From Sphingopyxis macrogoltabida (GTDB lineage Bacteria > Pseudomonadota > Alphaproteobacteria > Sphingomonadales > Sphingomonadaceae), in the NCBI RefSeq assembly GCF_001314325.1, contig NZ_CP009429.1, positions 4,588,501-4,652,500 on the forward strand: a DNA stretch of 64,000 nucleotides. Reading direction: 5' to 3'. The first letter of the stretch is position 1. Each line of letters opens with the position of its first letter. Shown here piece after piece: positions 1 to 64,000 of the stretch. Below the pieces are notes generated by a model. The model saw nothing but the letters and a program-made list of their open reading frames with translations. It made no database searches and was not told the origin of the DNA. The position numbers and the translations under genes were made by a program.

Positions 1-1
1 C

Positions 2-382
2 GCCACCGATCATGCGGCGATCGAGGCGACCTGTTTCGATTATGTCGACGGCCAGCTCGAGGGCGATCCCGAACGGGTGAAGCGCGCGCTGCACCCCGAT
101 CTCGCCAAGCGCCGCGTGATCGGCGACACCCCCGACGAACGCCTCGGGCTGCAGCGGATGAGCCGCGAGGAACTCGTCGATCTCACGAAACGCGGCGCGC
201 TCAAGACGCCGCGCGAAGCGTGGAGCCGCTCGTGCCGGATTCTCGACGTCACCGGCGACGCCGCCGCCGTGCGCGCCGAAACGCCATGGTTCGTCGACTA
301 TTTCCACGTGGGAAAATTCGGCGAACGCTGGGTGATCGTCAACGCACTCTGGCACATGAAGCCGCGCCCGGACGCGCAATAG
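2..382 (+). CDS. NTF2/lumazine-binding-like protein, 5' truncated
   Basis: The frame is open from base 2 to a TAG at 380-382, giving 126 visible residues, and the start lies outside the window. The composition and pattern (an early aromatic and Asp run FDYVDGQLEGD, then HPDLAKR, and a C-terminal half with WFVDYFHVGKFGERWVIVNALW) fit the small NTF2-like/SnoaL fold of the putative lumazine-binding family. In that family a conical alpha+beta barrel holds a small ligand. No catalytic residue can be assigned. It is followed after 93 bases by the ThuA-like gene on the same strand. Function unknown; the family assignment rests on pattern only. Confidence 0.6.
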   Translation, partial: ATDHAAIEATCFDYVDGQLEGDPERVKRALHPDLAKRRVIGDTPDERLGLQRMSREELVDLTKRGALKTPREAWSRSCRILDVTGDAAAVRAETPWFVDYFHVGKFGERWVIVNALWHMKPRPDAQ

Positions 383-475
383 CCTGTCCCCGCCCGGTTC
401 GAACCTCCCCGTCGCGCGGCGCTTGCAAAAGACACCGGTATCATTAGCAAGAGGCAAGAGCAGGGAGATACGATC

Positions 476-1309
476 ATGATCGCCGCCCCATTCGCCGCCG
501 CGCTGCTGCTGACGCTCGCCGCCCAATCGTCGGGTACGGCGGCCGCCCCCGACCCCCGGCGCCCCGCACCGGTTTTCGACAGCGTCCCGCCCGAACTGCC
601 CGCGCTGACCCGCCCCGCCGTGCTGATCGTCAGCAAGACCAACGGCTATCGCCACGACAGCATCGCCGAGGCGGTTCCCGCGATCGAAGCGCTGGTCCGT
701 GCGCGCGGCTGGAGCAGCTTTGCCACCGAAAATGCCGCGATCTTCAACCCCGAACAGCTCGCCCGCTTCGACGTCATCGTCTTCGCCAATGCCAGCGGCG
801 ACATTTATACCCCCGGCCAGCGCGCCGCCTTTCAGGCGTGGATCGCCAGGGGCGGCGGCTTCGTCGGCCTTCACAGCGCGGGCGACGGCAGCCACCCCGG
901 CTGGTTCGTGCGGCTGCGCGGCAACGGGAATTTCACCGGTCATCCGGGCGGCGCCGACCAGTTCCAGCCCGCCGATCTGGTGCTGACCGACCGGAGCTAC
1001 CCCGCGACGCGCCATCTGCCGCCGCGCTGGCGCTGGACCGACGAATATTATGCGTGGGACGCCCCGCCCGCCGCCGACGCACACATCCTCGCCCGGCTCG
1101 ACGAAAACAGCCTGCGGCTCGACGCGGCATATCGCATGGGCGATGGCCATGCGCTCGTCTGGTGGCGCTGCGAAGGCCGCGCCCGCATCTTCTATTCGGC
1201 CCTCGGCCACCGGGCCGAGGCCTGGTCCGACCCCGCGCATCTCGAAATGCTTGATGGTGCGATCGGCTGGGCGGCTCGGGCCGAAGGAGAGGGCTGCGGC
1301 GACCCGTGA
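476..1309 (+). CDS. ThuA-like domain protein, exported
   Basis: 277 residues with an N-terminal hydrophobic signal segment (residues 1-23, Ala-rich cleavage zone), so probably periplasmic. Residues about 45-265 match the ThuA/trehalose-utilisation family, which has a class-I glutamine-amidotransferase-like fold. Visible landmarks are the strand VLIVSKTNGYRHDS, the segment FDVIVFANASGD, the glycine-rich turn GGGFVGLHSAGDG, and the late motif FTGHPGG. An AGGGAGA ribosome-binding site lies 7 bases before the ATG. Members are often found in sugar-degradation or secreted-hydrolase contexts, but nothing here fixes a substrate. The family call is good, the role unknown. Confidence 0.8.
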   Translation: MIAAPFAAALLLTLAAQSSGTAAAPDPRRPAPVFDSVPPELPALTRPAVLIVSKTNGYRHDSIAEAVPAIEALVRARGWSSFATENAAIFNPEQLARFDVIVFANASGDIYTPGQRAAFQAWIARGGGFVGLHSAGDGSHPGWFVRLRGNGNFTGHPGGADQFQPADLVLTDRSYPATRHLPPRWRWTDEYYAWDAPPAADAHILARLDENSLRLDAAYRMGDGHALVWWRCEGRARIFYSALGHRAEAWSDPAHLEMLDGAIGWAARAEGEGCGDP

Positions 1310-1390
1310 CGAACCGTCACCGTCGCTTGCGTATCGCGCGCCGTGGCCTAAACTGCCGTAACCGCTTTCCGCCATACGGAAGAAACGACG

Positions 1391-2284
1391 ATGCGTCCGC
1401 TGACGAGCCTCATTCTCGCGCTTTCCTGCATTGCCGGAGCGACAGCACAGGAAAGCGCGCCGGCAACCGGCAAATCCGACATCGTCGTAATCGGCGAGAA
1501 CGACCGCGAGCAGCGCGAGCGACAGATCCGCGCCTTTGTCCGCGACCTCACCGACACGCAGGGGATCGATCCGGTCGCGCGCTTCGATCGCGACGCGGTG
1601 TGTCCGGCGGCGGTCGGGCTGAGCGAAGCGCAGGATGCCGCGGTGACCGCGCGGATGCGCCGGGTCGCCATGTCGGCGAAGATGCGGGTCGCCGTCCCAG
1701 GCTGCCGCCCCAATGCGCTGATCATCTTCGCGCAGGACAAGGAAGAATTGGTCCGCGCGCTGCTCCGCGCGCATCCCGCCTATTTCAAGGGCGACGAAAA
1801 CCGGCCGGTCGAACTCGCCAGCCGCCCCGGCCCTGCGGTCGCCTGGTATCTGGAGGATGTCGTCGATCGCAACGGGACGTCGGTGCCGATGAACAACCAG
1901 CGCGGCTATCGCATATTGAGCTCCACCGATACGCCGTCGCGGATCGCCCCGACGACGCGGCCGATGATCGTCGCATCGGTTGTCGTGGTCGAATATCGTG
2001 CGCTCGCGGGGCTCACGACGACGCAGGTCGGCGATTATGCCGCGATGCGCGCCTTCACCCGCGCCGATCCCGAACGGCTCGAAGGGTCGAAGGCACCGAC
2101 GATCCTGACCATTCTCGACGCGCCGATGGGCAGCGAGGTTCCGCCGACCCTCACCCATTGGGATCTCGCCTATCTGCGCGGCTATAATGCGATCAGCACC
2201 GGACGGTATGCGCCGCAGCAGCGCCACGAAATCGGCAAGGCGATGACCCGCGATCTCGAACGCACCGCGCCGCCGGAAGAATGA
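1391..2284 (+). CDS. Exported hypothetical protein, paralogue of the 3915-4805 gene
   Basis: 297 residues with a signal peptide (MRPLTSLILALSCIAGATAQ). I do not recognise a characterised family. Just after the signal comes SDIVVIGEN, a stretch resembling the TonB-box-like IVVTG motif of the receptors in this window. The body shares ordered motifs with the gene at 3915-4805: VARFDRDAVCP then VGL, a C-R-P-N segment, PVAWY/PVAAW, DYAAMR and LTHWDL near the C-terminus. The two genes are therefore duplicates separated by nat and a lipoprotein gene. It ends 13 bases before the convergent nat stop. No enzyme motif is visible. Confidence 0.75.
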   Translation: MRPLTSLILALSCIAGATAQESAPATGKSDIVVIGENDREQRERQIRAFVRDLTDTQGIDPVARFDRDAVCPAAVGLSEAQDAAVTARMRRVAMSAKMRVAVPGCRPNALIIFAQDKEELVRALLRAHPAYFKGDENRPVELASRPGPAVAWYLEDVVDRNGTSVPMNNQRGYRILSSTDTPSRIAPTTRPMIVASVVVVEYRALAGLTTTQVGDYAAMRAFTRADPERLEGSKAPTILTILDAPMGSEVPPTLTHWDLAYLRGYNAISTGRYAPQQRHEIGKAMTRDLERTAPPEE

Positions 2285-2297
2285 TCCCGCAACCGGC

Positions 2298-3164
2298 CTA
2301 GGCCAGAACCGCAATCTCCGCAGTCGCGGCGCGCTCGATCGCCGTGCGCCAGTGCGGGCGCACCGGCAGCAGGAAAATCGACGCCAGCGTCTCCTCGATC
2401 TCGTCGGCACCTAGATAGCGCCGTTCGCTGCGCCCGTCGGCAAAGCGGATCGACAGCCGGTTGTCGCGCAACCCGTAACGCGCCTCTGCGGTCGTGCGCG
2501 CGGCGATCAACTGGTGGCGGAAATGCGAATCGGGGTGCGTCGCGGTGTACCAGTTGCCCACTTCATAATCGATCGCCGGGGGCGATGCGTCCTCGATGGC
2601 ATAGAGCGTCCGCCATTCATCGTCGATCAGCGCCGCAAGCCGCCATTCGGCGCCGCGCCGCGCGATGCGATAGGTTTCGTGCGGCGTTTCCTGCGGTGCG
2701 GCGACATCGAACGCAAGCGGCGCGGGCGGTACGGCGGCGCCGAATCCGACATCGGCCAGCCACGCCCGTCCGTCGAGCATCACCCGCACCGCCATATGCG
2801 TCCGCGCCGTCGGCGGCGCATCGTCGGGCAGCATCCAGCGGACGCGCGCGATCAGGCCTTCGGCAGCAAAGCCGAGCGCCCTCAGCACGCGCAGGAACAG
2901 CCCGTTCTGTTCGAAGCAATAGCCGCCGCGACGCGCGGCGATCAGTTTGGCATCGACCGCCTCGGCGCCGATATCGACGCCGGCGCCGGTGAGCGCGTCG
3001 ATCGCCTCGAACGGGATCGCGGCGATATGCGCCGCCTGCAATGCGGCAAGCACCTCCAGCGTCGGCGCCAACGGCCCGTCATAACCGATACGCGCAAGGT
3101 AGCGCGGCAGGTCGACGGCGGGCGGGGCAGCAAAATCTGCGGTGGGTCGGGTGTCGTGCGGCAT
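2298..3164 (-). CDS. nat: Arylamine N-acetyltransferase
   Basis: 288 residues, a little over the usual 270-280. The enzyme transfers acetyl from acetyl-CoA to arylamines and hydrazines in the cytosol. The Cys-His-Asp triad is visible: Cys83 in the RRGGYCFEQN motif, His123 in ARTHMAV and Asp138 in LADVGFG. The PFEAIDALTG segment near residue 51 is also typical of the family. The first ATG gives an N-terminus (MPHDTRPTADF) slightly longer than most homologues, so a later start is possible. It runs opposite to both neighbours and is probably monocistronic. Confidence 0.93.
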   Translation of the reverse strand: MPHDTRPTADFAAPPAVDLPRYLARIGYDGPLAPTLEVLAALQAAHIAAIPFEAIDALTGAGVDIGAEAVDAKLIAARRGGYCFEQNGLFLRVLRALGFAAEGLIARVRWMLPDDAPPTARTHMAVRVMLDGRAWLADVGFGAAVPPAPLAFDVAAPQETPHETYRIARRGAEWRLAALIDDEWRTLYAIEDASPPAIDYEVGNWYTATHPDSHFRHQLIAARTTAEARYGLRDNRLSIRFADGRSERRYLGADEIEETLASIFLLPVRPHWRTAIERAATAEIAVLA

Positions 3165-3348
3165 GCCATTCTCCGGTCTCGCGAATCGTTCGCCGCACCT
3201 TATGAAAGCTCAACCTTGGTGGAGATCAAGCGATAAGCGGGAACCTGCAGGCGGTCTCGCGGGTCTATCCGGCATAAGCTTCCCCGCATGCCGCGCCAAA
3301 CCCGGCCGGCACGCCGGCGCTCGCCGGCCCCCATCAGGAGTGAAGCAG

Positions 3349-3810
3349 ATGAACCGACTGATGCTTTCCCCCCTCATCGCCGCGACGATGCTCGCCGGCG
3401 GCTGCGCCTCGACCGGCGGCTATGGCGCCTATGACGACGGCGGCTATGGCTATTATGATCGCGGCTATTACGACCAGAATGGCCGTTACGACTATGACCG
3501 GCCCGATCCGCGGCGCGGCGGCTATTATGCCGACGATTATTATCGCAGCGACCGCCGTTACAAGGAACGCCGCCTGTCGGACAACGACCGCATCTATCGC
3601 GGCCGCAACGGCCAATATTATTGCCGCCGCAGCGACGGGTCGACCGGGCTGATCGTCGGCGGCGTAGTCGGCGGGATTGCCGGTAATGTCATTGCGCCGG
3701 GCGATTCGAAGACCCTCGGCACCGTGCTCGGCGCGGTCGGCGGCGCGGTCGCGGGCCGGGCGATCGACCGCAGCGCCAGCAAGGAAAAGGACGGCGTGCG
3801 CTGCCGCTAA
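3349..3810 (+). CDS. Glycine-zipper 2TM lipoprotein (SlyB/RcnB-like surface protein)
   Basis: 153 residues. The ATG at 3349 is chosen because it has a CAGGAG ribosome-binding site 8 bases upstream and begins a clean lipoprotein signal ending in LAGGC (lipobox Cys19). Residues 24-75 are extraordinarily rich in Tyr, Gly, Asp and Arg (repeats of GYY and DRGYYD). The C-terminal part, IVGGVVGGIAGNVI then LGAVGGAVAGRAID, is a glycine-zipper hairpin like the 2TM domain of SlyB/OsmB-type outer-membrane lipoproteins. A longer reading frame runs upstream to 3142 but lacks a signal and overlaps the nat promoter region, so it was not used. Probably an envelope-integrity protein. Confidence 0.8.
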   Translation: MNRLMLSPLIAATMLAGGCASTGGYGAYDDGGYGYYDRGYYDQNGRYDYDRPDPRRGGYYADDYYRSDRRYKERRLSDNDRIYRGRNGQYYCRRSDGSTGLIVGGVVGGIAGNVIAPGDSKTLGTVLGAVGGAVAGRAIDRSASKEKDGVRCR

Positions 3811-3914
3811 CGCTGCGGTAACGCGCGGCCTGCCCGTCGGCAGCCGTCATCAAACTATTGGAACCCGGCTGTTTCCGGCCTATCGTCGGCCGGCAACGGT
3901 CGGGATGATGGCGG

Positions 3915-4805
3915 ATGACGACGACGATCCTGTTGGCAATGGCGCTGTCCGCCGGGCCCGCTCCCGCCGTCGTGCCGCCCCCTTCTCCCGTCGATCAGCG
4001 CGAGCTGGTCGTGACGGGTCAGCGCGGCCCCGACCGGCGCAGCGAGACCTTCGTCGACGCCATCGCCACGCCCTCGCAAAAGGACCAGATCGCTCGGTTC
4101 GAGGATCCGCTGTGCCCGACCAGCATCGGCCTCGCCGAGCGCGATGCCGCGATCGTCGCGCGCCGTATCCGCGCCGTCGCCAAGGCGGCCGATATCCGCA
4201 CCGCGAGAGAGAACTGCCGCCCCAATCTCGTCATCCTCGTCGTCGATGACCGGGCCCGTGCCATCGCGCACTGGCAAAAGACGCGCCCCGATTTCTTCGA
4301 CACGCTCCCCAAAGCCGAGATAGCGGCGCTGGCGAACGGCGACGGCCCCGTCGCGGCGTGGCAGATCGTCCGCCTGAAAGGCGCCGACCGCCGCCCTGTC
4401 GGCCGCACCCAGGATGGCGCGGTCGATTATTATGTCCAGAACCAGGTCGTGCCGACGCGCATCGGTACGACGATCCAGTTCGAATTCGGCGGCGCCTTCC
4501 TGCTCGTCGAGGCGTCGGCGCTCCGCGACATGACGCTGACCCAGCTCGCCGACTATGCCGCGATGCGGACGCTCGCGCGAACCGATGACGGTCGCGGCGC
4601 CGCGCAGGCGATGCCGACGATCCTCTCGCTCTTCGGCCCCGGCGGCGCCGAGGCCGCGCCGCCCAGCCTGACCCACTGGGATCTCGGCTTCATCACCGGG
4701 CTTTACCGGCTCGACCCGGCCTTCCGCTCGAACGAACAGCGCAAGGCGATCGCGCGCGTCGTGCGCCAGCATGTCGGCAGCGCCCGCGACGATGCCGAGG
4801 ATTGA
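3915..4805 (+). CDS. Exported hypothetical protein, paralogue of the 1391-2284 gene
   Basis: 296 residues. A short hydrophobic leader (TILLAMALSAGPAPAV) suggests export. After it comes RELVVTGQRG, again like a TonB-box IVVTG motif. Shared with the 1391-2284 protein in the same order are IARFEDPLCP, a following IGL, C-R-P-N, PVAAW, DYAAMR and LTHWDL. Both have two early cysteines that could pair in the periplasm. No catalytic pattern can be named. The gene lies in the same orientation as the following Ivy-like lipoprotein gene, 43 bases upstream of it, so they may be co-transcribed. Confidence 0.75.
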   Translation: MTTTILLAMALSAGPAPAVVPPPSPVDQRELVVTGQRGPDRRSETFVDAIATPSQKDQIARFEDPLCPTSIGLAERDAAIVARRIRAVAKAADIRTARENCRPNLVILVVDDRARAIAHWQKTRPDFFDTLPKAEIAALANGDGPVAAWQIVRLKGADRRPVGRTQDGAVDYYVQNQVVPTRIGTTIQFEFGGAFLLVEASALRDMTLTQLADYAAMRTLARTDDGRGAAQAMPTILSLFGPGGAEAAPPSLTHWDLGFITGLYRLDPAFRSNEQRKAIARVVRQHVGSARDDAED

Positions 4806-4848
4806 CCCCGTTTCACCATCACCCGGCCCACCCCACAGGAGATATGAC

Positions 4849-5421
4849 ATGATCCTTCGCGCCTCCCGCCTGCCCGCCGCTGCCCTGATCGGCGCGGCCG
4901 TCCTGACGCTGACGGCGTGCGACGGCAGCAGCCCGGAAAAGCAGGCGGCCGCGGCGCCGGCCGGCGAGGCGAAGGAACAGCCCGCCGCCTCGCCGACGCC
5001 CGAAACCGCAGCGCCGGCGGCAGCCCCGCCCGCTGCAACACCCGCAGCAGGCGCCCCCGACCTTGCCGCCTATGTCGGCAAATATCCGTTCGACAAGGTC
5101 GACAGCGTGGCCTTCGACGACCATCCGCTGGTCAAGGCCGGCATTGCCACCACCGTCAAGGATGCGCGTATCCGCAAGGCGATCATCGACACGCCAGGCC
5201 CCGCAGCGCCGATCGAGTTGATCGACGGCAAGGTTGCCTCTTGGGCCTGCCAGCAGCATAAATGCGGCGAGCATCAGTGGATGGTCCTCGTCGATCCGAA
5301 GACCGGCGCCACCGACGTCTGCTACATGAACGACCCGGAGATGGTCGACGATGCACGCTGGTTCCTCGCGAACGGCAAGGAAGAAAAACGCGACGGCGAT
5401 TGCGCGGCGAAAAAGGGCTGA
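4849..5421 (+). CDS. Lipoprotein resembling Ivy, inhibitor of vertebrate-type lysozyme
   Basis: 190 residues. ATG 4849 is preferred over an upstream in-frame ATG at 4771 because it follows AGGAGATATGAC and starts a lipoprotein signal ending LTAC (Cys24). An Ala/Pro/Glu-rich linker (25-70) leads to a compact domain of about 115 residues. That domain carries CQQHKC at 134-139, followed by strand WMVLVD, and two further cysteines (158, 185). Ivy family inhibitors block C-type lysozyme with a disulfide-closed C-x-x-H-x-C loop (CKPHDC in E. coli), whose His enters the active site. The loop spacing and His are kept here. Overall similarity cannot be measured by eye, so the family call is moderate. 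It would act in the periplasm or outer membrane, protecting peptidoglycan. Confidence 0.6.
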   Translation: MILRASRLPAAALIGAAVLTLTACDGSSPEKQAAAAPAGEAKEQPAASPTPETAAPAAAPPAATPAAGAPDLAAYVGKYPFDKVDSVAFDDHPLVKAGIATTVKDARIRKAIIDTPGPAAPIELIDGKVASWACQQHKCGEHQWMVLVDPKTGATDVCYMNDPEMVDDARWFLANGKEEKRDGDCAAKKG

Positions 5422-5522
5422 CCGCAGCGAGGGAGGGCACGCCCTCCCCGCCCCCTCGCGATTCGACTCTTCCGGCAAATGAGAACATAATAGGAACATT
5501 GATCCGATTCGGAGGAAGGACG

Positions 5523-6107
5523 ATGGACCCGATGTTCCGCTATTTCCTGGGCTTTCAGGTTGCCGCCGACCGCGCGGGCTGGCTGGCGCGCCAGTTGCCG
5601 TCCGTCGCGGGCGACCTGTTCGCGGGGCTGAAGCCGCAAAATTATCACCTGACGCTCTGCACGATCGCCGAAACAGCCGAGCCGCAGTCTTTCCTGCGGC
5701 AGCGCGTCACGACGGCGTTTGCATCGGGGCTCCCCGCTGCGAGTCCCATTCCCTTCGGGCGGATCATGAGCCGGGAGATGGGGGCCGAACTCACCACGGT
5801 CGGCAGCATCGGCGGCGTCCGCCATCTCTACGACGGCATCGTCGCGCTCCTGGCGGCGCAAGGCGTCGAACCGATGCATCGAAAGTCGGGGCTGCGGCCG
5901 CACATCACGCTCGGCTATGGCGCCTGTGCCTTCGACCCGGTCCCCATGGCCTGGCGGTGGACGCCGCGCGAGCTCGTCCTGATCGAAAGCCATGTCGGCC
6001 ATCGCCGCCACCGCGTGCTGCAAAGCTGGTCGCTGCTTCCGCCGGCGCAGGGCGCCTTCGCCTTCATGGAAGACGAACTGCCGCCGCCGCCGCGCCGCGC
6101 CGCCTAG
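5523..6107 (+). CDS. LigT-like 2H phosphoesterase (2'-5' RNA ligase family)
   Basis: 194 residues, with start ATG 5523 eight bases after a strong GGAGGAAGG. The two catalytic tetrapeptides of the 2H superfamily are present: HLTL near residue 42 (YHLTLCTIAE) and HITL near residue 127 (RPHITLGYG). The superfamily hydrolyses or forms 2',5' or 2',3'-cyclic phosphodiester bonds in RNA or nucleotides. A second, more typical ThpR-type member lies at 53213, so this one may have a different substrate. Its stop overlaps the convergent osmC stop by four bases. Confidence 0.8.
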   Translation: MDPMFRYFLGFQVAADRAGWLARQLPSVAGDLFAGLKPQNYHLTLCTIAETAEPQSFLRQRVTTAFASGLPAASPIPFGRIMSREMGAELTTVGSIGGVRHLYDGIVALLAAQGVEPMHRKSGLRPHITLGYGACAFDPVPMAWRWTPRELVLIESHVGHRRHRVLQSWSLLPPAQGAFAFMEDELPPPPRRAA

Positions 6108-6532
6108 CTTTCGAGGCTGTGCTCGAGCGTGATCTCGCAGTTCAGCAGCTTCGACACCGGGCAATTCTTCTCGGCTTCCTCGGCGATCTTCGCGAACTCG
6201 TCGGCGCCGATCCCCGGCACCTTGCCGGTCAGCGTCAGCGCCGATTTGACGATCGCAAAACCGCCGTCCTGCTGCTCGAGCGTCACCGCCGCGCTCGTCT
6301 CCAGCGTGTCGCCCGAATAGCCGGCGCGCGCGAGCCCGAACGACAGCGCCATGGTGAAACAGGCAGCATGCGCCGCCGCGATCAGCTCCTCGGGGTTCGT
6401 TCCCGGCTGGCCCTCGAAACGGGTGCCGAAACCATAAGGCTGCTTGTCGAGGACGCCCGACTTCGTGGTGATCGATCCCCGCCCTTCCTTGCCGAAGCCT
6501 TCGTAACGGGCGGATGCGCGATTGACGGTCAT
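6104..6532 (-). CDS. osmC: OsmC-family peroxiredoxin
   Basis: 142 residues, the normal length of OsmC proteins, which reduce organic hydroperoxides with a pair of thiols. The two redox cysteines are Cys58 (AHAACFTMAL) and Cys124 (EKNCPVSKLL). The start MTVNRASARYEG and the segment GTNPEELIAAAHAAC are diagnostic. An AAGGAG ribosome-binding site precedes the start. It is convergent with and overlaps the LigT gene by 4 bases. The divergent-style gap to the DUF962 gene upstream is only 28 bases, so the two minus-strand genes may form one unit. Confidence 0.92.
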   Translation of the reverse strand: MTVNRASARYEGFGKEGRGSITTKSGVLDKQPYGFGTRFEGQPGTNPEELIAAAHAACFTMALSFGLARAGYSGDTLETSAAVTLEQQDGGFAIVKSALTLTGKVPGIGADEFAKIAEEAEKNCPVSKLLNCEITLEHSLES

Positions 6533-6560
6533 CGATATATCTCCTTGGCCAAAACCTTTT

Positions 6561-6902
6561 TCAGGACGCGCCGCGCGCGACTCCTGCTTTGTCGAGTTCG
6601 CGGCCCAGCCGGCCGGTGAGCCACAGCGCCCACATGCGGAAGTCGGCGGCGAGGCTCCACAGCGGATAGGTGAAGGTCGCCGGCCGGTTCTTCTCGACCC
6701 CGAAATGCGCGACCCACGCGAAGAAATAGCCCGCGAGCGGCAGCGCGGCGAACCAGCCCCAGCGCCCGCTCGCCACCGCCGCGACGGCGATCAGCACGAC
6801 CAGGCTGGTGCCGACATAATGCAGCGCCCGCGTGCGCGCCTTGCTGTGTTCGCGCAGGTAAAAGGGCCAGAATTCGGCGAAGCTGGTGTAGCGTCCCGGC
6901 AT
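6561..6902 (-). CDS. DUF962 / Mpo1-like membrane protein
   Basis: 113 residues with three or so hydrophobic segments (about 30-44, 49-63 and 82-96). The N-terminal pattern FAEFWPFYLREHSKARTRALHYVGT and the mid motif WVAHFGVEKNRPATF are characteristic of the DUF962/Mpo1-like family. In yeast, Mpo1 is a dioxygenase acting on 2-hydroxy fatty acids, and the conserved histidines (His19, His28, His66) fit metal binding. Whether the bacterial protein has that activity is not known. It is followed by osmC on the same strand. Confidence 0.85.
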   Translation of the reverse strand: MPGRYTSFAEFWPFYLREHSKARTRALHYVGTSLVVLIAVAAVASGRWGWFAALPLAGYFFAWVAHFGVEKNRPATFTYPLWSLAADFRMWALWLTGRLGRELDKAGVARGAS

Positions 6903-7006
6903 GGCGCGAGGATGCGGCGGCCGGCGGGCGAGGTCAAGCAGCGCCTTCGAGACGCGAGCCCCCCATCGTGATAGGCTGGCGAGGCTCTGAACAGAGGGGG
7001 GAATCT

Positions 7007-7228
7007 ATGAAGAAATCGACGCGCGCGCTGCTCGGGCTGGTCCTGCTCGATGCGATCATCCTCATCGGTGCCTGGTATATGGTCGCGCAGACGAAGAGCG
7101 GGGCCTGGAATTCGAACGATCCGGCGGCATCGATCGAGATGATCTCGACCGGCGCGGGCGCGCTGGTCGGCTTCAGCTCGGTGATCCTGCTGCTCGCCTT
7201 CGTCATGCACCGCCGCGCGGGCAATTGA
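7007..7228 (+). CDS. Small two-helix membrane protein
   Basis: 73 residues. The ATG at 7007 (MKKSTRALLG) follows GAGGGGGGAA and replaces an in-frame ATG at 6968 that has no ribosome-binding site. Two transmembrane helices are evident (about 7-27 and 46-66), separated by a polar loop containing KSGAWNSNDPA. No known family recognised. It is divergent from the DUF962 gene and converges with the small exported protein gene at 7315 across a strong hairpin. Confidence 0.6.
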   Translation: MKKSTRALLGLVLLDAIILIGAWYMVAQTKSGAWNSNDPAASIEMISTGAGALVGFSSVILLLAFVMHRRAGN

Positions 7229-7234
7229 CGCAAA

Positions 7235-7269
7235 GACCCTCCCGCCGGGGTCGCATCGGCGGGAGGGTC
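7235..7269. terminator. Hairpin between convergent small genes
   Basis: A perfect 13-bp stem (GACCCTCCCGCCG, 7235-7247, pairing with 7257-7269) with a 9-base loop starts 6 bases after the TGA of the small membrane protein gene. There is no clear T-run, so rho-independent termination is likely but not certain. A second GC-rich partial palindrome follows at about 7273-7295. Confidence 0.6.
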
Positions 7270-7314
7270 ATCCGGACCGGCCGGAGGGACCGGCCCGAAA
7301 TCGGCAAATGTGGA

Positions 7315-7497
7315 TCAGCGGTTCGCGGCCTCGCGCACCTTCTGCACCGCGGGCAGCAGCAGGCCGATCAGGATCTGCACCGGGTTGGTGGTGATCGTCA
7401 TGCCCTGCGAGGGCTGCGCCGACTGCGCCATTGCGGGGGTCGCCGACGCAAGAACGGTCAGCGCGAGAACGGGGGCGAGGAACATCTTCCGGGTCAT
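7315..7497 (-). CDS. Small exported protein
   Basis: 60 residues from ATG 7497 (MTRKMFLAPVLAL), chosen because the AAAGGA site is 6 bases upstream of it. The in-frame ATG at 7503 abuts that site. A signal peptide is clear, with AMA-Q cleavage near residue 23. The mature part is only about 37 residues, ending in a hydrophobic helix ILIGLLLPAVQKVREAANR, which could be amphipathic or membrane-active. No family recognised. Confidence 0.55.
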   Translation of the reverse strand: MTRKMFLAPVLALTVLASATPAMAQSAQPSQGMTITTNPVQILIGLLLPAVQKVREAANR

Positions 7498-7646
7498 CGT
7501 CATTCCTTTCAAAGCGGGTTGTCGGTTCGAAACTGGCTCGGGTCGTTCCCGATGCCCCGCTTATGCCGCGACGCCGGGCACACTGCGGTGATCGCCGTCA
7601 CTGGCGCGAAACAATTTCACAAGCCTCTGAAAAGAAACGGAAGAAA

Positions 7647-8105
7647 TTACGCCTGACGCTTCAGCCGGACCAGCGCGGTGTCGAGCGCCTGCAAAAATTG
7701 CGAGCGATCGGCCTTTGAAAAGGCCGGCGGGCCGCCGATCTGGTCGCCCCCGGCGCGCAGGTCGGCCATGATCGCGCGCGTCGCGATCGCGGGACCGATC
7801 GAGGCGAGCGTGAACGGCTTGCCCGTGGGCGCCAGCACCGTCGCACCGGCCTTCAGCGCCCGGTCGGCGAGCAGGATGTCCGAGGTGATCACGATGCTCC
7901 GCGCGTCGGCGGCTTCGGCGATCCAGTCGTCGGCGGCGTCGAAGCCGTCGGAGACGACGACCCGCTCGATGAGCGGGTGGTCGGGGACGCGCAGCCGGCT
8001 GTTGCTGACGATCGTCACCGCGACCTCGTGCCGCCAGGCGACGCGATAGACCTCGTCCTTCACCGGGCAGGCGTCGGCGTCGACCAATATCCGGATCGCG
8101 CTCAT
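7647..8105 (-). CDS. yaiI: UPF0178/YaiI family protein
   Basis: 152 residues, the normal size of the YaiI/YqxD (DUF188) family. The acidic N-terminal signature VDADACPVK (Asp9, Asp11, Cys13) and the segment VVSDGFDAADDWI are diagnostic. The fold is PIN-like and suggests a metal-dependent nuclease, but no activity is established for the family. The ATG at 8105 overlaps the TGA of the upstream tauE-like gene in an ATGA arrangement, so the two are translationally coupled and this is the last gene of an ung-led operon. Confidence 0.9.
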   Translation of the reverse strand: MSAIRILVDADACPVKDEVYRVAWRHEVAVTIVSNSRLRVPDHPLIERVVVSDGFDAADDWIAEAADARSIVITSDILLADRALKAGATVLAPTGKPFTLASIGPAIATRAIMADLRAGGDQIGGPPAFSKADRSQFLQALDTALVRLKRQA

Positions 8106-8860
8106 GCCGACACCCCGTCCCAGAGCAGCTTCGCGCCGAGCAGCACCATCAAAACATAGATGAGCACATAGAAACGCGCCGGGTTCATCCGCTTCATCCA
8201 GCGCACCGTCACCAGCGTCGATACGATCGCGAGCGGCATCAGCAGCAGCGCCGCGATGATCACCTCGTGCGGAAAGGCGCCGAGCGCGAGATAGGCGGGC
8301 ACCTTCATCCAGTTGACGATCGCGAACAGGATCGCGCTGGTCCCGATGAAAGTCAGGTGCGGCAGCTTGCGCGGCGTGACCCACATCTGGAACGGCGGTC
8401 CGCCGGCATGCGCGATCTGGCTGGTCAGCCCCATGATGCCGCCGAAGATCGTGCCGACCCAGCCGGGCGACGTCGACGGCGCGACGATCCGCCCGCCGCG
8501 TTCGACCCACAGCCGATAGACGCCGAACGCCAGCGTGATCGCGCCGAGCGCCATCATCAACTGCCCCTCGTTCACCCGCTCGGCATAATACCAGCCGGCC
8601 GCAATGCCGGCGGCCGCGCCGGGCAGCATCCAGCCGATGATCCAGCCGTCCCACGTGTGGCGAAACGACCAGACGCTGATCACGTCCTGCACGATCAGGA
8701 TCGGCAGCAGGATCGCCGCCGCGGTTGCAGGCGGGAGGACGAGGGCGACCAGCGGCGTCGCAAGCGCGCCGACCCCGGCAAGCCCGCCCTTTGCCATGCC
8801 GACCAGAACCACTGCGATGATCAGGACCGCGAGCGTCGCCGGGTCGGCCAAAATGCTCAT
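8102..8860 (-). CDS. Sulfite exporter TauE/SafE family permease
   Basis: 252 residues, about eight hydrophobic helices, typical of TauE/SafE (DUF81) anion exporters, which carry sulfite, sulfoacetate or related organic sulfur compounds. The repeat-half motifs GMAKGGLAGVGALATPL near residue 21 and GGIMGLTSQIAHAGGPP near 140 are visible. Start ATG 8860 overlaps the ung stop by four bases, so it is coupled to ung upstream and yaiI downstream. Substrate cannot be inferred. Confidence 0.88.
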   Translation of the reverse strand: MSILADPATLAVLIIAVVLVGMAKGGLAGVGALATPLVALVLPPATAAAILLPILIVQDVISVWSFRHTWDGWIIGWMLPGAAAGIAAGWYYAERVNEGQLMMALGAITLAFGVYRLWVERGGRIVAPSTSPGWVGTIFGGIMGLTSQIAHAGGPPFQMWVTPRKLPHLTFIGTSAILFAIVNWMKVPAYLALGAFPHEVIIAALLLMPLAIVSTLVTVRWMKRMNPARFYVLIYVLMVLLGAKLLWDGVSA

Positions 8861-9570
8861 CCCGCGGCGCGCCCGGGGTCGTCGGGAAGCCGCCAGTTGA
8901 TCGCGCCGCGTCCATGGGCTTCCAGAAAGGCATTGGCCTGACTGAACGGCCGCGATCCGAAAAAGCCGTTGTGCGCCGACAGCGGCGACGGATGCGGCGC
9001 ACGCAGGATCAGGTGCGGGCTCCCCGCCCCCAGCCCCGGCACGTTCGCCGCCTTCTTCTGCGCATGGCTGCCCCACAGGATGAAGACCTTCGGCGCCGGA
9101 TCGGCCGCGATCGCCGCGACCGCCGCGTCGGTGAACTTCTCCCACCCCTTGCCCTGATGCGACGCCGCCTGTCCCGCCTCGACGGTCAGGCAATTGTTGA
9201 GCAGCAGCACGCCCTGTTCGGCCCAATGCTTCAGATATCCATGGCGGGCGCGGGCGATGCCGAGGTCGCTTTCCATCTCCTTGTAGATGTTGACGAGGCT
9301 CGGCGGGGTGCGCACCCCCGGCTGGACCGAAAAGCACAGGCCGTGCGCCTGCCCCGGGCCATGATAGGGGTCCTGTCCGAGGATCACGACGCGCACATTC
9401 GCGGGCGGCGTCGCATCGAGCGCGGCAAACCAGTCGCGCGGGCGCGGATAGATCGCCTTGCCCTTTGCCCGCTCGTCCGCGAGAAATTGCTTGAGCGCCG
9501 CCATATAGGGCTGTTCGAACTCACCGCCGATACGGGCGAGCCAGTCGGGATGGAGTTTGACCTCGGCCAT
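8857..9570 (-). CDS. ung: Uracil-DNA glycosylase, family 1
   Basis: 237 residues. It removes uracil from DNA in base-excision repair. The water-activating motif GQDPYHG is at 65-71 (Asp67) and the minor-groove loop HPSPLSAH at 193-200 (His193). LLLNNCLTVE near 122 and WGSHAQKK near 166 also match. It is the first gene of a tight ung-tauE-yaiI cluster with 4-base overlaps. The start MAEVKLHPDW is that expected for alphaproteobacterial Ung. Confidence 0.97.
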   Translation of the reverse strand: MAEVKLHPDWLARIGGEFEQPYMAALKQFLADERAKGKAIYPRPRDWFAALDATPPANVRVVILGQDPYHGPGQAHGLCFSVQPGVRTPPSLVNIYKEMESDLGIARARHGYLKHWAEQGVLLLNNCLTVEAGQAASHQGKGWEKFTDAAVAAIAADPAPKVFILWGSHAQKKAANVPGLGAGSPHLILRAPHPSPLSAHNGFFGSRPFSQANAFLEAHGRGAINWRLPDDPGRAAG

Positions 9571-9612
9571 GCTGCGCGCTTCACCAGAGGAGCGCGGGCT
9601 TGTCCAGTGCGC

Positions 9613-12600
9613 TTACAGCTTCCCGCGCACGCTGAGGAAGAAACGCCGCCCCAGATAATCATATTGCGTCCCGAACGCGGGCGCCTGGCCGATCACCGGC
9701 GGGGTTGCGGCGACGACGGTCGACACGCGCGGTGGCGGGGTGTCGAACAGGTTTGCGACCCCCAGCGTGATCCGGAAACGTTCGGCAACGTCGCGGCTCA
9801 GCGACAGCGAATGATAGAAGGTCGCGGGCACGCTGACGTCGGGACAGAAGCGGCCGCCCGGCCGGAAGCTCGACGTGCGGCAGGCATCGCCGCCCTGCGC
9901 GCGCAGCAGATCTTTCATGTTCGACGCCGCGCCGGTGACGTCGAGGCCATAGAACAGCGTCCACCCCCCCTTGGTCCAGCCGAGGTTGAAGTCGCCGACC
10001 CATTTTGGGTTGCCGATCTTGCCATTATCGTCGATTTCGGTGCCGGGGAACAGCGCGACCTTGTCCTCGACCTGCCACGTCATCTGCGCGCGGAACGTCA
10101 GCGCGCCAAGATTGCCGAGATCCTGATCGATCGCCAGCGACAGGTCGACGCCGCGGTTCCGCTGGCGGCTGATATTGACATAGCGGTCGGTCACGGTCGC
10201 GATGCTCTGCGCATCGGGGCCGGCGGTGGCGCGCGTGAACAGGTCGCACAAGGGTTCGTCGGCGAAATCGGAATCATAACAGCCGCGCAGGATATTGCCC
10301 GCACCGAGCAGGGTGATCTCGTCCTTCACCCGGATGTCGAAATAATCGACCGCGAGCCGCGCCTTGAGCCCGCCCCACAGCGCCCCCGACAGGTCGGGCG
10401 TCAGGATGACCGACACCGTCTTCGCGGTCGAGGTCTCGGGCTTCAGCCGGCCGATGCCGCCACCCGACACGATTGTCGCGGGCCCGATCCCGCCCGCATA
10501 GTCGGGTGCGATGCCGGCGGCGGCGCAATTGTCGAAAATGCGCTGGCTGATCGCGCCGGCCGCGAGCCTTGCGCCGGTCTGGATGCACGGATCGATGTCC
10601 TGTTGGCCAAGGAAACCCGTCTGGTCCTCAAGGAAGAGTTCGAACAGCGCCGGTGCCCGGAACGACGTGCCCCAGGTGCCACGGAAACGCAGCCAGTCGG
10701 TTACCGCCCAGTCGGCGCCGACCTTCCATGTCGTATCGCTGAAGCTGTCTTTCACCCCGCCGCGCGATGTCGCGGCGACATGCGTATAGCGCGCCGCGCC
10801 CGACAGCGTCAGCCGCTCGATCATCGGCACGCCTTCGAGCAAGGGGATTTCGACCTCGCCGAAGATTTCCTTCGACACGGTACGCCCGGCGGTGATCCCC
10901 GAGGTGGTGAAATTGGCGACGTTACCCGCCAGCGTCGCTTCGCCGGGCGTGTCGTCGATTTCGTCGCGGCGGATATTGGCGCCGAACGCCGTGCTAACGG
11001 CACCCGCAGGCAGATCGAACAGCTTGCCGGTGAGCAGCACCTCCGCCGAGCTCTGCTTGAACAGCGTGCGGCCGGTGTCGCGGCCGGTCAGGAAGGCGCG
11101 CTCCTCCGGCGTGAAATCGCCGCGCAGCACGCGCGGGTCGGTGAAGTCGATGTCGATGCACGGAACGCCGCGGATCGCGGTCTCGGTCCCGGCGCACGAA
11201 CGCGTGCGCAAGGTCTGCGATGCGACCGCGTCGCGATAGATGACGTCCTGCGTATAGCTGGCGTCCGAACGGCTGTGCTGGCCGCTCACATCCCATTTCC
11301 AGCCGCCACCCAGCGTGCCGCGCAAGCCGAGCACGCCGCGATAATAATCGACGTCGGCGCTGCTTTCCGATTTCACCAGCACGCGCGGGCGCAGGATGAT
11401 GTTGCCGGCAAACTCGCCGTTGAACGGATCGCCCATGTCATTGGGGTCGCAGTTGTTCGCCGCGGGGTTGCAGAGGAAAAAGGGCAGCATCGACGCGCCG
11501 GTGAACTGTTCGAGTTCGATCCGCTGGAAACCGTTGCTGTGCGACTTGCGGTTGCTGAACAGGAATTCGCCATAGGCGGTGATCGCGTCGGTGACGTCAT
11601 AGGCGCCTTCGACGAAGGCGCTGACGCGGCGCACATCCGAAAACACGTCCATATTCTGCTCGACCGGCTCGAACTGGTTGAGCGCGCCGGTCGACGGGCC
11701 GTCGAAATTGACCCCGAAGAAATCGGCCGGGCCGAACACGCCGATCGGGTTGTACGTATTGATCGGAATGCCGACGCCGGCGAATTGATTGCCATATTGG
11801 CCCGCGAAGATCGCCTGCCCGTTCGGCGCGATCAGCCCGGGGCCGAAGGTCGGAAAGCCGTTCTCGTCGATCCCCGAAAAATCGCTGAACACGATCATAT
11901 TGGCCTGCGTGCTGCTACACGCCGGGCGTCCGGTGCGGAAATCGACGATGTCGGCGCGGCTGCCGTCGGCCTCGCGCTTCAGATATTCCTCCGAGCAGAA
12001 CAGGAAACCGCGGTCGCGGCGGGTCAGGTTCTGCTGGCGGAAATAATCGACTGTCGCGAAGATATGCCCGCGGTCGAATGTCTTGCCGAAGCTCGCATCG
12101 ACGCCATGGCTTTCGCCGCCGCCATGCTGGGTAACCGACGAAAAGCCGCCGCCTTCGAAGCCGTCGAGGTCGTTGCGGGTCAGGATGTTGACCACGCCGG
12201 CCACGGCGTCCGAACCATAGATCGACGAAGCGCCGGTCTTGAGCACCTCGACCTGCCGGACGACCGACAGCGGCAGCACATTGAGGTCGAAGGGCGCGAC
12301 CGAACCGCGGATGCCCGCCGGGCCGGCACGGCGGCCGTTGATCAGCACCAGCGTCCGCTCGGCGCCGAGGCCGCGCAGCGACACCGTCTGCACGTCGTTG
12401 CCGCCATTGGCGACGAAGCGGTTCGAGATCGCCGAGGTGATCTGGATCGATCCCTGCGCGGCCGGGGTCGACTGCAGCACGTCGGCAAGCTGGACCTGCC
12501 CCTGCCGTTTCGCCGTTTCGGGGTCGATGACCTGAATCGGGTCGGCGCTGGTGAATTCATTCTTCGCGATGCGCGATCCGGTGACGATGATCTCGTCCTC

Positions 12601-12690
12601 GCCCGTCTGCGCCGCAGCGGGCGTCGCGGCAAATGCAATCGCCGCGGCTGTGGTGCTCAGAAACGCCAGGGAGGTGGCATCCATTTTCAT
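9613..12690 (-). CDS. TonB-dependent outer-membrane receptor (first)
   Basis: 1025 residues from ATG 12690, which begins a signal peptide (MKMDATSLAFLSTT, cleavage after PAAAQ). A TonB-box-like stretch DEIIVTGSRI follows, then the plug domain with SLRGLGAERTLVLINGRR and KTGASSIYGSDAVAGVVNI, then a 22-strand-type barrel. A longer frame to 12858 lacks a signal. The last residues are FFLSVRGKL; the C-terminal residue is Leu rather than the usual Phe. There is no N-terminal STN signalling domain, so regulation is not by a partner anti-sigma factor. Substrate unknown; it would be energised by the TonB system at 58-60.7 kb. Confidence 0.93.
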   Translation of the reverse strand: MKMDATSLAFLSTTAAAIAFAATPAAAQTGEDEIIVTGSRIAKNEFTSADPIQVIDPETAKRQGQVQLADVLQSTPAAQGSIQITSAISNRFVANGGNDVQTVSLRGLGAERTLVLINGRRAGPAGIRGSVAPFDLNVLPLSVVRQVEVLKTGASSIYGSDAVAGVVNILTRNDLDGFEGGGFSSVTQHGGGESHGVDASFGKTFDRGHIFATVDYFRQQNLTRRDRGFLFCSEEYLKREADGSRADIVDFRTGRPACSSTQANMIVFSDFSGIDENGFPTFGPGLIAPNGQAIFAGQYGNQFAGVGIPINTYNPIGVFGPADFFGVNFDGPSTGALNQFEPVEQNMDVFSDVRRVSAFVEGAYDVTDAITAYGEFLFSNRKSHSNGFQRIELEQFTGASMLPFFLCNPAANNCDPNDMGDPFNGEFAGNIILRPRVLVKSESSADVDYYRGVLGLRGTLGGGWKWDVSGQHSRSDASYTQDVIYRDAVASQTLRTRSCAGTETAIRGVPCIDIDFTDPRVLRGDFTPEERAFLTGRDTGRTLFKQSSAEVLLTGKLFDLPAGAVSTAFGANIRRDEIDDTPGEATLAGNVANFTTSGITAGRTVSKEIFGEVEIPLLEGVPMIERLTLSGAARYTHVAATSRGGVKDSFSDTTWKVGADWAVTDWLRFRGTWGTSFRAPALFELFLEDQTGFLGQQDIDPCIQTGARLAAGAISQRIFDNCAAAGIAPDYAGGIGPATIVSGGGIGRLKPETSTAKTVSVILTPDLSGALWGGLKARLAVDYFDIRVKDEITLLGAGNILRGCYDSDFADEPLCDLFTRATAGPDAQSIATVTDRYVNISRQRNRGVDLSLAIDQDLGNLGALTFRAQMTWQVEDKVALFPGTEIDDNGKIGNPKWVGDFNLGWTKGGWTLFYGLDVTGAASNMKDLLRAQGGDACRTSSFRPGGRFCPDVSVPATFYHSLSLSRDVAERFRITLGVANLFDTPPPRVSTVVAATPPVIGQAPAFGTQYDYLGRRFFLSVRGKL

Positions 12691-12764
12691 GATCTCAGTC
12701 CGATTTGATAAAGTCGATCCCGTGCCCCCGCGCCGGAGATTAGGGCCAAGGGCGTTTCGATATG

Positions 12765-12782
12765 GTTTACGCCGCGGTAAAC
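12765..12782. promoter_or_regulatory. Inverted repeat GTTTAC-N6-GTAAAC between receptor and hisE
   Basis: Two 6-base arms (12765-12770 and 12777-12782) separated by GCCGCG lie 75 bases upstream of the receptor start and 70 bases before hisE, in the only intergenic space between the divergent genes. The size and position fit a regulator-binding site, but no regulator is identified. Confidence 0.3.
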
Positions 12783-12851
12783 TCTTGCCGCGCGGGTTGC
12801 GCTTGTCCGGGCGGTGCGCCGCCGCTAGGCACGCTCTCGAAAGGATCGGGT

Positions 12852-13181
12852 ATGGCACAGGATATCGGCGGGGCGCTGGCGCTGCTCGAAGCGGTGGTGA
12901 AGGAACGGCTCGCCGCGAACGATGCGGGCGCCTCCTATGTCGCCAGCCTTGCCGCCAAAGGCCGTGGCAAGATCGCGCAGAAACTGGGCGAGGAAGCGAC
13001 CGAGACCATCATCGCCGCGCTCACCGAGGACGATGCCGCGCTGACCGGCGAGGCGGCCGACCTGATCTTCCACCTCACCGTGCTGCTCGCCGAACGGGGT
13101 ATCGCCTGGGGCGACGTCGCCGCCGAGCTCGCCCGGCGCCACGGCACCTCGGGCCACGCCGAAAAAGCCAGCCGTCCGTAA
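12852..13181 (+). CDS. hisE: Phosphoribosyl-ATP diphosphatase
   Basis: 109 residues, normal for stand-alone HisE. It hydrolyses phosphoribosyl-ATP to phosphoribosyl-AMP in the second step of histidine synthesis. The MazG-like helical motif KLGEEATETIIAAL (residues 44-57) with EAADLIFHLTVLL (71-83) supplies the metal-binding acidic residues. The ATG at 12852 is chosen over one at 12762 because it fits the family N-terminus. The other his genes are not in this window but hisE commonly ends a hisHAF run; here it is followed by a HIT gene 17 bases downstream. Confidence 0.93.
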   Translation: MAQDIGGALALLEAVVKERLAANDAGASYVASLAAKGRGKIAQKLGEEATETIIAALTEDDAALTGEAADLIFHLTVLLAERGIAWGDVAAELARRHGTSGHAEKASRP

Positions 13182-13198
13182 TAACAGGAGTTTCCTTC

Positions 13199-13576
13199 AT
13201 GGCGATCGACGCGACGCTTCCCTATGACGACAACAATATTTTCGCGCGCATCCTGCGTGGCGATCTGCCGTCGAAGACCGTCTATGAAGACGAGTTTGCG
13301 CTCGCCTTCCACGACATCAACCCGCAGGCGCCGCTGCACATCCTCGTGATCCCCAAGGGACCCTATGTGAGCTGGGACGATTTCTCGCAGCGCGCGAGCG
13401 AAGCGGAGATCGCCTGCTTCGTCCGCGCGGTCGGCACCGTCGCGCGCGACAATGGCCTCGTCGTCCCCGGCTACCGTCTGCTCGCCAACGTCGGGCCGCA
13501 CAGCGGACAGGAAGTCCCGCATCTCCACGTCCATCTTTTCGCCGGACAGCCGCTCGGACCGATGCTCGTCCGCTGA
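13199..13576 (+). CDS. HIT-family nucleotide hydrolase (HinT-like)
   Basis: 125 residues. The histidine triad H-x-H-x-H is at 108-112 (VPHLHVHLFAGQPLGPM) and the N-terminal NIFARILRGDLPSKTVYED is typical of the HinT branch, which hydrolyses purine nucleoside phosphoramidates and aminoacyl-AMP. ATG 13199 follows CAGGAG by 8 bases. It is downstream of hisE, the same order seen in many alphaproteobacteria. Confidence 0.93.
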   Translation: MAIDATLPYDDNNIFARILRGDLPSKTVYEDEFALAFHDINPQAPLHILVIPKGPYVSWDDFSQRASEAEIACFVRAVGTVARDNGLVVPGYRLLANVGPHSGQEVPHLHVHLFAGQPLGPMLVR

Positions 13577-13707
13577 CTTTCCCGCCTGTCTATGATCGCG
13601 GTCACAGCGCCGCGCGCGAATACGACTAAGCGTGCACGATGCGCGGTGGACTCTTGTCCCTGTTTCCAGCAGGATAGTCGCGCATGTCAAAGCGGGGAGA
13701 CGGTGCG

Positions 13708-16700
13708 ATGAAGACGGGATGGCGCGCGCTGGCGGAGCGGCTGGCCGGCAAGGCGAAACTGGCGCTCATCATCCCCCTGAGCCTCGCGATGGCGGCGACC
13801 GCCGCCGCCGATACCGTCCCGCAGGTCACCCTCGCCACCCCCGGCAGTTCGGGCACCGGCGACGGCACGATCACCCGCTTCACGCTGCGCTTTTCCGAAG
13901 ACATGGTGCCGCTCGGCGATCCGCGCGCCAAGGCCCCGGCGACCAACGACTGCAAACTCCCCGCCGACGGCCGCTGGGTCGATACGCGCACCTGGGTGCT
14001 CGAATTCGAAAAGCCGCTCCCCGGCGGCCTAAGCTGCCACGTCCAGCTCCGCTCCGACCTCACCACCGCGCGCGGCGTCGCGGTCGGCGGCAACGACCGT
14101 TTCGCGCTCGACACCGGCGGCCCGTCGGCGCGCGCCGTGCTCGCGGGCGGCATCTACGACGGGATCGAGGAGGACCAGATCTTCCTCGTCGCGACCAATG
14201 TCGCCGCCGACCGCGCCTCGGTCGGCCGCTTCGGCTATTGCGCGGTCGACGGGATCGGCGAGAAGATTCCGCTCGACGTCCTGCCGCGCGAGACCGCGAC
14301 CGAGATCCTGACCGGGCTCGGCGACAACAACTGGTCGCGCCAGTCCTTCGCCTATGACGCCGGGCTGCCGCTGCGCCTCCCCGCCGCGGGGGCCGACCGC
14401 GAGGCGGCGCTCGACCGCGTCGTGCCGGTCAAGTGCCGCCGCCCGCTGCCCCCCGGCCGCGACATGGCGCTCGTCTGGGACGCGCGCATCAGTCAGGCCG
14501 GCGTTCCGAGCCGCACTGCGGGGCGCGACCAGCGCTTCGACTATGACATCCGCCCTGCCTTCACCGCCAAGATGTCGTGCAGCCGCGTCAATCCGCAGGC
14601 GGGCTGCAACCCGATTAAGGATGTGACGCTGAGCTTCGCCTCGCCGGTTGCACGCGAGACCGCGCTCGCCGCGACGCTCGCCACTGCCGACGGCAAGCGG
14701 CTGACGCCGAAGGTCGACGACGACGACAAGAATGATGCGTATCTGACGCAGGTCCGCTTCACCGGCCCGCTGCCGCAGAATGTCGACGCAACGCTGACCT
14801 TGCCCGCCGATGTCACCGACCAGAGCGGCCGACGGTTGCAAAACCAGACGAACTTCCCGCTCAAATTCCACATCGATCGCGCCCCTCCGCTGGTCAAATT
14901 CGCCGCCGAATTCGGCATATTGGAAGCAAGCGAGGGCGGCGTCCTGCCAGTCACCGTGCGCGGGGTCGAATCGTCACTGGTCCAGGCGAACCTCAAGATG
15001 CCCGCCACTGCGCTCAAAGTCGGCGACGACGATGCCGCGATCGCGCGCTGGCTGAAGCGCGTCGACGATGCCGACGATAGTGATTATCGCGAGGAAAAGG
15101 ACCGGACCGGCAAGGAGGTCACGGTCAATTACACCGGCACCAGATCGGTGTTCGACGGCGCCCCGGCGGGCGGCGAGCGCCGCGACCTCCAGCTCTCGCC
15201 CCCGGCGGGCGGCAAGGAGTTCGAGGTCGTCGGAATCCCGCTCACCGAAAAGGGTTTCCACGTCGTCGAGATCGCCAGCCCCGAACTCGGTGCCGCGCTG
15301 CTCGGCCGCAAGGCGACGCGCTATGTCGCGACCGCGGCGCTCGTCACCAACATGGCGGTGCATTTCAAATGGGGCCGCGAAGCCTCGCTCGCGTGGGTCA
15401 CTTCGCTCGACACCGGCCTCCCCGTCGCGGGCGCCGAAATCCGCGTCTCCGACAGTTGCACCGGGCGCCTGCTCGCGCGCGGCACCGCCGACAAGTCGGG
15501 CCGCCTCGCCTTCCCGAACGGGCTGCCGCAGCCCGAAACCTATTCGAGCTGCGAGGACGATCCGAAACCGGACAACAGCGAGGGCCATGCGCTGATGGTC
15601 ACCGCGCGCAGCGGCGACGATTTCAGCTTCACCCTCACCGACTGGGGCAATGGCATCCGCCCCTATGATTTCGACCTTCCTTACGGTTGGTCGGACCGCG
15701 AGGACATCCTCCACACCGTCTTCGACCGCGCGCTCGTCAAGGCGGGCGAGACGGTCCATATGAAGCATCTGCTCCGCCGCCCGGTCGGCACCGGCTTCAA
15801 GACCCCCGAAGCGCTGGCGGGCAAGCTCCGCCTCGTCCACCGCGGCTCGGACACCGAATTCGAGATGCCGTTCAGCATATCGGCGACCGGCAGCGGCGAA
15901 ACGACATGGAACGTCCCCGCCTCGGCGCCGATGGGCGATTACGAGCTCGTCTTCGTCACCAAGGACAAGGATGGCGAGGACAAGACGATCTGGTCGAACC
16001 AGTCGGTCAAGGTCGACGAATATCGCCTACCAACAATGAAGGCGACGGTGACCGGCCCGAAAATGGCGCCGGTGCGCCCCACCGCGGTGCCATTGTCGCT
16101 GTTCGTCGGCTATCTTTCCGGCGGCCCTGCCGCGAGCCTGCCGGTCGAACTGCGCACCAATTTCCGCCCGAGCTGGTCGCCGCCCGAAGATTACAAGGAC
16201 TGGGATTTCGACGGCCAGCCGGTGAAGGAAGGCACCGTCCAGCTCGACGACAGCGGCGACGAACCCAGTGCCGAAATGCCGCTCGCGCGCTCGGTGCCGC
16301 TGTTGCTCGACGCCAATGGCGCGGCGACGGCGAATGTCGCGGTCGACCAGCCGATCACCGAACCGACGGTGATGGCGGCCGAAATGGATTATGAGGATGC
16401 CAATGGCGAAACGCTGACCGCCAGCCGCCGCATCACCCTCTTCCCGTCCGCCGTCCGCCTCGGCCTCAAGACCGACGGCTGGCTGATGCGCGACAACGAT
16501 CTGCGGCTCAACTTCATCGCGCTCGACCTCGACGGCAAGCCGATCCGCGGCCAGCGCGTCCAGGTTGCCGTCTACAACCGCGAGATCATCACCGCGCGGC
16601 GCCGCCTGATCGGCGGCTTCTACGCCTATGACAACCAGATGCGGACGACCAGGCTCGCGGCAAATTGCGCGGCGACGACCGACAAGCTCGGCCGCGCGAG

Positions 16701-19551
16701 CTGCACGATGGCGCCGGGCGTTTCGGGCGAGGTCACCGTCGTCGCGACGACCGTCGATGCCGACGGCAACGAATCGCGCGCGGTGCGCTCGGTCTGGCTC
16801 GCGGGCGACGACGACTGGTGGTTCGGCGGCGACAATGGCGACCGCATGGACGTCATCGCCGAACAGCCCCGTTACGCCGCGGGCGATACCGCGAGCTTCC
16901 AGGTCCGCATGCCGTTCCGCGAAGCGACCGCGCTCGTCACCGTCGAGCGCGAGGGCGTGCTGTCGAGCTTCGTCGTGCCGCTCAAGGGCACCAATCCGGT
17001 GGTCAAGGTCAAGCTGCCCGCGACTTACGCGCCCGATGTCTATGTTTCGGTGATGGCGGTGCGCGGCCGTGTGACCGGCGGCGAAAGCTGGTTCCGCAAG
17101 CTGAAACGCGCCGCCGGCTTCAAGATCGAGAATAGCGAGGGCGCTCCTCCTACGGCTTTGGTCGACCTCGCCAAACCGAGCTACCGGATGGGCGTCGCGC
17201 GGATCAAGGTCGGCTGGGAAGGCCACCAGCTCGGCGTCAAGGTCAAGGCCGACAAGGAAAAATACGCCGTCCGCGAAACCGCGAAGGTGGCGATCGAGGT
17301 CAAGACGCCGAACGGCAAGGCGCCCGCCAACGCCGACGTCGCCTTCGCCGCGGTCGACGAAGCGCTGCTTCAGCTTGCCCCGAACGAAAGCTGGGACGTT
17401 CTCGACGCGATGATGGGCGAACGGACGCTCGACGTGCTCACCTCGACCGCGCAGATGCAGGTGGTCGGCAAACGCCATTATGGCCGCAAGGCGCTCGAAC
17501 CCGGCGGCGGCGGTGGCGGCGACCTTTCGGGACTGACCCGCGAGGATTTCCGCCCGGTGCTGCTGTGGAAAGGCAATGTCCCGCTCGACAGCAAGGGCCG
17601 CGCGCTCGTCGATGTGCCGCTGTCCGATAATCTGTCGGGCTTCCGCCTCGTCGCGATCGCCACCGACGGTTCGCAATATTTCGGCACCGGGTCGACCAGC
17701 GTGCGCACCGTGCAGGATCTGTCGGTCTTCGCCGGCATGCCCGAACTCGTCCGCACTGGCGACACCTATGACGCGCGCTTCACCCTGCGCAACGGCACCG
17801 ATCAGGAAATGACGGTCACCGCCAACGCGACGCTGTCGCCCGCGGTCGCGACCGCGCCGCCGCTGACCGTTACCATCCCGGCGGGCGGCGCAGTGCCGAT
17901 CAGCTGGTCGATGACCGCACCGGAACAGACCGGCCCGATCGAATGGACGGTCGAAGCGGTGTCGAAGAACGGCAAGCAGCGCGACCGCCTCGTCGCGCAG
18001 CAGGTCGTCGAACCGGCAGTGCCCGTCGAAACCTGGGCCGCCAGCCTGTTCCGCGTCGGCCCCGCAACGACGCTGCCGATCGCCATCCCCGCCGGCGCCC
18101 TGCCCGGCGGCTATGTCGATGTCGCGCTCGCCGGCACGCTCGCGCCGCCGCTGTCGGGGGTGCGCGATTATATGGCGATCTATCCCTATAATTGCTTCGA
18201 ACAGTCGACGTCGCGCGCGATTGCCTTGGGCGATATCGGCCGCTGGCAGGCGCTCGCGGAGGCGATGCCGACCTATCTCGATGACGACGGATTGCTCCGT
18301 TACTGGCCGAACGACCGGCTCGAAGGCTCGGCCGAGCTTACCGCCTATGTCCTCGCGATCACCGCGGCGAACGGCTATGCGATCCCCGAAGCGTCGAAGG
18401 CGAAAATGATCAAGGCGCTGCAGGCGGTCGTCGACGGGCGGCTGACGCGCAGGGGCTATGGCCCCTATGACATCCGTCCGGTCCGCATCGCGGCGCTCGC
18501 CGCGCTCGCGCGCAACAATGCGTCAAGCCCCGCGCTCGTCGCGGCGATCGACGTCGCGCCGGTCGATATGGCGACCGGCACGCTCTCCGACTGGCTGGTC
18601 GCGCTCGAAAAGACGCCCGGCGTGCGAAACGCCGCCGCCCTGCGCACCGCCGCCGAAGCCGAACTCAGGAAGCGGCTCGTCTACGAAGGCACGCGGCTCG
18701 ATCTTGTCGACGATGCACGCGCGCCCTGGTGGATGATGACGAGCGGCGACGAAATGGCGATCAAGGCGCTCGAAGCCGTGCTCGGCCGCAAGGGCTGGGA
18801 AGACGACGCCGGCAAGCTGATGGTCGGCGTGGCGCAGCGCCAGCGCAAGGGCCATTGGGACACCACCCCCGCCAACGCATGGGGCGCCACCACCGTCCGC
18901 CGCTTCGCCGAGCTTTATCCGGCAAGCGCGATCACCGGCGTCACCAATATCGCCCTCGCGGGGAACAGCGCGTCACAAAGCTGGCCGCTGCCCGCCGAGG
19001 CACCCTCGCCGCTGCGTGTCGCGCTCGCCGCGGCGACGATGAGCCTCAGCCATGAAGGCACCGGTGCGCCGTGGGCGACGGTCAGCGTCAAGGCCGCGGT
19101 GCCACTCAAGGAACCGCTCAACGCCGGCTACCGGATCAAGCGCTCGATGAGCATCGTCAAGGCGGCAAACAAGGACCGGCTGACGCGCGGCGATGTGGTC
19201 AAGATCCGCATCGAGGTCGTTGCTGCCGCCGGGCGGACATGGGTCGTCATCAACGATCCGGTCCCGCCGGGCGCGACGATCGTCGGCAACCTCGGCGGCC
19301 AGTCCGAAATGCTCGCCGAGCAGGCGGGCGGATCGGGCGCGCAGCCGAGCTATGTCGAACGCGGCAAGGATAGCTGGCGCGGCTATTTCGGCTGGATGCC
19401 CGCGGGCACCCATGCGGTCGAATATGTCGTCCGGTTGAACGGCTCGGGCCGCTTCTCGCTGCCGCCGACCCGCGTCGAGGCGATGTACTCGCCCGCAATC
19501 CGCGGCCAGTGGCCGAACGCCCCGGTCATGGTGGGGAATGTGGGTTCTTAA
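13708..19551 (+). CDS. Bacterial alpha-2-macroglobulin
   Basis: 1947 residues from ATG 13708, preferred because of GGGGAGA 7 bases upstream; ATG 13684 would add 8 residues. A signal segment KLALIIPLSLAMAATAAA is followed by an immunoglobulin-like N-terminus, the MG domains, and a complement-like helical domain. The thioester motif is C-F-E-Q at about residues 1496-1499 (codon for Cys at 18193), where bacterial proteins usually have CLEQ. The C-terminal receptor-like domain ends in RVEAMYSP. The protein traps proteases that breach the envelope, and its gene is paired with pbpC for peptidoglycan repair. There is no lipobox, unlike E. coli YfhM, so it is probably soluble in the periplasm. Confidence 0.93.
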   Translation: MKTGWRALAERLAGKAKLALIIPLSLAMAATAAADTVPQVTLATPGSSGTGDGTITRFTLRFSEDMVPLGDPRAKAPATNDCKLPADGRWVDTRTWVLEFEKPLPGGLSCHVQLRSDLTTARGVAVGGNDRFALDTGGPSARAVLAGGIYDGIEEDQIFLVATNVAADRASVGRFGYCAVDGIGEKIPLDVLPRETATEILTGLGDNNWSRQSFAYDAGLPLRLPAAGADREAALDRVVPVKCRRPLPPGRDMALVWDARISQAGVPSRTAGRDQRFDYDIRPAFTAKMSCSRVNPQAGCNPIKDVTLSFASPVARETALAATLATADGKRLTPKVDDDDKNDAYLTQVRFTGPLPQNVDATLTLPADVTDQSGRRLQNQTNFPLKFHIDRAPPLVKFAAEFGILEASEGGVLPVTVRGVESSLVQANLKMPATALKVGDDDAAIARWLKRVDDADDSDYREEKDRTGKEVTVNYTGTRSVFDGAPAGGERRDLQLSPPAGGKEFEVVGIPLTEKGFHVVEIASPELGAALLGRKATRYVATAALVTNMAVHFKWGREASLAWVTSLDTGLPVAGAEIRVSDSCTGRLLARGTADKSGRLAFPNGLPQPETYSSCEDDPKPDNSEGHALMVTARSGDDFSFTLTDWGNGIRPYDFDLPYGWSDREDILHTVFDRALVKAGETVHMKHLLRRPVGTGFKTPEALAGKLRLVHRGSDTEFEMPFSISATGSGETTWNVPASAPMGDYELVFVTKDKDGEDKTIWSNQSVKVDEYRLPTMKATVTGPKMAPVRPTAVPLSLFVGYLSGGPAASLPVELRTNFRPSWSPPEDYKDWDFDGQPVKEGTVQLDDSGDEPSAEMPLARSVPLLLDANGAATANVAVDQPITEPTVMAAEMDYEDANGETLTASRRITLFPSAVRLGLKTDGWLMRDNDLRLNFIALDLDGKPIRGQRVQVAVYNREIITARRRLIGGFYAYDNQMRTTRLAANCAATTDKLGRASCTMAPGVSGEVTVVATTVDADGNESRAVRSVWLAGDDDWWFGGDNGDRMDVIAEQPRYAAGDTASFQVRMPFREATALVTVEREGVLSSFVVPLKGTNPVVKVKLPATYAPDVYVSVMAVRGRVTGGESWFRKLKRAAGFKIENSEGAPPTALVDLAKPSYRMGVARIKVGWEGHQLGVKVKADKEKYAVRETAKVAIEVKTPNGKAPANADVAFAAVDEALLQLAPNESWDVLDAMMGERTLDVLTSTAQMQVVGKRHYGRKALEPGGGGGGDLSGLTREDFRPVLLWKGNVPLDSKGRALVDVPLSDNLSGFRLVAIATDGSQYFGTGSTSVRTVQDLSVFAGMPELVRTGDTYDARFTLRNGTDQEMTVTANATLSPAVATAPPLTVTIPAGGAVPISWSMTAPEQTGPIEWTVEAVSKNGKQRDRLVAQQVVEPAVPVETWAASLFRVGPATTLPIAIPAGALPGGYVDVALAGTLAPPLSGVRDYMAIYPYNCFEQSTSRAIALGDIGRWQALAEAMPTYLDDDGLLRYWPNDRLEGSAELTAYVLAITAANGYAIPEASKAKMIKALQAVVDGRLTRRGYGPYDIRPVRIAALAALARNNASSPALVAAIDVAPVDMATGTLSDWLVALEKTPGVRNAAALRTAAEAELRKRLVYEGTRLDLVDDARAPWWMMTSGDEMAIKALEAVLGRKGWEDDAGKLMVGVAQRQRKGHWDTTPANAWGATTVRRFAELYPASAITGVTNIALAGNSASQSWPLPAEAPSPLRVALAAATMSLSHEGTGAPWATVSVKAAVPLKEPLNAGYRIKRSMSIVKAANKDRLTRGDVVKIRIEVVAAAGRTWVVINDPVPPGATIVGNLGGQSEMLAEQAGGSGAQPSYVERGKDSWRGYFGWMPAGTHAVEYVVRLNGSGRFSLPPTRVEAMYSPAIRGQWPNAPVMVGNVGS

Positions 19552-19582
19552 TGAATAGGCGCCCTCCCTCTTTCCGCTCGTG

Positions 19583-19643
19583 TCGAGCGAAGTCGAGACA
19601 CCCCGAAGGCATATAAGACGATGGGCATCTCGACTTCGCTCGA
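19583..19643. repeat. Inverted repeat, REP-like, in the A2M/pbpC spacer
   Basis: Arms TCGAGCGAAGTCGAGA (19583-19598) and TCTCGACTTCGCTCGA (19628-19643) are perfect complements over 16 bases with a 29-base spacer. Each arm is itself part-palindromic (TCGA ends). The composition matches intergenic palindromes that recur through sphingomonad genomes; copy number here cannot be tested beyond this window. Confidence 0.7.
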
Positions 19644-19678
19644 TGCAAGCGGGAATGAAAAGCTCCGTTCCTGCAACC

Positions 19679-19765
19679 ATGGGCCCCCGCGAAGGCGGGG
19701 ATCCATCTCCGGTGGGTTCAAACTCGCACCAGCAGGAGATGGGCTCCCGCCTTCGCGGGAGCACG
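19679..19765. repeat. Second inverted repeat module in the A2M/pbpC spacer
   Basis: The left arm carries CCCGCGAAGGCGGG and CCATCTCC (about 19679-19710) and the right arm carries GGAGATGG and CCCGCCTTCGCGGG (19735-19764), mirrored in order. Both cores are themselves hairpins. It ends 12 bases before the pbpC ATG and could form a large cruciform or an mRNA structure covering the pbpC leader. Confidence 0.7.
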
Positions 19766-19776
19766 TGTTAATTTAG

Positions 19777-21921
19777 ATGGCGAGTTTACCCCGCAAATGC
19801 CGCTGGTTCGACGCCCTTGCCTGGCTCGCGCTCGCCGCGCTGATCCTCGTCACCGTCGCCCACCTCCTCACCCATCCGCCCGCGATGCCCGCCTACGAAA
19901 GCGTCCGCGCGCACTGGCAGCCCAGCGAAGCGTGGCTCTACGACCGCGACGGCCGCCTGCTCGACAGCGAGCGCGTCAACTTCGAACGCCGCCGCCTCGC
20001 ATGGGTGCCGCTCAAAGACATCAGCCCCGCCGTCCGCGATGCGGTGGTGCAAAGCGAGGATCGGCGGTTCTGGTCGCACGGCGGCGTCGACTGGCTCGCG
20101 GTCGCCAGCGCCGTTCGGGCGCGCCTGATGAGAGGGGGGACCGGCGATCGCTCGCGCGGCGCCTCGACCTTGGCGATGCAGCTCGCCGCCTTTCTCGACC
20201 CCGGCCTCGCGCAGCCGGGCAAGCGCGACTGGCGGACCAAGCTTCGCCAGATGCGCGCCGGGCAGGCGCTCGCATCGGCATGGACGCACGACCAGATGCT
20301 CGAGGCCTATTTCAACCTCGTCCCCTTGCGCGGTGAGGCGCAGGGCATCGGCGCGGGCGCGCGCAGCCTGTTCGGCAAGCGCCCCGCCGACATGACACGC
20401 ACCGACGCGGCACTCTTCGCCGGGCTGCTCCCCAATCCCGCCGCGGGCGCCGAGGCGCTCGGCCGCCGCGCCTGCCGCGCCGCCAAGGCAAAGGATTGCA
20501 CCGCGATCCGCGCCGCCGCCGCGACTCTGGTATCGGGCGAGCGTGCCGCGCAATTCGACCCGGCGCTCGCCCCGCACCTCGCCGTCCGCCTGCTCGACAA
20601 GCCCGGCAAGCGCGTCACGACAACGATCGACCGCCGGATCCAGACGGCGGCGATCGTCGCTCTGCGCCGCCAGCTCGCCGGTCTCGGCTCCGACCGCGTC
20701 CGCGACGGCGCGGTGGTCGTGCTCGACAATGCCACCGGCGACGTCATTGCCTATGTCGGCGGCGTCGGTCTCAAATCGACCGCGGCGGCGGTCGATGGCG
20801 CCAACGCGCGGCGGCAGGCGGGCTCGACGCTGAAGCCGCACCTCTATGCGCAGGTGATCGAACATGGCTGGCTCACCGCGGCGTCGATCCTCGACGACAG
20901 CCCGGTCCAGCTCGACACCGCCTCCGGCCTCTATGTGCCCAAGAATTACGACCGCAGCTTCAAGGGGCCGGTCAGCGTCCGCAACGCGCTCGCTTCCTCG
21001 CTGAACGTCCCCGCGGTGCGCACGCTCGTCATCGACGATGTCCAGGAGTTCCGCGACCGCCTCTGGGCGCTCGGCTATCACGGCCTCGTCGAGGACGGCG
21101 AATATTACGGCTTCAGCCTCGCGCTCGGATCGGCCGAGGTCAGCCTCGTCGAACAGGCCAACGCCTTCCGCGCCTTCGCCAACGCGGGGCGCTGGTCGCC
21201 GGTCCATTTTACGCCCGGCAAAGCGCTGCAGGACGAACGCCAGGTCGTCAGCCCCGCCGCCGCCTTCATCGTCGGCGACATCCTCGCCGACGCAACCGCC
21301 CGCGCCGATGCCTTCGGCGCCGACAGCGCACTCCGCCTGCCCTTCTGGGCGGCCGCCAAAACCGGCACGTCGAAGGGCATGCGCGACAATTGGTGCATCG
21401 GCTGGTCCGATCGCTTCACCGTCGCGGTGTGGGTCGGCAATCTCGAGGGCGATTCGATGCGCGCCGTCTCGGGCACCTCGGGCGCCGCGCCGGTGTGGCG
21501 CGACGTCATGCTCGCGCTGCATGCCGGCCACCCGGGCAAGCCGCCCGCGATGCCAGATGGCGTCGAAGCCCGCCAGATCAGCCTTCCCGGCACCCGCGAA
21601 CCGCCACGCCGCGAATATTTCCTGCGCGGCACCGCGCAGACCGAAATGGCCGCTGCACCGCAAGTCGCGCGCCGCCCGCGCATCACCAGCCCGCTCAGCG
21701 GCAGCGTCTATGCGCTCGACCCCGATATCCCGATCGACCGGCAGCGGCTGGCGGTGACCGTCAGCGGCGCGGTCGCCGGTTACCGGCTGATCCTCGACAA
21801 GAAGCCCGCAGGCGACGCCGATGCCGGGCTGCAGCTCCTGCCGCGCCCCGGCATCCATATCCTGACCCTTGTCGATCCCGGCGGACGCACCATCGACCGC
21901 GTCCGCTTCACGGTGCGATAG
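19777..21921 (+). CDS. pbpC: Penicillin-binding protein 1C
   Basis: 714 residues. An N-terminal membrane helix (about 12-30) anchors a GT51 glycosyltransferase domain with catalytic Glu94 (VQSEDRRFW) and GASTLAMQLA. It is followed by a transpeptidase domain with S350-T-L-K353, S408-L-N410 and K528-T-G-T. A C-terminal BiPBP_C domain starts near 620 (RITSPLSG). The enzyme polymerises and may cross-link glycan strands in the periplasm. Its pairing with alpha-2-macroglobulin is conserved across proteobacteria. No good ribosome-binding site is seen directly before the ATG; the upstream sequence is the repeat module. Confidence 0.96.
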   Translation: MASLPRKCRWFDALAWLALAALILVTVAHLLTHPPAMPAYESVRAHWQPSEAWLYDRDGRLLDSERVNFERRRLAWVPLKDISPAVRDAVVQSEDRRFWSHGGVDWLAVASAVRARLMRGGTGDRSRGASTLAMQLAAFLDPGLAQPGKRDWRTKLRQMRAGQALASAWTHDQMLEAYFNLVPLRGEAQGIGAGARSLFGKRPADMTRTDAALFAGLLPNPAAGAEALGRRACRAAKAKDCTAIRAAAATLVSGERAAQFDPALAPHLAVRLLDKPGKRVTTTIDRRIQTAAIVALRRQLAGLGSDRVRDGAVVVLDNATGDVIAYVGGVGLKSTAAAVDGANARRQAGSTLKPHLYAQVIEHGWLTAASILDDSPVQLDTASGLYVPKNYDRSFKGPVSVRNALASSLNVPAVRTLVIDDVQEFRDRLWALGYHGLVEDGEYYGFSLALGSAEVSLVEQANAFRAFANAGRWSPVHFTPGKALQDERQVVSPAAAFIVGDILADATARADAFGADSALRLPFWAAAKTGTSKGMRDNWCIGWSDRFTVAVWVGNLEGDSMRAVSGTSGAAPVWRDVMLALHAGHPGKPPAMPDGVEARQISLPGTREPPRREYFLRGTAQTEMAAAPQVARRPRITSPLSGSVYALDPDIPIDRQRLAVTVSGAVAGYRLILDKKPAGDADAGLQLLPRPGIHILTLVDPGGRTIDRVRFTVR

Positions 21922-22027
21922 GCGGGGTAGGCCTAGCGAAATTAAGTTGCGCTGTCCGGGCGAGCGGCTAGTCTGAGCGGTCAGGAGAGGGGCGCCGGTC
22001 CAGGGACGCCCACAAGGGGATACACAC

Positions 22028-23593
22028 ATGATATTTGGACGCGTTAAACCGCTCGCCGCCATATTGGCGGCCGCGGAAAAGAAGTCACTTCCTCGTACGT
22101 TGGGTGCCTTTCAGCTGATGTTGTTCGGCATCGGCTGCGTCATCGGTACCGGCATCTTCGTGCTCACCGCCGCCGGCGCGCAAAAGGCCGGCCCCGGCTT
22201 GATGCTCGCTTTTGCCATCGCCGGGCTGATCTGCGTCGTCGCCGCGCTCTGCTATGCCGAAATCGCGGCGATGATCCCGGTCGCCGGGTCCGCCTACACC
22301 TATACCTATTCGACGATGGGCGAGATTCTCGCCTGGACCGTCGGCTGGGCGCTGGTCCTCGAATATGCGGTCGCCGCGTCGGCGGTGTCGGTCGGCTGGT
22401 CCGGCTATTTTACAGGGACCATATTAAACCAGTTCCTCGGGATACAATTGCCATCCTTCCTCGCCGGCGCACCGCTGGCGCTCGGCGGAATCGAGGGCGG
22501 TTTCATCAACCTGCCCGCCGTCGTCATCGCGCTGCTGATGACCTGGCTGCTGATGATCGGCACCACCGAAAGCGCGCGCTTCAACGCGGTCCTCGTGACG
22601 ATCAAGGTCACCGCGCTCTCGGCCTTCATCCTCTTGACGCTGCCGAGCGATCAATTCTCGACCGACAAGTTCAATCCCTTCCTGCCCGCTGGCGTCTTTG
22701 GCGGTTTCGGCTCGGGCATCGGCGCGATCGGCGCCGCGGCGACGATCTTCTTCGCCTATGTCGGCTTCGATGCGGTTTCGACCGCCGCCGAGGAAACCAA
22801 GAATCCGCAGCGCAACGTTCCGATCGGGCTGATCGGGTCGCTGCTGTTCTGCACCATCTTCTACATCCTCGTCGCGGCCGGCGCCGTCGGGACGATCGGC
22901 GGCCAGCCGATCATGGGTCCGAACGGCATTCCCTTCCCCGCCGGGTCCGAAGAGCTGGCGCGCCAGTGCGCGACCTTTACCGAGGACAATCTGCCGCTCG
23001 TCTGCTCGAACGAGGCGCTGGCCCATGTGCTGCGCCAGATCGGCTGGTCGGGCGTTGGCAACATGCTCGGCATCGCGGCCTTCGTCGCGCTGCCGTCGGT
23101 CATCCTGATCCTGCTGTTCGGCCAGACCCGTATCGCCTTCGTGATGAGCCGCGACGGGCTGCTGCCCGAATCGTGGAGCAAGGTGCACCCGAAGTGGAAG
23201 ACGCCGCATGTGATCACCGCGGTCACCGGCATCGTCGTCGCGTTCGCCGCCGCCTTCCTGCCGGTCGGCAAGCTCGCCGACATCGCCAATGCCGGCACGC
23301 TCTATGCGTTCATGATGGTTGCCATCGCGGTGATGATCCTGCGCAAGACCGCCGCCGACGCACCGCGTGCGTTCCGCACCCCGGCGCTGTGGCTGGTCGG
23401 GCCGCTCACCATCGCCGGCACGATCTTCCTCTTCTTCAACCTGCCGCTCGACGCGATGCTGGTGCTGCCCCTTTGGGGCATCCTGGGTCTCGTGATCTAC
23501 TTCGCGTACAGCCGCAGCCGCAGCCATCTCGGCCGCGGCATCGTCGAACTGCATGAGGACGATCTCGAACCCACCGCCCCGATCCACGAATAG
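22028..23593 (+). CDS. APC-family amino-acid permease (cationic amino-acid type)
   Basis: 521 residues and about 12 transmembrane helices. The first-helix motif FGIGCVIGTGIFVLTAAGAQ, the following EIAAMIPVAGSAYTY and YVGFDAVSTAAEETKNPQRNVP belong to the CAT/YfnA branch of the amino acid-polyamine-organocation superfamily. It imports amino acids by proton symport or exchange in the inner membrane; the substrate cannot be settled. A periplasmic loop between helices 7 and 8 has a likely disulfide pair (ARQCATFTEDNLPLVCS). It ends at a bidirectional terminator. Confidence 0.93.
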   Translation: MIFGRVKPLAAILAAAEKKSLPRTLGAFQLMLFGIGCVIGTGIFVLTAAGAQKAGPGLMLAFAIAGLICVVAALCYAEIAAMIPVAGSAYTYTYSTMGEILAWTVGWALVLEYAVAASAVSVGWSGYFTGTILNQFLGIQLPSFLAGAPLALGGIEGGFINLPAVVIALLMTWLLMIGTTESARFNAVLVTIKVTALSAFILLTLPSDQFSTDKFNPFLPAGVFGGFGSGIGAIGAAATIFFAYVGFDAVSTAAEETKNPQRNVPIGLIGSLLFCTIFYILVAAGAVGTIGGQPIMGPNGIPFPAGSEELARQCATFTEDNLPLVCSNEALAHVLRQIGWSGVGNMLGIAAFVALPSVILILLFGQTRIAFVMSRDGLLPESWSKVHPKWKTPHVITAVTGIVVAFAAAFLPVGKLADIANAGTLYAFMMVAIAVMILRKTAADAPRAFRTPALWLVGPLTIAGTIFLFFNLPLDAMLVLPLWGILGLVIYFAYSRSRSHLGRGIVELHEDDLEPTAPIHE

Positions 23594-23613
23594 GACGGGG
23601 TCCGGAAAAAATC

Positions 23614-23648
23614 AGGGCCGTCGCAGCACCCGCTGCGGCGGCCCTTTT
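23614..23648. terminator. Bidirectional rho-independent terminator
   Basis: A 12-13 bp stem with one G-T pair (GGGCCGTCGCAG against CTGCGGCGGCCC) is followed by TTTT on the plus strand and preceded by AAAAAA, which is a T-run for the minus strand. It serves the convergent permease and Bcr/CflA genes. Confidence 0.85.
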
Positions 23649-23654
23649 CGTTGG

Positions 23655-24902
23655 TTAGTAGGGACTTTTCGGCGCAGTTCCCGGCCGGGTAAACAGCTTG
23701 CCGCGTTCGGCCCACAGCACCAGCAGCAGGCCGGCAATCGCGCAGCCAAAGAAGGCATAGGCGAGCGGCAGCGTCGAACCGTCATATTGCTGGCCGATCA
23801 GCGCGCCTGCGGTCGCCGCGAGCAACGTCTTGGCAAAGCTCTGATACGACGATGCGACGCCTGCCATATGCCCGAAATCCTCCATCGCGATCGAACCGAA
23901 GTTGCTGCCGATGAAGCCGATCAGGCCGACGTTGACCATCATCAGCCCCGTGAACATCGCGAGCGTCTCGACCCCGCTCAGCGCCGCGGCGATCTGGGCG
24001 ATCGAGGTCGCCATAAAGGCGAACACTGCCGTCTGCGACACCCGCCGCGCACCGAAGCGCTCGACGATCGCAGCGTTGGAGAAATTGGCGATCGCGATGC
24101 CGATCGCGACGCAGGCAAAGACGAGCGGGAAAAGCGCCCGCGAGCCGAACACTTCGGCGATGATCTGCTCGCTGCTGTTGAGGTAGCCGAACAAGGCGCC
24201 CTGCATCACACCGGCGGCGATCATATAGCCCGCGGCGCGCCGGTGGCGGGTCACCGTCGCCCAGCCGGCGACCAGCGTCCGCCAGTCGAGCGGGCGCACA
24301 TCCTCGGCCGTCAGGGTTTCGGGCAAGCGGCGCAGCCAGACGAGCATGACGACGCCCATCACCGCAAGCACAAGGAATATCCAGCGCCAGCCGGCGATTG
24401 CCGCGACCCCGGCGCCGATCGTCGGCGCGATGATCGGGACGATCATGAAGACGAGAAAGATCAACGACAGACGCTTCGCCATGGCATCGCCCGCGAACAG
24501 GTCACGAATCACCGCAACAACGATGACCCCCAGCGCGGCGCTCACCATCCCGTGCGCGAAACGCAGCGCGAGCAGCATCGGGAAACTGGTCGCGAGACCG
24601 CAGCCGATCGCGAAGACCGTATAGGCGACCAGCGCCGGGACGAGCACGCCCTTGCGGCCGAAGCGGTCGGCGAGCGGGCCGTAGACCAGCGAGCCTATCG
24701 CGGTACCAAGCAGGTAGATCGAAATGACGAACTGGCGGTCGTTGGCGACAGCCACGCCGAGCGTCGTGCCGATGGCGGGCAGCGCGGGGAGCATCGCATC
24801 GATGGCGAGCGCGTTGAGCGCCATGACCATCGCCATCATGAACACCATTTCACGGTCGCCCGGGAGACCCGACCGCTGCGAGGACTGAGTCATTTTGTGC
24901 AT
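23655..24902 (-). CDS. Bcr/CflA-type multidrug efflux MFS transporter
   Basis: 415 residues, 12 helices. Motif A appears as GPLADRFGRKGVL near residue 80 and the proton-dependent drug/H+ antiporter pattern LALRFAHGMVSAALGVIVVAVIRDLF follows. ATALP-like AIDAMLPALPAIG in helix 1 is characteristic of the Bcr/CflA group, which exports bicyclomycin, chloramphenicol, sulfonamides or dipeptides in other bacteria. The start may be ATG 24902 or 24893. Actual substrate unknown. Confidence 0.9.
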   Translation of the reverse strand: MHKMTQSSQRSGLPGDREMVFMMAMVMALNALAIDAMLPALPAIGTTLGVAVANDRQFVISIYLLGTAIGSLVYGPLADRFGRKGVLVPALVAYTVFAIGCGLATSFPMLLALRFAHGMVSAALGVIVVAVIRDLFAGDAMAKRLSLIFLVFMIVPIIAPTIGAGVAAIAGWRWIFLVLAVMGVVMLVWLRRLPETLTAEDVRPLDWRTLVAGWATVTRHRRAAGYMIAAGVMQGALFGYLNSSEQIIAEVFGSRALFPLVFACVAIGIAIANFSNAAIVERFGARRVSQTAVFAFMATSIAQIAAALSGVETLAMFTGLMMVNVGLIGFIGSNFGSIAMEDFGHMAGVASSYQSFAKTLLAATAGALIGQQYDGSTLPLAYAFFGCAIAGLLLVLWAERGKLFTRPGTAPKSPY

Positions 24903-25001
24903 TGCAGCGGCGCTATGCGCCTATGCCGCTGCTTTGGATAGCCCCCGCATGCCTCCGGTATCGATTGGCAATGCTATTCAATGAAAAAGACAAAGCTGTA
25001 T

Positions 25002-25036
25002 GGGGCGGCCCCAAAACAGAAGAGCCGCCCCGCACG
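25002..25036 (-). terminator. Probable terminator of the 25072-25374 gene
   Basis: On the minus strand GGGGCGGC (25024-25031) pairs with GCCGCCCC (25002-25009) and is followed by a T-rich stretch (CTTTGTCTTTTTC). It lies 40 bases after the stop of the small conserved gene. Confidence 0.55.
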
Positions 25037-25071
25037 CGGCAGGACGGCCCTTCTGCAAATCGTCCCGGCGA

Positions 25072-25374
25072 TCAGCCCTGGCGGGTGCCGGTCATCGCCA
25101 TCGAACCGAAGGCGCCCGCCTTGATCGTGCCGGTCAGCGCGTCGCCGTCGATCGTCGCTTCGCATTCGAGCGTCATCGGCATCGGCACCTTCATGTTCAT
25201 CGTCCAGGTCAGCTTGTTGCCGTCGACCTTGCCGTTTTCGACATCGAGCGAGCCCATCGCGCCGGCATTCTGGCCGGTGAAGCTGTCGCCATCGCTGCTC
25301 ACGGTGAACACCGACTTCTGGTCGCCCATCGGCGACTTGGTCACGCAATCGTAGCTGCCGTCAACTTGGGCCAT
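25072..25374 (-). CDS. Small conserved protein, beta-rich
   Basis: 100 residues from ATG 25374 with TAGGAGA 7 bases upstream. It is composed of alternating beta strands with repeated G-S/D-x-LTG turns (SFTGQNAG, ALTGTIKAGAFG), looking like a small all-beta barrel. Two cysteines (10, 71) sit on opposite strands. There is no signal peptide. I have seen this pattern in sphingomonad hypothetical proteins but know no function. It lies 25 bases downstream of the M16 protease stop on the opposite end of the same strand order, so it is the next gene after it. Confidence 0.65.
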   Translation of the reverse strand: MAQVDGSYDCVTKSPMGDQKSVFTVSSDGDSFTGQNAGAMGSLDVENGKVDGNKLTWTMNMKVPMPMTLECEATIDGDALTGTIKAGAFGSMAMTGTRQG

Positions 25375-25399
25375 CCTATCTCTCCTACTGAAACAAATG

Positions 25400-28285
25400 T
25401 TAATTAGCTGGAGGCACCGTTTCCACCGCCAGACCCAATCCGTCAAGCTGCGGTTTGACCACGGCGGCATCGCCGACGACGACATAGACGAGATCGTCGG
25501 TGCTGAGCGCCTTGCGCGCCGCGGCGTCGATCTCGGCCGCAGTCATCGCTTCATAGGTCGCGGGCAATGTCTCGTAATAGTCGTCCGGGCGCCCGTATTT
25601 GACGATCGCGCGGAGGCCGCCGAGCACGTCGCCCGAGGTTTCGAAGCTGCCGGGCAGTTCGCGGACGCTGCCGTTGATCGTGCGCTCGAGTTCCTCCTTC
25701 GTCACGCCCTTGTCGCCGAGGAAGCTTTTGAGGTCCTTTTGCAGCTCGCGGATCGAATCGCCGGTGCGGTCGGCCTGGACCGGCGCCGCCGCCACCCAGT
25801 TCACGCGGTCCTGCTCGCCCGAGATGCGGCTACGCACGCCATAGGACCAGCCCTTGGTCTCGCGCAAATTGGTGTTGAAGCGCGACAGGAAGTTGCCGCC
25901 GAAGATATCGTTCGCCGATTGCAGCACCTCGAGTTTGTCGCCGCCCTTGGCGTCGAGCACCTTGCCCGCGAGGATCACCGACTGCGGCGACTTGGGGCGG
26001 TCGAACAGCAGGATACGCGGTTTCGGCGCCGGGATCGCGATATCGAAATGCTTGACCGGTTTCGCCGTTGCCGGCGCCTTCCATGCCCCGAAGCTCGCAT
26101 CGAGCTGCTTCTTCACCTCGGCAAGCGTCGTGTCGCCGACGACGAAGATCCGCGCCGTGTCGGGACGGACCCATGTCGAATGAAAAGCCGCAAGCTGGTC
26201 GCGCGTCGCGGCTGCCACCGACTTCGCATCGCCGAGCCCCGACGGCGGGATGCCATAGGGATGATCTGCGCCGTACAGCACCGGCATCAGCACCCGCGAA
26301 GCGATCGCGTTCGGATTGTTCATCTCGGCCTTCAGCCGGTTGAGCTGTTGTGCGCGGACGCGCTCCAGCTCTTTCGCATCGAACGCAGGGTTGCGGATAT
26401 AATCCGCGAGCAGGGTCAGCGAGGCGCCGAGGTTCGGCTTGAGAGCGAACAGGCTGAACACCGTTTCGTCGGCGTTGGCCGATCCGTCGATCTGCGCCCC
26501 GAGGCGCTCCTTCGCTTCGGCGAAGGCGATCGAATCGAGGCTGGTCGTGCCCTCGTCCATCAGGCTGAGCATCAACGACTGGGTGCCGAGAGCATTGTGC
26601 GGATCGGCGGCATAGCCGGCGTCGAAGCTCACCGCGACATTGACCGTCGGTACCGTCGCGCGGCGCGCGAACACGACTTCGATCCCGTTCTTGAGCTTCG
26701 TGCGTTCGATCGCCGGGAAATCGAGCGCCTTCAGCTCGGCGACCGCAGGCAATTGCGACCGGTCGGCGATCGATGTCGCGTCGCCGATCCCGGTGTCGGG
26801 GCCGATGTCGCCGAGCGCAGCATTCCAGTAACGATCAGGCTCGATCGCTCCGGCAATCTTGCCTGCCGTGACCGCGCCGCCGCGCGCCTCGCCGCCCTCG
26901 GTGCGTTCACCGGGCGTGTAGGTCAACGAAAAGGCAGGGCGCGACAACCACTTGTTCGCAACCGCCTTCACCTGTTCGGGCGTCGCCTTCGCCATCCGGT
27001 CGAGCTCGACCTTGTAATAGGCGGGATCGTTCGAATAGAGCGCGCCCTCGGCCAGCGTCACCGCCTTGCCACCAAACCCGCCGACTGCCTCGAGCCCCGA
27101 AATCGTCCCGCCGAGATAGCTGGCGGCCGTCCGCTGCAGTTCGTCGGCGGTCGGGCCGCTCGCGAGATAGGCGGCGATTTCCTCATCCAGCCGTTTCGCG
27201 ACATGCGCGGGGTCGACGCCGTCCTTGACGTCGGCCTGGACGATCAGGATGCCGGCATCCTCGAACGACTGGGCATAAGCGGCGACCGCAACCGCGACCG
27301 GGTCCTTGCGGACCAGCGCATTGTCGAGCCGCGACGACGACAGGCCGCCGAGCACGCCCATCGCCATCTGCAGCGGCACCGCCTCGGGATCGTTGAGCCC
27401 GGGGATCGCCCACATGCGATAGAGGCGCGTCGTCGGGATAAGGTCCTTGACCTCCTTGGCGAGCGGGGCGGGCAGGTTGGGGACCGATGTCTTCGGCGCC
27501 TGCACCGCCGGACCGCGGGGGATGTCGCCGAACCATTCCTGGACCTTGGCCTTTGCTGTGGCGAGATCGACGTCGCCGGCGAGCACGAGCACCGCATTGT
27601 TCGGGCCGTAATTGTCGGTGAACCACTTCTTCACATCGGCGAGGCTCGCCGCGTCGAGGTCGGCCATCGAGCCGATCGTGCTGTGATGATAGGGGTGGCC
27701 GGTCGGAAAGAGATTTTCGAAAATCTCGTAGCGCAGCAGGCCATAGGGATTGTTGTCGCCCTGGCGCTTCTCATTCTGGACGACGCCGCGCTGGTTATCG
27801 AGCTTTTCCTGCGTCACCGCGCCGAGCAGATGCCCCATGCGGTCGCTTTCGAGGAACAGCGCGCGGTCGAGCGCGCCGGTCGGCACCGTCTCGAAATAAT
27901 TGGTGCGGTCGACGTTGGTCGTCCCGTTGCTGTCGGTCGCGCCCACCTGTTGCAGCGGCTCGAAGAAATCGCCGGGCGCATTTTCCGACCCGTTGAACAT
28001 CAGATGCTCGAACAGGTGCGCAAAGCCCGTCTTACCCTTCGGCTCGTGCTTCGACCCGACGCGGTACCACACCGACACCGCGACGACGGGCGCCTTGCGG
28101 TCCTCGTGCACGATGACCCGCAGGCCGTTGTCGAGCGTGAAGCTCTGATAGGGGATATCGACCGCCTTCACGAGGTCGGCGATCGGCGCCGGCGCGGCGG
28201 CCTTCGATTTGGCGAGCGCGGGCCCCGCGGCGACGAGCGAGGTCGAAAGCGCGAGGGCGATAGCAAGGCGGGGAAAACGGGACAT
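25400..28285 (-). CDS. Two-domain M16 zinc metallopeptidase, exported
   Basis: 961 residues. ATG 28285 is chosen because the AAGAGG site is 6 bases upstream; the ATG at 28291 abuts it. A signal peptide ends near ALA-K26. The zinc motif H90-L-F-E93-H94 (inverted HxxEH) is followed about 75 residues on by ENxR-type glutamates in the QNEKRQ region. The second M16 half (from about 520) lacks the motif, as is normal for pitrilysin/PqqL-like fusions. It degrades peptides in the periplasm. The next gene upstream on the same strand, 98 bases away, is the penicillin-acylase homologue. Confidence 0.92.
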   Translation of the reverse strand: MSRFPRLAIALALSTSLVAAGPALAKSKAAAPAPIADLVKAVDIPYQSFTLDNGLRVIVHEDRKAPVVAVSVWYRVGSKHEPKGKTGFAHLFEHLMFNGSENAPGDFFEPLQQVGATDSNGTTNVDRTNYFETVPTGALDRALFLESDRMGHLLGAVTQEKLDNQRGVVQNEKRQGDNNPYGLLRYEIFENLFPTGHPYHHSTIGSMADLDAASLADVKKWFTDNYGPNNAVLVLAGDVDLATAKAKVQEWFGDIPRGPAVQAPKTSVPNLPAPLAKEVKDLIPTTRLYRMWAIPGLNDPEAVPLQMAMGVLGGLSSSRLDNALVRKDPVAVAVAAYAQSFEDAGILIVQADVKDGVDPAHVAKRLDEEIAAYLASGPTADELQRTAASYLGGTISGLEAVGGFGGKAVTLAEGALYSNDPAYYKVELDRMAKATPEQVKAVANKWLSRPAFSLTYTPGERTEGGEARGGAVTAGKIAGAIEPDRYWNAALGDIGPDTGIGDATSIADRSQLPAVAELKALDFPAIERTKLKNGIEVVFARRATVPTVNVAVSFDAGYAADPHNALGTQSLMLSLMDEGTTSLDSIAFAEAKERLGAQIDGSANADETVFSLFALKPNLGASLTLLADYIRNPAFDAKELERVRAQQLNRLKAEMNNPNAIASRVLMPVLYGADHPYGIPPSGLGDAKSVAAATRDQLAAFHSTWVRPDTARIFVVGDTTLAEVKKQLDASFGAWKAPATAKPVKHFDIAIPAPKPRILLFDRPKSPQSVILAGKVLDAKGGDKLEVLQSANDIFGGNFLSRFNTNLRETKGWSYGVRSRISGEQDRVNWVAAAPVQADRTGDSIRELQKDLKSFLGDKGVTKEELERTINGSVRELPGSFETSGDVLGGLRAIVKYGRPDDYYETLPATYEAMTAAEIDAAARKALSTDDLVYVVVGDAAVVKPQLDGLGLAVETVPPAN

Positions 28286-28383
28286 GGGCATCCTCTTGAA
28301 GACGCGAGGCAGGGGACTGCCAGCGCGCGGCGTTGCGCCGGAAAGGCACTGTATCAGCGGTTTAGGACAGCGGAATGCGCCTT

Positions 28384-30540
28384 TCAAGGTCGATAGAAGC
28401 GCGCGCCGCTGGCCTTCAGCGCTGCCGGGTCGAACAGCACCGGCTTCAGCTTGTGCGCCACGAACAGCGGCGCCTGATCGTTGTAATGCGGGCTTTCGGG
28501 CCGCGTCGTTGCGGCGCCGAAGGGCTGAATCGATTCGGAGCGGACGCGTCCTGCCCTGTCCCAGGTCACGAACATGATGAAGCTGTCGCCGTGGCGCACC
28601 TTCAGCCGCCCGTCGGGCTCTTCGTCCCACAAGGTCGAGGCGCGGATGGTGTCGTTGCCGCCGTCGAGCGGCAGGTCGATGCGGTTCGACCCCTCGCCAT
28701 GGCGCAGCCGCAGCACCGTGCCGAGCTTGGGATCGAGCCCCGCGAAATGGTCCTGCAAATGCGCGACGACCTCCTTCAATGTCGTCAGCGGATCGGGTTC
28801 GGCGCGGCGCTGGTAATGGCTTCCGTTCGCGGGGCGGAGCAGCATCAGCGCGAGCGCGTCGCCGTGGCCCTTGCCGTCGAGGTTCCAGTCCCATTTGCCG
28901 AGCAGCCGCTGCGCCTCGACGAGCGCCGGATCGCCCTTGACGTCGAGCGCGAGGATGCGGTCGATCCACGCCTTGGCATAGCCGGTCTTCGCATAGCTGG
29001 TGTCATATTTGATCGCCTTCAGCCGCGCCTCGTCGATCTGCCCCGATGCCTCGAACAGGTCGATCAGCCGCGAGGCGCGATTGGTCATGTCGTCCTCGAT
29101 GCCGAGCAAAGGCGAAAAGGCGGCGGCGTCGAGTTCGTCGCCCGGTCCGGCCGCGACCCACGGCGTGTTGTTGGCGTTCATCACATAGCCCGAGCGCGGA
29201 TTGACCAGCGCGGGAACGCGGTCGAACGGCAGCGTCTTCATCCAGACGTCGGCCGAGGTATCGCCGGGCAGGATGCCGCGCCAATTATATCCCGCCGGCC
29301 GGTCGGGGAACATCGCATTATAGAACATGCCGATATTGCCCGCGGCGTCGGCATAGATGAAATTGGTCGCGGGGACGCCCTGCCCCGCCATCGCGGCGCG
29401 CCACTCGGCGAAATTCTTCGCCTTGTTCAGCCGGTAATATTGGGTGACCATATTCGCCTGGTCCTGCCCCGCGTAGCGGATCGCGAACGCCCCTTTGGCA
29501 TTTTTGATCACCGGTCCGTGAACCGAACGCCAGATGGTGCGCGGCACCGGCAGGACGAACGGCCCGAACTTCACCTTCAGCCAGATGCGCTTTTCCTCGA
29601 GCGGCAGCCATTTGCCGTCGAAGCGGTAGTTCTTGCCCGCGTCATCGAGGGCGAGCCGGTAGACGTCGATCAGGTCGGGCCGGTTCACCGTGTTCGTCCA
29701 GCCGAGATATTTATTGTGGCCGAGGAAGGGATAGGGCGAGCCGGGGAAATTCGCCCCGGCGAAATCCCAGCCCTCTTCCGAATGGACGACGAGTTCGTAC
29801 CAGGCGACTCCACCGGTCCACGGCTGGTGCGAATTCGAGACCAGCCGCGTCGCGCCGTCGGTCGACCGCGCGGGCGCAACCGCCATACCGTTCGATCCGT
29901 TATCGGCGGGATCGGTGCCGACCGGCGTCAGCTCGCGCGGCACCAGCTTGCCTGTCGCGTCGAGCTCCGGGCCGCCCTCGCGACCGATCGGCGTATCGCC
30001 GACGAGCGATCCGAGCACCGAATCGAGCCCGAAGAAGAAGGGCGAACGCAGCACGAAACCCGCAACCACATCCTCGCCGGTCACCGGGAACAGCCCCGAC
30101 AGCCGTACCTCGCCCGGATGCTTGTCGGCATAATGGTTGAGCCCCGCCGCATAGGCGGTGAAGAGCTTTTTCACATCCTCCGGCAGCCGCGGCCAGTCGC
30201 GCGCCGTCGTCGCCCGGATATCCAGCAGCGCCGCGGCATAATCGACCTTGGCGCCATCCTCGCCGAGCATCGCCCCGGCCCGGCCCCGCGTCATCGCCAG
30301 CACTTCCTGCAAGGTCGAAAAATCATCCTCGGCATGCGCATAGGCGACGCCGTACGCGACATCGGCGTCGGTCTTGCCGAAGATATGCGGGACGCCGAAC
30401 GTGTCGCGCGCGATCCGGACATCGGCGGGCTTATAAACCGGTGCCGGCGGCGCGCTGGCGGTGAGCGGCTCCCAGACGGCGAGCGAGACGGCCCCGACGA
30501 CAAGCAGCAACAGCAAAGCCAGCAAAGCCCGTCGCAGCAT
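28384..30540 (-). CDS. Penicillin acylase family (S45) amidase, exported
   Basis: 718 residues from ATG 30540 (MLRRALLALL), with GGGAGA upstream; a longer frame from 30570 is less likely. A signal anchor occupies residues 4-24. The family is an N-terminal-nucleophile hydrolase whose precursor is cut to an alpha and a beta chain. The beta chain should begin at Ser216 in the DNGSNGMAV motif, with a spacer peptide before it. HQPW near 234 and the later NFIYADAAGNIGMFY match. Substrates in the family include acyl-homoserine lactones, penicillins and other amides; the sequence does not discriminate. It is divergent from the aminopeptidase gene. Confidence 0.92.
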   Translation of the reverse strand: MLRRALLALLLLLVVGAVSLAVWEPLTASAPPAPVYKPADVRIARDTFGVPHIFGKTDADVAYGVAYAHAEDDFSTLQEVLAMTRGRAGAMLGEDGAKVDYAAALLDIRATTARDWPRLPEDVKKLFTAYAAGLNHYADKHPGEVRLSGLFPVTGEDVVAGFVLRSPFFFGLDSVLGSLVGDTPIGREGGPELDATGKLVPRELTPVGTDPADNGSNGMAVAPARSTDGATRLVSNSHQPWTGGVAWYELVVHSEEGWDFAGANFPGSPYPFLGHNKYLGWTNTVNRPDLIDVYRLALDDAGKNYRFDGKWLPLEEKRIWLKVKFGPFVLPVPRTIWRSVHGPVIKNAKGAFAIRYAGQDQANMVTQYYRLNKAKNFAEWRAAMAGQGVPATNFIYADAAGNIGMFYNAMFPDRPAGYNWRGILPGDTSADVWMKTLPFDRVPALVNPRSGYVMNANNTPWVAAGPGDELDAAAFSPLLGIEDDMTNRASRLIDLFEASGQIDEARLKAIKYDTSYAKTGYAKAWIDRILALDVKGDPALVEAQRLLGKWDWNLDGKGHGDALALMLLRPANGSHYQRRAEPDPLTTLKEVVAHLQDHFAGLDPKLGTVLRLRHGEGSNRIDLPLDGGNDTIRASTLWDEEPDGRLKVRHGDSFIMFVTWDRAGRVRSESIQPFGAATTRPESPHYNDQAPLFVAHKLKPVLFDPAALKASGARFYRP

Positions 30541-30698
30541 GGTCCATTCTCCCGTCGGGGCATGTTTCAAAATCGCGCCTGTGTGGCGACCCTGTCGTCG
30601 GATGGCAAGCGGCTGTCGTTCGTCGAGTGCGGTTTGCGCGGCGGGCCGGTCCCGCTATGCAGGCAGCATCATTCGAAAAAACAGGGAATTATCGTCCA

Positions 30699-32273
30699 AT
30701 GCGCACCAAGAGCCTGCTCCTCGCTGCCTGTCTGTCTTTTGCCCCGGCATCCGCCGCGCTGGCCCAGACCGTTACCGGTTCGGGCGTCGTTCCGGCGACC
30801 GCCGCGAACAGCGCCGGCCGCGCGATCGGCTTTGCGGCCGAGGCACCGGCGGGGGGTGCGCTGGTCATCGTGATGACCGATGCGGTGCTGCCGCCCCTCG
30901 ATGGCGCACCGCTGACCGGCGCCGAGCGGCAAGCCGTCACCGCCGCGATCGCCGCCGCCGATTACAAGGGCGAAGCCGGATCGACCCTGTCGCTGCGCGG
31001 GATCGGGGCGCATTCGCGCATCCTGCTTGTCGGCGCCGGCGCTGCGCCCTCGTCGCTCGCGCTCGCCGAGGCCGGCGGCAAGGCGGCACAGGAACTGGCG
31101 AACGAAGCCCAGCCGGTGACGGTCGCGGGCGCCTATGGCGACGCAGCGGCGGCCGACGTCGCTTATGGCTTCGCGCTCGGCCAATATCGTTTCGACCGCT
31201 ACAAGACCGTCGACCGGAAAGCGGTGCCGACGGGCGCGGTGACGCTGCTCGGCGCCAATCCCGCTGCCGCCAAAGCCGCCTTCGACGGACGCTGGCAGCC
31301 GCTCGCCGACGGGGTGCGCCTGTCGCGCGACCTCGCCAACGAACCGGCGAACATCATCTATCCCGAAAGTTTCGTCGCGCGCGTCCGCGAAGCCTTTGCC
31401 GGTGTCGGCGGCGTCAGCATCGAAGTGCTCGACGAAGCGGCGATGCGCAAGCTCGGCATGGGCACGCTCGTCGGCGTCGGTCAGGGCAGCCCGCGCGGGT
31501 CGCGGCTGCTGCTCGTCCGCTATCGCGGCGGCGGCGCGTCCGACTCGCCGCTGGCCTTCGTCGGCAAGGGGATCACCTTCGATTCGGGCGGCATTTCGCT
31601 GAAACCCGGCGCGGGCATGTGGGACATGAAGGGCGACATGTCGGGCGCCGCCTCGGCGGTCGGCGCGGTGCTGTCGCTCGCCAAATCGCGCGCGCCGGTC
31701 CATGTCGTCGGTGTCGCCGCGCTTGCCGAGAATATGCCCGACGGCAATGCCCAGCGTCCCGGCGATATCACCCGCACCATGTCGGGCAAGACGATCGAGA
31801 TGCTCAACAGCGACGCCGAAGGCCGCCTCGTCCTCGCCGATGCGAACGAATATGTCGCCGGCGCTTACAAGCCGCGGGCGATCGTCAATATCGCGACGCT
31901 GACCGGCGCGATCGTCGGTGCGCTCGACGATCAATATGCGGGCCTGTTCGCGCGCGACGAGAAACTCGCCGCCGCGCTGCTCGCCGCCGGCACGGCCAGT
32001 GGCGAGGAATTGTGGCGCATGCCGCTCCACAAAAATTATGCCGAGAAGATCAAGTCCGACATCGCCGACATCCGCAACATCGCACCGAGCCAAGGGCCGG
32101 GCGCGAGCATCGGGGCGCATGTCATCGGCTTTTTCGTCGACGAAGCGACGCCGTGGGCGCATCTTGACATCGCCGGCGTCAACCAGGCCGACAAGGCGAC
32201 CCCGCTGGTGCCGAAAGGCATGTCGGGCTTTGGCGTCAGGCTGCTCGACGAGCTTGCGCGCAGCGGTGCCTAG
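30699..32273 (+). CDS. M17 leucyl aminopeptidase with signal peptide
   Basis: 524 residues from ATG 30699. The first 22 residues (MRTKSLLLAACLSFAPASAALAQ) are a clear signal peptide, unusual because PepA-type enzymes are normally cytoplasmic. The C-terminal catalytic domain has GKGITFDSGGISLKP with Lys290 and Asp295, MKGDMSGAA, and the M17 signature N370-SDAEGRL, giving the two-zinc site and Arg376. It removes N-terminal hydrophobic residues. Together with the M16 protease and the acylase gene next door it could process peptides in the periplasm. The terminal LDIAG and GFGVRLL also match. Confidence 0.93.
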   Translation: MRTKSLLLAACLSFAPASAALAQTVTGSGVVPATAANSAGRAIGFAAEAPAGGALVIVMTDAVLPPLDGAPLTGAERQAVTAAIAAADYKGEAGSTLSLRGIGAHSRILLVGAGAAPSSLALAEAGGKAAQELANEAQPVTVAGAYGDAAAADVAYGFALGQYRFDRYKTVDRKAVPTGAVTLLGANPAAAKAAFDGRWQPLADGVRLSRDLANEPANIIYPESFVARVREAFAGVGGVSIEVLDEAAMRKLGMGTLVGVGQGSPRGSRLLLVRYRGGGASDSPLAFVGKGITFDSGGISLKPGAGMWDMKGDMSGAASAVGAVLSLAKSRAPVHVVGVAALAENMPDGNAQRPGDITRTMSGKTIEMLNSDAEGRLVLADANEYVAGAYKPRAIVNIATLTGAIVGALDDQYAGLFARDEKLAAALLAAGTASGEELWRMPLHKNYAEKIKSDIADIRNIAPSQGPGASIGAHVIGFFVDEATPWAHLDIAGVNQADKATPLVPKGMSGFGVRLLDELARSGA

Positions 32274-32299
32274 GCGTTCGGCGGAACTTCCCGGCGCCT

Positions 32300-32327
32300 C
32301 TTGTGTTGCCAAAGTGCAACACTATCT
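32300..32327 (+). promoter_or_regulatory. Heat-shock (RpoH-type) promoter of clpB
   Basis: CTTG at 32300-32303, 17 bases, then ACTATCT at 32321-32327. The alphaproteobacterial heat-shock consensus is CTTG-N17/18-CYTATNT, so only the first base of the -10 differs. It gives a leader of about 20 bases before the clpB ATG at 32355. The spacer also contains the inverted repeat GTTGC-N6-GCAAC (32305-32320). Confidence 0.6.
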
Positions 32328-32354
32328 TGCTGGGCAAGAAAGGGGCGTTCTTCC

Positions 32355-34937
32355 ATGAACCTCGAAAAATTTACCGATCGCGCCAAGGGCTTTTTGCAGG
32401 CGGCGCAAACGATCGCGATCCGCATGAACCATCAGCGGATCGCGCCCGAGCATATCGCGAAAGCGCTGCTCGAAGACAATGAAGGCATGGCCGCGGGCCT
32501 GATCGCGAAGAGCGGCGGCGACGCGGCGCGCGCGGTCGCGGGCATCGACGCGTTGCTCGCCAAGGTGCCCGCGGTGTCGGGATCGGGCGCGCAGCAAACG
32601 CCCGGGCTCGACAATGACGCGGTGCGCCTGCTCGACCAGGCCGAACAGGTCGCAAGCAAGGCGGGCGACGGTTATGTGACCGTCGAACGGCTGCTGCTCG
32701 CCATGGTGCTCGCGGCGAATACGCCGGTGGGCAAGGCGTTCGCCGACGCGGGCGTCAGGGCCGACGCGCTCAACAAGGCGATCAACGATCTGCGCGGCGG
32801 GCGTACCGCCGACACCGCCTTGGCGGAAGACCGTTATGAGGCGCTCAAGAAATTCGCCCGCGACCTCACCGAAGTCGCGCGCGAGGGCAAGCTCGACCCC
32901 GTCATCGGCCGCGACGAGGAAATCCGCCGCACGATCCAGATTCTCGCGCGCCGGACCAAGAACAACCCGGTGCTGATCGGCGAAGCCGGGGTCGGCAAGA
33001 CCGCGATCGCCGAAGGCCTCGCGCTGCGCATCGTCAACGGCGACGTGCCCGACAGCCTGAAGGACCGCCGCCTGCTGTCGCTCGACATGGGCGCACTGAT
33101 CGCGGGCGCCAAATATCGCGGCGAGTTCGAGGAGCGGCTCAAGGGCGTGCTCGACGATGTGAAGGCCGCCGAGGGCGAGATCATCCTGTTCATCGACGAG
33201 ATGCACACGCTCGTCGGCGCGGGCAAGGGCGAGGGCGCGATGGACGCCTCGAACCTGCTGAAACCAGCATTGGCGCGCGGCGAGCTCCACTGCATCGGCG
33301 CGACGACGCTCGACGAATATCGCAAGCATGTCGAAAAGGACCCCGCACTCCAGCGGCGCTTCCAGCCGGTGTTCGTCGGCGAACCGACGGTCGAGGATTC
33401 GATCTCGATCCTGCGCGGCATCAAGGAGAAATATGAGCTGCACCACGGGGTGCGGATCACCGACGGCGCGATCGTCGCCGCCGCGACGCTGTCGAACCGT
33501 TATATCTCCGACCGTTTCCTGCCCGACAAGGCGATCGACCTGATGGACGAGGCGGCGAGCCGCATCCGTATGGAAGTCGAATCGAAGCCCGAGGAGATCG
33601 AGGGCCTCGACCGCCGGATCATCCAGATGAAGATCGAGGAAGCCGCGCTCGGCAAGGAGAGCGACGCGGCGTCGAAGGACCGGCTCGCGACCTTGCAGTC
33701 CGAACTCGCCAATCTCGAGCAGCAGTCGGCGGGGCTCACCCAGAAATGGCATGCCGAGAAGGACAAGATCCACGCCGAGGCCAAGATCAAGGAAGAGCTC
33801 GACGCGGCGCGTTCGGCGCTCGACCAGGCGCAGCGCGCGGGCGATCTCGCGAAGGCCGGCGAGCTGTCCTACGGCACCATCCCCGGGCTCGAAAAGCAGC
33901 TCGAAGCGGCGCAGGCCGCGGCGGGCAATGCGATGCTCCGCGAGGAAGTTACCGCCGACGACATCGCCGCGGTGGTCAGCAAATGGACCGGCATCCCCGT
34001 CGACCGGATGATGGAAGGCGAGCGCGAGAAACTGCTCGGCATGGAAGCGACGCTCGAAAAGCGCGTGATCGGACAGGATGAGGCGGTGCGCGCCGTCTCG
34101 ACTGCGGTCCGCCGCGCGCGCGCCGGCCTGCAGGACCCCAACCGCCCGCTCGGCAGCTTCCTGTTCCTCGGCCCCACCGGTGTCGGCAAGACCGAGCTCA
34201 CCAAGGCACTCGCGCGATTCCTGTTCGACGACGACAATGCGATGGTCCGCATCGACATGTCCGAATTCATGGAAAAGCACAGCGTCGCGCGGCTCGTCGG
34301 CGCACCGCCGGGCTATGTCGGCTATGAAGAGGGCGGCACGCTCACCGAAGCAGTGCGCCGCCGGCCCTATCAGGTCGTGCTGTTCGACGAGGTCGAAAAG
34401 GCGCATCAGGACGTGTTCAACATCCTGCTGCAGGTGCTCGACGACGGGCGCCTCACCGACGGGCAGGGCCGCACGGTCGACTTCACCAACACGCTGATCA
34501 TCCTGACGTCGAACCTCGGCAGTCAGGCGATCGCGGCGCTCCCCGACGACGCACCGGTCGAGCAGGCCGAGCCTGCGGTGATGGAAGTCGTGCGGGCGCA
34601 TTTCCGCCCCGAGTTCCTGAACCGGCTCGACGAGATCGTGCTCTTCAACCGCCTCGCGCAGCAGCATATGGGCGGCATCGTCGACATCCAGGTCGCGCGG
34701 GTCCAGAAACTGCTGACCGACCGCAAGGTGACGCTCGACCTCACCGATGCCGCGCGCGCGTGGCTCGGGCGCGTCGGTTACGATCCCGTCTATGGCGCCC
34801 GGCCGCTCAAGCGCGCGGTGCAGAAATATCTGCAGGACCCGCTCGCCGACTTGATCCTGAAGGGCGAGGTCAAGGACGGGTCGACGATCAAGGTCGACGA
34901 AGGCGACGGGGCGCTGATCCTGACACCGGCCGGCTGA
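32355..34937 (+). CDS. clpB: ATP-dependent chaperone ClpB (disaggregase)
   Basis: 860 residues, full length. The Clp N-domain (1-150) includes the [10 protein letters not shown] motif. AAA-1 has Walker A G209-EAGVGKT and Walker [11 protein letters not shown]. The coiled-coil M domain spans about 400-520 (Lys/Glu/Ala heptads around [14 protein letters not shown]). AAA-2 has G606-PTGVGKT. It threads aggregated proteins with DnaK in the cytosol. ATG 32355 follows AAAGGGG. A heat-shock type promoter lies just upstream and a strong terminator follows. Confidence 0.98.
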
Positions 34938-34960
34938 GCCCCGCTTCAAGGCAAAAGAAA

Positions 34961-34996
34961 GGGGCCGGAGGGATATTCCCTCCGGCCCCTTTTTTA
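34961..34996. terminator. Bidirectional rho-independent terminator after clpB
   Basis: A perfect 13-bp stem (GGGGCCGGAGGGA, 34961-34973; complement 34977-34989) with TAT loop is followed by TTTTTT. On the minus side the A-rich AAAAGAAA upstream provides a weaker T-run for the receptor gene ending at 35012. Confidence 0.95.
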
Positions 34997-35011
34997 TCCC
35001 GTTCTGCCGGA

Positions 35012-38000
35012 TCAGAACACCTTGGCCTTGATCCCGACGTAGAACGACCGGCCGACCGCGCTGATCGGATAGCCGACCGCGCCGTCGTCGGGCTTGCGGT
35101 CGAAGAGGTTGTTCACGCCGCCGTAGAACTGGAACTTGTCCGCGACGTCATACGCCATGTACAGTTCATGCTCCCACTTCTGGCGGTACCAGATATATTG
35201 CGCGGGCGCATAATCGGGGTTCGCCGCCTGCTCCTCGCGGGTAACGCGGCGGGTCTTGTCCCACCAGTCGATGCCATAGTTGAGCGTGAACGGGCCCTTG
35301 TGCCAGGTCAGGTCGAAGCTGGCGCTGAACTTGGGCGCCGGATAGACCGAACTGTCGCGCTCGTTTTCGGGATCCGCACCGAGCGACGGCACAAAGCTCA
35401 GCTTGTCGAGATAATTGCCGACGAGCCGCAGGTCGAGATTGCCCGCCTTGTCGCCGAGGTCGATCCGGTAACGGATGTTCGCATCGAGACCCGCGGTACG
35501 GAACGAAGCGACATTCTGGGGAATGACCTTGTAATTGTTGACGAAGCCGGTCGTGCCGCTGCGGCTGATCAGCGCGCAATAGTCGTTGTCGAGCGACGGC
35601 TGATCGTAGCAGAGGTCGACGATATCCTGCGCGGTCGAGTACTGGATCGCCTTGGTCAGCTTGATGTCATACCAGTCGAAGCTCATCGTCAGGCCGGGCA
35701 GGAAGCTCGGGTTGAGCACCACGCCGGCCGTCCAGGTCTTCGCCTTTTCGGCGCTGAGGTCGGGGTTGCCGCCCTGCTGGCCCAGCAAGCTGCTGTTCCC
35801 CGGCGACGCACCATTGTTCGCCGGGTCGAACAGCGGATCGCCGTCGCCGTCGACGGCATCGATGTCGATACCCAGCGCATCCAGCGCCGCACGGCAATTG
35901 GCCGCGCGCGGCGCCTTGCCTTCGGCGATCCGGTCGGGACCGCACGGATCGTCGATGAATTCGAACGACCCGTTGAGCGGCGAGAACAGCTCGGTGATGT
36001 TCGGCGCGCGCACCGATTTCGAATAGGTGCCGCGGAAGGCGATGTCGCGCACGGGCGCATAGGTGCCGTTGACGTTCCACGTCGTCGTCGTGCCGACCGT
36101 CGAATAGTCGGAGACGCGGATCGCGCCGCCGACCGACAGGTCCTTCGCAAAGGCCATGTCGGCGAGGATCGGCAGGCGGATTTCGCCATAGACCTCCTTG
36201 ACGTCGAAGCTGCCGCGTTCGACCTGGGCCGCGCTATTGTCGATCAGGTCGCCGCCCTGGCTATATTCGGACGGCCGCGAATAGCTCGTTTCCTTGCGAT
36301 ATTCGGCACCGAGGGCAAAGCCGACCGGGCCGCCCGGCAGCTCGAAAAAGGCGCCCGTGTCGCCCGACAGCGCGAAGCTGGCGACATATTGGCGCAGGCG
36401 CGAATAGTCCGAATGGTCGGCGAGGACGAAGGCCAGCGCCTCCTTCGACGGCGACCCATTGCCGAGGATATTGAGCGGCACGCACTCACCCGGCCGGAAC
36501 GTCTTCGGCGGACCGTTGAACACCACCGGATTGCCGAAGCTCGACCCGAAGATGTCGGTTTCGCCGGGCAGGTTGATGCGGCAGGTGATGTTGCCGTCGG
36601 CGTCGTACACCGAATCGAGCGCCGCATAATAGCGGTCGGCGATCCGGTCGCCATAGTTGGTCGAGCGCTGCGTCGCCTGACCGAACACGAACGACGCGTC
36701 GTAGTTGAGGTGCGGCGTCAGTTCGCCCGTCGCGCTGATCACGCCGCGCCACAGTTCGCGGTCGAGTTCGTAACGGCGCTGGCCGAAGTCGAAATTGTCG
36801 CGGCTGAACAGCGCGCCCTCCGACGCCAGATCCTCGCCGAAACGCTCGATCAGGAACGCGTTGTCGGGTGCGAGCTCGGTATAGAGGTCATAGGTCGGCT
36901 GCGATTCGGTCCACGCCTTCGACTTCACATATTTGACCTCGGCGTGCAGCTTGAACGCCGGATCGAACTCGTAACTCGCCATCGCGTTGGCGATGTGGCG
37001 CCGGGTATAGGGCGTGTAGTCGCCATAATAGGTCTCGCGCGGCGTGCTGTCGCCGCCGATGGTGAAGGCGGTGCCGGGAACATAGCTGCCGAGGTCATAG
37101 GGTTTGCCCTCGCCGGTGAATTCGGGAACGCCGTCGCCGGTGAAATCGATCGCACCGCCCATCGAGCTGTCGGCCCAGCGCAGGCCGGTCAGCAGGATGC
37201 GGTCGGGCACGTTCGGATCGTCATCGGCCGAATTGGGATCGCCATCGTTCGGATTGCGCACGAGCGCATAGGACGGGCCGGTGCGCCCATAGTTCAGGCG
37301 CTGCTTCTGGCTAAACCGATCGGTTTCGTTGAATTCATAGGCGACCGTGACGTTGCCGCGGCCGTCGGCGAAATTCTTGCCCGCGGTCGCCGCGATATAG
37401 CGCTCGCCGGCGTCGCCGCGCTGCGAAATGCTGTTCTGGGCGCGCAGGCTCAGGCCCTCGAAATCCTTTTTGAGGATGAAGTTCACGACGCCCGAAACAC
37501 CGTCGGCGCCATAGATCGCCGACACCCCGCCGGTCAGCACGTCGACGCGCTCGACGAGATCGGTCGGGATCGTGTTGATATCGACCGCGGCCGTCCCGGG
37601 ATAGCCCGCGACATGGCGCTTGCCGTCGACGAGGACGAGCGTCCGGCTGGTGCCGAGGTTGCGCAGGTTGAGCAGATTGACGCCGACCGATTGCGCATTC
37701 AGCAGGTTCGAACCGCCGGTGTTGATGTTGCGCTGCGAACCGAGCAGGGCGGGGTTGTCCGACAGGAATTCGGTCAGGTTGGTCTGGCCCGACTGCTGGA
37801 TCGTCGTCGAATCGACGGTGACCACCGGGTTGGGATTGCTGAAATCGGGACGCGCGATACGCGTCCCGGTGACGACGATGGCATCGCCTTCTTCGGCGGC
37901 TGTTTCATCGGCGGGCGCATCCTGCGCGATCGCCGGAACCGCGATGAGCGCAATGCCCATAGCCAGAGGGGCGGCGCTAAGGCGAAGGCGCCGCGCATCG

Positions 38001-38014
38001 ATCAGTTTTTTCAC
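35012..38014 (-). CDS. TonB-dependent outer-membrane receptor (second)
   Basis: 1000 residues from the GTG at 38014 (VKKLIDARRL), which has AAGGAA 8 bases upstream and aligns with the MKKTQLS start of the receptor at 46664. An in-frame ATG at 38041 would add a non-signal extension. After the signal (AIA-Q) comes DAIVVTGTRIARP, a TonB-box-like motif, then the plug (NLRNLGTSRTLVLVDGKR, LTGGVSAIYGADGVSGVVNF) and barrel ending SFYVGIKAKVF with the canonical terminal Phe. Its nearest relative in the window is the receptor at 43611-46664. The upstream region shares a spaced element with that gene. Substrate unknown. Confidence 0.94.
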   Translation of the reverse strand: MKKLIDARRLRLSAAPLAMGIALIAVPAIAQDAPADETAAEEGDAIVVTGTRIARPDFSNPNPVVTVDSTTIQQSGQTNLTEFLSDNPALLGSQRNINTGGSNLLNAQSVGVNLLNLRNLGTSRTLVLVDGKRHVAGYPGTAAVDINTIPTDLVERVDVLTGGVSAIYGADGVSGVVNFILKKDFEGLSLRAQNSISQRGDAGERYIAATAGKNFADGRGNVTVAYEFNETDRFSQKQRLNYGRTGPSYALVRNPNDGDPNSADDDPNVPDRILLTGLRWADSSMGGAIDFTGDGVPEFTGEGKPYDLGSYVPGTAFTIGGDSTPRETYYGDYTPYTRRHIANAMASYEFDPAFKLHAEVKYVKSKAWTESQPTYDLYTELAPDNAFLIERFGEDLASEGALFSRDNFDFGQRRYELDRELWRGVISATGELTPHLNYDASFVFGQATQRSTNYGDRIADRYYAALDSVYDADGNITCRINLPGETDIFGSSFGNPVVFNGPPKTFRPGECVPLNILGNGSPSKEALAFVLADHSDYSRLRQYVASFALSGDTGAFFELPGGPVGFALGAEYRKETSYSRPSEYSQGGDLIDNSAAQVERGSFDVKEVYGEIRLPILADMAFAKDLSVGGAIRVSDYSTVGTTTTWNVNGTYAPVRDIAFRGTYSKSVRAPNITELFSPLNGSFEFIDDPCGPDRIAEGKAPRAANCRAALDALGIDIDAVDGDGDPLFDPANNGASPGNSSLLGQQGGNPDLSAEKAKTWTAGVVLNPSFLPGLTMSFDWYDIKLTKAIQYSTAQDIVDLCYDQPSLDNDYCALISRSGTTGFVNNYKVIPQNVASFRTAGLDANIRYRIDLGDKAGNLDLRLVGNYLDKLSFVPSLGADPENERDSSVYPAPKFSASFDLTWHKGPFTLNYGIDWWDKTRRVTREEQAANPDYAPAQYIWYRQKWEHELYMAYDVADKFQFYGGVNNLFDRKPDDGAVGYPISAVGRSFYVGIKAKVF

Positions 38015-38118
38015 GTTTGAAGTTCCTTGCTCGTGGATCATAGCGGCATGCGCCGTGGGGGTGTTGGTACGCCACGAGCACACCCCCATGCAGTGGTGCT
38101 TGGCAACCCCCGCATCAG

Positions 38119-38180
38119 GAGTAAAGAAAATCTCCAATCATTTCTGTCATTTCTGGCGCCACTGTGGCCATGATGCAACA
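38119..38180 (-). promoter_or_regulatory. Upstream element shared with the 46 kb receptor gene
   Basis: Read on the minus strand this 62-base stretch begins TGTTGCA and ends ATTTTCTTTACTC. The stretch at 46773-46834 aligns with it without gaps: TGTTGCA, a central CACA, and TTTCTTTACTC or TTCCTTTACTC occupy identical positions. The end nearest the gene is 105 bases from the GTG here and 109 from the GTG there. It is probably a promoter plus regulator site. No consensus for a known regulator is recognised. Confidence 0.55.
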
Positions 38181-38248
38181 AGCGGGCACGATGCCGGGGC
38201 CGACCGTCTCAGCCTGTCCCGGACGCGGCACGGCTCGCCGGTGAAGGG

Positions 38249-38845
38249 TCAGGCACCGACCGCCTCGCCGATCCATGCGGGGTCCGCCTGATCGGCATCA
38301 TAATATTCGAAGATCAGGTGGATGCGCGAGTCGGCACCGCGATTGACCACCGCATGCATGTCCATATTGTTCACCTCGGCCGCCTCGCCTTCGGCGATAT
38401 GGTGCGTCTCGCCGCCGAGGCGGAACAGCACCTCGTCGTTGGTCTGGATCGGTACGTGGATCTTGTGCGGCCATTTGGCTGCCGGGTTGGCATCGCGGTG
38501 CGGCTGGATGATGCCGCCGGCGGGCATGCGCGCGAGCATGACGCGCGGGAAGACCCCGTTGGTATAGCCATAATCGGCGGTCGCGGCGCGCAGCACCGGC
38601 ATGATCGTCGGCTCCCAGGCTTCCCAGATCGGCCGCGCGAAGGAGGCGCGCCAGTCGCGCACGTCCGACACGAAGCGGAAGACGATATGCGCGGTCGCGT
38701 CGAGCGCCTCGAAACGGTTCGGCTTGTCGGCATTTTCCGCCTGCCAAATGTCTTCGGGAATCGCGAGCACCGCGGCCTTCAGCGCCGCGATATCGACTGC
38801 GCCGAGCCGGCGGATGCTCTTGGTCTTGCGAGGGTTCGGATACAT
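38249..38845 (-). CDS. Aspartyl/asparaginyl beta-hydroxylase-fold oxygenase (short)
   Basis: 198 residues from ATG 38845, with GAGG upstream; a TTG at 38872 is possible. It has the 2-oxoglutarate/Fe(II) double-stranded beta-helix of the Asp/Asn hydroxylase family: iron ligands His116 and Asp118 (QPHRDANP), distal His164 (MDMHAVVNRG) and Arg174 for oxoglutarate. It hydroxylates a protein, peptide or small-molecule acidic residue; the target is not known. It is the last gene of a four-gene minus-strand run (exported small protein, longer hydroxylase, sulfotransferase, this) with gaps of 4, 3 and 23 bases. Confidence 0.85.
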   Translation of the reverse strand: MYPNPRKTKSIRRLGAVDIAALKAAVLAIPEDIWQAENADKPNRFEALDATAHIVFRFVSDVRDWRASFARPIWEAWEPTIMPVLRAATADYGYTNGVFPRVMLARMPAGGIIQPHRDANPAAKWPHKIHVPIQTNDEVLFRLGGETHHIAEGEAAEVNNMDMHAVVNRGADSRIHLIFEYYDADQADPAWIGEAVGA

Positions 38846-38868
38846 GGCGCGCGCCTCAATTTTACCGG

Positions 38869-39492
38869 TCAATATTCATAGCCGAAGAGGTCGAGGTCGC
38901 GGGCATAGATTTTCGCAACACCGTCTATCAGTTCCTGATTATAATAGTCGCGATAGGCGCCGCGCTGCGAACGGTTGGCATGATCGAGCGGCGTCGACGC
39001 GATGCCGATGCGGGCGCAGATCGCATCATAGGATTGCTGCATCTCCTCCACCTTGCCCAGCATATCGGCGAGCAGCGTTCCATCGCGGTCGGTCAGGAAC
39101 AGATGTTGGGGACGAAAGATGATGTGCTGATGCGGCGGCGCGACAAACAGGAAATGGCGCATCACGCGTTGCGGGTCGCGCGCGAACGTCCCCTCGCGAC
39201 TGGTCGCAAAAGCGCAATAGGAGACGAAGCGGTCGAACGGATTGCGGACGAAAGCGAATTTCAGATAGTCCGAGAACATCTCCTCGCCGAGGAAAGGGCG
39301 CACTTCGGCAAGGCTGATATGCCCGTGGCCGAGCCGCGCGAGTTCGGGAATCGGGAACTTCTTTTCGACGAACAGGCGGGCCTGCTCGATATCGTCGGGG
39401 CCCATATGCTCGCGCAGGCCATGCCGCACCGAATGCGTTCCGGTTTTCGGAATCGCGGCGAAAATGAAGCGATGCTTGTACGAAACGATCAT
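38869..39492 (-). CDS. Sulfotransferase family 2-like protein
   Basis: 207 residues. The PAPS 5'-phosphosulfate loop is IPKTGTHSVR (14-23) and the 3'-phosphate motif is FVRNPFDRFVSYCAF with Arg83 and Ser91, matching the sulfotransferase family 2 group (carbohydrate or glycolipid acting in characterised members). No signal or membrane helix, so cytoplasmic. It starts 3 bases after the stop of the longer hydroxylase gene, implying coupled translation. Acceptor unknown; PAPS-making genes are not in the window. Confidence 0.85.
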   Translation of the reverse strand: MIVSYKHRFIFAAIPKTGTHSVRHGLREHMGPDDIEQARLFVEKKFPIPELARLGHGHISLAEVRPFLGEEMFSDYLKFAFVRNPFDRFVSYCAFATSREGTFARDPQRVMRHFLFVAPPHQHIIFRPQHLFLTDRDGTLLADMLGKVEEMQQSYDAICARIGIASTPLDHANRSQRGAYRDYYNQELIDGVAKIYARDLDLFGYEY

Positions 39493-39495
39493 CGG

Positions 39496-40449
39496 TCAGG
39501 CAGCAGCAGCGACCGGCGATGCCGCGTCGGGCGCGGCGACCATGAACACCAGTTCGGCAAGCGCGCGGTCGAAGGGGACATTATTCGGGAGCAGCATACG
39601 CTGCGCCTCGAGCCGCTGGAGGTCGCGCTGGACGTCGCCGATCAGCCGCCGATAGGCCGGAAGCCCCGCCGCCGCGGTACCATATTGCGCCCATAGCGCA
39701 CCCCAGGCGTTGGCGAACTGCTCGAGCCGCGCCGCGATCGCGCCGCGCGCTTCGGTATCGGCGCATTGCGCGAGCAGAAAATCGATATGGCAGCGCACTT
39801 CCCACACCGACATCACCGCGGGCAGGTTGACCTGTTCATAGGCAAGCGGCACCGGCGCGACCGATCCCGGCGCGATCCGCTGGACCGGCTGCGCATCGCG
39901 GCCCATGGTTTTGGCTTCGGCAATCAGCCCCCACAGTTTTTCGCCGCCGACGGTATCGAGCACCAGATGGACGCGCTTCTGGTCGCCGTCGTTGCGGACA
40001 TTGTGCAGGCAGAAGCTGTCGAACAGCCAGCATTCGCCCGGCGCCATATGGACGGTCTCGCGATCGCAGCTGAAGGCAACGCCGGGGTTGGTGACCACCG
40101 GGATGTGGATGCGGATATGGGTGCGCCAGTAATAGCCGACGTCGACATGTTCGGGCACCACCGCCCCCGGCGCCAGCCCCATCAACCGGCTACGCCCCCA
40201 CACCGCGCCGAGATCGGCAAGGATTTCGGTGATATAGGGGCATTGGCGCAGCGCTTCGGTCGGCGCCATCGGGCCGCTGAACCCGTTCGACACTTGTCCC
40301 GCCGGCGTGATCAGCGGCACCGCATCGTTGCCGGGCAGGCGGCCGGGGTGCGGCAACCACGCAGCCGCAGGCAGGGCCGCAACCTCGGCGGCGAGCGTTT
40401 CCGCACAATATTGCCGCGCCAGCTTGACCAGCGGCATTCCCAGCTTCAT
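39496..40449 (-). CDS. Aspartyl/asparaginyl beta-hydroxylase-like oxygenase (long)
   Basis: 317 residues. The N-terminal 2OG/Fe(II) domain shows His101-x-Asp103 (PEHVDVGYYWRTHIRIHIPV), distal His149 (CLHNVRND) and Arg159 (KRVHLVLD). Residues 170-317 form a helical extension not needed for the fold and without recognisable family. It may bind the substrate. The ATG at 40449 lies 4 bases after the stop of the 86-residue exported protein gene. It belongs to the same operon as the sulfotransferase and the shorter hydroxylase. Confidence 0.85.
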   Translation of the reverse strand: MKLGMPLVKLARQYCAETLAAEVAALPAAAWLPHPGRLPGNDAVPLITPAGQVSNGFSGPMAPTEALRQCPYITEILADLGAVWGRSRLMGLAPGAVVPEHVDVGYYWRTHIRIHIPVVTNPGVAFSCDRETVHMAPGECWLFDSFCLHNVRNDGDQKRVHLVLDTVGGEKLWGLIAEAKTMGRDAQPVQRIAPGSVAPVPLAYEQVNLPAVMSVWEVRCHIDFLLAQCADTEARGAIAARLEQFANAWGALWAQYGTAAAGLPAYRRLIGDVQRDLQRLEAQRMLLPNNVPFDRALAELVFMVAAPDAASPVAAAA

Positions 40450-40453
40450 CGGG

Positions 40454-40714
40454 TCACTCGCGCCGGATCTCGATCTGCGGGCGGTCGATCAGTTCGCGCG
40501 CATTGCGCTTCTGCTCCTCCTCCAGCGCTTCCCATTGTCCCGCGGTCTTGCAGATCTGGCTATAAAAACGCGTACCCGTCCGCTGGGTGCGCTTGCAGAC
40601 CATCTTGTCCTTGGCATCGACAGCCGCTTTGTCGGTCGAAGGGCTGGCGAACGCGGGGGTTACGGGAAGCAGCAAGGAGGCAGCGGCGAGGCTCAACAGA
40701 TGAATTCCGCGCAT
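40454..40714 (-). CDS. Small exported protein with a paired-cysteine motif
   Basis: 86 residues from ATG 40714. A signal peptide ends at AFA (residue 23). The mature part has MVC40, then TGTRFYSQIC55, then QWEALEEEQKRNARE. The C-x14-C spacing followed by an aromatic and a charged helix resembles a small sphingomonad exported-protein family of unknown function. It heads the hydroxylase/sulfotransferase operon, so it could be the modified partner or simply a passenger. Longer frame to 40780 has no signal at its start. Confidence 0.65.
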   Translation of the reverse strand: MRGIHLLSLAAASLLLPVTPAFASPSTDKAAVDAKDKMVCKRTQRTGTRFYSQICKTAGQWEALEEEQKRNARELIDRPQIEIRRE

Positions 40715-40830
40715 GACAGTCCAACTCCAAAGCAATATCGCTATGCAAGGAATATATTCGCTTGCCCCCGTCACTGTCAATTCGACCCCGCCGGAGACCG
40801 GGCGGGAAAACCCTTGGGAACCAAAGGATC

Positions 40831-41556
40831 ATGGCCTTGGATTTTCGGCTTTCGGACCGGATCGACCACGATGCGCTGCGGCGGCAGTTCCTGCGCAACG
40901 GGCGCGTGGAAATCGAGGGCTTGCTGGCGGAGGACCAAGCCGAAACCTTGCGGCATTACCTGCTCGCGCGCACCGACTGGAAACTCGTCATGAACGCGGG
41001 CGACAAGGTCTATGAGATGACCCGCGAAGCCTATGTAGCGATGGACCCCGCCCAGCGCGGCCAACTCGACCAGCATATCGTGAACGCCGGCCGCGAGGGC
41101 TTCCAGTATCGGTACGAGGCCATTCGCGTTCCCGATGCCGGCCGCACCGCCGATCCGTCCGACCTGCTGACCGGCTTTGTCGCCTTTCTCTCCTCGCCCG
41201 CCGTGCTGGCAATGCTCGGCGCCATTCTCGGCTGCAAGGATGATGCCGCCTTCGCCGACGGTCAGGCGACGAGCTATGGCGCAGGGCACTTCCTGACCCG
41301 CCACGACGACGATGTAGCGGGCAAGCACCGCCGTGCCGCCTATGTCTATTCGCTGGCGCCGGCGTGGCGCGCCGAATGGGGCGGCCTGCTGATGTTCCAC
41401 GGCGACGACGGCAATATCGAGGAAGCCTTTGCCCCCCGCATGGATGCGCTACGGCTCTTCTCGGTACCGCAACAGCATAGCGTCAGCTATGTCACGCCGT
41501 TCGCGCCCGAACCGCGGCTGTCGATCACCGGCTGGCTGCGCGCGAACGGGCCCTAG
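40831..41556 (+). CDS. 2-oxoglutarate/Fe(II) oxygenase, prolyl-hydroxylase-like
   Basis: 241 residues from ATG 40831. The facial triad is His158-D-Asp160 (FLTRHDDD) and His216 (PQQHSVSYV), with Arg229 (RLSITGWLR) to hold oxoglutarate. This arrangement is that of the Tpa1/Ofd1-like and prolyl 4-hydroxylase-like oxygenases. It is the only plus-strand gene of the island, divergent from the four-gene minus run and overlapping the convergent TPR-sulfotransferase stop by 4 bases. Target unknown; with the two Asp/Asn hydroxylase relatives it makes three different oxygenases in one island. Confidence 0.85.
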   Translation: MALDFRLSDRIDHDALRRQFLRNGRVEIEGLLAEDQAETLRHYLLARTDWKLVMNAGDKVYEMTREAYVAMDPAQRGQLDQHIVNAGREGFQYRYEAIRVPDAGRTADPSDLLTGFVAFLSSPAVLAMLGAILGCKDDAAFADGQATSYGAGHFLTRHDDDVAGKHRRAAYVYSLAPAWRAEWGGLLMFHGDDGNIEEAFAPRMDALRLFSVPQQHSVSYVTPFAPEPRLSITGWLRANGP

Positions 41557-43541
41557 TCGAGGCTGTAACCGTAACGCTCGACCCACGGCGCGAGAATCGG
41601 CAGGATTTCGCGCATCTGGGGTTCGTAGCGCTTCCAGCGCCCGCTCGCCGACGAATAGATCGGTTCGGTAACCTGCGCATAGCTGGGGGTGCGGATGAAG
41701 CCGCGCTCGACCGCCGTTTTCTGATGGTCGAGGACGCCCTCTTCCCAGTCGAGCCCGAGGAAATGGAAAAGCGGCCGCGTCGCCGCCGCGACATCGGCGA
41801 TCATCGCTTCATAGCGCAGCATATGAACGTCGATCGGGAACAGGGCCCGGCAATTTTCCCAATAATGGAAAATGCTGTCGTAGGTGCGGCTGGCGTTGGC
41901 GAGATCGAGAAAGCTCGCCATCGCCTCGGTCGGCTTGAAATTCTGGATATAGCAGCTGAGCACGACGTCGCACGGATGCCGCATCGCGAGAATGAACTTC
42001 GCGTCGGGAAACAGGCGATGGATAAGCGGGACGCGGATCATCGACAGGGGGTTTTTATCGATAACGAGCGCGCCGGCCGGGGGCGGCGCGCGCTTGTCGA
42101 GCTCGGCGAAATAGCGGCCCCGCAGATCGGCGACGGCGGCCGCATCGAGCGTGCGGATGTGGTCGAGGTCGCCCAGCGATTGCCCCAGTTCCTCGATGAT
42201 CGGCAGCTCTTCGAGCATATGGATGCGGCTGTGCCCCATCAGGATCGTATCGAGCAAGGTGGTGCCTGACCGCGGGAAACCCACCAGAAAAGCCGGCGAA
42301 GCGCGGTCCGAAGCGGGCGGCACCTCGGCCCATCCGGCGAACCATGCCTGCGTCGTCTGGCGATCGACGGCAGCGATGGTGCGCTGATAGGCGCTGCGAT
42401 CGACGCCGATCCCCATCGGGCTTTGCGCCTGCGCCCGGTTCATTTCATCGTAGAAATAGAGTGCCTCTTCCACGTGACCCAGCCGGTCGGCAAGCTGTCC
42501 CGCGAATTGCATCCGGATCGTCGGGTTGACGCTCGACCCGTGCAGGTCGCGGATCAGGGCGAGCGCCGCTTCACGGTCGCCATCGCGCGACAGCATCAGG
42601 GCACGAAGATAATCGATATCGTCGCCCTTAACCTCCGCCGCGGTGGCATCGGCCAGTACGGCGCGCAGCTCGTCGAGCCGGTTGGCCTTTTCGAGCAGGA
42701 TGCCGAGGTTGAGATAGGCTGGGGCGAAGCGCCGGTCGGCCTTGATCGCAAAGCGCAATGCCCGCTCGGCTTGATCGTTGTTCGACAGGTCGAGAAAGGC
42801 AATCGCGATCGCGAGGAATATCTGCGGGTTCGATGGATCGAGGCGCGCCGCCGAGCCAAGCGCGCGTAGCGCCGGTTCGGCATGGTCGATGCTGGTCAGA
42901 ACCCGTCCGAGCTCAAGCAGCGGCGCAGCGTCCTGCGGGGCGAGGAGCACTGCCTTTTCGAGCATCAGGCAGGCATCTTCATAGCGGTCCATCGAAATCA
43001 GGACGCGGCCGATATTGGTGTGGACGAGCGAGGATTTCGGATCGATCTGCCGCGCTTCCTGAAAGGCCTGCAACGCGCCCTCCAGATCGCCGCCCTCGTG
43101 ACGCGCATTGCCAAGGTTGTTCCACGCAACGAAATTCTTCGGATCGTCCGAAACCAGCTTTTCATAGGCCCAGCCCGCTTCGGTCGCGCGCCCCTGCGCC
43201 TTCAGTATCTGCGCCTGCATCGCCTGCAAGTCGGCCGACCCTGCGAGGTCGCCTTCGGCGCACACGCGCGCAGCCTCGTCGGTCTCACCCAGATCGAGCA
43301 GCGCGCGCGTGAGGTTGATCCGGTTGTCGCTGGTGTCGGCGCCGTTGGCGATCGCCCGGCGGAGATAATCGACTCCTTGCCGCAACGCGCCGGTCTGGCA
43401 CGAAACGACGCCGAGTAGCTGGAGCACGGTGGGATTGGTCGGCTGGGCGCGGAGCGCCACCTCGCCCTGGGCTTTCGCAGTCGCCAAGTCGCCCTTGGCA
43501 TAGGCCGCATAAGCGGCGCGCAATCTGTCAGTCACGGTCAT
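41553..43541 (-). CDS. TPR-repeat sulfotransferase fusion
   Basis: 662 residues. Residues 1-390 are about ten tetratricopeptide repeats (clear units at 141-165 and 276-300). Residues about 415-662 are a sulfotransferase domain with G421-FPRSGTTLLD as the phosphosulfate loop, RHPCDVVLS at 521-529 as the 3'-phosphate site, and LEELP and IDKNP in between. The TPR part probably recruits a protein acceptor, by analogy with TPR-bearing modifying enzymes and tyrosine-sulfation systems, but this is inference. No signal peptide. It follows the receptor gene at 43611-46664, separated by a terminator hairpin. Confidence 0.92.
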   Translation of the reverse strand: MTVTDRLRAAYAAYAKGDLATAKAQGEVALRAQPTNPTVLQLLGVVSCQTGALRQGVDYLRRAIANGADTSDNRINLTRALLDLGETDEAARVCAEGDLAGSADLQAMQAQILKAQGRATEAGWAYEKLVSDDPKNFVAWNNLGNARHEGGDLEGALQAFQEARQIDPKSSLVHTNIGRVLISMDRYEDACLMLEKAVLLAPQDAAPLLELGRVLTSIDHAEPALRALGSAARLDPSNPQIFLAIAIAFLDLSNNDQAERALRFAIKADRRFAPAYLNLGILLEKANRLDELRAVLADATAAEVKGDDIDYLRALMLSRDGDREAALALIRDLHGSSVNPTIRMQFAGQLADRLGHVEEALYFYDEMNRAQAQSPMGIGVDRSAYQRTIAAVDRQTTQAWFAGWAEVPPASDRASPAFLVGFPRSGTTLLDTILMGHSRIHMLEELPIIEELGQSLGDLDHIRTLDAAAVADLRGRYFAELDKRAPPPAGALVIDKNPLSMIRVPLIHRLFPDAKFILAMRHPCDVVLSCYIQNFKPTEAMASFLDLANASRTYDSIFHYWENCRALFPIDVHMLRYEAMIADVAAATRPLFHFLGLDWEEGVLDHQKTAVERGFIRTPSYAQVTEPIYSSASGRWKRYEPQMREILPILAPWVERYGYSLD

Positions 43542-43550
43542 CGACGCTAT

Positions 43551-43588
43551 CTATAAAAAAAGAGGGCGGGACACCAGTCCCGCCCTCT
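43551..43588 (-). terminator. Terminator between the third receptor and the TPR-sulfotransferase
   Basis: An 11-bp perfect stem (GAGGGCGGGAC, 43562-43572, with 43577-43587) and ACCA loop. On the minus strand it is followed by a run of seven T (AAAAAAA at 43555-43561). It should stop or attenuate transcription of the receptor gene before the sulfotransferase gene, which starts at 43541. Confidence 0.9.
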
Positions 43589-43610
43589 CCTTTGGTTCGC
43601 TTGCCGAAGC

Positions 43611-46600
43611 TTAGAACTTCAGGCGTGCCGACACATAAGCGCGGCGACCGATGACGTCGTACAGCGACGGATCGGTGCCCGACTGCACGTTCGGCGCGTA
43701 CGTCGGCGGCTGCTTGTCGAACGCGTTGTTCACACCGATGCGGAAGGTCATCGCATCGACCTCGGCCTGGAGCGCGAAGTCGAAGTAGAAGACGCTGCCC
43801 GGACCGGTGAACTCTTCGCCGACATACTGGACCGCAGCGCGGTTCTTCATCCCGTCGGTGAAGCGGACGCGGGTGTCGAAGCTCAGCTCACGCGTGATGT
43901 TGAGCTTGCTGTTGAGCGTCGCCCTCCAGCGCGGGAAGCTCGTTCCCAGACCGGCGCCGAAGTAGGATGCGGTGCCCGCATAGTCCGTCTTCAGCCCACC
44001 CAGACCGACATTCTTGAAGTCGATCAGGTAGTTGAGGGCCAGGTTGAGGTTCAGCGCGCTGTCTTCGTTGATGAACGGCGTCGGCAGGCGATAGCCCAGC
44101 TGAACGTCGACACCCGAAGTCTTGACCGAACCCTGGTTCACGTTCTGGAAGTAGCCAGTGACCGGGTCACCGCCAAGTTCTTCCGGCAGGAAGATCGCGG
44201 CGATGTTGTTGTTCGACCGGGCGAGGCCAGCACAATAAGGGCTGTTTTCGTCCAGATCCGGGTTGATGTTGTTGTAGCCATAGCACGACGCGATGATTTC
44301 GTTCACGTCGGGAGCGAAGATCGTGTCCTTGATCTTGATGTTGTAATAGTCGATCGAGGCGACGAACGGACCCGATTGGAACACCGCACCGACGGTGAAG
44401 GTGTCCGACTTTTCAGGCTTCAGATTCTCGTTGCCCGTCGTCGTGATGAACGCCTGTGCGCCCGGCGTCGCGACGAACGAGTCGATCGTGCCGGCGCTGA
44501 CGCCCGTGTCGAGGCAGAGCTGACGCGCTTCGGCGCCACCGTTCTGACGGAACTGGCTGTTCACCGAGCAAGGGTCGAAAATCTGCGGGAAGCCGCCGCC
44601 GCCCGAGAAGAGTTCGCCGAAGTTCGGAGCACGAACCGAGTGCTGATAGCTGGCACGCAGACGCACCTGGTCGATCGGCGACCAGCTGATCGTACCACCG
44701 TAGGTCCAGTCACCCGACGAACCGCGGCCGCTGGTGTTCGGATCGCCATCGTCGATCAGGTTGCGGAACTTGCTCTTCGAGTGACGCGCGGTGAGCGACA
44801 GCTCGAGCGTGTCCATGATCGGCGCGCGAAGTTCGCCGAAGAAGTCGAGGAACTCGTTGGTGCCAAGGTCGGGCGTGCTGGTGTTGAAACCGGCGATCGG
44901 ACCGAAGAGAGCGCCCGGGTCGAACGCATATTTGAACTTGCGCTGTTCGACACCGAACACGACGCCCAGCGGGCCGCCCGGCAGATCGGCGAGTTCACCC
45001 GAGACATAGGCCTGGGCAACCTTCTGCGTGAACTTGGTTTGCGTCACGCCCGTTTCCGACACGAAGTCGACGCATTCCTGCGAGAGCGGCTGGATACCGA
45101 ACGGGTTGAAGCCGCCGGCGCAAAGGCTGTCGCCGCCATCGGCCGCTTCAAGCAGTTGCTGTACCTTCTGCACGTTGACGTTGCCCGTCGCGCGCTGGTC
45201 GATCGTCGTCTCGCCCCAGCTGTAATAGGCTTCGTAGCGCCAACCCGGAGCGAACTCGCCACGCAGGCCCGCGAGGCCCTGGATGACTTCGTTCTCGAGC
45301 TGCTGTTCGCGCAAGCCGGTGCCCAGGAAGCGGTAGCCAATGCGAATGCCTTCATCGGCGCCCGAGCCCGCAAGCAACGGATCATCCAGAACGCGCGAGT
45401 TCAGGAGCGACCGCAGGTCGTCCGAGACAAACGGGTTGGTCACCGGAACCACGAAACCGGTGATGCGCTGACCCACTTCGACGAGCGGCGAACGTGCGTT
45501 GAGCGCCGAGGCATCGCTGGTCGGATCGACGATGCCGGTGCTGACCGGCGTCGGCGCGAGCGCCGTTGCCGACTTGTAGTTGGTGTAACCGCCCTGCACG
45601 AAGACTTCGAACGCCGGGTTGATTTCGTACTTCGCCGTCAGGAACGCCGATTTGCGCTCGAGCGGCAGTACGAGGATGTTCACGATGTCGAAGTTGTAGC
45701 TGTAGAAGTCAGGGAAGAAGTTCAGGTTCGGGTTCGCCGGCGAGGCGAGGTCGTACCGGAAGTTCGACACATCGACCGGGCTGTTGAACGTACCGACGCC
45801 GAACAGCGAACCGTCCGAGTTAAACCCGAGCTGGTTAGCCTGCGGGGTCTGGCCCGGCGCCACGCCGTAGCTGGCGAACAGGGCGTCGATCGACGCCTGG
45901 CTGATCGGGTTGGTCGCGCTGTTCGAGAAGGAGCCCGTCGGGAACGAGCTGGTCGTCGAGGTCGCCTGCGACGCGAAGTCGCGCTGCGCCTTGATCAGGC
46001 CCTGGCGCTTCGAATATTCGGCCGAGAAGGCGATGTTACCACGGCCGTCGGCAAAGTTGCCGCCGATGATGCCGCTGAACTGATATTCGCGCGCGTCGGT
46101 CTTCGGAATCGAGTTCGAATAGTTGACGCGAAGGTCGATACCTTCGAAATTGTCCTTGAGGATCAGGTTGACGACACCCGCGATGGCGTCGGCGCCGTAA
46201 GCCGCGCCAGCGCCGCCGGTCACGATTTCGATGCGCTCGATCAGGCCCTGCGGGATCGTGTTAAGATCGACCGTCTGGTCCGATGCCGACACCATCGGAC
46301 GGCGGCCGTTGATCAGGACGAGGTTACGGTTCGAACCGAGACCGCGCAGGTTGATGTTCGACTGGCCGTTGTTGCCGGGGTTGTTCGACGTGGTGGTGCC
46401 GGCCGGATTGACCTGCGGCAGCGTGTTCAGGAAGGTGTCGAGCGTGACGTCGGCGTTTTCGACCGTCGCTTCGCCGGTGACAACCGCAACCGGGCTGTTC
46501 GATTCGAGGTTCGGACGCGCGATGCGCGAACCGGTGACGACGATCGTCGCTTCGCCTTCGTCGGCGGGCGCGTCCTGCGCCTGGACGGGAGCCGAAACCA

Positions 46601-46664
46601 TCGCGACGCCCAAGACGAGGGGCGCGGCGCTCAGTTTCAGCATGGAAAGTTGGGTTTTCTTCAC
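43611..46664 (-). CDS. TonB-dependent outer-membrane receptor (third)
   Basis: 1017 residues from GTG 46664 (M KKTQLSMLKL), with AAGGGA 7 bases upstream. Signal peptide ends at VQA-Q. TonB-box-like ATIVVTGSRIARP is followed by the plug (NLRGLGSNRNLVLINGRR, TGGAGAAYGADAIAGVVNL) and a barrel ending AYVSARLKF. The opening segment (LSAAPL, DAPADE, IVVTG-RIARP) is near-identical in layout to the receptor at 35012-38014. Codon usage in this gene is more G/A-balanced than its neighbours, as expected of a highly expressed protein. Substrate unknown; context links it to the sulfotransferase island. Confidence 0.94.
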   Translation of the reverse strand: MKKTQLSMLKLSAAPLVLGVAMVSAPVQAQDAPADEGEATIVVTGSRIARPNLESNSPVAVVTGEATVENADVTLDTFLNTLPQVNPAGTTTSNNPGNNGQSNINLRGLGSNRNLVLINGRRPMVSASDQTVDLNTIPQGLIERIEIVTGGAGAAYGADAIAGVVNLILKDNFEGIDLRVNYSNSIPKTDAREYQFSGIIGGNFADGRGNIAFSAEYSKRQGLIKAQRDFASQATSTTSSFPTGSFSNSATNPISQASIDALFASYGVAPGQTPQANQLGFNSDGSLFGVGTFNSPVDVSNFRYDLASPANPNLNFFPDFYSYNFDIVNILVLPLERKSAFLTAKYEINPAFEVFVQGGYTNYKSATALAPTPVSTGIVDPTSDASALNARSPLVEVGQRITGFVVPVTNPFVSDDLRSLLNSRVLDDPLLAGSGADEGIRIGYRFLGTGLREQQLENEVIQGLAGLRGEFAPGWRYEAYYSWGETTIDQRATGNVNVQKVQQLLEAADGGDSLCAGGFNPFGIQPLSQECVDFVSETGVTQTKFTQKVAQAYVSGELADLPGGPLGVVFGVEQRKFKYAFDPGALFGPIAGFNTSTPDLGTNEFLDFFGELRAPIMDTLELSLTARHSKSKFRNLIDDGDPNTSGRGSSGDWTYGGTISWSPIDQVRLRASYQHSVRAPNFGELFSGGGGFPQIFDPCSVNSQFRQNGGAEARQLCLDTGVSAGTIDSFVATPGAQAFITTTGNENLKPEKSDTFTVGAVFQSGPFVASIDYYNIKIKDTIFAPDVNEIIASCYGYNNINPDLDENSPYCAGLARSNNNIAAIFLPEELGGDPVTGYFQNVNQGSVKTSGVDVQLGYRLPTPFINEDSALNLNLALNYLIDFKNVGLGGLKTDYAGTASYFGAGLGTSFPRWRATLNSKLNITRELSFDTRVRFTDGMKNRAAVQYVGEEFTGPGSVFYFDFALQAEVDAMTFRIGVNNAFDKQPPTYAPNVQSGTDPSLYDVIGRRAYVSARLKF

Positions 46665-46772
46665 AGTGCAGTCCCTTGCTACTGGTGGCTAAGATACCCG
46701 GGCCCCAGCGCGAAGGCACAAACCCCCGAACAGACACCCCGATAGCGTGCGGGATGGAGGGTCATTCATCTT

Positions 46773-46834
46773 GAGTAAAGGAAATTCCCGGCGCGTTCGG
46801 CGGTTTCGGAAGTGATTGTGACGTATTTGCAACA
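46773..46834 (-). promoter_or_regulatory. Upstream element shared with the 38 kb receptor gene
   Basis: On the minus strand the stretch reads TGTTGCA at its far end, CACA in the middle and TTCCTTTACTC at the end nearest the gene, 109 bases before the GTG. It aligns gaplessly with 38119-38180. The rest of the 265-base gap to the M23 gene holds no further feature I can name. Confidence 0.55.
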
Positions 46835-46929
46835 ACCCGGAGAAACGACGAAACACAATGCGGTAGCCGCACCTGTTTCGCGACATTTTGTTTCATCGGT
46901 TACGAAATCGCTTCGGTCTCCCCGGCCGT

Positions 46930-47856
46930 TCAGTTGCCCATCGGGCCCGCAAGTTTTCCGGGATCGAGCCGCGCGTCGCGCCATTTGAGGCCCCAGTGCA
47001 TGTGCGGCCCGGTGGCGCGTCCCGTCCGGCCGACCGTTCCCAGCCGCTGCCCCTGCGCCACCCGGTCACCGACCTTCACGTCGAGCTGCTGACAATGGAG
47101 AAAGGCGCTGTTGAGACCCATGCCATGGTCGACGATGAGCAGGTTGCCCTCGAGCGTGAACGGTGCCGCCGCCGCGAGCACGACGACCCCGTCGGCGGGC
47201 GCCACGAAGGGGGTTCCCGCCGGCACCGCGACATCGGTGCCGCCGTGATAGCTGCCGGGCTTGCCCTGATAGACGCGCTGCGACCCGAAGAAGCCCGACA
47301 GGCGCCCGGTCACCGGCCAGCGGAATTGCTGCCGCCAGCCGTTCGATTCATGATCGGTCCGCCGTGCCTCGGCGATCTGGGCGAGTTCGGCGGGACGGCG
47401 GCGCTCGAACTCGGCGTCGCTCGCCGCGCTGCCGCGATAGGGCGCGTTGATATGCTCGATCCGCCAGGTCCCCGCCGCGACCGCAAGGTAACGCTCGACG
47501 GCGCGTCCGTCGGCGAGCGTGGCAACGAGGTGCTGGCCGGTTTCGGCATCGCGGTCGAAAGCGATGAGGAAGCTGCCGTCGGCAGCGACCGGCACCGCCT
47601 TGCCGTCGAGCGTCAGCGTGCGCGTATCGCCCGGCACCTGCCCGATCAGCACGCCGCCCTGTTCTGCCACGCCGCGAAAGGTGAAATCGCTGCGGACCGG
47701 GGCGCTCGGTCGCGGCACCGGTGCCGGTGTCGGCGCCGGGCTTGCGACGGGCGGCGGTGTCGGAGCGGGCGTGTCGGCGGGCGGGACGCAGCTCGCCGTG
47801 AGGATCAATAGCGGCAGCGCGGCCGCGGTGCGGAACCGGTCCTTCGTGCCCCTCAT
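46930..47856 (-). CDS. M23 peptidase lipoprotein (LytM domain)
   Basis: 308 residues from ATG 47856. Lipobox LTASC puts the lipid on Cys23. A Pro/Ala linker (24-53) is followed by a beta domain. A LytM/M23 domain then carries the zinc site His204 and Asp208 (YHGGTDVAV), the catalytic His254 (FLHCQQ), and the HxH pair ending at His287 (HMHWGLKW). All ligands are present, so active endopeptidase on peptidoglycan is likely, rather than an EnvC-like activator. Its ATG overlaps the TGA of the upstream DUF2093 gene, so it is translated as its partner. Confidence 0.93.
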   Translation of the reverse strand: MRGTKDRFRTAAALPLLILTASCVPPADTPAPTPPPVASPAPTPAPVPRPSAPVRSDFTFRGVAEQGGVLIGQVPGDTRTLTLDGKAVPVAADGSFLIAFDRDAETGQHLVATLADGRAVERYLAVAAGTWRIEHINAPYRGSAASDAEFERRRPAELAQIAEARRTDHESNGWRQQFRWPVTGRLSGFFGSQRVYQGKPGSYHGGTDVAVPAGTPFVAPADGVVVLAAAAPFTLEGNLLIVDHGMGLNSAFLHCQQLDVKVGDRVAQGQRLGTVGRTGRATGPHMHWGLKWRDARLDPGKLAGPMGN

Positions 47857-48080
47857 GCGCCGCGGGTATCGTCCAGCGCGGCCTGCACCGAAATCGCCGC
47901 CGTGGCATAGGGTTCCTGCCGCGCGACCGACCAATAGCGCAGCTCGTCGAGCCCGATCGCCACTCCGGTCACCGCGCACAGGACATGGTCGCCCGGCGAC
48001 AGGACACGAAAGCCGTTGGGTCCGTAGTGGAGGTTGGCGAGGCGGTTGCGGCTGGCGATCAACATGGTTTTTCGGTCCAT
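47853..48080 (-). CDS. DUF2093 protein
   Basis: 75 residues. The signature NLHYGPNGFRVLSPGDHVLCAVTG is the DUF2093 core found in alphaproteobacteria next to xseA, as here. A shorter start (ATG 48065) is equally possible since neither has a clear ribosome-binding site. The family is small and soluble with no established function. It overlaps the M23 gene by four bases and follows xseA by 73 bases. Confidence 0.88.
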   Translation of the reverse strand: MDRKTMLIASRNRLANLHYGPNGFRVLSPGDHVLCAVTGVAIGLDELRYWSVARQEPYATAAISVQAALDDTRGA

Positions 48081-48153
48081 TCGGTGTCGGGTCTTTGCCC
48101 GACTATAGCCATATCTGCCGCCGCAGCCACCCCCTCCCCGTTACGCCGGCGGC

Positions 48154-49602
48154 TCAGAACAGCTCGCCCTGCCCCCGCTCCGGCGATGGATCGGCAGGTT
48201 TGCGGGCCGACTTTGGCGGAGCCGGAGACGAAACTGGCGCAGGCGGCGCAGGCGTCGGATCGCCCCCGCTCACCGCAACCGGCACGTCGCCGTCGGCGAA
48301 TTGCAGCCGGAGCGCCCCTGCTTCGCGCGCCGCGCCGGCCGTCGTCACGATCGCCCCGCCCGCATCGCGCACCATCGCATAGCCGCGCGACAGCAGCGCG
48401 CGCGGGTCGAGCGAGACGAGCAGTCGCCCCAGCCCCTCAAGCAGGGCCCGGTCGCGATCCCAGCGCCGCGCGAGCAGGCCGGGGCGCAGCGCCGCACCGC
48501 GCGTCGCCAGCCGCTCGGCGACCACCGTCAGACGGTGCCGCTGCGCCCGGTCGAGCCGGTCGCCGGCATCGTCGAGCCGCTGCCGCTGCGGCGCGTAAAG
48601 CGCCTCGCGGCGTGGCAGGTGGCGCGCGAGGGCGGCAAGCCGTTCACTTGCAAGGGCCTGATGCCGGTTGGCGGCGCCGATCATGCGCCCGGCGCGATGG
48701 ATGAGCAGTTCCTGCAATTCGGCGCGCACCGGCACCGCGATCTCGGCGGCCGCCGTCGGCGTCGGCGCGCGCACGTCGGCAGCGTGATCGGCGAGCGTCA
48801 CGTCGGTTTCGTGCCCGACGGCACTGATCGTCGGGATGCGGCAATCGGCGATCGCGCGCACGACCACCTCTTCGTTGAACGCCCACAGATCCTCGATCGA
48901 GCCGCCGCCGCGGGCAACGATGACGAGGTCGGGACGCGGCACCGGCCCGCCCGGCCGGATCGCATCGAACCCGCGCACCGCATTGGCGACCTGCGCCGCG
49001 GCGCCGTCGCCCTGCACCAGCACCGGCCAGACGAGCACATGCATCGGGAAACGATCGGCGAGGCGGTGCAGGATGTCGCGGATCACCGCGCCGGTCGGCG
49101 AGGTGACGACCCCGATGACGGCGGGAAGCCGGGGCAGCGGCTGCTTGCGCGCCGGGTCGAACAGCCCCTCGGCGCCGAGCCGCGCCTTGAGCTTTTCGAA
49201 CAGGAGCATCAACGCGCCCTCGCCCGCAACCTCAAGACTGTCGACGACGAGCTGGTATTTCGAACGTCCCGGATAGGTGGTGAGCTTGCCGATCGCGATC
49301 ACCTCGATCCCGTCCTCGGGCCGGAAGGCGAGGCGCCCCGCCTGCCCCTTCCACATCACCATGTCGATCAGCGCATTATCGTCCTTCAGCGCCGCATAGA
49401 AATGCCCCGAGGCCGCGCGTTTGGCGCCCGACAGCTCGCCGCGTACCCGAACGCGCGCGAAGCCATCCTCGACCGTCCGCTTGATCGCCGCCGACAATTG
49501 GCTGACTGATAAGGCAGGCGCATTGTCCCCCGGCGCCGCCTCGGCTAACAGCCGCGCTTCGGTGCCATCGTCGGACGCCGTATCGGGAAAAGGGACAGAC
49601 AT
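48154..49602 (-). CDS. xseA: Exodeoxyribonuclease VII large subunit
   Basis: 482 residues. The OB-fold starts near residue 40 ([15 protein letters not shown]). The catalytic domain contains [37 protein letters not shown] and [28 protein letters not shown], all diagnostic. The C-terminal half carries long basic helices and a Pro-rich tail. It degrades single-stranded DNA with XseB. The ATG at 49602 overlaps the purD ATG on the other strand; it has an AGGA site 5 bases upstream, inside purD codons 3-4. A longer in-frame extension to 49680 has no family support. Confidence 0.95.
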
Positions 49603-50878
49603 GAATATCCTGCTGGTGGGCTCGGGGGGCCGCGAACATGCGCTGAGCTGGCAGTTGGCGCAATCGGCGAGTTGCCGCAAGCTCTATGCCGCACCGGGCA
49701 ACCCGGGGATCGAGGCCCACGCCGAATGCGTCGCCATCGCCGCCGACGATCTCGACGGCTTGATCGCCTTCGTCCGCGCGCACGGCATCGATTTCGTCGT
49801 CGTCGGTCCCGAAGCGCCGCTCGTCGCGGGGCTTGCCGACCGGCTGCGCGCGATCGGCGTCGCGACCTTCGGCCCCTGCGCCGCGGCAGCGCGGCTCGAG
49901 GGATCGAAGGGCTTCACCAAGGACCTGTGCGCGCGTGCGTCGATCCCGACCGCCGCCTATGTCCGCTGCACCAGCGCCGAGGAAGCGCATGCGGTGCTCG
50001 AAGGTTTTGCGATCCCCGTCGTGATCAAGGCCGACGGCCTTGCCGCGGGCAAGGGCGTGATTATCGCCGAAACCGCGGCCGAAGCAACGGCCGCGATCGA
50101 CGACATGTTCGACGGCGCCTTCGGCGGCGCAGGCGCCGAGGTGGTGATCGAGGAATTCATGACCGGCGAGGAAGCGAGCTTCTTCGCGCTGTCCGACGGT
50201 ACGGACGTGATCGCATTCGGCAGCGCGCAGGATCACAAGCGCGTCGGCGACGGCGATGTCGGACCCAATACCGGCGGCATGGGCGCTTACAGCCCCGCGC
50301 CCGTGCTCACCGCCGAGCTCGAAGCCGCGGTCATGGACCGCATCATCCGGCCGACCGTCAGGGCGCTTGCCGCCGAGGGCTCGCCTTATGTCGGCGTGCT
50401 GTTCGCCGGGCTGATGCTGACCGGCGAAGGACCGAAGCTGATCGAATATAATTGCCGCTTCGGCGATCCCGAATGCCAGGTGCTGATGATGCGCTTCAGG
50501 GGCGACCTCGCGGCGCTGCTGTACGCCGCTGCCACGGGCAGCATTACCGCGGCGGAGGCGCCGGCCTTCGCGCACGACTATGCGCTCACCGTCGTGATGG
50601 CGGCGAACGGGTATCCGGGCACGCCCGAAAAGGGCGGCGCGATCCGCGACATCGCCGCGGCCGAAGCTGGCGGCGTGCGCGTTTTCCACGCCGGGACGGC
50701 GAGGGTCGACGGCGCAATCGTTGCGACGGGAGGCCGCGTCCTCAACGTCACGGCGACGGGCAAGAGCGTTACCGAAGCGCAGGCACGGGCCTACGCATCG
50801 GTCGACAAACTCGATTTCCCGACCGGTTTCTGCCGCCGCGATATCGGCTGGCGCGAGGTCGCGCGCGAGGCGGTATAG
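49601..50878 (+). CDS. purD: Phosphoribosylamine-glycine ligase
   Basis: 425 residues, the normal GARS length, third enzyme of purine synthesis and an ATP-grasp ligase. The start [17 protein letters not shown] is canonical. [11 protein letters not shown] (near 149), [12 protein letters not shown] and [12 protein letters not shown] are ATP-grasp and substrate-site motifs, and [12 protein letters not shown] supplies the metal ligands. The ribosome-binding site AGGGA is 6 bases upstream, within xseA codons. It is divergent from xseA with overlapping start codons. Confidence 0.97.
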
Positions 50879-50937
50879 GCGGCGCTGGACGCGGCTGGCG
50901 CGCCCGCATAGGCTGAACGGAAAGCAGGGAGAGCAAC

Positions 50938-51672
50938 ATGACGTGGCTTCAGGAAAATTGGATCGTCGCGGTCGTCGGCCTCGTCGTCGCGGTCATACTG
51001 CTGTGGTGGCTCTTCGGCCGCAAGAAACCCGAAGAGATCGCGCCGCCGGCCGCGACTCCCGCCGAACCGCGCAAGCCGCTCGAACCGGCAAAGCCCGAGA
51101 TCGTCGCGGCCGAGCCAGCGCGCTTCAAGCCGGTCGAGCCGGCACCCGCACCGACGCCGCCGCCCGCGCCGGTCGCCAAGGCGGCGCCTCCTCCCGCACC
51201 AAAGCCCGAGCCTGCCCTCGACATTCCCGAAGAACCCTCGGTTCCGCCAGCGCCCGCAACCGAGACGCCGCCCGCCCCCGAACCCCGTCCTGCCCCGGCG
51301 CCCGAGCCCGAGCCGGAACCGGAGCGCGCCGTTCCCGAGGAACCGACCGTTCCGCCGCCGGCCCCCGAGCCCGCTCCGACGCCTTCGCCGGCGCCGGCGC
51401 CGGCCGCCGCACCGACGGCAAAGACGGACAATCTGCAATTGCTGAAAGGCGTCGGGCCCAAGATGGTCGCGCTGCTCGGCGGTCTCGGCGTGACCAGCTT
51501 TCAACAGATCGCGGACTGGACCGACGCCGATATCGCGGTGATCGATCCGCAACTCGGCGCATTCCAGGGCCGTATCGCGCGCGACAATATCGTCGATCAG
51601 GCAGGCTATCTCGCCCGCGGCGACAAGGCCGGTTTCGAAGCGAAATATGGGGCGCTCGGCGGCGAACTCTGA
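50938..51672 (+). CDS. Membrane-anchored helix-hairpin-helix protein
   Basis: 244 residues. One transmembrane helix (9-26) is followed by FGRKKPEE, which by the positive-inside rule leaves the rest in the cytosol. A long Ala/Pro/Glu linker (35-160) leads to a C-terminal domain with LLKGVGPKMVALLGGLGVTSFQQIADWTDAD, a helix-hairpin-helix like those in NuoE-type tails and DUF4332 proteins. Such domains can bind DNA or protein. There is a 59-base gap after purD; a GCAGGGAGAG site precedes the ATG. No specific function is known. Confidence 0.75.
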   Translation: MTWLQENWIVAVVGLVVAVILLWWLFGRKKPEEIAPPAATPAEPRKPLEPAKPEIVAAEPARFKPVEPAPAPTPPPAPVAKAAPPPAPKPEPALDIPEEPSVPPAPATETPPAPEPRPAPAPEPEPEPERAVPEEPTVPPPAPEPAPTPSPAPAPAAAPTAKTDNLQLLKGVGPKMVALLGGLGVTSFQQIADWTDADIAVIDPQLGAFQGRIARDNIVDQAGYLARGDKAGFEAKYGALGGEL

Positions 51673-51849
51673 TTTCGGCAGTGTTCGAGGCTTGTATCGC
51701 AAGCGCTCTTGATCGGGCGGTTTCGACCAAATGCGGACTGGCCGCTTCCAAGCGGCAAACCTAGAGAAGCGGACGTTTGAAGCCGGTGGGGCGAGAATGA
51801 CAGCTCGGGACCGGTTGCGGACATGCCGGAAAGGACTAGTAAGCTCTCC

Positions 51850-52221
51850 ATGCGAGCTGATCACTCACTTGCAGTTTTTATTGCCGCCTGCACCCTCTTG
51901 GGATGCCAGCCCGCGGAACCGACGGCATCGGCGCTGAGCATACCGTCTCTCGGCGAATGTACCGCTTCCGGCGGGACAATCGAAAAAACCGGAATGAATA
52001 GCACTCCTCGATGCGTCATTCGGACCATGGACGCCGGGAAAGTCTGCCGCGATAGTTCAGATTGCCAAGGGCGATGCCTCGTCGATGATTGGGAGGGTGA
52101 ACGGCCGCCGCGTATTGGCACGGCATCGCTTGGGAGGTGCGAGGCGTCCAACCTTACATTTGGGTGCTTCGCTGAAGTCCGCCGAGGAAAAATCGGCAGC
52201 TCCTTTTTGTGCGTGGATTGA
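51850..52221 (+). CDS. Cysteine-rich lipoprotein of unknown function
   Basis: 123 residues from ATG 51850 (MRADHSLAVF); an in-frame ATG at 51823 would add nine. The lipobox TLLGC gives lipid-modified Cys19. The mature domain contains eight more cysteines (C-TASGG, PRC, GKVC, SDC, GRC, GRC, FGC, FLC), consistent with four disulfides. The pattern DAGKVC-x5-C-x3-C recurs in uncharacterised alphaproteobacterial exported proteins. Codon use is less GC-biased than the flanking genes. It is followed by the terminator at 52281. Confidence 0.65.
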   Translation: MRADHSLAVFIAACTLLGCQPAEPTASALSIPSLGECTASGGTIEKTGMNSTPRCVIRTMDAGKVCRDSSDCQGRCLVDDWEGERPPRIGTASLGRCEASNLTFGCFAEVRRGKIGSSFLCVD

Positions 52222-52280
52222 ATGGCTGCTTTCCCACCCCAAAGCCGCCCCTCGAACCCGACGATCTTTCACGCAAAGAA

Positions 52281-52310
52281 AAAGCCCGGCGAATCGCTTC
52301 GCCGGGCTTT
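52281..52310. terminator. Bidirectional terminator
   Basis: AAAGCCCGGCGA pairs perfectly with TCGCCGGGCTTT over 12 bp around the loop ATCGCT. It is flanked by AAAGAA on the left, a T-run for the minus strand. It separates the convergent Cys-rich lipoprotein and Bax-inhibitor genes. Confidence 0.9.
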
Positions 52311-52335
52311 CCCGTTCGATTGCTTGTCAGACCGC

Positions 52336-53073
52336 TTATTCGCGGCTGCCCAGCAGGTTGAGCAGGAAGGTGAACATGTTGACGAAGTCGAGATAGAGGC
52401 TGAGCGCCCCCATGATCACCGACTTGCCGACAAAGTCGGTCCCGCGGACGTAGAAATACATGCTCTTGATCTTCTGCGTGTCATAGGCGGTCAGACCCGC
52501 GAAGACGAGCACGCCGATCACGCTGATCGCCAGGCTGAGCGCGTTCGACTGGAAGACGAAGGCGTTGAGCAGCATCGCGACGATGATGCCGAACACGCCC
52601 ATGATCAGGAAGGTGCCGAGGCCCGACAGATCCTTCTTGGTCGTATAGCCATAGAGGCTGAGGCCCATGAAGGCGGCCGCCGTCGCGAAGAAGGTCTGCG
52701 CGATCGATGCGTCGGTAAAGACGAAGAAGATCGACGCCATCGACAGGCCCATGACAACCGAGAAAGCCCAGAACAGGCCCTGTGCCGCGGTCGTCGACAG
52801 CTTGTTGATGCCGAAGCTCAGCACCATCACAAATGCCAACGGCGCGAACATGATCAGATATTTGGCCGCGCCCGGGCCGAACAGCAGGGCGGGCGCGCCT
52901 TCCCAGCGCGAAAAGAGCAGCGCGACGATGCCGGTCAGCAGCACCCCCGACGCCATGTAGTTGTAAACCGACAGCATGTACGACCGCAGCCCGGCATCGA
53001 CGGCCTGGTCCATTGCGTTCGCGCCGGCGCCAAAACCGGAAGCCGCCACATTGGGGTCGTTCCAATTCGCCAT
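52336..53073 (-). CDS. Bax inhibitor-1 / YccA family membrane protein
   Basis: 245 residues with seven hydrophobic helices after a short polar N-terminus. The family motifs YMASGVLLTGIVALLFS, MGLSLYGYTTKKDLS and the C-terminal GALSLYLDFVNMFTFLLNLLG are visible. The last is near-invariant in the family, with the Asp in the final helix. BI-1 relatives such as YetJ conduct calcium; YccA modulates FtsH. It is divergent from the thpR gene. Confidence 0.94.
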   Translation of the reverse strand: MANWNDPNVAASGFGAGANAMDQAVDAGLRSYMLSVYNYMASGVLLTGIVALLFSRWEGAPALLFGPGAAKYLIMFAPLAFVMVLSFGINKLSTTAAQGLFWAFSVVMGLSMASIFFVFTDASIAQTFFATAAAFMGLSLYGYTTKKDLSGLGTFLIMGVFGIIVAMLLNAFVFQSNALSLAISVIGVLVFAGLTAYDTQKIKSMYFYVRGTDFVGKSVIMGALSLYLDFVNMFTFLLNLLGSRE

Positions 53074-53212
53074 TTTTCATCTCCATCACCGGCCAGCCCA
53101 TACCGGCCGTAGGGCGAATATCGGCATTTTCCTCCCCGCTTTCAAGCGAAACCGGACATTACGCGCGCTTTACGGTTTCCGAACGTGGCAAAGCTCCTAT
53201 GCTGGCACAGCC

Positions 53213-53827
53213 ATGTCCACCCATCGCCTCTTCGTCGCGCTGCGCCCGCCGCGCGCGATCCGCGAACAGCTCATCGCCGCGATGCACGGCATTTCGGCCG
53301 CCCGCTGGCAGAGCGACGACCAGCTCCACCTGACGTTGCGCTTCATCGGCGAGGTCGATCGCCACCGCGCCGAGGATATCGCCGCGGCGCTCGGCAGCCT
53401 GCACGCGCCCGCCGTCGCCGCGCGCCTTGCCGGGGTCGGAATGTTCGAACGCCGGGGTCGCCCGCACACCGTCTGGGGCGGCGTCGAGCCACAGGAGCCG
53501 GTTGCGGCACTCCACCGCAAGGTCGACCAACTCCTCGCGCGTGTCGGCGTCGATCCCGAAACGCGTGCCTTTCAGCCGCATATCACCCTCGCCCGCCTGG
53601 GTCATGCCGCCGGGCCGGTCGCGCCCTTCCTGGCGCTGCACAGCGATCTCGCGAGCGCACCCTTCGTCTTTGACCATGCCCTGCTCTATGAAAGCGAGAT
53701 GGGCCATGGCGGGTCGCGCTATCACCCGGTCGCGCGCTATCCGCTTTTCGCAGACGCCGCGACCAGCGCCGCGGCGACCGCGCCGACATCGTCCCACGTC
53801 GCGGCAAAGCCGCCGTCGTCGCCATAA
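53213..53827 (+). CDS. thpR: RNA 2',3'-cyclic phosphodiesterase (ThpR family)
   Basis: 204 residues from ATG 53213 (MSTHRLFVALRPP). The two 2H tetrapeptides are HLTL near residue 39 (DDQLHLTLRFIGEV) and HITL near residue 122 (QPHITLARLG). It opens 2',3'-cyclic phosphates on RNA ends in the cytosol. Normal family members stop near ARYPLF; here the frame runs about 25 residues further and overlaps the convergent phosphatase gene by 91 bases. That tail is low-complexity (Ala/Thr/Ser/Pro) and likely of no function. Confidence 0.9.
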   Translation: MSTHRLFVALRPPRAIREQLIAAMHGISAARWQSDDQLHLTLRFIGEVDRHRAEDIAAALGSLHAPAVAARLAGVGMFERRGRPHTVWGGVEPQEPVAALHRKVDQLLARVGVDPETRAFQPHITLARLGHAAGPVAPFLALHSDLASAPFVFDHALLYESEMGHGGSRYHPVARYPLFADAATSAAATAPTSSHVAAKPPSSP

Positions 53828-54225
53828 TAGGGATCGGCGACGCTGTCGCCCGCGCGCCCCGGCACCAGATCGAGCATCAGCCGCAGCTTTGCCGTCGCAT
53901 CGGCAGGCGCGAGTGCGCGGGCATCGCGAAGGTTGGTTTCGTCGGCGGCGAGGATCAGGTCGAAGCGATAGAAATCCTCGCGAACCAGCTGGCGAGCCCG
54001 AAGGTCGCCGATGTCGGTGCCGCGGCGACGCGCCTCGGCCTGCGCGCGCCGGTCGGGCGGATGGCCGATGTGCCAGTCGCCCGTCCCCGCCGAATCGAGC
54101 GTCGCATCGATACCCTCTTCGGCAAAGGCCGCGCGTGCCGCCCCCTCGGCCAGCGGCGAGCGGCAGATATTGCCGAGGCAGAGGAAGAGGATCGCGGGTT
54201 TCGCATCTTGTCGATCGTTGCGCAT
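53737..54225 (-). CDS. Low-molecular-weight protein-tyrosine phosphatase
   Basis: 162 residues. The P-loop C16-LGNICR22-SP has nucleophile Cys16 and Arg22, and the general-acid loop DPYYGD has Asp131. It dephosphorylates phosphotyrosine, often on exopolysaccharide kinases, in the cytosol; ugd is a nearby sugar-nucleotide gene but not in its operon. There is a 91-base convergent overlap with thpR. Confidence 0.94.
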   Translation of the reverse strand: MRNDRQDAKPAILFLCLGNICRSPLAEGAARAAFAEEGIDATLDSAGTGDWHIGHPPDRRAQAEARRRGTDIGDLRARQLVREDFYRFDLILAADETNLRDARALAPADATAKLRLMLDLVPGRAGDSVADPYYGDDGGFAATWDDVGAVAAALVAASAKSG

Positions 54226-54331
54226 ATCGCTCCTGTCGCCCGCAAAGTTGAACCGACTTTCAACTTGCGCCTTTTCGCGGCTCTGCTAGCCATTGGCGTC
54301 AACGATAACGGGTGAGCGGGAGGGATGCCAG

Positions 54332-55930
54332 ATGGCCGAGGAGACGAGCCACGGTGGAGCGGCGCATGAGCAGGCACCGGCCGCCGCGGCCAGCGCCAGC
54401 GGCTATAGCTGGTACGTGCTGTCGGTGCTGGTGGTCGTCTATATCCTGAATTTCATCGACCGGCAGATCATCAGCATCCTCGCGGTCGACATCAAGGCCG
54501 ACCTCGGGCTGAAGGACGGCGACATGGGCTTCCTCGGCGGCGCCGCCTTCGCGGTCTTTTACGCGCTGTTCGGCATTCCGCTCGGCCGCCTTGCCGACAA
54601 CTGGAACCGGGTCAAATTGCTGTCGATCGGCCTGACCCTGTGGTCGGCGATGACTGCCGCATCGGGCTTCGCATACAACCAGTTGACCCTGACGCTCGCG
54701 CGCATGGGAGTGGGCGTCGGCGAAGCGACCGCCAGCCCGACCGCCTATTCGCTGATCTCCGACTATTTCCCGAAGCGGCAGAAGGCGACGGCGCTCGCCA
54801 TTTATTCGTCGGGCCTGTACCTCGGCGGCGGCGTTTCGCTGTTCATTGGCGCGTTGATCCTCGAGGGGTGGAATAGGGCCTATCCGGCCGGAGGGCCATT
54901 GGGGCTGGTTGGCTGGCAGGCGGCCTTCCTCGCCGTCGGCATTCCCGGACTATTGCTCGCCCTGTGGGTCGCATCGCTGCGCGAGCCGGTGCGCGGCGCG
55001 ATGGACGGCGCCCCGGCGCACAGTTCGCCGACGCCGTTCCGCGAATTCGGCAAGGATCTGTCGATGATCGTGCCGCCGCTGACGCTCTATGGCGCTTGGC
55101 AGCGCGGGCCAGCGGCGCTGGCGATCAACATCGGCTTCGCCGCGGCGGTCAGCGCCTTTGCCTGGTGGATGATAAAACTGACCGGCAATTTGCCGCAATG
55201 GTCGGCCGTCGCGCTCGGCTATTATGCCGTCTTCTCCTGGGCCTGCACGCTCCGCGCGCACGACCCCGCGACCTTCCGGCTGATCTGGGGGACGCCGGCG
55301 TTTATCTGCACCACGCTGGGCTATGGCCTCGTCAGCCTCGCCGCCTATGCGCTTGCCTTCTGGTCGGCGCCCTATGCCGAAGCGGTGCTGGGCCTCCCCA
55401 AGCAGGAACTGGCCTTCATCCTCGGCGCGAACGGCGCGGTCAGCGGCTTTGTCGGAGTGATCATCGGCGGCCGGATCGCCGACGCGCTGCGCGAGAAAAA
55501 CCCGGCGGGGCGCATCCTGATGATCATCTTCGGCGTCGTCGCGCCGGTCGTCCCAATCTGGATCGGCTATACGACCGAGGATTCGACGATATTCTACACG
55601 ATGAACTTCCTCGCCGGCCTTTTCGGTGCCGCCGCACTGGGCGCCGCCGCGGCAACGACGCAGGATCTGGTGCTGCCGCGGATGCGCGGGACGGCGACGG
55701 CCGCCTTCTTCCTCGGCACGACGCTCGTCGGCCTGTCCTTCGGCCCCTATATGGTCGGACAGATTTCCGATCTTGCCGGGACGATCGTCGACGGCAAACC
55801 GGTGGGCGATCTGCGCACCGGCATCCTGTCGCTGATCGGCGTCGCGCCGATCGCGCTCGGGCTGCTCATCTATGCCTATCGCGCCGTGCCGCAGGCCGAA
55901 GCGACGATCGAGGAACGGGCGCGGGTCTAA
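54332..55930 (+). CDS. MFS transporter, spinster-like
   Basis: 532 residues from ATG 54332 with GGGAGGG upstream. About 12 helices after a polar, Ala-rich N-terminus. Helix 1 FIDRQIISILAVDIKADLGLKDGDMGFLGG, loop 2-3 IPLGRLADNWNR, and GVGVGEATASPTAYSLISDYFP near 133 match the spinster-like MFS branch of sphingomonads. A large central loop (about 215-235) separates the halves. Substrate unknown; members are often annotated as transporters of lipids, organic acids or siderophores without proof. Confidence 0.88.
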   Translation: MAEETSHGGAAHEQAPAAAASASGYSWYVLSVLVVVYILNFIDRQIISILAVDIKADLGLKDGDMGFLGGAAFAVFYALFGIPLGRLADNWNRVKLLSIGLTLWSAMTAASGFAYNQLTLTLARMGVGVGEATASPTAYSLISDYFPKRQKATALAIYSSGLYLGGGVSLFIGALILEGWNRAYPAGGPLGLVGWQAAFLAVGIPGLLLALWVASLREPVRGAMDGAPAHSSPTPFREFGKDLSMIVPPLTLYGAWQRGPAALAINIGFAAAVSAFAWWMIKLTGNLPQWSAVALGYYAVFSWACTLRAHDPATFRLIWGTPAFICTTLGYGLVSLAAYALAFWSAPYAEAVLGLPKQELAFILGANGAVSGFVGVIIGGRIADALREKNPAGRILMIIFGVVAPVVPIWIGYTTEDSTIFYTMNFLAGLFGAAALGAAAATTQDLVLPRMRGTATAAFFLGTTLVGLSFGPYMVGQISDLAGTIVDGKPVGDLRTGILSLIGVAPIALGLLIYAYRAVPQAEATIEERARV

Positions 55931-55942
55931 CTTGTCCCGGGA

Positions 55943-55966
55943 CTCCTCCCCGCGCGCGGGGAGGAG
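55943..55966. repeat. GC palindrome between convergent genes
   Basis: CTCCTCCCCGC and GCGGGGAGGAG (55943-55953 and 55956-55966) form an 11-bp palindrome. It lies between the MFS stop and the sodC stop and lacks a T-run, so it may be a weak terminator or a scattered intergenic repeat. Confidence 0.5.
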
Positions 55967-55975
55967 CGATTGCGA

Positions 55976-56542
55976 CTAGTCCGCCCTGGCGACGATCACG
56001 CCGCAGGCAATGCGGTCGCCGCTGTTGCCGCTGGGATCGGTCCGGTAATCGTCGGGCTTGGCGTGGATCACGAACGCCGCGCCGTCGGCGTCGAGCAGCC
56101 CGCCGTCGCCGGCCAGGCGTGTGCCGACGAGGGTCAGCGTCGCGCGGCCGATCGTGTCGGGCTCGACGACGAGGTTCGGCATGTCGCCATGATGCGCGCC
56201 CATCGGATTTTCACGCCCGTGCTGCGCGCCGGTCGGATTCCAGTGCGGCCCGGCGCTCGTATATTTGGGACCTTCGCAAAGACCGACGGCATGGACGTGC
56301 ATGCCATAGGTGCCCGCCGCAAAGCCGCGCGCGACCAATTCGAGCCGCAGGCCGTTCGTATCCTTGAAGATGTCGACGCGGCCGCGATCGCTGCCGCTGG
56401 CGTCGGTCAGTTGCGCCACCGCATCGGGTTCGGGCAGCTTGTCGGGCGATCCCTTGCCCGTCAGGCTGGCACAGCCGGCCAGCGCGAGGGCGATCAGGCC
56501 GGTGGCCAGCAATGTGCCGTTGCGGCGCGATACGATCGTCAT
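55976..56542 (-). CDS. sodC: Cu/Zn superoxide dismutase, lipoprotein
   Basis: 188 residues from ATG 56542, preceded by GGGGAG. Lipobox LALAGC gives Cys24, so it is lipid-anchored in the periplasm. Copper ligands are His82, His84 (MHVHAVG), His100 and His160 (FVIHAKPDD). The zinc site includes His108 and Asp120 in the loop GAHHGDMPN. The disulfide is Cys89-Cys180. It detoxifies superoxide in the periplasm. All ligands are present, so activity is expected. The longer frame upstream to 56812 has no support. Confidence 0.95.
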   Translation of the reverse strand: MTIVSRRNGTLLATGLIALALAGCASLTGKGSPDKLPEPDAVAQLTDASGSDRGRVDIFKDTNGLRLELVARGFAAGTYGMHVHAVGLCEGPKYTSAGPHWNPTGAQHGRENPMGAHHGDMPNLVVEPDTIGRATLTLVGTRLAGDGGLLDADGAAFVIHAKPDDYRTDPSGNSGDRIACGVIVARAD

Positions 56543-56621
56543 AACTTGCTCCCCATGGATTGGCGGGGGGCACGGCGGCCGCATCGGCGACCGTCCGGGC
56601 CCTTTCACAGGATGAATGCCC

Positions 56622-57932
56622 TTATTCGGCGCGGGTTCCAATAGCGATGTGGCGAAAGCCATGCCGGAGGACTTCGTCGCGGCGATAGATGTTGCGGAGG
56701 TCAACGAGCAATTTGTCGGCCATGCTGCCGCCAAGCCGCGCGAGATCGAGCGCGCGGAAGGCGTCCCATTCGGTGATGATCGCCACCGCGTCGGCGCCTT
56801 CGGCTGCGGCATAGGCGCTCGCCTTCATTTCGACCTCGGGCATCATCGGCGCCGCGATCTCCATCCCTTCGGGATCATAAGCGGTGACGCGCGCGCCGGC
56901 GTCGAGCAGCGTCTGGACGATCGCGAGGCTCGGCGAATCGCGCATGTCGTCGGTGTTCGGCTTGAACGTCAGCCCGAGCAGCGCGACCGTCTTGCCGCGC
57001 GCGTTGCCGCCCATCGCCGCGATGATCTTGCGGCCCATCGCGCGCTTGCGCAGGTCGTTGGCCTGCACCGTCGCTTCGACAAGGCGTAGCGGCACTTCAT
57101 TGTCCTGCGCGGTCTTGAGCAGCGCGAGCGTGTCCTTCGGGAAGCAACTGCCGCCATAGCCGGGACCGGCGTGGAGGAATTTCGCGCCGATCCGATTGTC
57201 GAGCCCGATGCCGCGCGCGACGTCCTGCACCTCGGCGCCGACGGCCTCGCAGAGATCGGCGATCTCGTTGATGAAGGTGATCTTGGTCGCGAGGAAGGCG
57301 TTGGCGGCATATTTGATCATTTCGGCGGTGCGCCGGCGCGTGACGAGGATCGGGGCTTCGTTGAGGAAGAGCGGCCGGTAAACTTCGCGGAGGACGGACT
57401 CGCCGTGCGCGTCTTCGGCACCGATCACGATGCGGTCGGGGCGCTTGAAATCGCCGATCGCGGCACCTTCGCGCAAGAATTCGGGATTCGAGGCAACGCT
57501 GTGCGAGCGCCCCGGTGCGCCCTCGCGCAGGATACGCTCGACCTCGTCGCCGGTGCCGACCGGGACGGTCGATTTGGTGACGATCACGCAATCATGGTCG
57601 AGTGTCGCGGCCAGTTCCTCGGCGGCGCCGAAGACATAGGAAAGATCGGCATGGCCATCACCGCGGCGCGACGGCGTCCCGACCGCGATGAACACCGCGT
57701 CGGCCCCGGCAACCGCAGGCGCAAGATCGGTGGTGAAGGACAGGCGCCCCGCCGCGACATTCTTGGCCACCAGCGAATCCAGGCCGGGCTCGTAGATCGG
57801 CATCCGCCCCGCGTTCAGCGCTTCGATCTTGCCGGCATCCTTGTCGACGCAGACGACGTCATGGCCGAAATCGGAAAAGCACGCCCCCGACACCAGCCCG
57901 ACATAGCCGGTTCCGATCATGGCGATTTTCAT
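56622..57932 (-). CDS. ugd: UDP-glucose 6-dehydrogenase
   Basis: 436 residues. The NAD-binding Rossmann fold starts IGTGYVGLVSG (6-16). Catalytic Cys263 is in GPGYGGSCFPKDT, with Lys207 and Asn211 in the MIKYAANAFLA helix. It oxidises UDP-glucose to UDP-glucuronate for capsule, sphingan-type polysaccharide or glycosphingolipid glucuronate, the last being characteristic of sphingomonads. It sits alone, downstream of the terminator that closes the tonB operon. Confidence 0.96.
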   Translation of the reverse strand: MKIAMIGTGYVGLVSGACFSDFGHDVVCVDKDAGKIEALNAGRMPIYEPGLDSLVAKNVAAGRLSFTTDLAPAVAGADAVFIAVGTPSRRGDGHADLSYVFGAAEELAATLDHDCVIVTKSTVPVGTGDEVERILREGAPGRSHSVASNPEFLREGAAIGDFKRPDRIVIGAEDAHGESVLREVYRPLFLNEAPILVTRRRTAEMIKYAANAFLATKITFINEIADLCEAVGAEVQDVARGIGLDNRIGAKFLHAGPGYGGSCFPKDTLALLKTAQDNEVPLRLVEATVQANDLRKRAMGRKIIAAMGGNARGKTVALLGLTFKPNTDDMRDSPSLAIVQTLLDAGARVTAYDPEGMEIAAPMMPEVEMKASAYAAAEGADAVAIITEWDAFRALDLARLGGSMADKLLVDLRNIYRRDEVLRHGFRHIAIGTRAE

Positions 57933-57989
57933 GCGAACTACCTTTGTTGTTGCGGCCGGCGTGTCATTAAGGACAAATGTTTCAAACGA

Positions 57990-58019
57990 AAAGGGCCGCG
58001 AATTGCTTCGCGGCCCTTT
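57990..58019 (-). terminator. Terminator of the tonB-exb operon
   Basis: A perfect 13-bp stem (AAAGGGCCGCGAA with TTCGCGGCCCTTT) and TTGC loop. On the minus strand it is followed by TTTTCGTTTG. It lies 26 bases after the last exbD stop and separates it from ugd. Confidence 0.9.
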
Positions 58020-58045
58020 CCATAAAACGCGTTAAGGATCAGTGA

Positions 58046-58471
58046 TCAGAAAACGCGCGCATATTGTTCGTTGCCGACGAAGCCGAGCTTGCCGACGCCG
58101 CTGCGCTTGATCACCGCCATCACATTGTCGACGACGAAATAACGCGCATAGGGGTCGGGCTGAACCTGAAGCTCGGGCTCGACCGGCAGCGCCTTGGTCT
58201 GCTCGAGATAGTTCGCGAGCTGGGCAAGGTCGACCGGTGCGCCGTTCCAGGTGATCGTCCCGGCGGGATCGATCATCACCTTGTTCTTTTCCGGATCGAC
58301 ATTGTTCTTGCTGTCGGTCGGAACCGGCAGGTCGATCTTCACCGCGTGGGTCTGGACCGGGATGGTGATGATGAACATGATGAGGAGCACGAGCATGACG
58401 TCGATAAGCGGCGTCGTGTTCATGTCCATCATCGGTTCATTGTCGTCCCGATCGCCAACGGCCATGGACAT
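58046..58471 (-). CDS. exbD: ExbD/TolR-type biopolymer transport protein (second exbD)
   Basis: 141 residues. A short polar start (MSMAVGDRDDNEPMMDMN) leads to one transmembrane helix with Asp24 (TTPLIDVMLVLLIMF), the residue that carries protons in ExbD. The periplasmic domain spans 47-141. It is the fourth gene of tonB-exbB-exbD-exbD and starts 32 bases after the other exbD stop. It forms the inner-membrane motor with ExbB and TonB. Confidence 0.94.
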   Translation of the reverse strand: MSMAVGDRDDNEPMMDMNTTPLIDVMLVLLIMFIITIPVQTHAVKIDLPVPTDSKNNVDPEKNKVMIDPAGTITWNGAPVDLAQLANYLEQTKALPVEPELQVQPDPYARYFVVDNVMAVIKRSGVGKLGFVGNEQYARVF

Positions 58472-58503
58472 AGGATTATTCCTTCATAACTGCGCGGACC
58501 GCC

Positions 58504-59022
58504 TTACAGGCGGCCCAGCGTGCCCGAGCCGGGAGCCGGTTCGGAAATGAACCCGATCTTCTGGAAACCGGCATATTGCATCGTGTAGATCACCCCGCCG
58601 ATGCACTGGTACGGCGTGTTGATGTCGCCGCGGATATGCACTTCGGGGAAATTTTCCTCGGTGATATTCTGCGGTCCACCGATGTCGGCAAGAAGCTGCT
58701 CGAGCTTCTTTTGCCCGCGTTCCAGCAACTGGCGCGAATCGACCGGGGTCTGGCCCCAATAAACTTCGCACGCGGTGCTTTCGGGGTTCGGTTCGCCGTC
58801 ACCGTCGGTGTCGGCCGAACGGACCGACAGCAGCACATTTTCAGGCTTCGTCGTCGTCGGCTCGAATACCACGGCCGGCAGCTTGAGGTTCACCGTCTCC
58901 AACACCACGGGAACCGTGATGAGGAAGATGATGAGCAACACAAGCATGATGTCCACGAGCGGCGTCGTGTTGATTTCGGACATCGGGGCTTCTTCGCCCT
59001 TTGCGCCTGCACTCATCGCCAT
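58504..59022 (-). CDS. exbD: ExbD/TolR-type biopolymer transport protein (first exbD)
   Basis: 172 residues. Transmembrane helix with Asp24 (NTTPLVDIMLVLLIIF). The periplasmic part carries an insertion (DTDGDGEPNPESTACEVYWGQ) with an Asp-rich loop that could bind calcium, and two cysteines (CEVYW, QCIGG), absent from the other ExbD. This explains the greater length. The divergence between the two ExbD proteins suggests a heteromeric motor, as known from Xanthomonas where two exbD genes occur. Confidence 0.93.
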   Translation of the reverse strand: MAMSAGAKGEEAPMSEINTTPLVDIMLVLLIIFLITVPVVLETVNLKLPAVVFEPTTTKPENVLLSVRSADTDGDGEPNPESTACEVYWGQTPVDSRQLLERGQKKLEQLLADIGGPQNITEENFPEVHIRGDINTPYQCIGGVIYTMQYAGFQKIGFISEPAPGSGTLGRL

Positions 59023-59148
59023 AGGATTAGCATCCTGTCACAAAATTGTCTGTTACGGACCGGGTCGACCCGCCAGCGGCGCATCGACCTGTCCAGCGGA
59101 CCTCGCCAGCCGCCCGTCGGGAGGCGTGGCGAGGATCCATTAGACCGG

Positions 59149-59964
59149 TCAGGCCTTCTTCGGCGCGGCGGCGGGAGCAGCCTTCGCCGGAGCGGCGGCA
59201 ACCGCCGGCTTCACCTGGCCGCCCGACATGATCGAACCGAGAACGTCGTTCGAGAAGGTCGACAGACGGCGGGCGATCGCCTTGTTGCGGCTCTGGAGCC
59301 AGTTGAACGCGAGCACCGCGGGAACGGCGACGATCAGACCGATGGCGGTCATGATCAGAGCTTCACCGACCGGACCGGCGACGGTGTCGATCGACGCCTG
59401 ACCCGACGCACCGATCTTCACGAGGGCGCGAAGAATACCGATAACGGTACCGAACAGGCCGACGAACGGCGCGGTCGAACCCACGGTCGCGAGGAAGGCG
59501 AGGCCGCCGTTGAGCTTCGAGTTGATGTGGTTCTGCGAACGCTCGAGCGTGCCGTGCATCCAGTCGTGCGCTTCGACGGGGTCGGTCAGCTTGTTATGCT
59601 CTTCGTTGGCGCGCAGACCGTCTTCGACGACCTGACGATAGGCGCTGTTCTTTTCGAGCTTCGCGGCACCGTCGGCCAGCGTCGGCGCGCGCCAGAAATT
59701 GGCGTCGACCGCCTTGCCCTGGCTGATCACCTTATTCTGTTCGAACAGCTTGGTGAACAGGATGTAGAGCGTCCCGATGAACATGATCAGCAGCACCAGG
59801 AAGGTGATCTGCGACACGATGCCGCCTTCGCACAGCGCGGGAACGAGACCGTAAGGGTTCTGGCCTTCTTCCTTTACGCACATCGAAGCGGGCATCAGGC
59901 TCAGGCCTGCGTCGTGAGCAGCTGCCGGCGCCGCAGCGGCGGCATTTGCGATCAGATTAAACAT
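59149..59964 (-). CDS. exbB: ExbB/TolQ-type proton channel protein
   Basis: 271 residues. A signal-like Ala-rich start and a periplasmic Cys-containing segment (SMCVKEEG, ALCEGG) precede the first membrane helix (about 50-72). A long cytoplasmic loop follows, then the two signature helices GLAFLATVGSTAPFVGLFGTVIGI and GEALIMTAIGLIVAVPAVLAFN. An Ala/Lys/Pro-rich cytoplasmic tail ends the protein. Gene order tonB-exbB-exbD-exbD with gaps of 66 and 126 bases. It supplies energy for the TonB-dependent receptors. Confidence 0.95.
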   Translation of the reverse strand: MFNLIANAAAAAPAAAHDAGLSLMPASMCVKEEGQNPYGLVPALCEGGIVSQITFLVLLIMFIGTLYILFTKLFEQNKVISQGKAVDANFWRAPTLADGAAKLEKNSAYRQVVEDGLRANEEHNKLTDPVEAHDWMHGTLERSQNHINSKLNGGLAFLATVGSTAPFVGLFGTVIGILRALVKIGASGQASIDTVAGPVGEALIMTAIGLIVAVPAVLAFNWLQSRNKAIARRLSTFSNDVLGSIMSGGQVKPAVAAAPAKAAPAAAPKKA

Positions 59965-60030
59965 GCTGGTTATTCCCTCTCAAAGAATAAAATTTGGTCA
60001 AAATACTGGGTCGGGGCGACCCGCGCCTTG

Positions 60031-60687
60031 TCAGCGCGGAATCTGCCACCGGATACGATTGCTGTAGCTCCCGCCCGTGGGGTTGCCCGCACGGTCCTTG
60101 CCGGGATTGAAGCGGCCGCGACGCGTGATCAGCTTGCACGTTTCCGCGTCAAGGTCGGCGTGGCCGCTCGACGAGGTGATGTCGCACGAAGTGATACGGC
60201 CATCGACACCATAGGTGACACGGAAGCCGGTCGTTCCTTCGCGTTCCTCACGCATGGCGCGCGCCGGATAGTCGTCGTTCGTCGCCCAGCGGCCCGGATT
60301 GCCCTTGGGCGTACCGGCCTGGCTGAGGTCGGGAGCCGGCGGCGGGGCCGGCGGGGCCGGCGGCGTATAGACCGGCGGCGGCGGAAGCCGCGGCGGGGTC
60401 GGCACCGACTGGACCGTGTTCGTCGTTACCGGCGGCGGAATCGGCGACGGGGGCGTCACGACCGGCGGCGGCGGCGGCAGCTTGTTGTCCGGCGGCGGCG
60501 GCGGCGGCGGCTCCTCCGGCGGCGGCGGCTCTTCGACGTCCACCACGTCCAATTTTTCGGCAATCTTCTTGACGATACTGATGTTCAAACCATTTACCAG
60601 GCCATAGCCCAGCACTGCCGTGAACAGACCAACCAAGACAATTGCCACTACCCTGTTTTTAGGGTCGACATTATCACCATAAGCCAT
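60031..60687 (-). CDS. tonB: TonB energy-transducing protein
   Basis: 218 residues. An N-terminal helix (about 13-34) anchors it in the inner membrane. Residues 52-118 are a Pro-rich span with repeated PPPP and EEPPPP units that crosses the periplasm. The C-terminal TonB domain (125-218) includes NDDYPARAMREEREGTTGFRVTYG and SSGHADLDAETCKLI, contacting receptor TonB boxes. AAGGAG precedes the start. It is the first gene of the motor operon; the upstream 279-base region to the divergent gene at 60967 should hold its promoter. Confidence 0.95.
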   Translation of the reverse strand: MAYGDNVDPKNRVVAIVLVGLFTAVLGYGLVNGLNISIVKKIAEKLDVVDVEEPPPPEEPPPPPPPDNKLPPPPPVVTPPSPIPPPVTTNTVQSVPTPPRLPPPPVYTPPAPPAPPPAPDLSQAGTPKGNPGRWATNDDYPARAMREEREGTTGFRVTYGVDGRITSCDITSSSGHADLDAETCKLITRRGRFNPGKDRAGNPTGGSYSNRIRWQIPR

Positions 60688-60966
60688 TCAGGGACGACGC
60701 TCCTTGCTAGATCATCCTGACACCAATCCGTACCATCGGGTTCGGTTGCCAAATGCCCGGATGATTTCCGATGCGTTTTGCGAGACCCGATAGCATAGCA
60801 TCCGGCTGTTTATGTTCTTGCCGGACGCTTCGAGCCCGTCCTATCGTGGTGGCGGCAAGTTCGCAAACCCTTTATCAGCGGTTAATGTGCCCTGCCCCAT
60901 GATGGGGCTTCCGATAGCGTTACCGGTGTCATCCCGGTGTCACAAATGATGGAAAGTGATTTGACC
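60688..60966. other. Intergenic region between tonB and the divergent hypothetical gene
   Basis: The 279-base gap holds the back-to-back promoters of tonB (minus) and the exported protein gene at 60967 (plus). A small palindrome GCCCCATGATGGGGC lies at 60894-60908, and CCGGTGTCA is repeated at about 60931-60951. I see no clear Fur box, no gene and no tRNA. Confidence 0.5.
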
Positions 60967-61851
60967 ATGCGCGCGCTTTTGCCGACCGCCCTTGCCGGAA
61001 TTTTGCTTGCAACGGGCGGGATTCAGCCGGTTTCCGCGATGCAGGCCGCCAGCGCTCCCGCGACGGCAAGCGTCTATAGCTACGCCGACATCGCCGATCT
61101 CGCGACCGCCGCGCCGATGACGATCCACGCCCAAATTCGCAGCGCCACGGTTCTGAAGCCCGACCGCGCACCCGGTCTCGCGGCCGGGCACGCCCGATTC
61201 TATGTCGAAGCCGACGTCGTCGGGCTGATTCGCGGATCGGGGCCACTCGCCGCACGGATCACCTATCTCGTCGATCTGCCGCTGGCGGCGAACGGCAAGG
61301 CGGCGAAGCTCAAGAAGAAACAGCCCGTCCTGCTCTTTGCCCGCCCCGTCGCGGGCACCGCTGCCGGTACCAACAGCACCGGCAGCGTCCGCCTGATCGC
61401 GCCCGACGCCCAGCTTTTGTGGGATCCGGCGACCGAGGCGCAACTGCGCGCGATCCTGACCGAGCTCGTCAAACCGGGCGCGCCGCCCGCGATCACGGGA
61501 ATCGCCAACGGCTTCCATGTCCCGGGCACCCTGCCCGGCGAGGGCGAGACGCAATTGTTCCTCGATACCAAGACGGGCGAACCGGTGTCGCTCACCATCC
61601 TGACCGCCGCCGACGGGTCGCGCCGCTGGGCCGCGGCGTTCGGCGAGATCGTCGACGGATCGGCCGCGGTGCCCAAGCGCAATACGCTGGCGTGGTACCG
61701 CCTTGCCTGCGGGCTGCCCAAGACCCTGCCGCTGAACAAGCTTGCGGGCACGGCTCCCGACGACCGCCGCAAGGCCGCGGCGGATTATGCCGTCGTGCTT
61801 GGCGCGCTCGGCGAATGCACGCGAACGCGCAAACCGCCCGTCGCCGGATAA
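60967..61851 (+). CDS. Exported hypothetical protein
   Basis: 294 residues from ATG 60967 (MRALLPTALAGILLATGG). Signal peptide to about residue 24. The body has a beta-rich region with AGHARFYVEADVVGLIRGSG and a Lys cluster KLKKKQPVLLFARP, then GTLPGEGETQLFLDT and a C-terminal pair of cysteines (ACGLPKT, GECTRTR). No known family recognised; composition is that of a soluble periplasmic protein. It is divergent from tonB and is followed 93 bases later by hom. Confidence 0.7.
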   Translation: MRALLPTALAGILLATGGIQPVSAMQAASAPATASVYSYADIADLATAAPMTIHAQIRSATVLKPDRAPGLAAGHARFYVEADVVGLIRGSGPLAARITYLVDLPLAANGKAAKLKKKQPVLLFARPVAGTAAGTNSTGSVRLIAPDAQLLWDPATEAQLRAILTELVKPGAPPAITGIANGFHVPGTLPGEGETQLFLDTKTGEPVSLTILTAADGSRRWAAAFGEIVDGSAAVPKRNTLAWYRLACGLPKTLPLNKLAGTAPDDRRKAAADYAVVLGALGECTRTRKPPVAG

Positions 61852-61944
61852 AGAAGAGCTACCGGCCCGCCAAGGCACAGCGGGCTTGTTTCATGGCGAA
61901 AAGCCGATAGGGGCGCTGGCGACTGCTAGCCAAGGAGTGCCCCG

Positions 61945-63273
61945 ATGTCCGCTTCCACCGTCCCCGCCCCACGCCCGCCGCTCCGCGTCGCGCTCGCCGG
62001 GATCGGGGTCGTCGGCGGCGGCGTCGTCCGCCTGCTCGAGGCCAATCGCGACCTGATCGCGCGCCGCGCCGGACGCCCGGTCGAGATCGTCGCGATCTCG
62101 GCGCGCGACCGCCACCGCGACCGCGGCATCGACCTCGCCCGCTATCGCTGGGAAGACGACATGGGCGCGCTCGTCGCGGCCGACGATGTCGACGTCGTGG
62201 TCGAAATGATCGGCGGCGCCGATGGCGCGGCGCTGACGCTGGCGCGCCAGACGCTCGGCGCGGGCAAGGCGCTTGTCACCGCGAACAAGGCGATGATCGC
62301 GCACCACGGCCTCGACCTCGCCCGGTTGGCCGAGGAAAAGGACACGCCGCTGAAATATGAGGCCGCCGTCGCCGGCGGCATCCCGGTGATCAAGGCGATC
62401 CGCGAGGGCGCGTCGGCGAACGAGATCGCGCGCGTCTATGGCATCCTCAACGGCACCTGCAATTATATCCTGACGCAGATGGAGCGGAACGGCGCGAGCT
62501 TCGCCGAAGCGCTCGCCGCGGCACAGGCCGAGGGCTATGCAGAGGCCGACCCGACCTTCGACGTCGACGGCATCGACGCCGCGCACAAATTGTCGATCCT
62601 TGCCGCGCTGTGCTTCGGGACGAAGCTCGACATCGATGCGGTGACCGCCGACGGCATCCGCAATCTGACCGCTGCCGACATCCGCGAAGCCGAAGCCCTC
62701 GGGCATCGCGTCCGCCTGATCGGCATGGCCGAGCGCGACAGCGGAGAAAACGGAGGGGGCCTCTACCAGCACGTCCAGCCGTGCCTCGTCCCGTCCGACC
62801 ATCCGCTCGCTTATGTTCCGGGCGCGCTCAACGCTGTCGTCGCCGAGGGCAATTTCGTCGGCCGCCTGTTCTTCGAAGGCGCCGGCGCCGGCGCGGGACC
62901 GACGGCGTCGGCGATCGTCGCCGACATCATCGACATCGCGCGCGACGAATATGGCCCCGCCTTCGCGATGCCCGTCGATTCGCTCGACCAAGCCCCGGCA
63001 GCCGACGCGGGCGCGCGGATCGGCAAACATTATGTCCGCCTGATCGTCGAGGACCGCATCGGCGTGCTCGCCGAGATCGCCGCGGCGATGCGCGATGCCG
63101 GCGTCTCGATCGAAAGCCTCATCCAGCGCGGCGGCGACGACGAGGACAGCGTCATCATCGTGCTCGTCACCCATGAAGGCCCGGCAAACGCGATCCACGC
63201 CGCGCTCGGCATCCTCGCCGCGTCGGACCATGTCGTCGGCACGCCGATGCACATGCCGATCCTCGCGCTTTAA
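61945..63273 (+). CDS. hom: Homoserine dehydrogenase
   Basis: 442 residues. NAD(P)-binding [13 protein letters not shown] near residue 20, [15 protein letters not shown], the substrate region [15 protein letters not shown], and [10 protein letters not shown] with [21 protein letters not shown] as the catalytic pattern. A C-terminal ACT domain (about 355-440, [18 protein letters not shown]) provides threonine feedback control. It reduces aspartate semialdehyde to homoserine in threonine/methionine synthesis. The stop overlaps the convergent exported-protein gene by 4 bases; glpX follows in the usual sphingomonad order. Confidence 0.97.
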
Positions 63274-63740
63274 GGTTCGGCTTCTTCGGGCACCGGCGTC
63301 CCCGTATCGGGATCGGTCGCACGCTTCGCCATTTCATAGAGCGCATTATATTCGGGCCCGGGCGGATAGCCTTTGCCCAGCGCCACCCAATTATAGGGCA
63401 GGCGGTCGAACATCATCCCCTGCGCCTCGGCGCGCGGCAGTTTAGGCCGGGCGTCGCGACCGACCCCCGCGATCGCACGGAGTTCGGGCGACAGCCGATG
63501 CCGCTCCGTGTCGGTGCCGCACACGGTGATCGACCCATCGTCGGCCGGTTTGCAGCGCCGGATCGGGTCGACCATCTCCTTGGCATTGGCGGCAGCGGTT
63601 TCGGCATCGCGCGGCGGCGCGGGCGGCCCCTGCACCTGCGCGGCCGCCATCCCCGCCATCGTCATCGCGATGACACAGGATGCGGCAAAAGCGGCGCCGA
63701 ATCGGGCGAAGCATCCTCGACAAGCGGTGCGGCCGGCCAT
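63270..63740 (-). CDS. Exported hypothetical protein
   Basis: 156 residues. A signal peptide runs from about residue 12 to 34 ([18 protein letters not shown]). The mature part has a Cys pair ([15 protein letters not shown]) of the type IxxCxxxxDGxIxVCG common to many sphingomonad exported proteins. A Pro/Arg-rich C-terminal half contains [19 protein letters not shown]. No function known. It lies convergent with hom and divergent from glpX. Confidence 0.7.
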
Positions 63741-63800
63741 ATGGCGCGCACCATGCCCGACGGGGGCGGCAAGGCAATAGCAAAGACGGAGAGTAGCGGG

Positions 63801-64000
63801 ATGACGAACAGCAGCAACCTCGACCGGGTCCTCGTGCTCGAAATGGTGCGCGTCACCGAAGCTGCGGCGATCGCGGCGGCGAAGCTGATCGGGCGCGGCG
63901 ACGAGAAAGCCGCCGATGCCGCGGCGGTCGAAGCGATGCGCACCGCGTTCAACACGCTCTATATGGATGGCACCATCGTCATCGGTGAAGGCGAACGCGA
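63801..64000 (+). CDS. glpX: Class II fructose-1,6-bisphosphatase, 3' truncated
   Basis: Only the first 66 codons are in the window. [55 protein letters not shown] N-terminus with [11 protein letters not shown] is the conserved GlpX start, where the glutamates bind metal. The enzyme removes the 1-phosphate from fructose 1,6-bisphosphate in gluconeogenesis. It commonly follows hom in sphingomonads, as here with one small gene opposed between them. Confidence 0.92.

Follow-up and report, generated by a model that had tools for sequence, protein, structure and literature searches.

Secreted peptides carrying tyrosine sulfate are known from plants (the PSY and RGF peptides, in which hydroxyproline also occurs) and from bacteria (the RaxX-RaxST pair), and human AspH is a hydroxylase that works in the ER lumen. 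Methanobactin operons encode a ribosomal peptide, the sulfotransferase MbnS, which is held to sulfonate threonine, and in some cases a TonB-dependent transporter (PMC3621798). In the case of the lasso peptide canucin A, the 2OG hydroxylase CanE modifies a ribosomal precursor (PMC9266682). The main texts of two lasso peptide reviews contain neither 'sulfotransferase' nor 'sulfation/sulfat-' (0 occurrences in a term search). Literature searches, whose coverage excluded most subscription journals and any dedicated bioRxiv collection, returned no description of a system like the one discussed here.

Layout of the island and described counterparts

The island lies at positions 35012..46664 of the window (the whole stretch of 64,000 nucleotides from Sphingopyxis macrogoltabida that was analysed), where two TonB-dependent receptors enclose five enzymes and a small exported protein, as the earlier note had stated. 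Its features are:

35012-38137, minus strand: TBDR1, TonB-dependent receptor (PF00593 and PF07715), optional part of the island
38249-38845, minus strand: BH1, small oxygenase (PF05118, 44.1 bits), ATG at 38845 (start region read)
38869-39492, minus strand: ST2, PAPS-type sulfotransferase (PF03567, 52 bits)
39496-40449, minus strand: BH2, oxygenase fold with a C-terminal helical part (PF05118, 71.8 bits)
40454-40714, minus strand: SMALL, 86 amino acids, two Cys, signal peptide by eye, no Pfam match
40831-41556, plus strand: P4H, prolyl-hydroxylase-like 2OG-Fe(II) oxygenase (PF13661/PF13640)
41553-43541, minus strand: TPRST, TPR-fused sulfotransferase (TPRs and PF13469, 116.8 bits)
43611-46664, minus strand: TBDR2, TonB-dependent receptor (PF00593 and PF07715), signal peptide by eye, start probably at 46643

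All reading frames are open at these coordinates, and every protein except SMALL matches its expected Pfam family above the curated cut-off. The operon order is SMALL-BH2-ST2-BH1 with gaps of 4 bp, 3 bp and 23 bp; TPRST begins 69 bp past TBDR2, and P4H and TPRST are convergent, whereas P4H and SMALL are divergent. BH1 and BH2 are the sole PF05118 matches in the whole genome of 5.75 Mb, and the block is found again in records of Sphingopyxis, Sphingorhabdus, Rhizorhabdus and Sphingomonas (locally rearranged or on short contigs in some of them), which argues that the island is more than a chance assembly.

With methanobactin operons (PMC3621798), the island shares a ribosomally made peptide or small protein, a sulfotransferase and, for some of those operons, a TonB-dependent receptor. 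It differs, however, in its three 2OG hydroxylases and in its sulfotransferases of the TPR/PF13469 and PF03567 types, whereas MbnS belongs to PF00685 (PMC3621798), and SMALL has a signal-peptide-like start and, in its structure model, a folded core. None of the eight island proteins matches DUF692 (MbnB-type), and identity with a methanobactin operon was therefore dismissed. A function in anti-phage defence also found no support, since PADLOC, run with six island proteins, returned nothing beyond a generic 2OG domain in P4H (49.7 bits) and, at 21.1 bits, a weak resemblance of the TPRs in TPRST to PrimPol.

Hydroxylases and sulfotransferases

Both BH1 and BH2 exceed the PF05118 cut-off of 22.6 bits. 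In BH2 the residues H101, D103, H149 and R159, which by analogy we take to be the iron/2OG residues, are invariant in 52 sequences, and the corresponding HxD...H...R motif can be read by eye in BH1. The BH2 structure model (pLDDT 95) finds as its top fold matches proline cis-4-hydroxylase, proline 3-hydroxylase, a nucleoside-antibiotic hydroxylase and AspH. With human AspH, BH1 and BH2 share the fold, PF05118 and the conserved iron/2OG residues, and TPR-PF05118 proteins are encoded in related loci; neither BH1 nor BH2, however, has a TPR match in Pfam, BH2 is by its model structurally nearer to the proline hydroxylases, and the cellular setting here would be the bacterial cytoplasm. The designation as Asp/Asn hydroxylases in the earlier note thus holds for the fold, but since the nearest solved relatives of BH2 are free-proline cis-4- and 3-hydroxylases, Asp/Asn as the hydroxylated residue stays a prediction. 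The closest characterised relatives of BH2 use free proline or a nucleoside antibiotic and not a protein, an observation that speaks against the polypeptide relay proposed below.

ST2 carries a PKTGTHS loop and a VRNPFDR.VS motif (by eye) and, with E values up to 1 admitted, matches no solved structure. The TPR part of TPRST matches designed TPRs and OGT (3e-28) among solved chains, and its sulfotransferase part matches protein-tyrosine sulfotransferases 1 and 2 (2.2e-12 to 3e-10). By sequence, this domain is related to TPST; tyrosine sulfation by TPRST is only putative. TPRST differs from TPST1/2 and OGT in its combination of domains, in its presumably cytoplasmic location and in being coupled to hydroxylases. 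P4H matches OGFOD1 (5.6e-5), 4iw3, named as the P4H of P. putida (0.0078), and TPA1 (0.016) weakly, and its residues H158, D160, H216 and R229 are invariant in five homologues. The nearest solved relatives of TPRST and P4H are enzymes acting on proteins, which speaks for the relay proposed below. So does the lack, by eye, of a signal peptide in each of the island enzymes.

An envelope lipid or another small molecule (hydroxylated then sulfated lipid A, an ornithine lipid or a polyol) could also be the substrate, the association with receptors then being ecological. The LpxO model of lipid A hydroxylases matches BH2, albeit weakly (22.7 bits, the cut-off being 500), and the small-molecule substrates of the closest solved BH2 relatives would fit as well. 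We nevertheless consider this improbable: TPRs are fused to sulfotransferases and, in related loci, to hydroxylases, the sulfotransferase part of TPRST is nearest to the protein-tyrosine enzymes, and no lipid pathway genes were recognised by eye among the neighbours, most of which have no further annotation. The neighbour names lasso, clpB, UrcA and CysD/N were likewise assigned by eye unless a Pfam match is cited.

The linkage between the two enzyme classes was surveyed in the loci of the best 80 of 180 BH2 relatives found with one query in named proteobacterial records (some of them short contigs), with sulfotransferases, receptors and SMALL called by custom profiles built from a few sequences. 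In 28 of these 80 loci the BH2 relative and a sulfotransferase occupy the same open reading frame, fusion here meaning a shared stop-to-stop frame and related species not being independent events; Pfam confirmed all 11 of the 28 fusions that were checked. A fusion of this kind occurs in Steroidobacter agaridevorans (L178). Where at least 3 kb were available on each side, a sulfotransferase lies within 3 kb of the BH2 relative in 57 of 60 loci, as against 3 of 90 control windows placed 6-9 kb away. BH1 is found in 17 of the best 80 loci, every one of which also contains ST2 (17/17). A type B operon, TBDR-ST2-BH1-TPRST-BH2, occurs in Brevundimonas, Asticcacaulis and others. At the level of sequence, the hydroxylase is coupled with the sulfotransferase, and the co-occurrence in relatives on which the earlier note had staked its reading was borne out and exceeds what the note had proposed, the two enzymes being fused or adjacent in most relatives and TPRST being a regular neighbour of receptors.

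The latter statement refers to a hand-picked sample, one high-scoring TPR-type match from each of 20 genomes out of the 38 that have matches; in 18 of the 20, a receptor is encoded within 1.5 kb of TPRST. Among the loci of the best 80 of 180 BH2 relatives, 45 extend at least 9 kb in both directions, and 25 of these 45 encode a receptor no more than 4 kb from BH2. Around P4H, 9 of 16 further loci have a receptor at up to 5 kb. Given that TonB-dependent receptors are very common (111 Plug domain matches in this genome), proximity within several kb is weak evidence by itself. Three BH2 relatives (L126, L130, L158) have no sulfotransferase within 3 kb, loci of Shewanella, Colwellia and Thalassotalea (L153, L154, L157, L159, L164-L166, L172) contain sulfotransferases and no receptor match in the stretch examined, and in 7 of the 16 P4H loci no receptor is that near; these cases, too, count against the relay.

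BH1 relatives also turn up in lasso-type clusters elsewhere in the Sphingomonadaceae; in one of these, L037, genes similar to BH1 and BH2 accompany a 2OG oxygenase, two sulfotransferases, a precursor-like ORF, PqqD and an Asn synthase. The island enzymes might accordingly tailor a lasso or other ribosomal peptide encoded elsewhere in the genome and moved through the receptors; each of the four PF13471 places of this genome is within ~6.5 kb of a Plug match, and CanE, a lasso hydroxylase, acts on the linear precursor (PMC9266682). All four places, however, are outside the window and have no BH or sulfotransferase profile match beside them, Asn synthase and PqqD profiles (ASNS/PQQD) have no match in the 21 kb around the island or in the best 80 BH2 loci, and it is SMALL and a receptor that the islands retain rather than a precursor of the lasso kind. 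Despite the enzyme set common to L037, the island was thus not classed as a lasso cluster, whose marks are an Asn-synthase cyclase, a PqqD-type RRE and a B2 protease next to a precursor, and lasso tailoring, rejected as the main reading, is very unlikely.

Receptors and the small exported protein

TBDR1 and TBDR2 are ~27% identical. Whereas TBDR2 orthologues (72-86% identical) are present in all six other islands compared (G114, G370 and four Sphingopyxis records), a relative of TBDR1 (50% identity) occurs in two of the six (L117, L118), and the G114 island is without it. The enclosure by two related receptors, as the earlier note had put it, is therefore a local feature, and the two-receptor sandwich was discarded as a functional unit; by sequence, the conserved part of the island is TBDR2 together with the enzyme/SMALL block, and TBDR1 is optional. 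The true start of TBDR1 may lie further in. Upstream (5') of TBDR2, an alignment shows a conserved stretch common to the window and the four Sphingopyxis records, from which no regulator was named.

A search of ~5.8 billion proteins with SMALL returned 31 sequences at E <= 0.001, the window's own included. Residues C40, K41, T46, G47, R49, C55, W61, E66 and E74 are invariant in 33 sequences, among which there is no invariant tyrosine; in this SMALL differs from the PSY/RGF and RaxX-RaxST peptides, to which it would be comparable as a modified secreted peptide. In the structure model, residues 38-76 are predicted to form a beta hairpin and a helix followed by a looser C-terminal tail, and a fold search with this model gave no match at E <= 0.001. 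The tail starts with (D/N)RPQ, R78-P79 being invariant in the 30 closest sequences and nearly so in the 33, with D or N at position 77; further on the tails differ, and those of one type have many N, P and Y residues.

SMALL could itself be the dedicated substrate, a RiPP-like or otherwise modified exported miniprotein whose tail BH2, BH1, P4H and the sulfotransferases would decorate before Sec export. Its mature form would then act in the service of the receptor, a metal-binding or signalling peptide retaken via TBDR2 being one option. As the first gene of the operon it directly precedes BH2, in one copy in the window, in two copies in G114 and in three tandem copies in G370, and several SMALL genes adjoin ~400-aa TPR-hydroxylases. 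A hydroxylase match lies within 5 kb of SMALL in 13 of 29 cases against 0.135 expected, among the matches listed; this count covers the genomes common to both listings (56 SMALL rows, 27 of them in genomes without a hydroxylase row, the G117 row, from a genome without a hydroxylase row, being left out with no effect on the 13 of 29), its hydroxylases are matches of the BH2 search and not of a full PF05118 search, and the expectation assumes random placement. SMALL is moreover present in all nine P4H-bearing BH2 loci among the best 80 of 180, and the alternation of D and N before the conserved R78-P79 is in keeping with this reading. Against this, only 13 of the best 80 BH2 loci (some on short contigs) and no type B operon contain SMALL, SMALL-like genes exist without any enzyme match in L211, L213 and L212 (three copies there), several island homologues (G114, L199, L034) have lost the tail motif, and the conserved core, folded according to the model, is unlike a short core peptide. 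SMALL is furthermore absent within 5 kb from all 16 further P4H loci, the first 16 after five island-type places (G370, G274, G000, G057, G114) had been set aside, in four of which (all but G057) it is nearby; a general partnership of SMALL with P4H was thereby not upheld. As the sole explanation, SMALL as substrate seems possible but doubtful.

A proposed hydroxylate-and-sulfate relay

Gene content, conserved catalytic residues, the fusion and adjacency of hydroxylase and sulfotransferase, and the linkages to the receptor and to SMALL are features of the sequence itself. On this basis we propose, with about an even chance of being right, that the island encodes a cytoplasmic relay which hydroxylates and sulfates an exported polypeptide of a TonB-dependent uptake system. 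2OG and PAPS are cytoplasmic. BH2, BH1 and P4H would hydroxylate the polypeptide in the cytoplasm, and ST2 and TPRST would sulfate the same polypeptide before its Sec export, BH2 and then its partner sulfotransferase acting on one substrate, perhaps at the same new hydroxyl, while the TPR superhelix of TPRST may hold the unfolded chain. Once exported, the modified polypeptide would work with the adjoining uptake system. Reaction order, polypeptide substrate, target identity and the effect on uptake are what we infer here.

The earlier note had suggested that a shared target is modified. Fusion and adjacency of the enzymes, together with the TPRST-receptor linkage, make a shared polypeptide target well grounded. 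The three type B operons read gene by gene (L171, L192, L174) have no small exported gene within the operon, which favours the receptor, and in L174 two small exported ORFs follow downstream of it; the linkage of SMALL with hydroxylases favours SMALL in the window-type island. The likeliest target, and the most recurrent candidate, would be the adjoining receptor (TBDR2 in the window), in which no modification site could be named, with SMALL as a second or additional one; a ligand imported by the receptor is a possible target as well.

More broadly, and tentatively, the relay may represent a widespread, so far undescribed post-translational system of alpha- and gammaproteobacteria. Outer-membrane receptors, or the small exported proteins that partner them, would receive a new hydroxyl from the hydroxylase and, on that hydroxyl, a sulfate from the sulfotransferase before they are exported, the two enzymes often being joined in a bifunctional protein. 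Receptor binding, or the use of the receptor by phages and toxins, would be tuned in this way. For the TPR-sulfotransferases and PF05118 genes frequent in sphingomonads, for which we found no role described in this setting, the conserved neighbourhood provides a handle. If the proposal is true, genome annotation has so far overlooked a further layer of nutrient uptake, phage adsorption and toxin entry, namely the covalent hydroxylation and sulfation of outer-membrane receptors or of a peptide serving them.

Arrangement and occurrence of the island

All eight genes claimed by the earlier note were recovered in the island (35012..46664), and their domain assignments were upheld: two TonB-dependent receptors (TBDR1, TBDR2), two PF05118 hydroxylases (BH1, BH2), a PF03567 sulfotransferase (ST2), a TPR-fused PF13469 sulfotransferase (TPRST), a prolyl-hydroxylase-like 2OG-Fe(II) oxygenase (P4H) and an 86-residue exported two-cysteine protein (SMALL). 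The minus strand carries, in order of transcription, TBDR2 and TPRST and, apart from these, SMALL, BH2, ST2, BH1 and TBDR1; the plus-strand gene P4H diverges from SMALL and overlaps TPRST at the latter's end. The intergenic gaps point to two operons: 69 bp (TBDR2-TPRST), 4 bp (SMALL-BH2), 3 bp (BH2-ST2) and 23 bp (ST2-BH1, ATG start). BH1 and BH2 are the only two PF05118 matches in the whole 5.75 Mb genome. TBDR1 adjoins clpB, whose flank (window 32355-34937; L033, L034, L042, L195, L199, L203, L204, L245; clpB named by eye) resembles a hot spot; in several sphingomonads, differing receptor, hydroxylase and sulfotransferase modules adjoin this gene.

The island is patchily distributed, since a strong BH2 relative (E < 1e-100) occurs in 12/397 Sphingomonadaceae genomes, counting the window's own and G089 (where it belongs to a lasso-like cluster), and all 10 congeners examined lack a BH2 match at 1e-12. 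The conserved co-occurrence in relatives, which the earlier note had predicted at its core, was found, and the observation itself is real.

Arrangements of BH2 loci in named genomes (best 80 of 180 relatives; from profile maps)
Type A (window type): TBDR-TPRST-P4H-SMALL-BH2-ST2-BH1; Sphingopyxis, Sphingorhabdus, Rhizorhabdus and Sphingomonas records
Type B: TBDR-ST2-BH1-TPRST-BH2; Brevundimonas, Asticcacaulis, one Rhizobiales genome, some sphingomonads
Type C: TBDR-TPRST-TPR-hydroxylase-BH2; Steroidobacter, Hydrocarboniphaga, other gammaproteobacteria

Type A copies are locally rearranged, and some contigs are too short for the receptor to show. Across six type A islands compared, TBDR2 is 72-86% identical; relatives of TBDR1 (50%) were seen only in L117 and L118. 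Two type C loci read gene by gene have a 2OG oxygenase in between, and several contain SMALL. Shewanella and Colwellia loci show the order sulfotransferase-BH2-TPRST, with no TBDR match found nearby.

Coupling of hydroxylase and sulfotransferase

Enzyme fusion is a classical sign of two enzymes working in one pathway. BH2 and a sulfotransferase share a single open frame in 28 of the 80 loci (best 80 of 180 relatives), and a Pfam check of 11 of these fusions (L168 and ten more) gave PF05118 followed by PF13469 in all. Among loci of this sample with 3 kb or more of sequence to either side, a sulfotransferase lies within 3 kb of BH2 in 57/60 (none was found at that distance in L126, L130 and L158) and is fused or within 500 bp in 55/60; where 9 kb or more is available to either side, the count within 3 kb is 44/45, compared with 3/90 for the 6-9 kb windows of the same loci. 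ST2 is present in all 17 BH1 loci among the best 80. Because of this fusion and close adjacency, hydroxylase and sulfotransferase are to be regarded as one functional unit, in which the sulfotransferase would place sulfate on the hydroxyl newly made by the hydroxylase.

One fusion carries DUF4915 as a third domain (L184:10001-13189, a single 1062-aa frame with PF05118, PF13469 and DUF4915). It is flanked by two exported-looking proteins of ~845 aa, which could be its targets; the one scanned with Pfam gave no match.

The catalytic residues reported by the earlier note are corroborated by conservation in BH2 (H101, D103, H149, R159; invariant in 52 homologues) and P4H (H158, D160, H216, R229; invariant in 5), and were read by eye in ST2, TPRST and BH1. 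In TPRST, OGT-like TPRs are joined to a domain whose closest relatives among solved chains are protein-tyrosine sulfotransferases, and P4H is closest, by weak matches, to OGFOD1, TPA1 and P. putida P4H; these enzymes are protein modifiers. No solved relative of ST2 was found up to E 1. The closest matches to BH2 (model pLDDT 95) are free-proline cis-4-hydroxylase, proline 3-hydroxylase, a nucleoside-antibiotic hydroxylase and AspH, so that the hydroxylated residue may be Asp, Asn or Pro. An envelope small molecule is a less likely alternative target.

Receptor and small exported protein as candidate targets

The earlier note had proposed a shared target in the receptors, the small exported protein or a receptor ligand. 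As TBDRs are abundant (111 Plug-domain matches in the window's genome), mainly tight adjacency counts as evidence. TPRST has a TBDR within 1.5 kb in 18/20 and within 5 kb in 19/20 genomes (one match per genome, 20 of 38 genomes with matches), and each of the five PF13469 matches of the window's genome has a Plug match no more than 5 kb away. For BH2 a TBDR lies within 4 kb in 25/45 loci that have 9 kb or more of sequence to either side (best 80 of 180), for P4H within 5 kb in 9/16 further loci. No small exported gene was found inside the three type B operons read (L171, L192, L174; L174 has two small exported ORFs downstream), which puts the receptor first among the candidate targets.

SMALL has a signal-peptide-like start and invariant C40-K41, T46-G47, R49, C55 and W61, with R78-P79 invariant among the 30 closest sequences. 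Its AlphaFold model forms a hairpin and helix (residues 38-76, mostly pLDDT >90) followed by a looser tail starting (D/N)-R-P; a fold search gave no solved fold at E <= 0.001. Profile matches, mostly weak, occur in 173/397 genomes at E <= 0.001. Among the 29 copies listed in genomes also having a listed hydroxylase match, 13 have a hydroxylase match no more than 5 kb away (0.135 expected). Several of these adjoin TPR-hydroxylases of ~400 aa and receptors, some also clpB; near BH2 there are one to three copies (three in G370), and in L209, L210 and L214, loci chosen for SMALL, it sits between TBDR and TPRST. SMALL as sole target is weakened, since it was not found in 67/80 BH2 loci (best 80 of 180 relatives), none of another 16 P4H loci had it within 5 kb (a sample from which five places of the island type, four of them with SMALL, had first been removed), and copies without an enzyme match exist (L211-L213).

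Three SMALL-like genes stand in tandem at L212:9393-10412 (G229), with no hydroxylase or sulfotransferase match in the 20 kb examined. An UrcA-like small exported protein (named by eye; one-sequence profile) recurs beside TPRST genes (L215, L216, L217, L221, L230, L036, L174), possibly a second small partner family besides SMALL. Elsewhere in the window's genome (C1), L055:4788-13311 carries sulfate activation genes (PF01507 match; CysD/CysN-like by eye), then a PF13469 sulfotransferase and a TBDR; it may supply PAPS and be a further locus of receptor-linked sulfation.

Comparison with peptide natural product clusters

BH1-like genes occur in lasso-type clusters of other genera (gene names by eye; also profile matches). 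The lasso-like cluster L037:4653-14413 (G089) holds PqqD, Asn synthase and two HPr-kinase-like genes (profile matches), a precursor-like ORF, a 2OG oxygenase, BH1- and BH2-like hydroxylases and two sulfotransferases; its predicted product is a hydroxylated, sulfated ribosomal peptide. From these clusters, the island's tool kit seems to act for peptides elsewhere, and a peptide encoded in trans is a further, less likely alternative target. Four lasso-type loci (L049, L050, L051, L052) lie in the window's genome. All have short ORFs resembling precursors, with a TBDR Plug match ~6.5 kb or less from the PF13471 place; profile search found no island-type enzymes there. A second, different peptide-modification-like cluster next to a receptor is L056:5237-9125 (C1), with a small ORF, a radical SAM gene (PF04055), more genes and a TBDR.

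With methanobactin operons, as described in PMC3621798, the island shares a logic in which a peptide goes with a sulfotransferase and a TonB-dependent transporter; unlike them, it lacks a DUF692-type core enzyme. A comparative-genomics table has sulfotransferase, Asp beta-hydroxylase, PqqD and lasso B2 clusters under neighbouring numbers, which the text consulted does not interpret (PMC10040529). A literature search for a description of such a hydroxylation-sulfation system found none. The best reading of the island, to which we give about even chances, would be a coupled hydroxylation-sulfation relay acting on a polypeptide that is exported and belongs to TonB-dependent uptake systems, with the receptor favoured as target, then SMALL.
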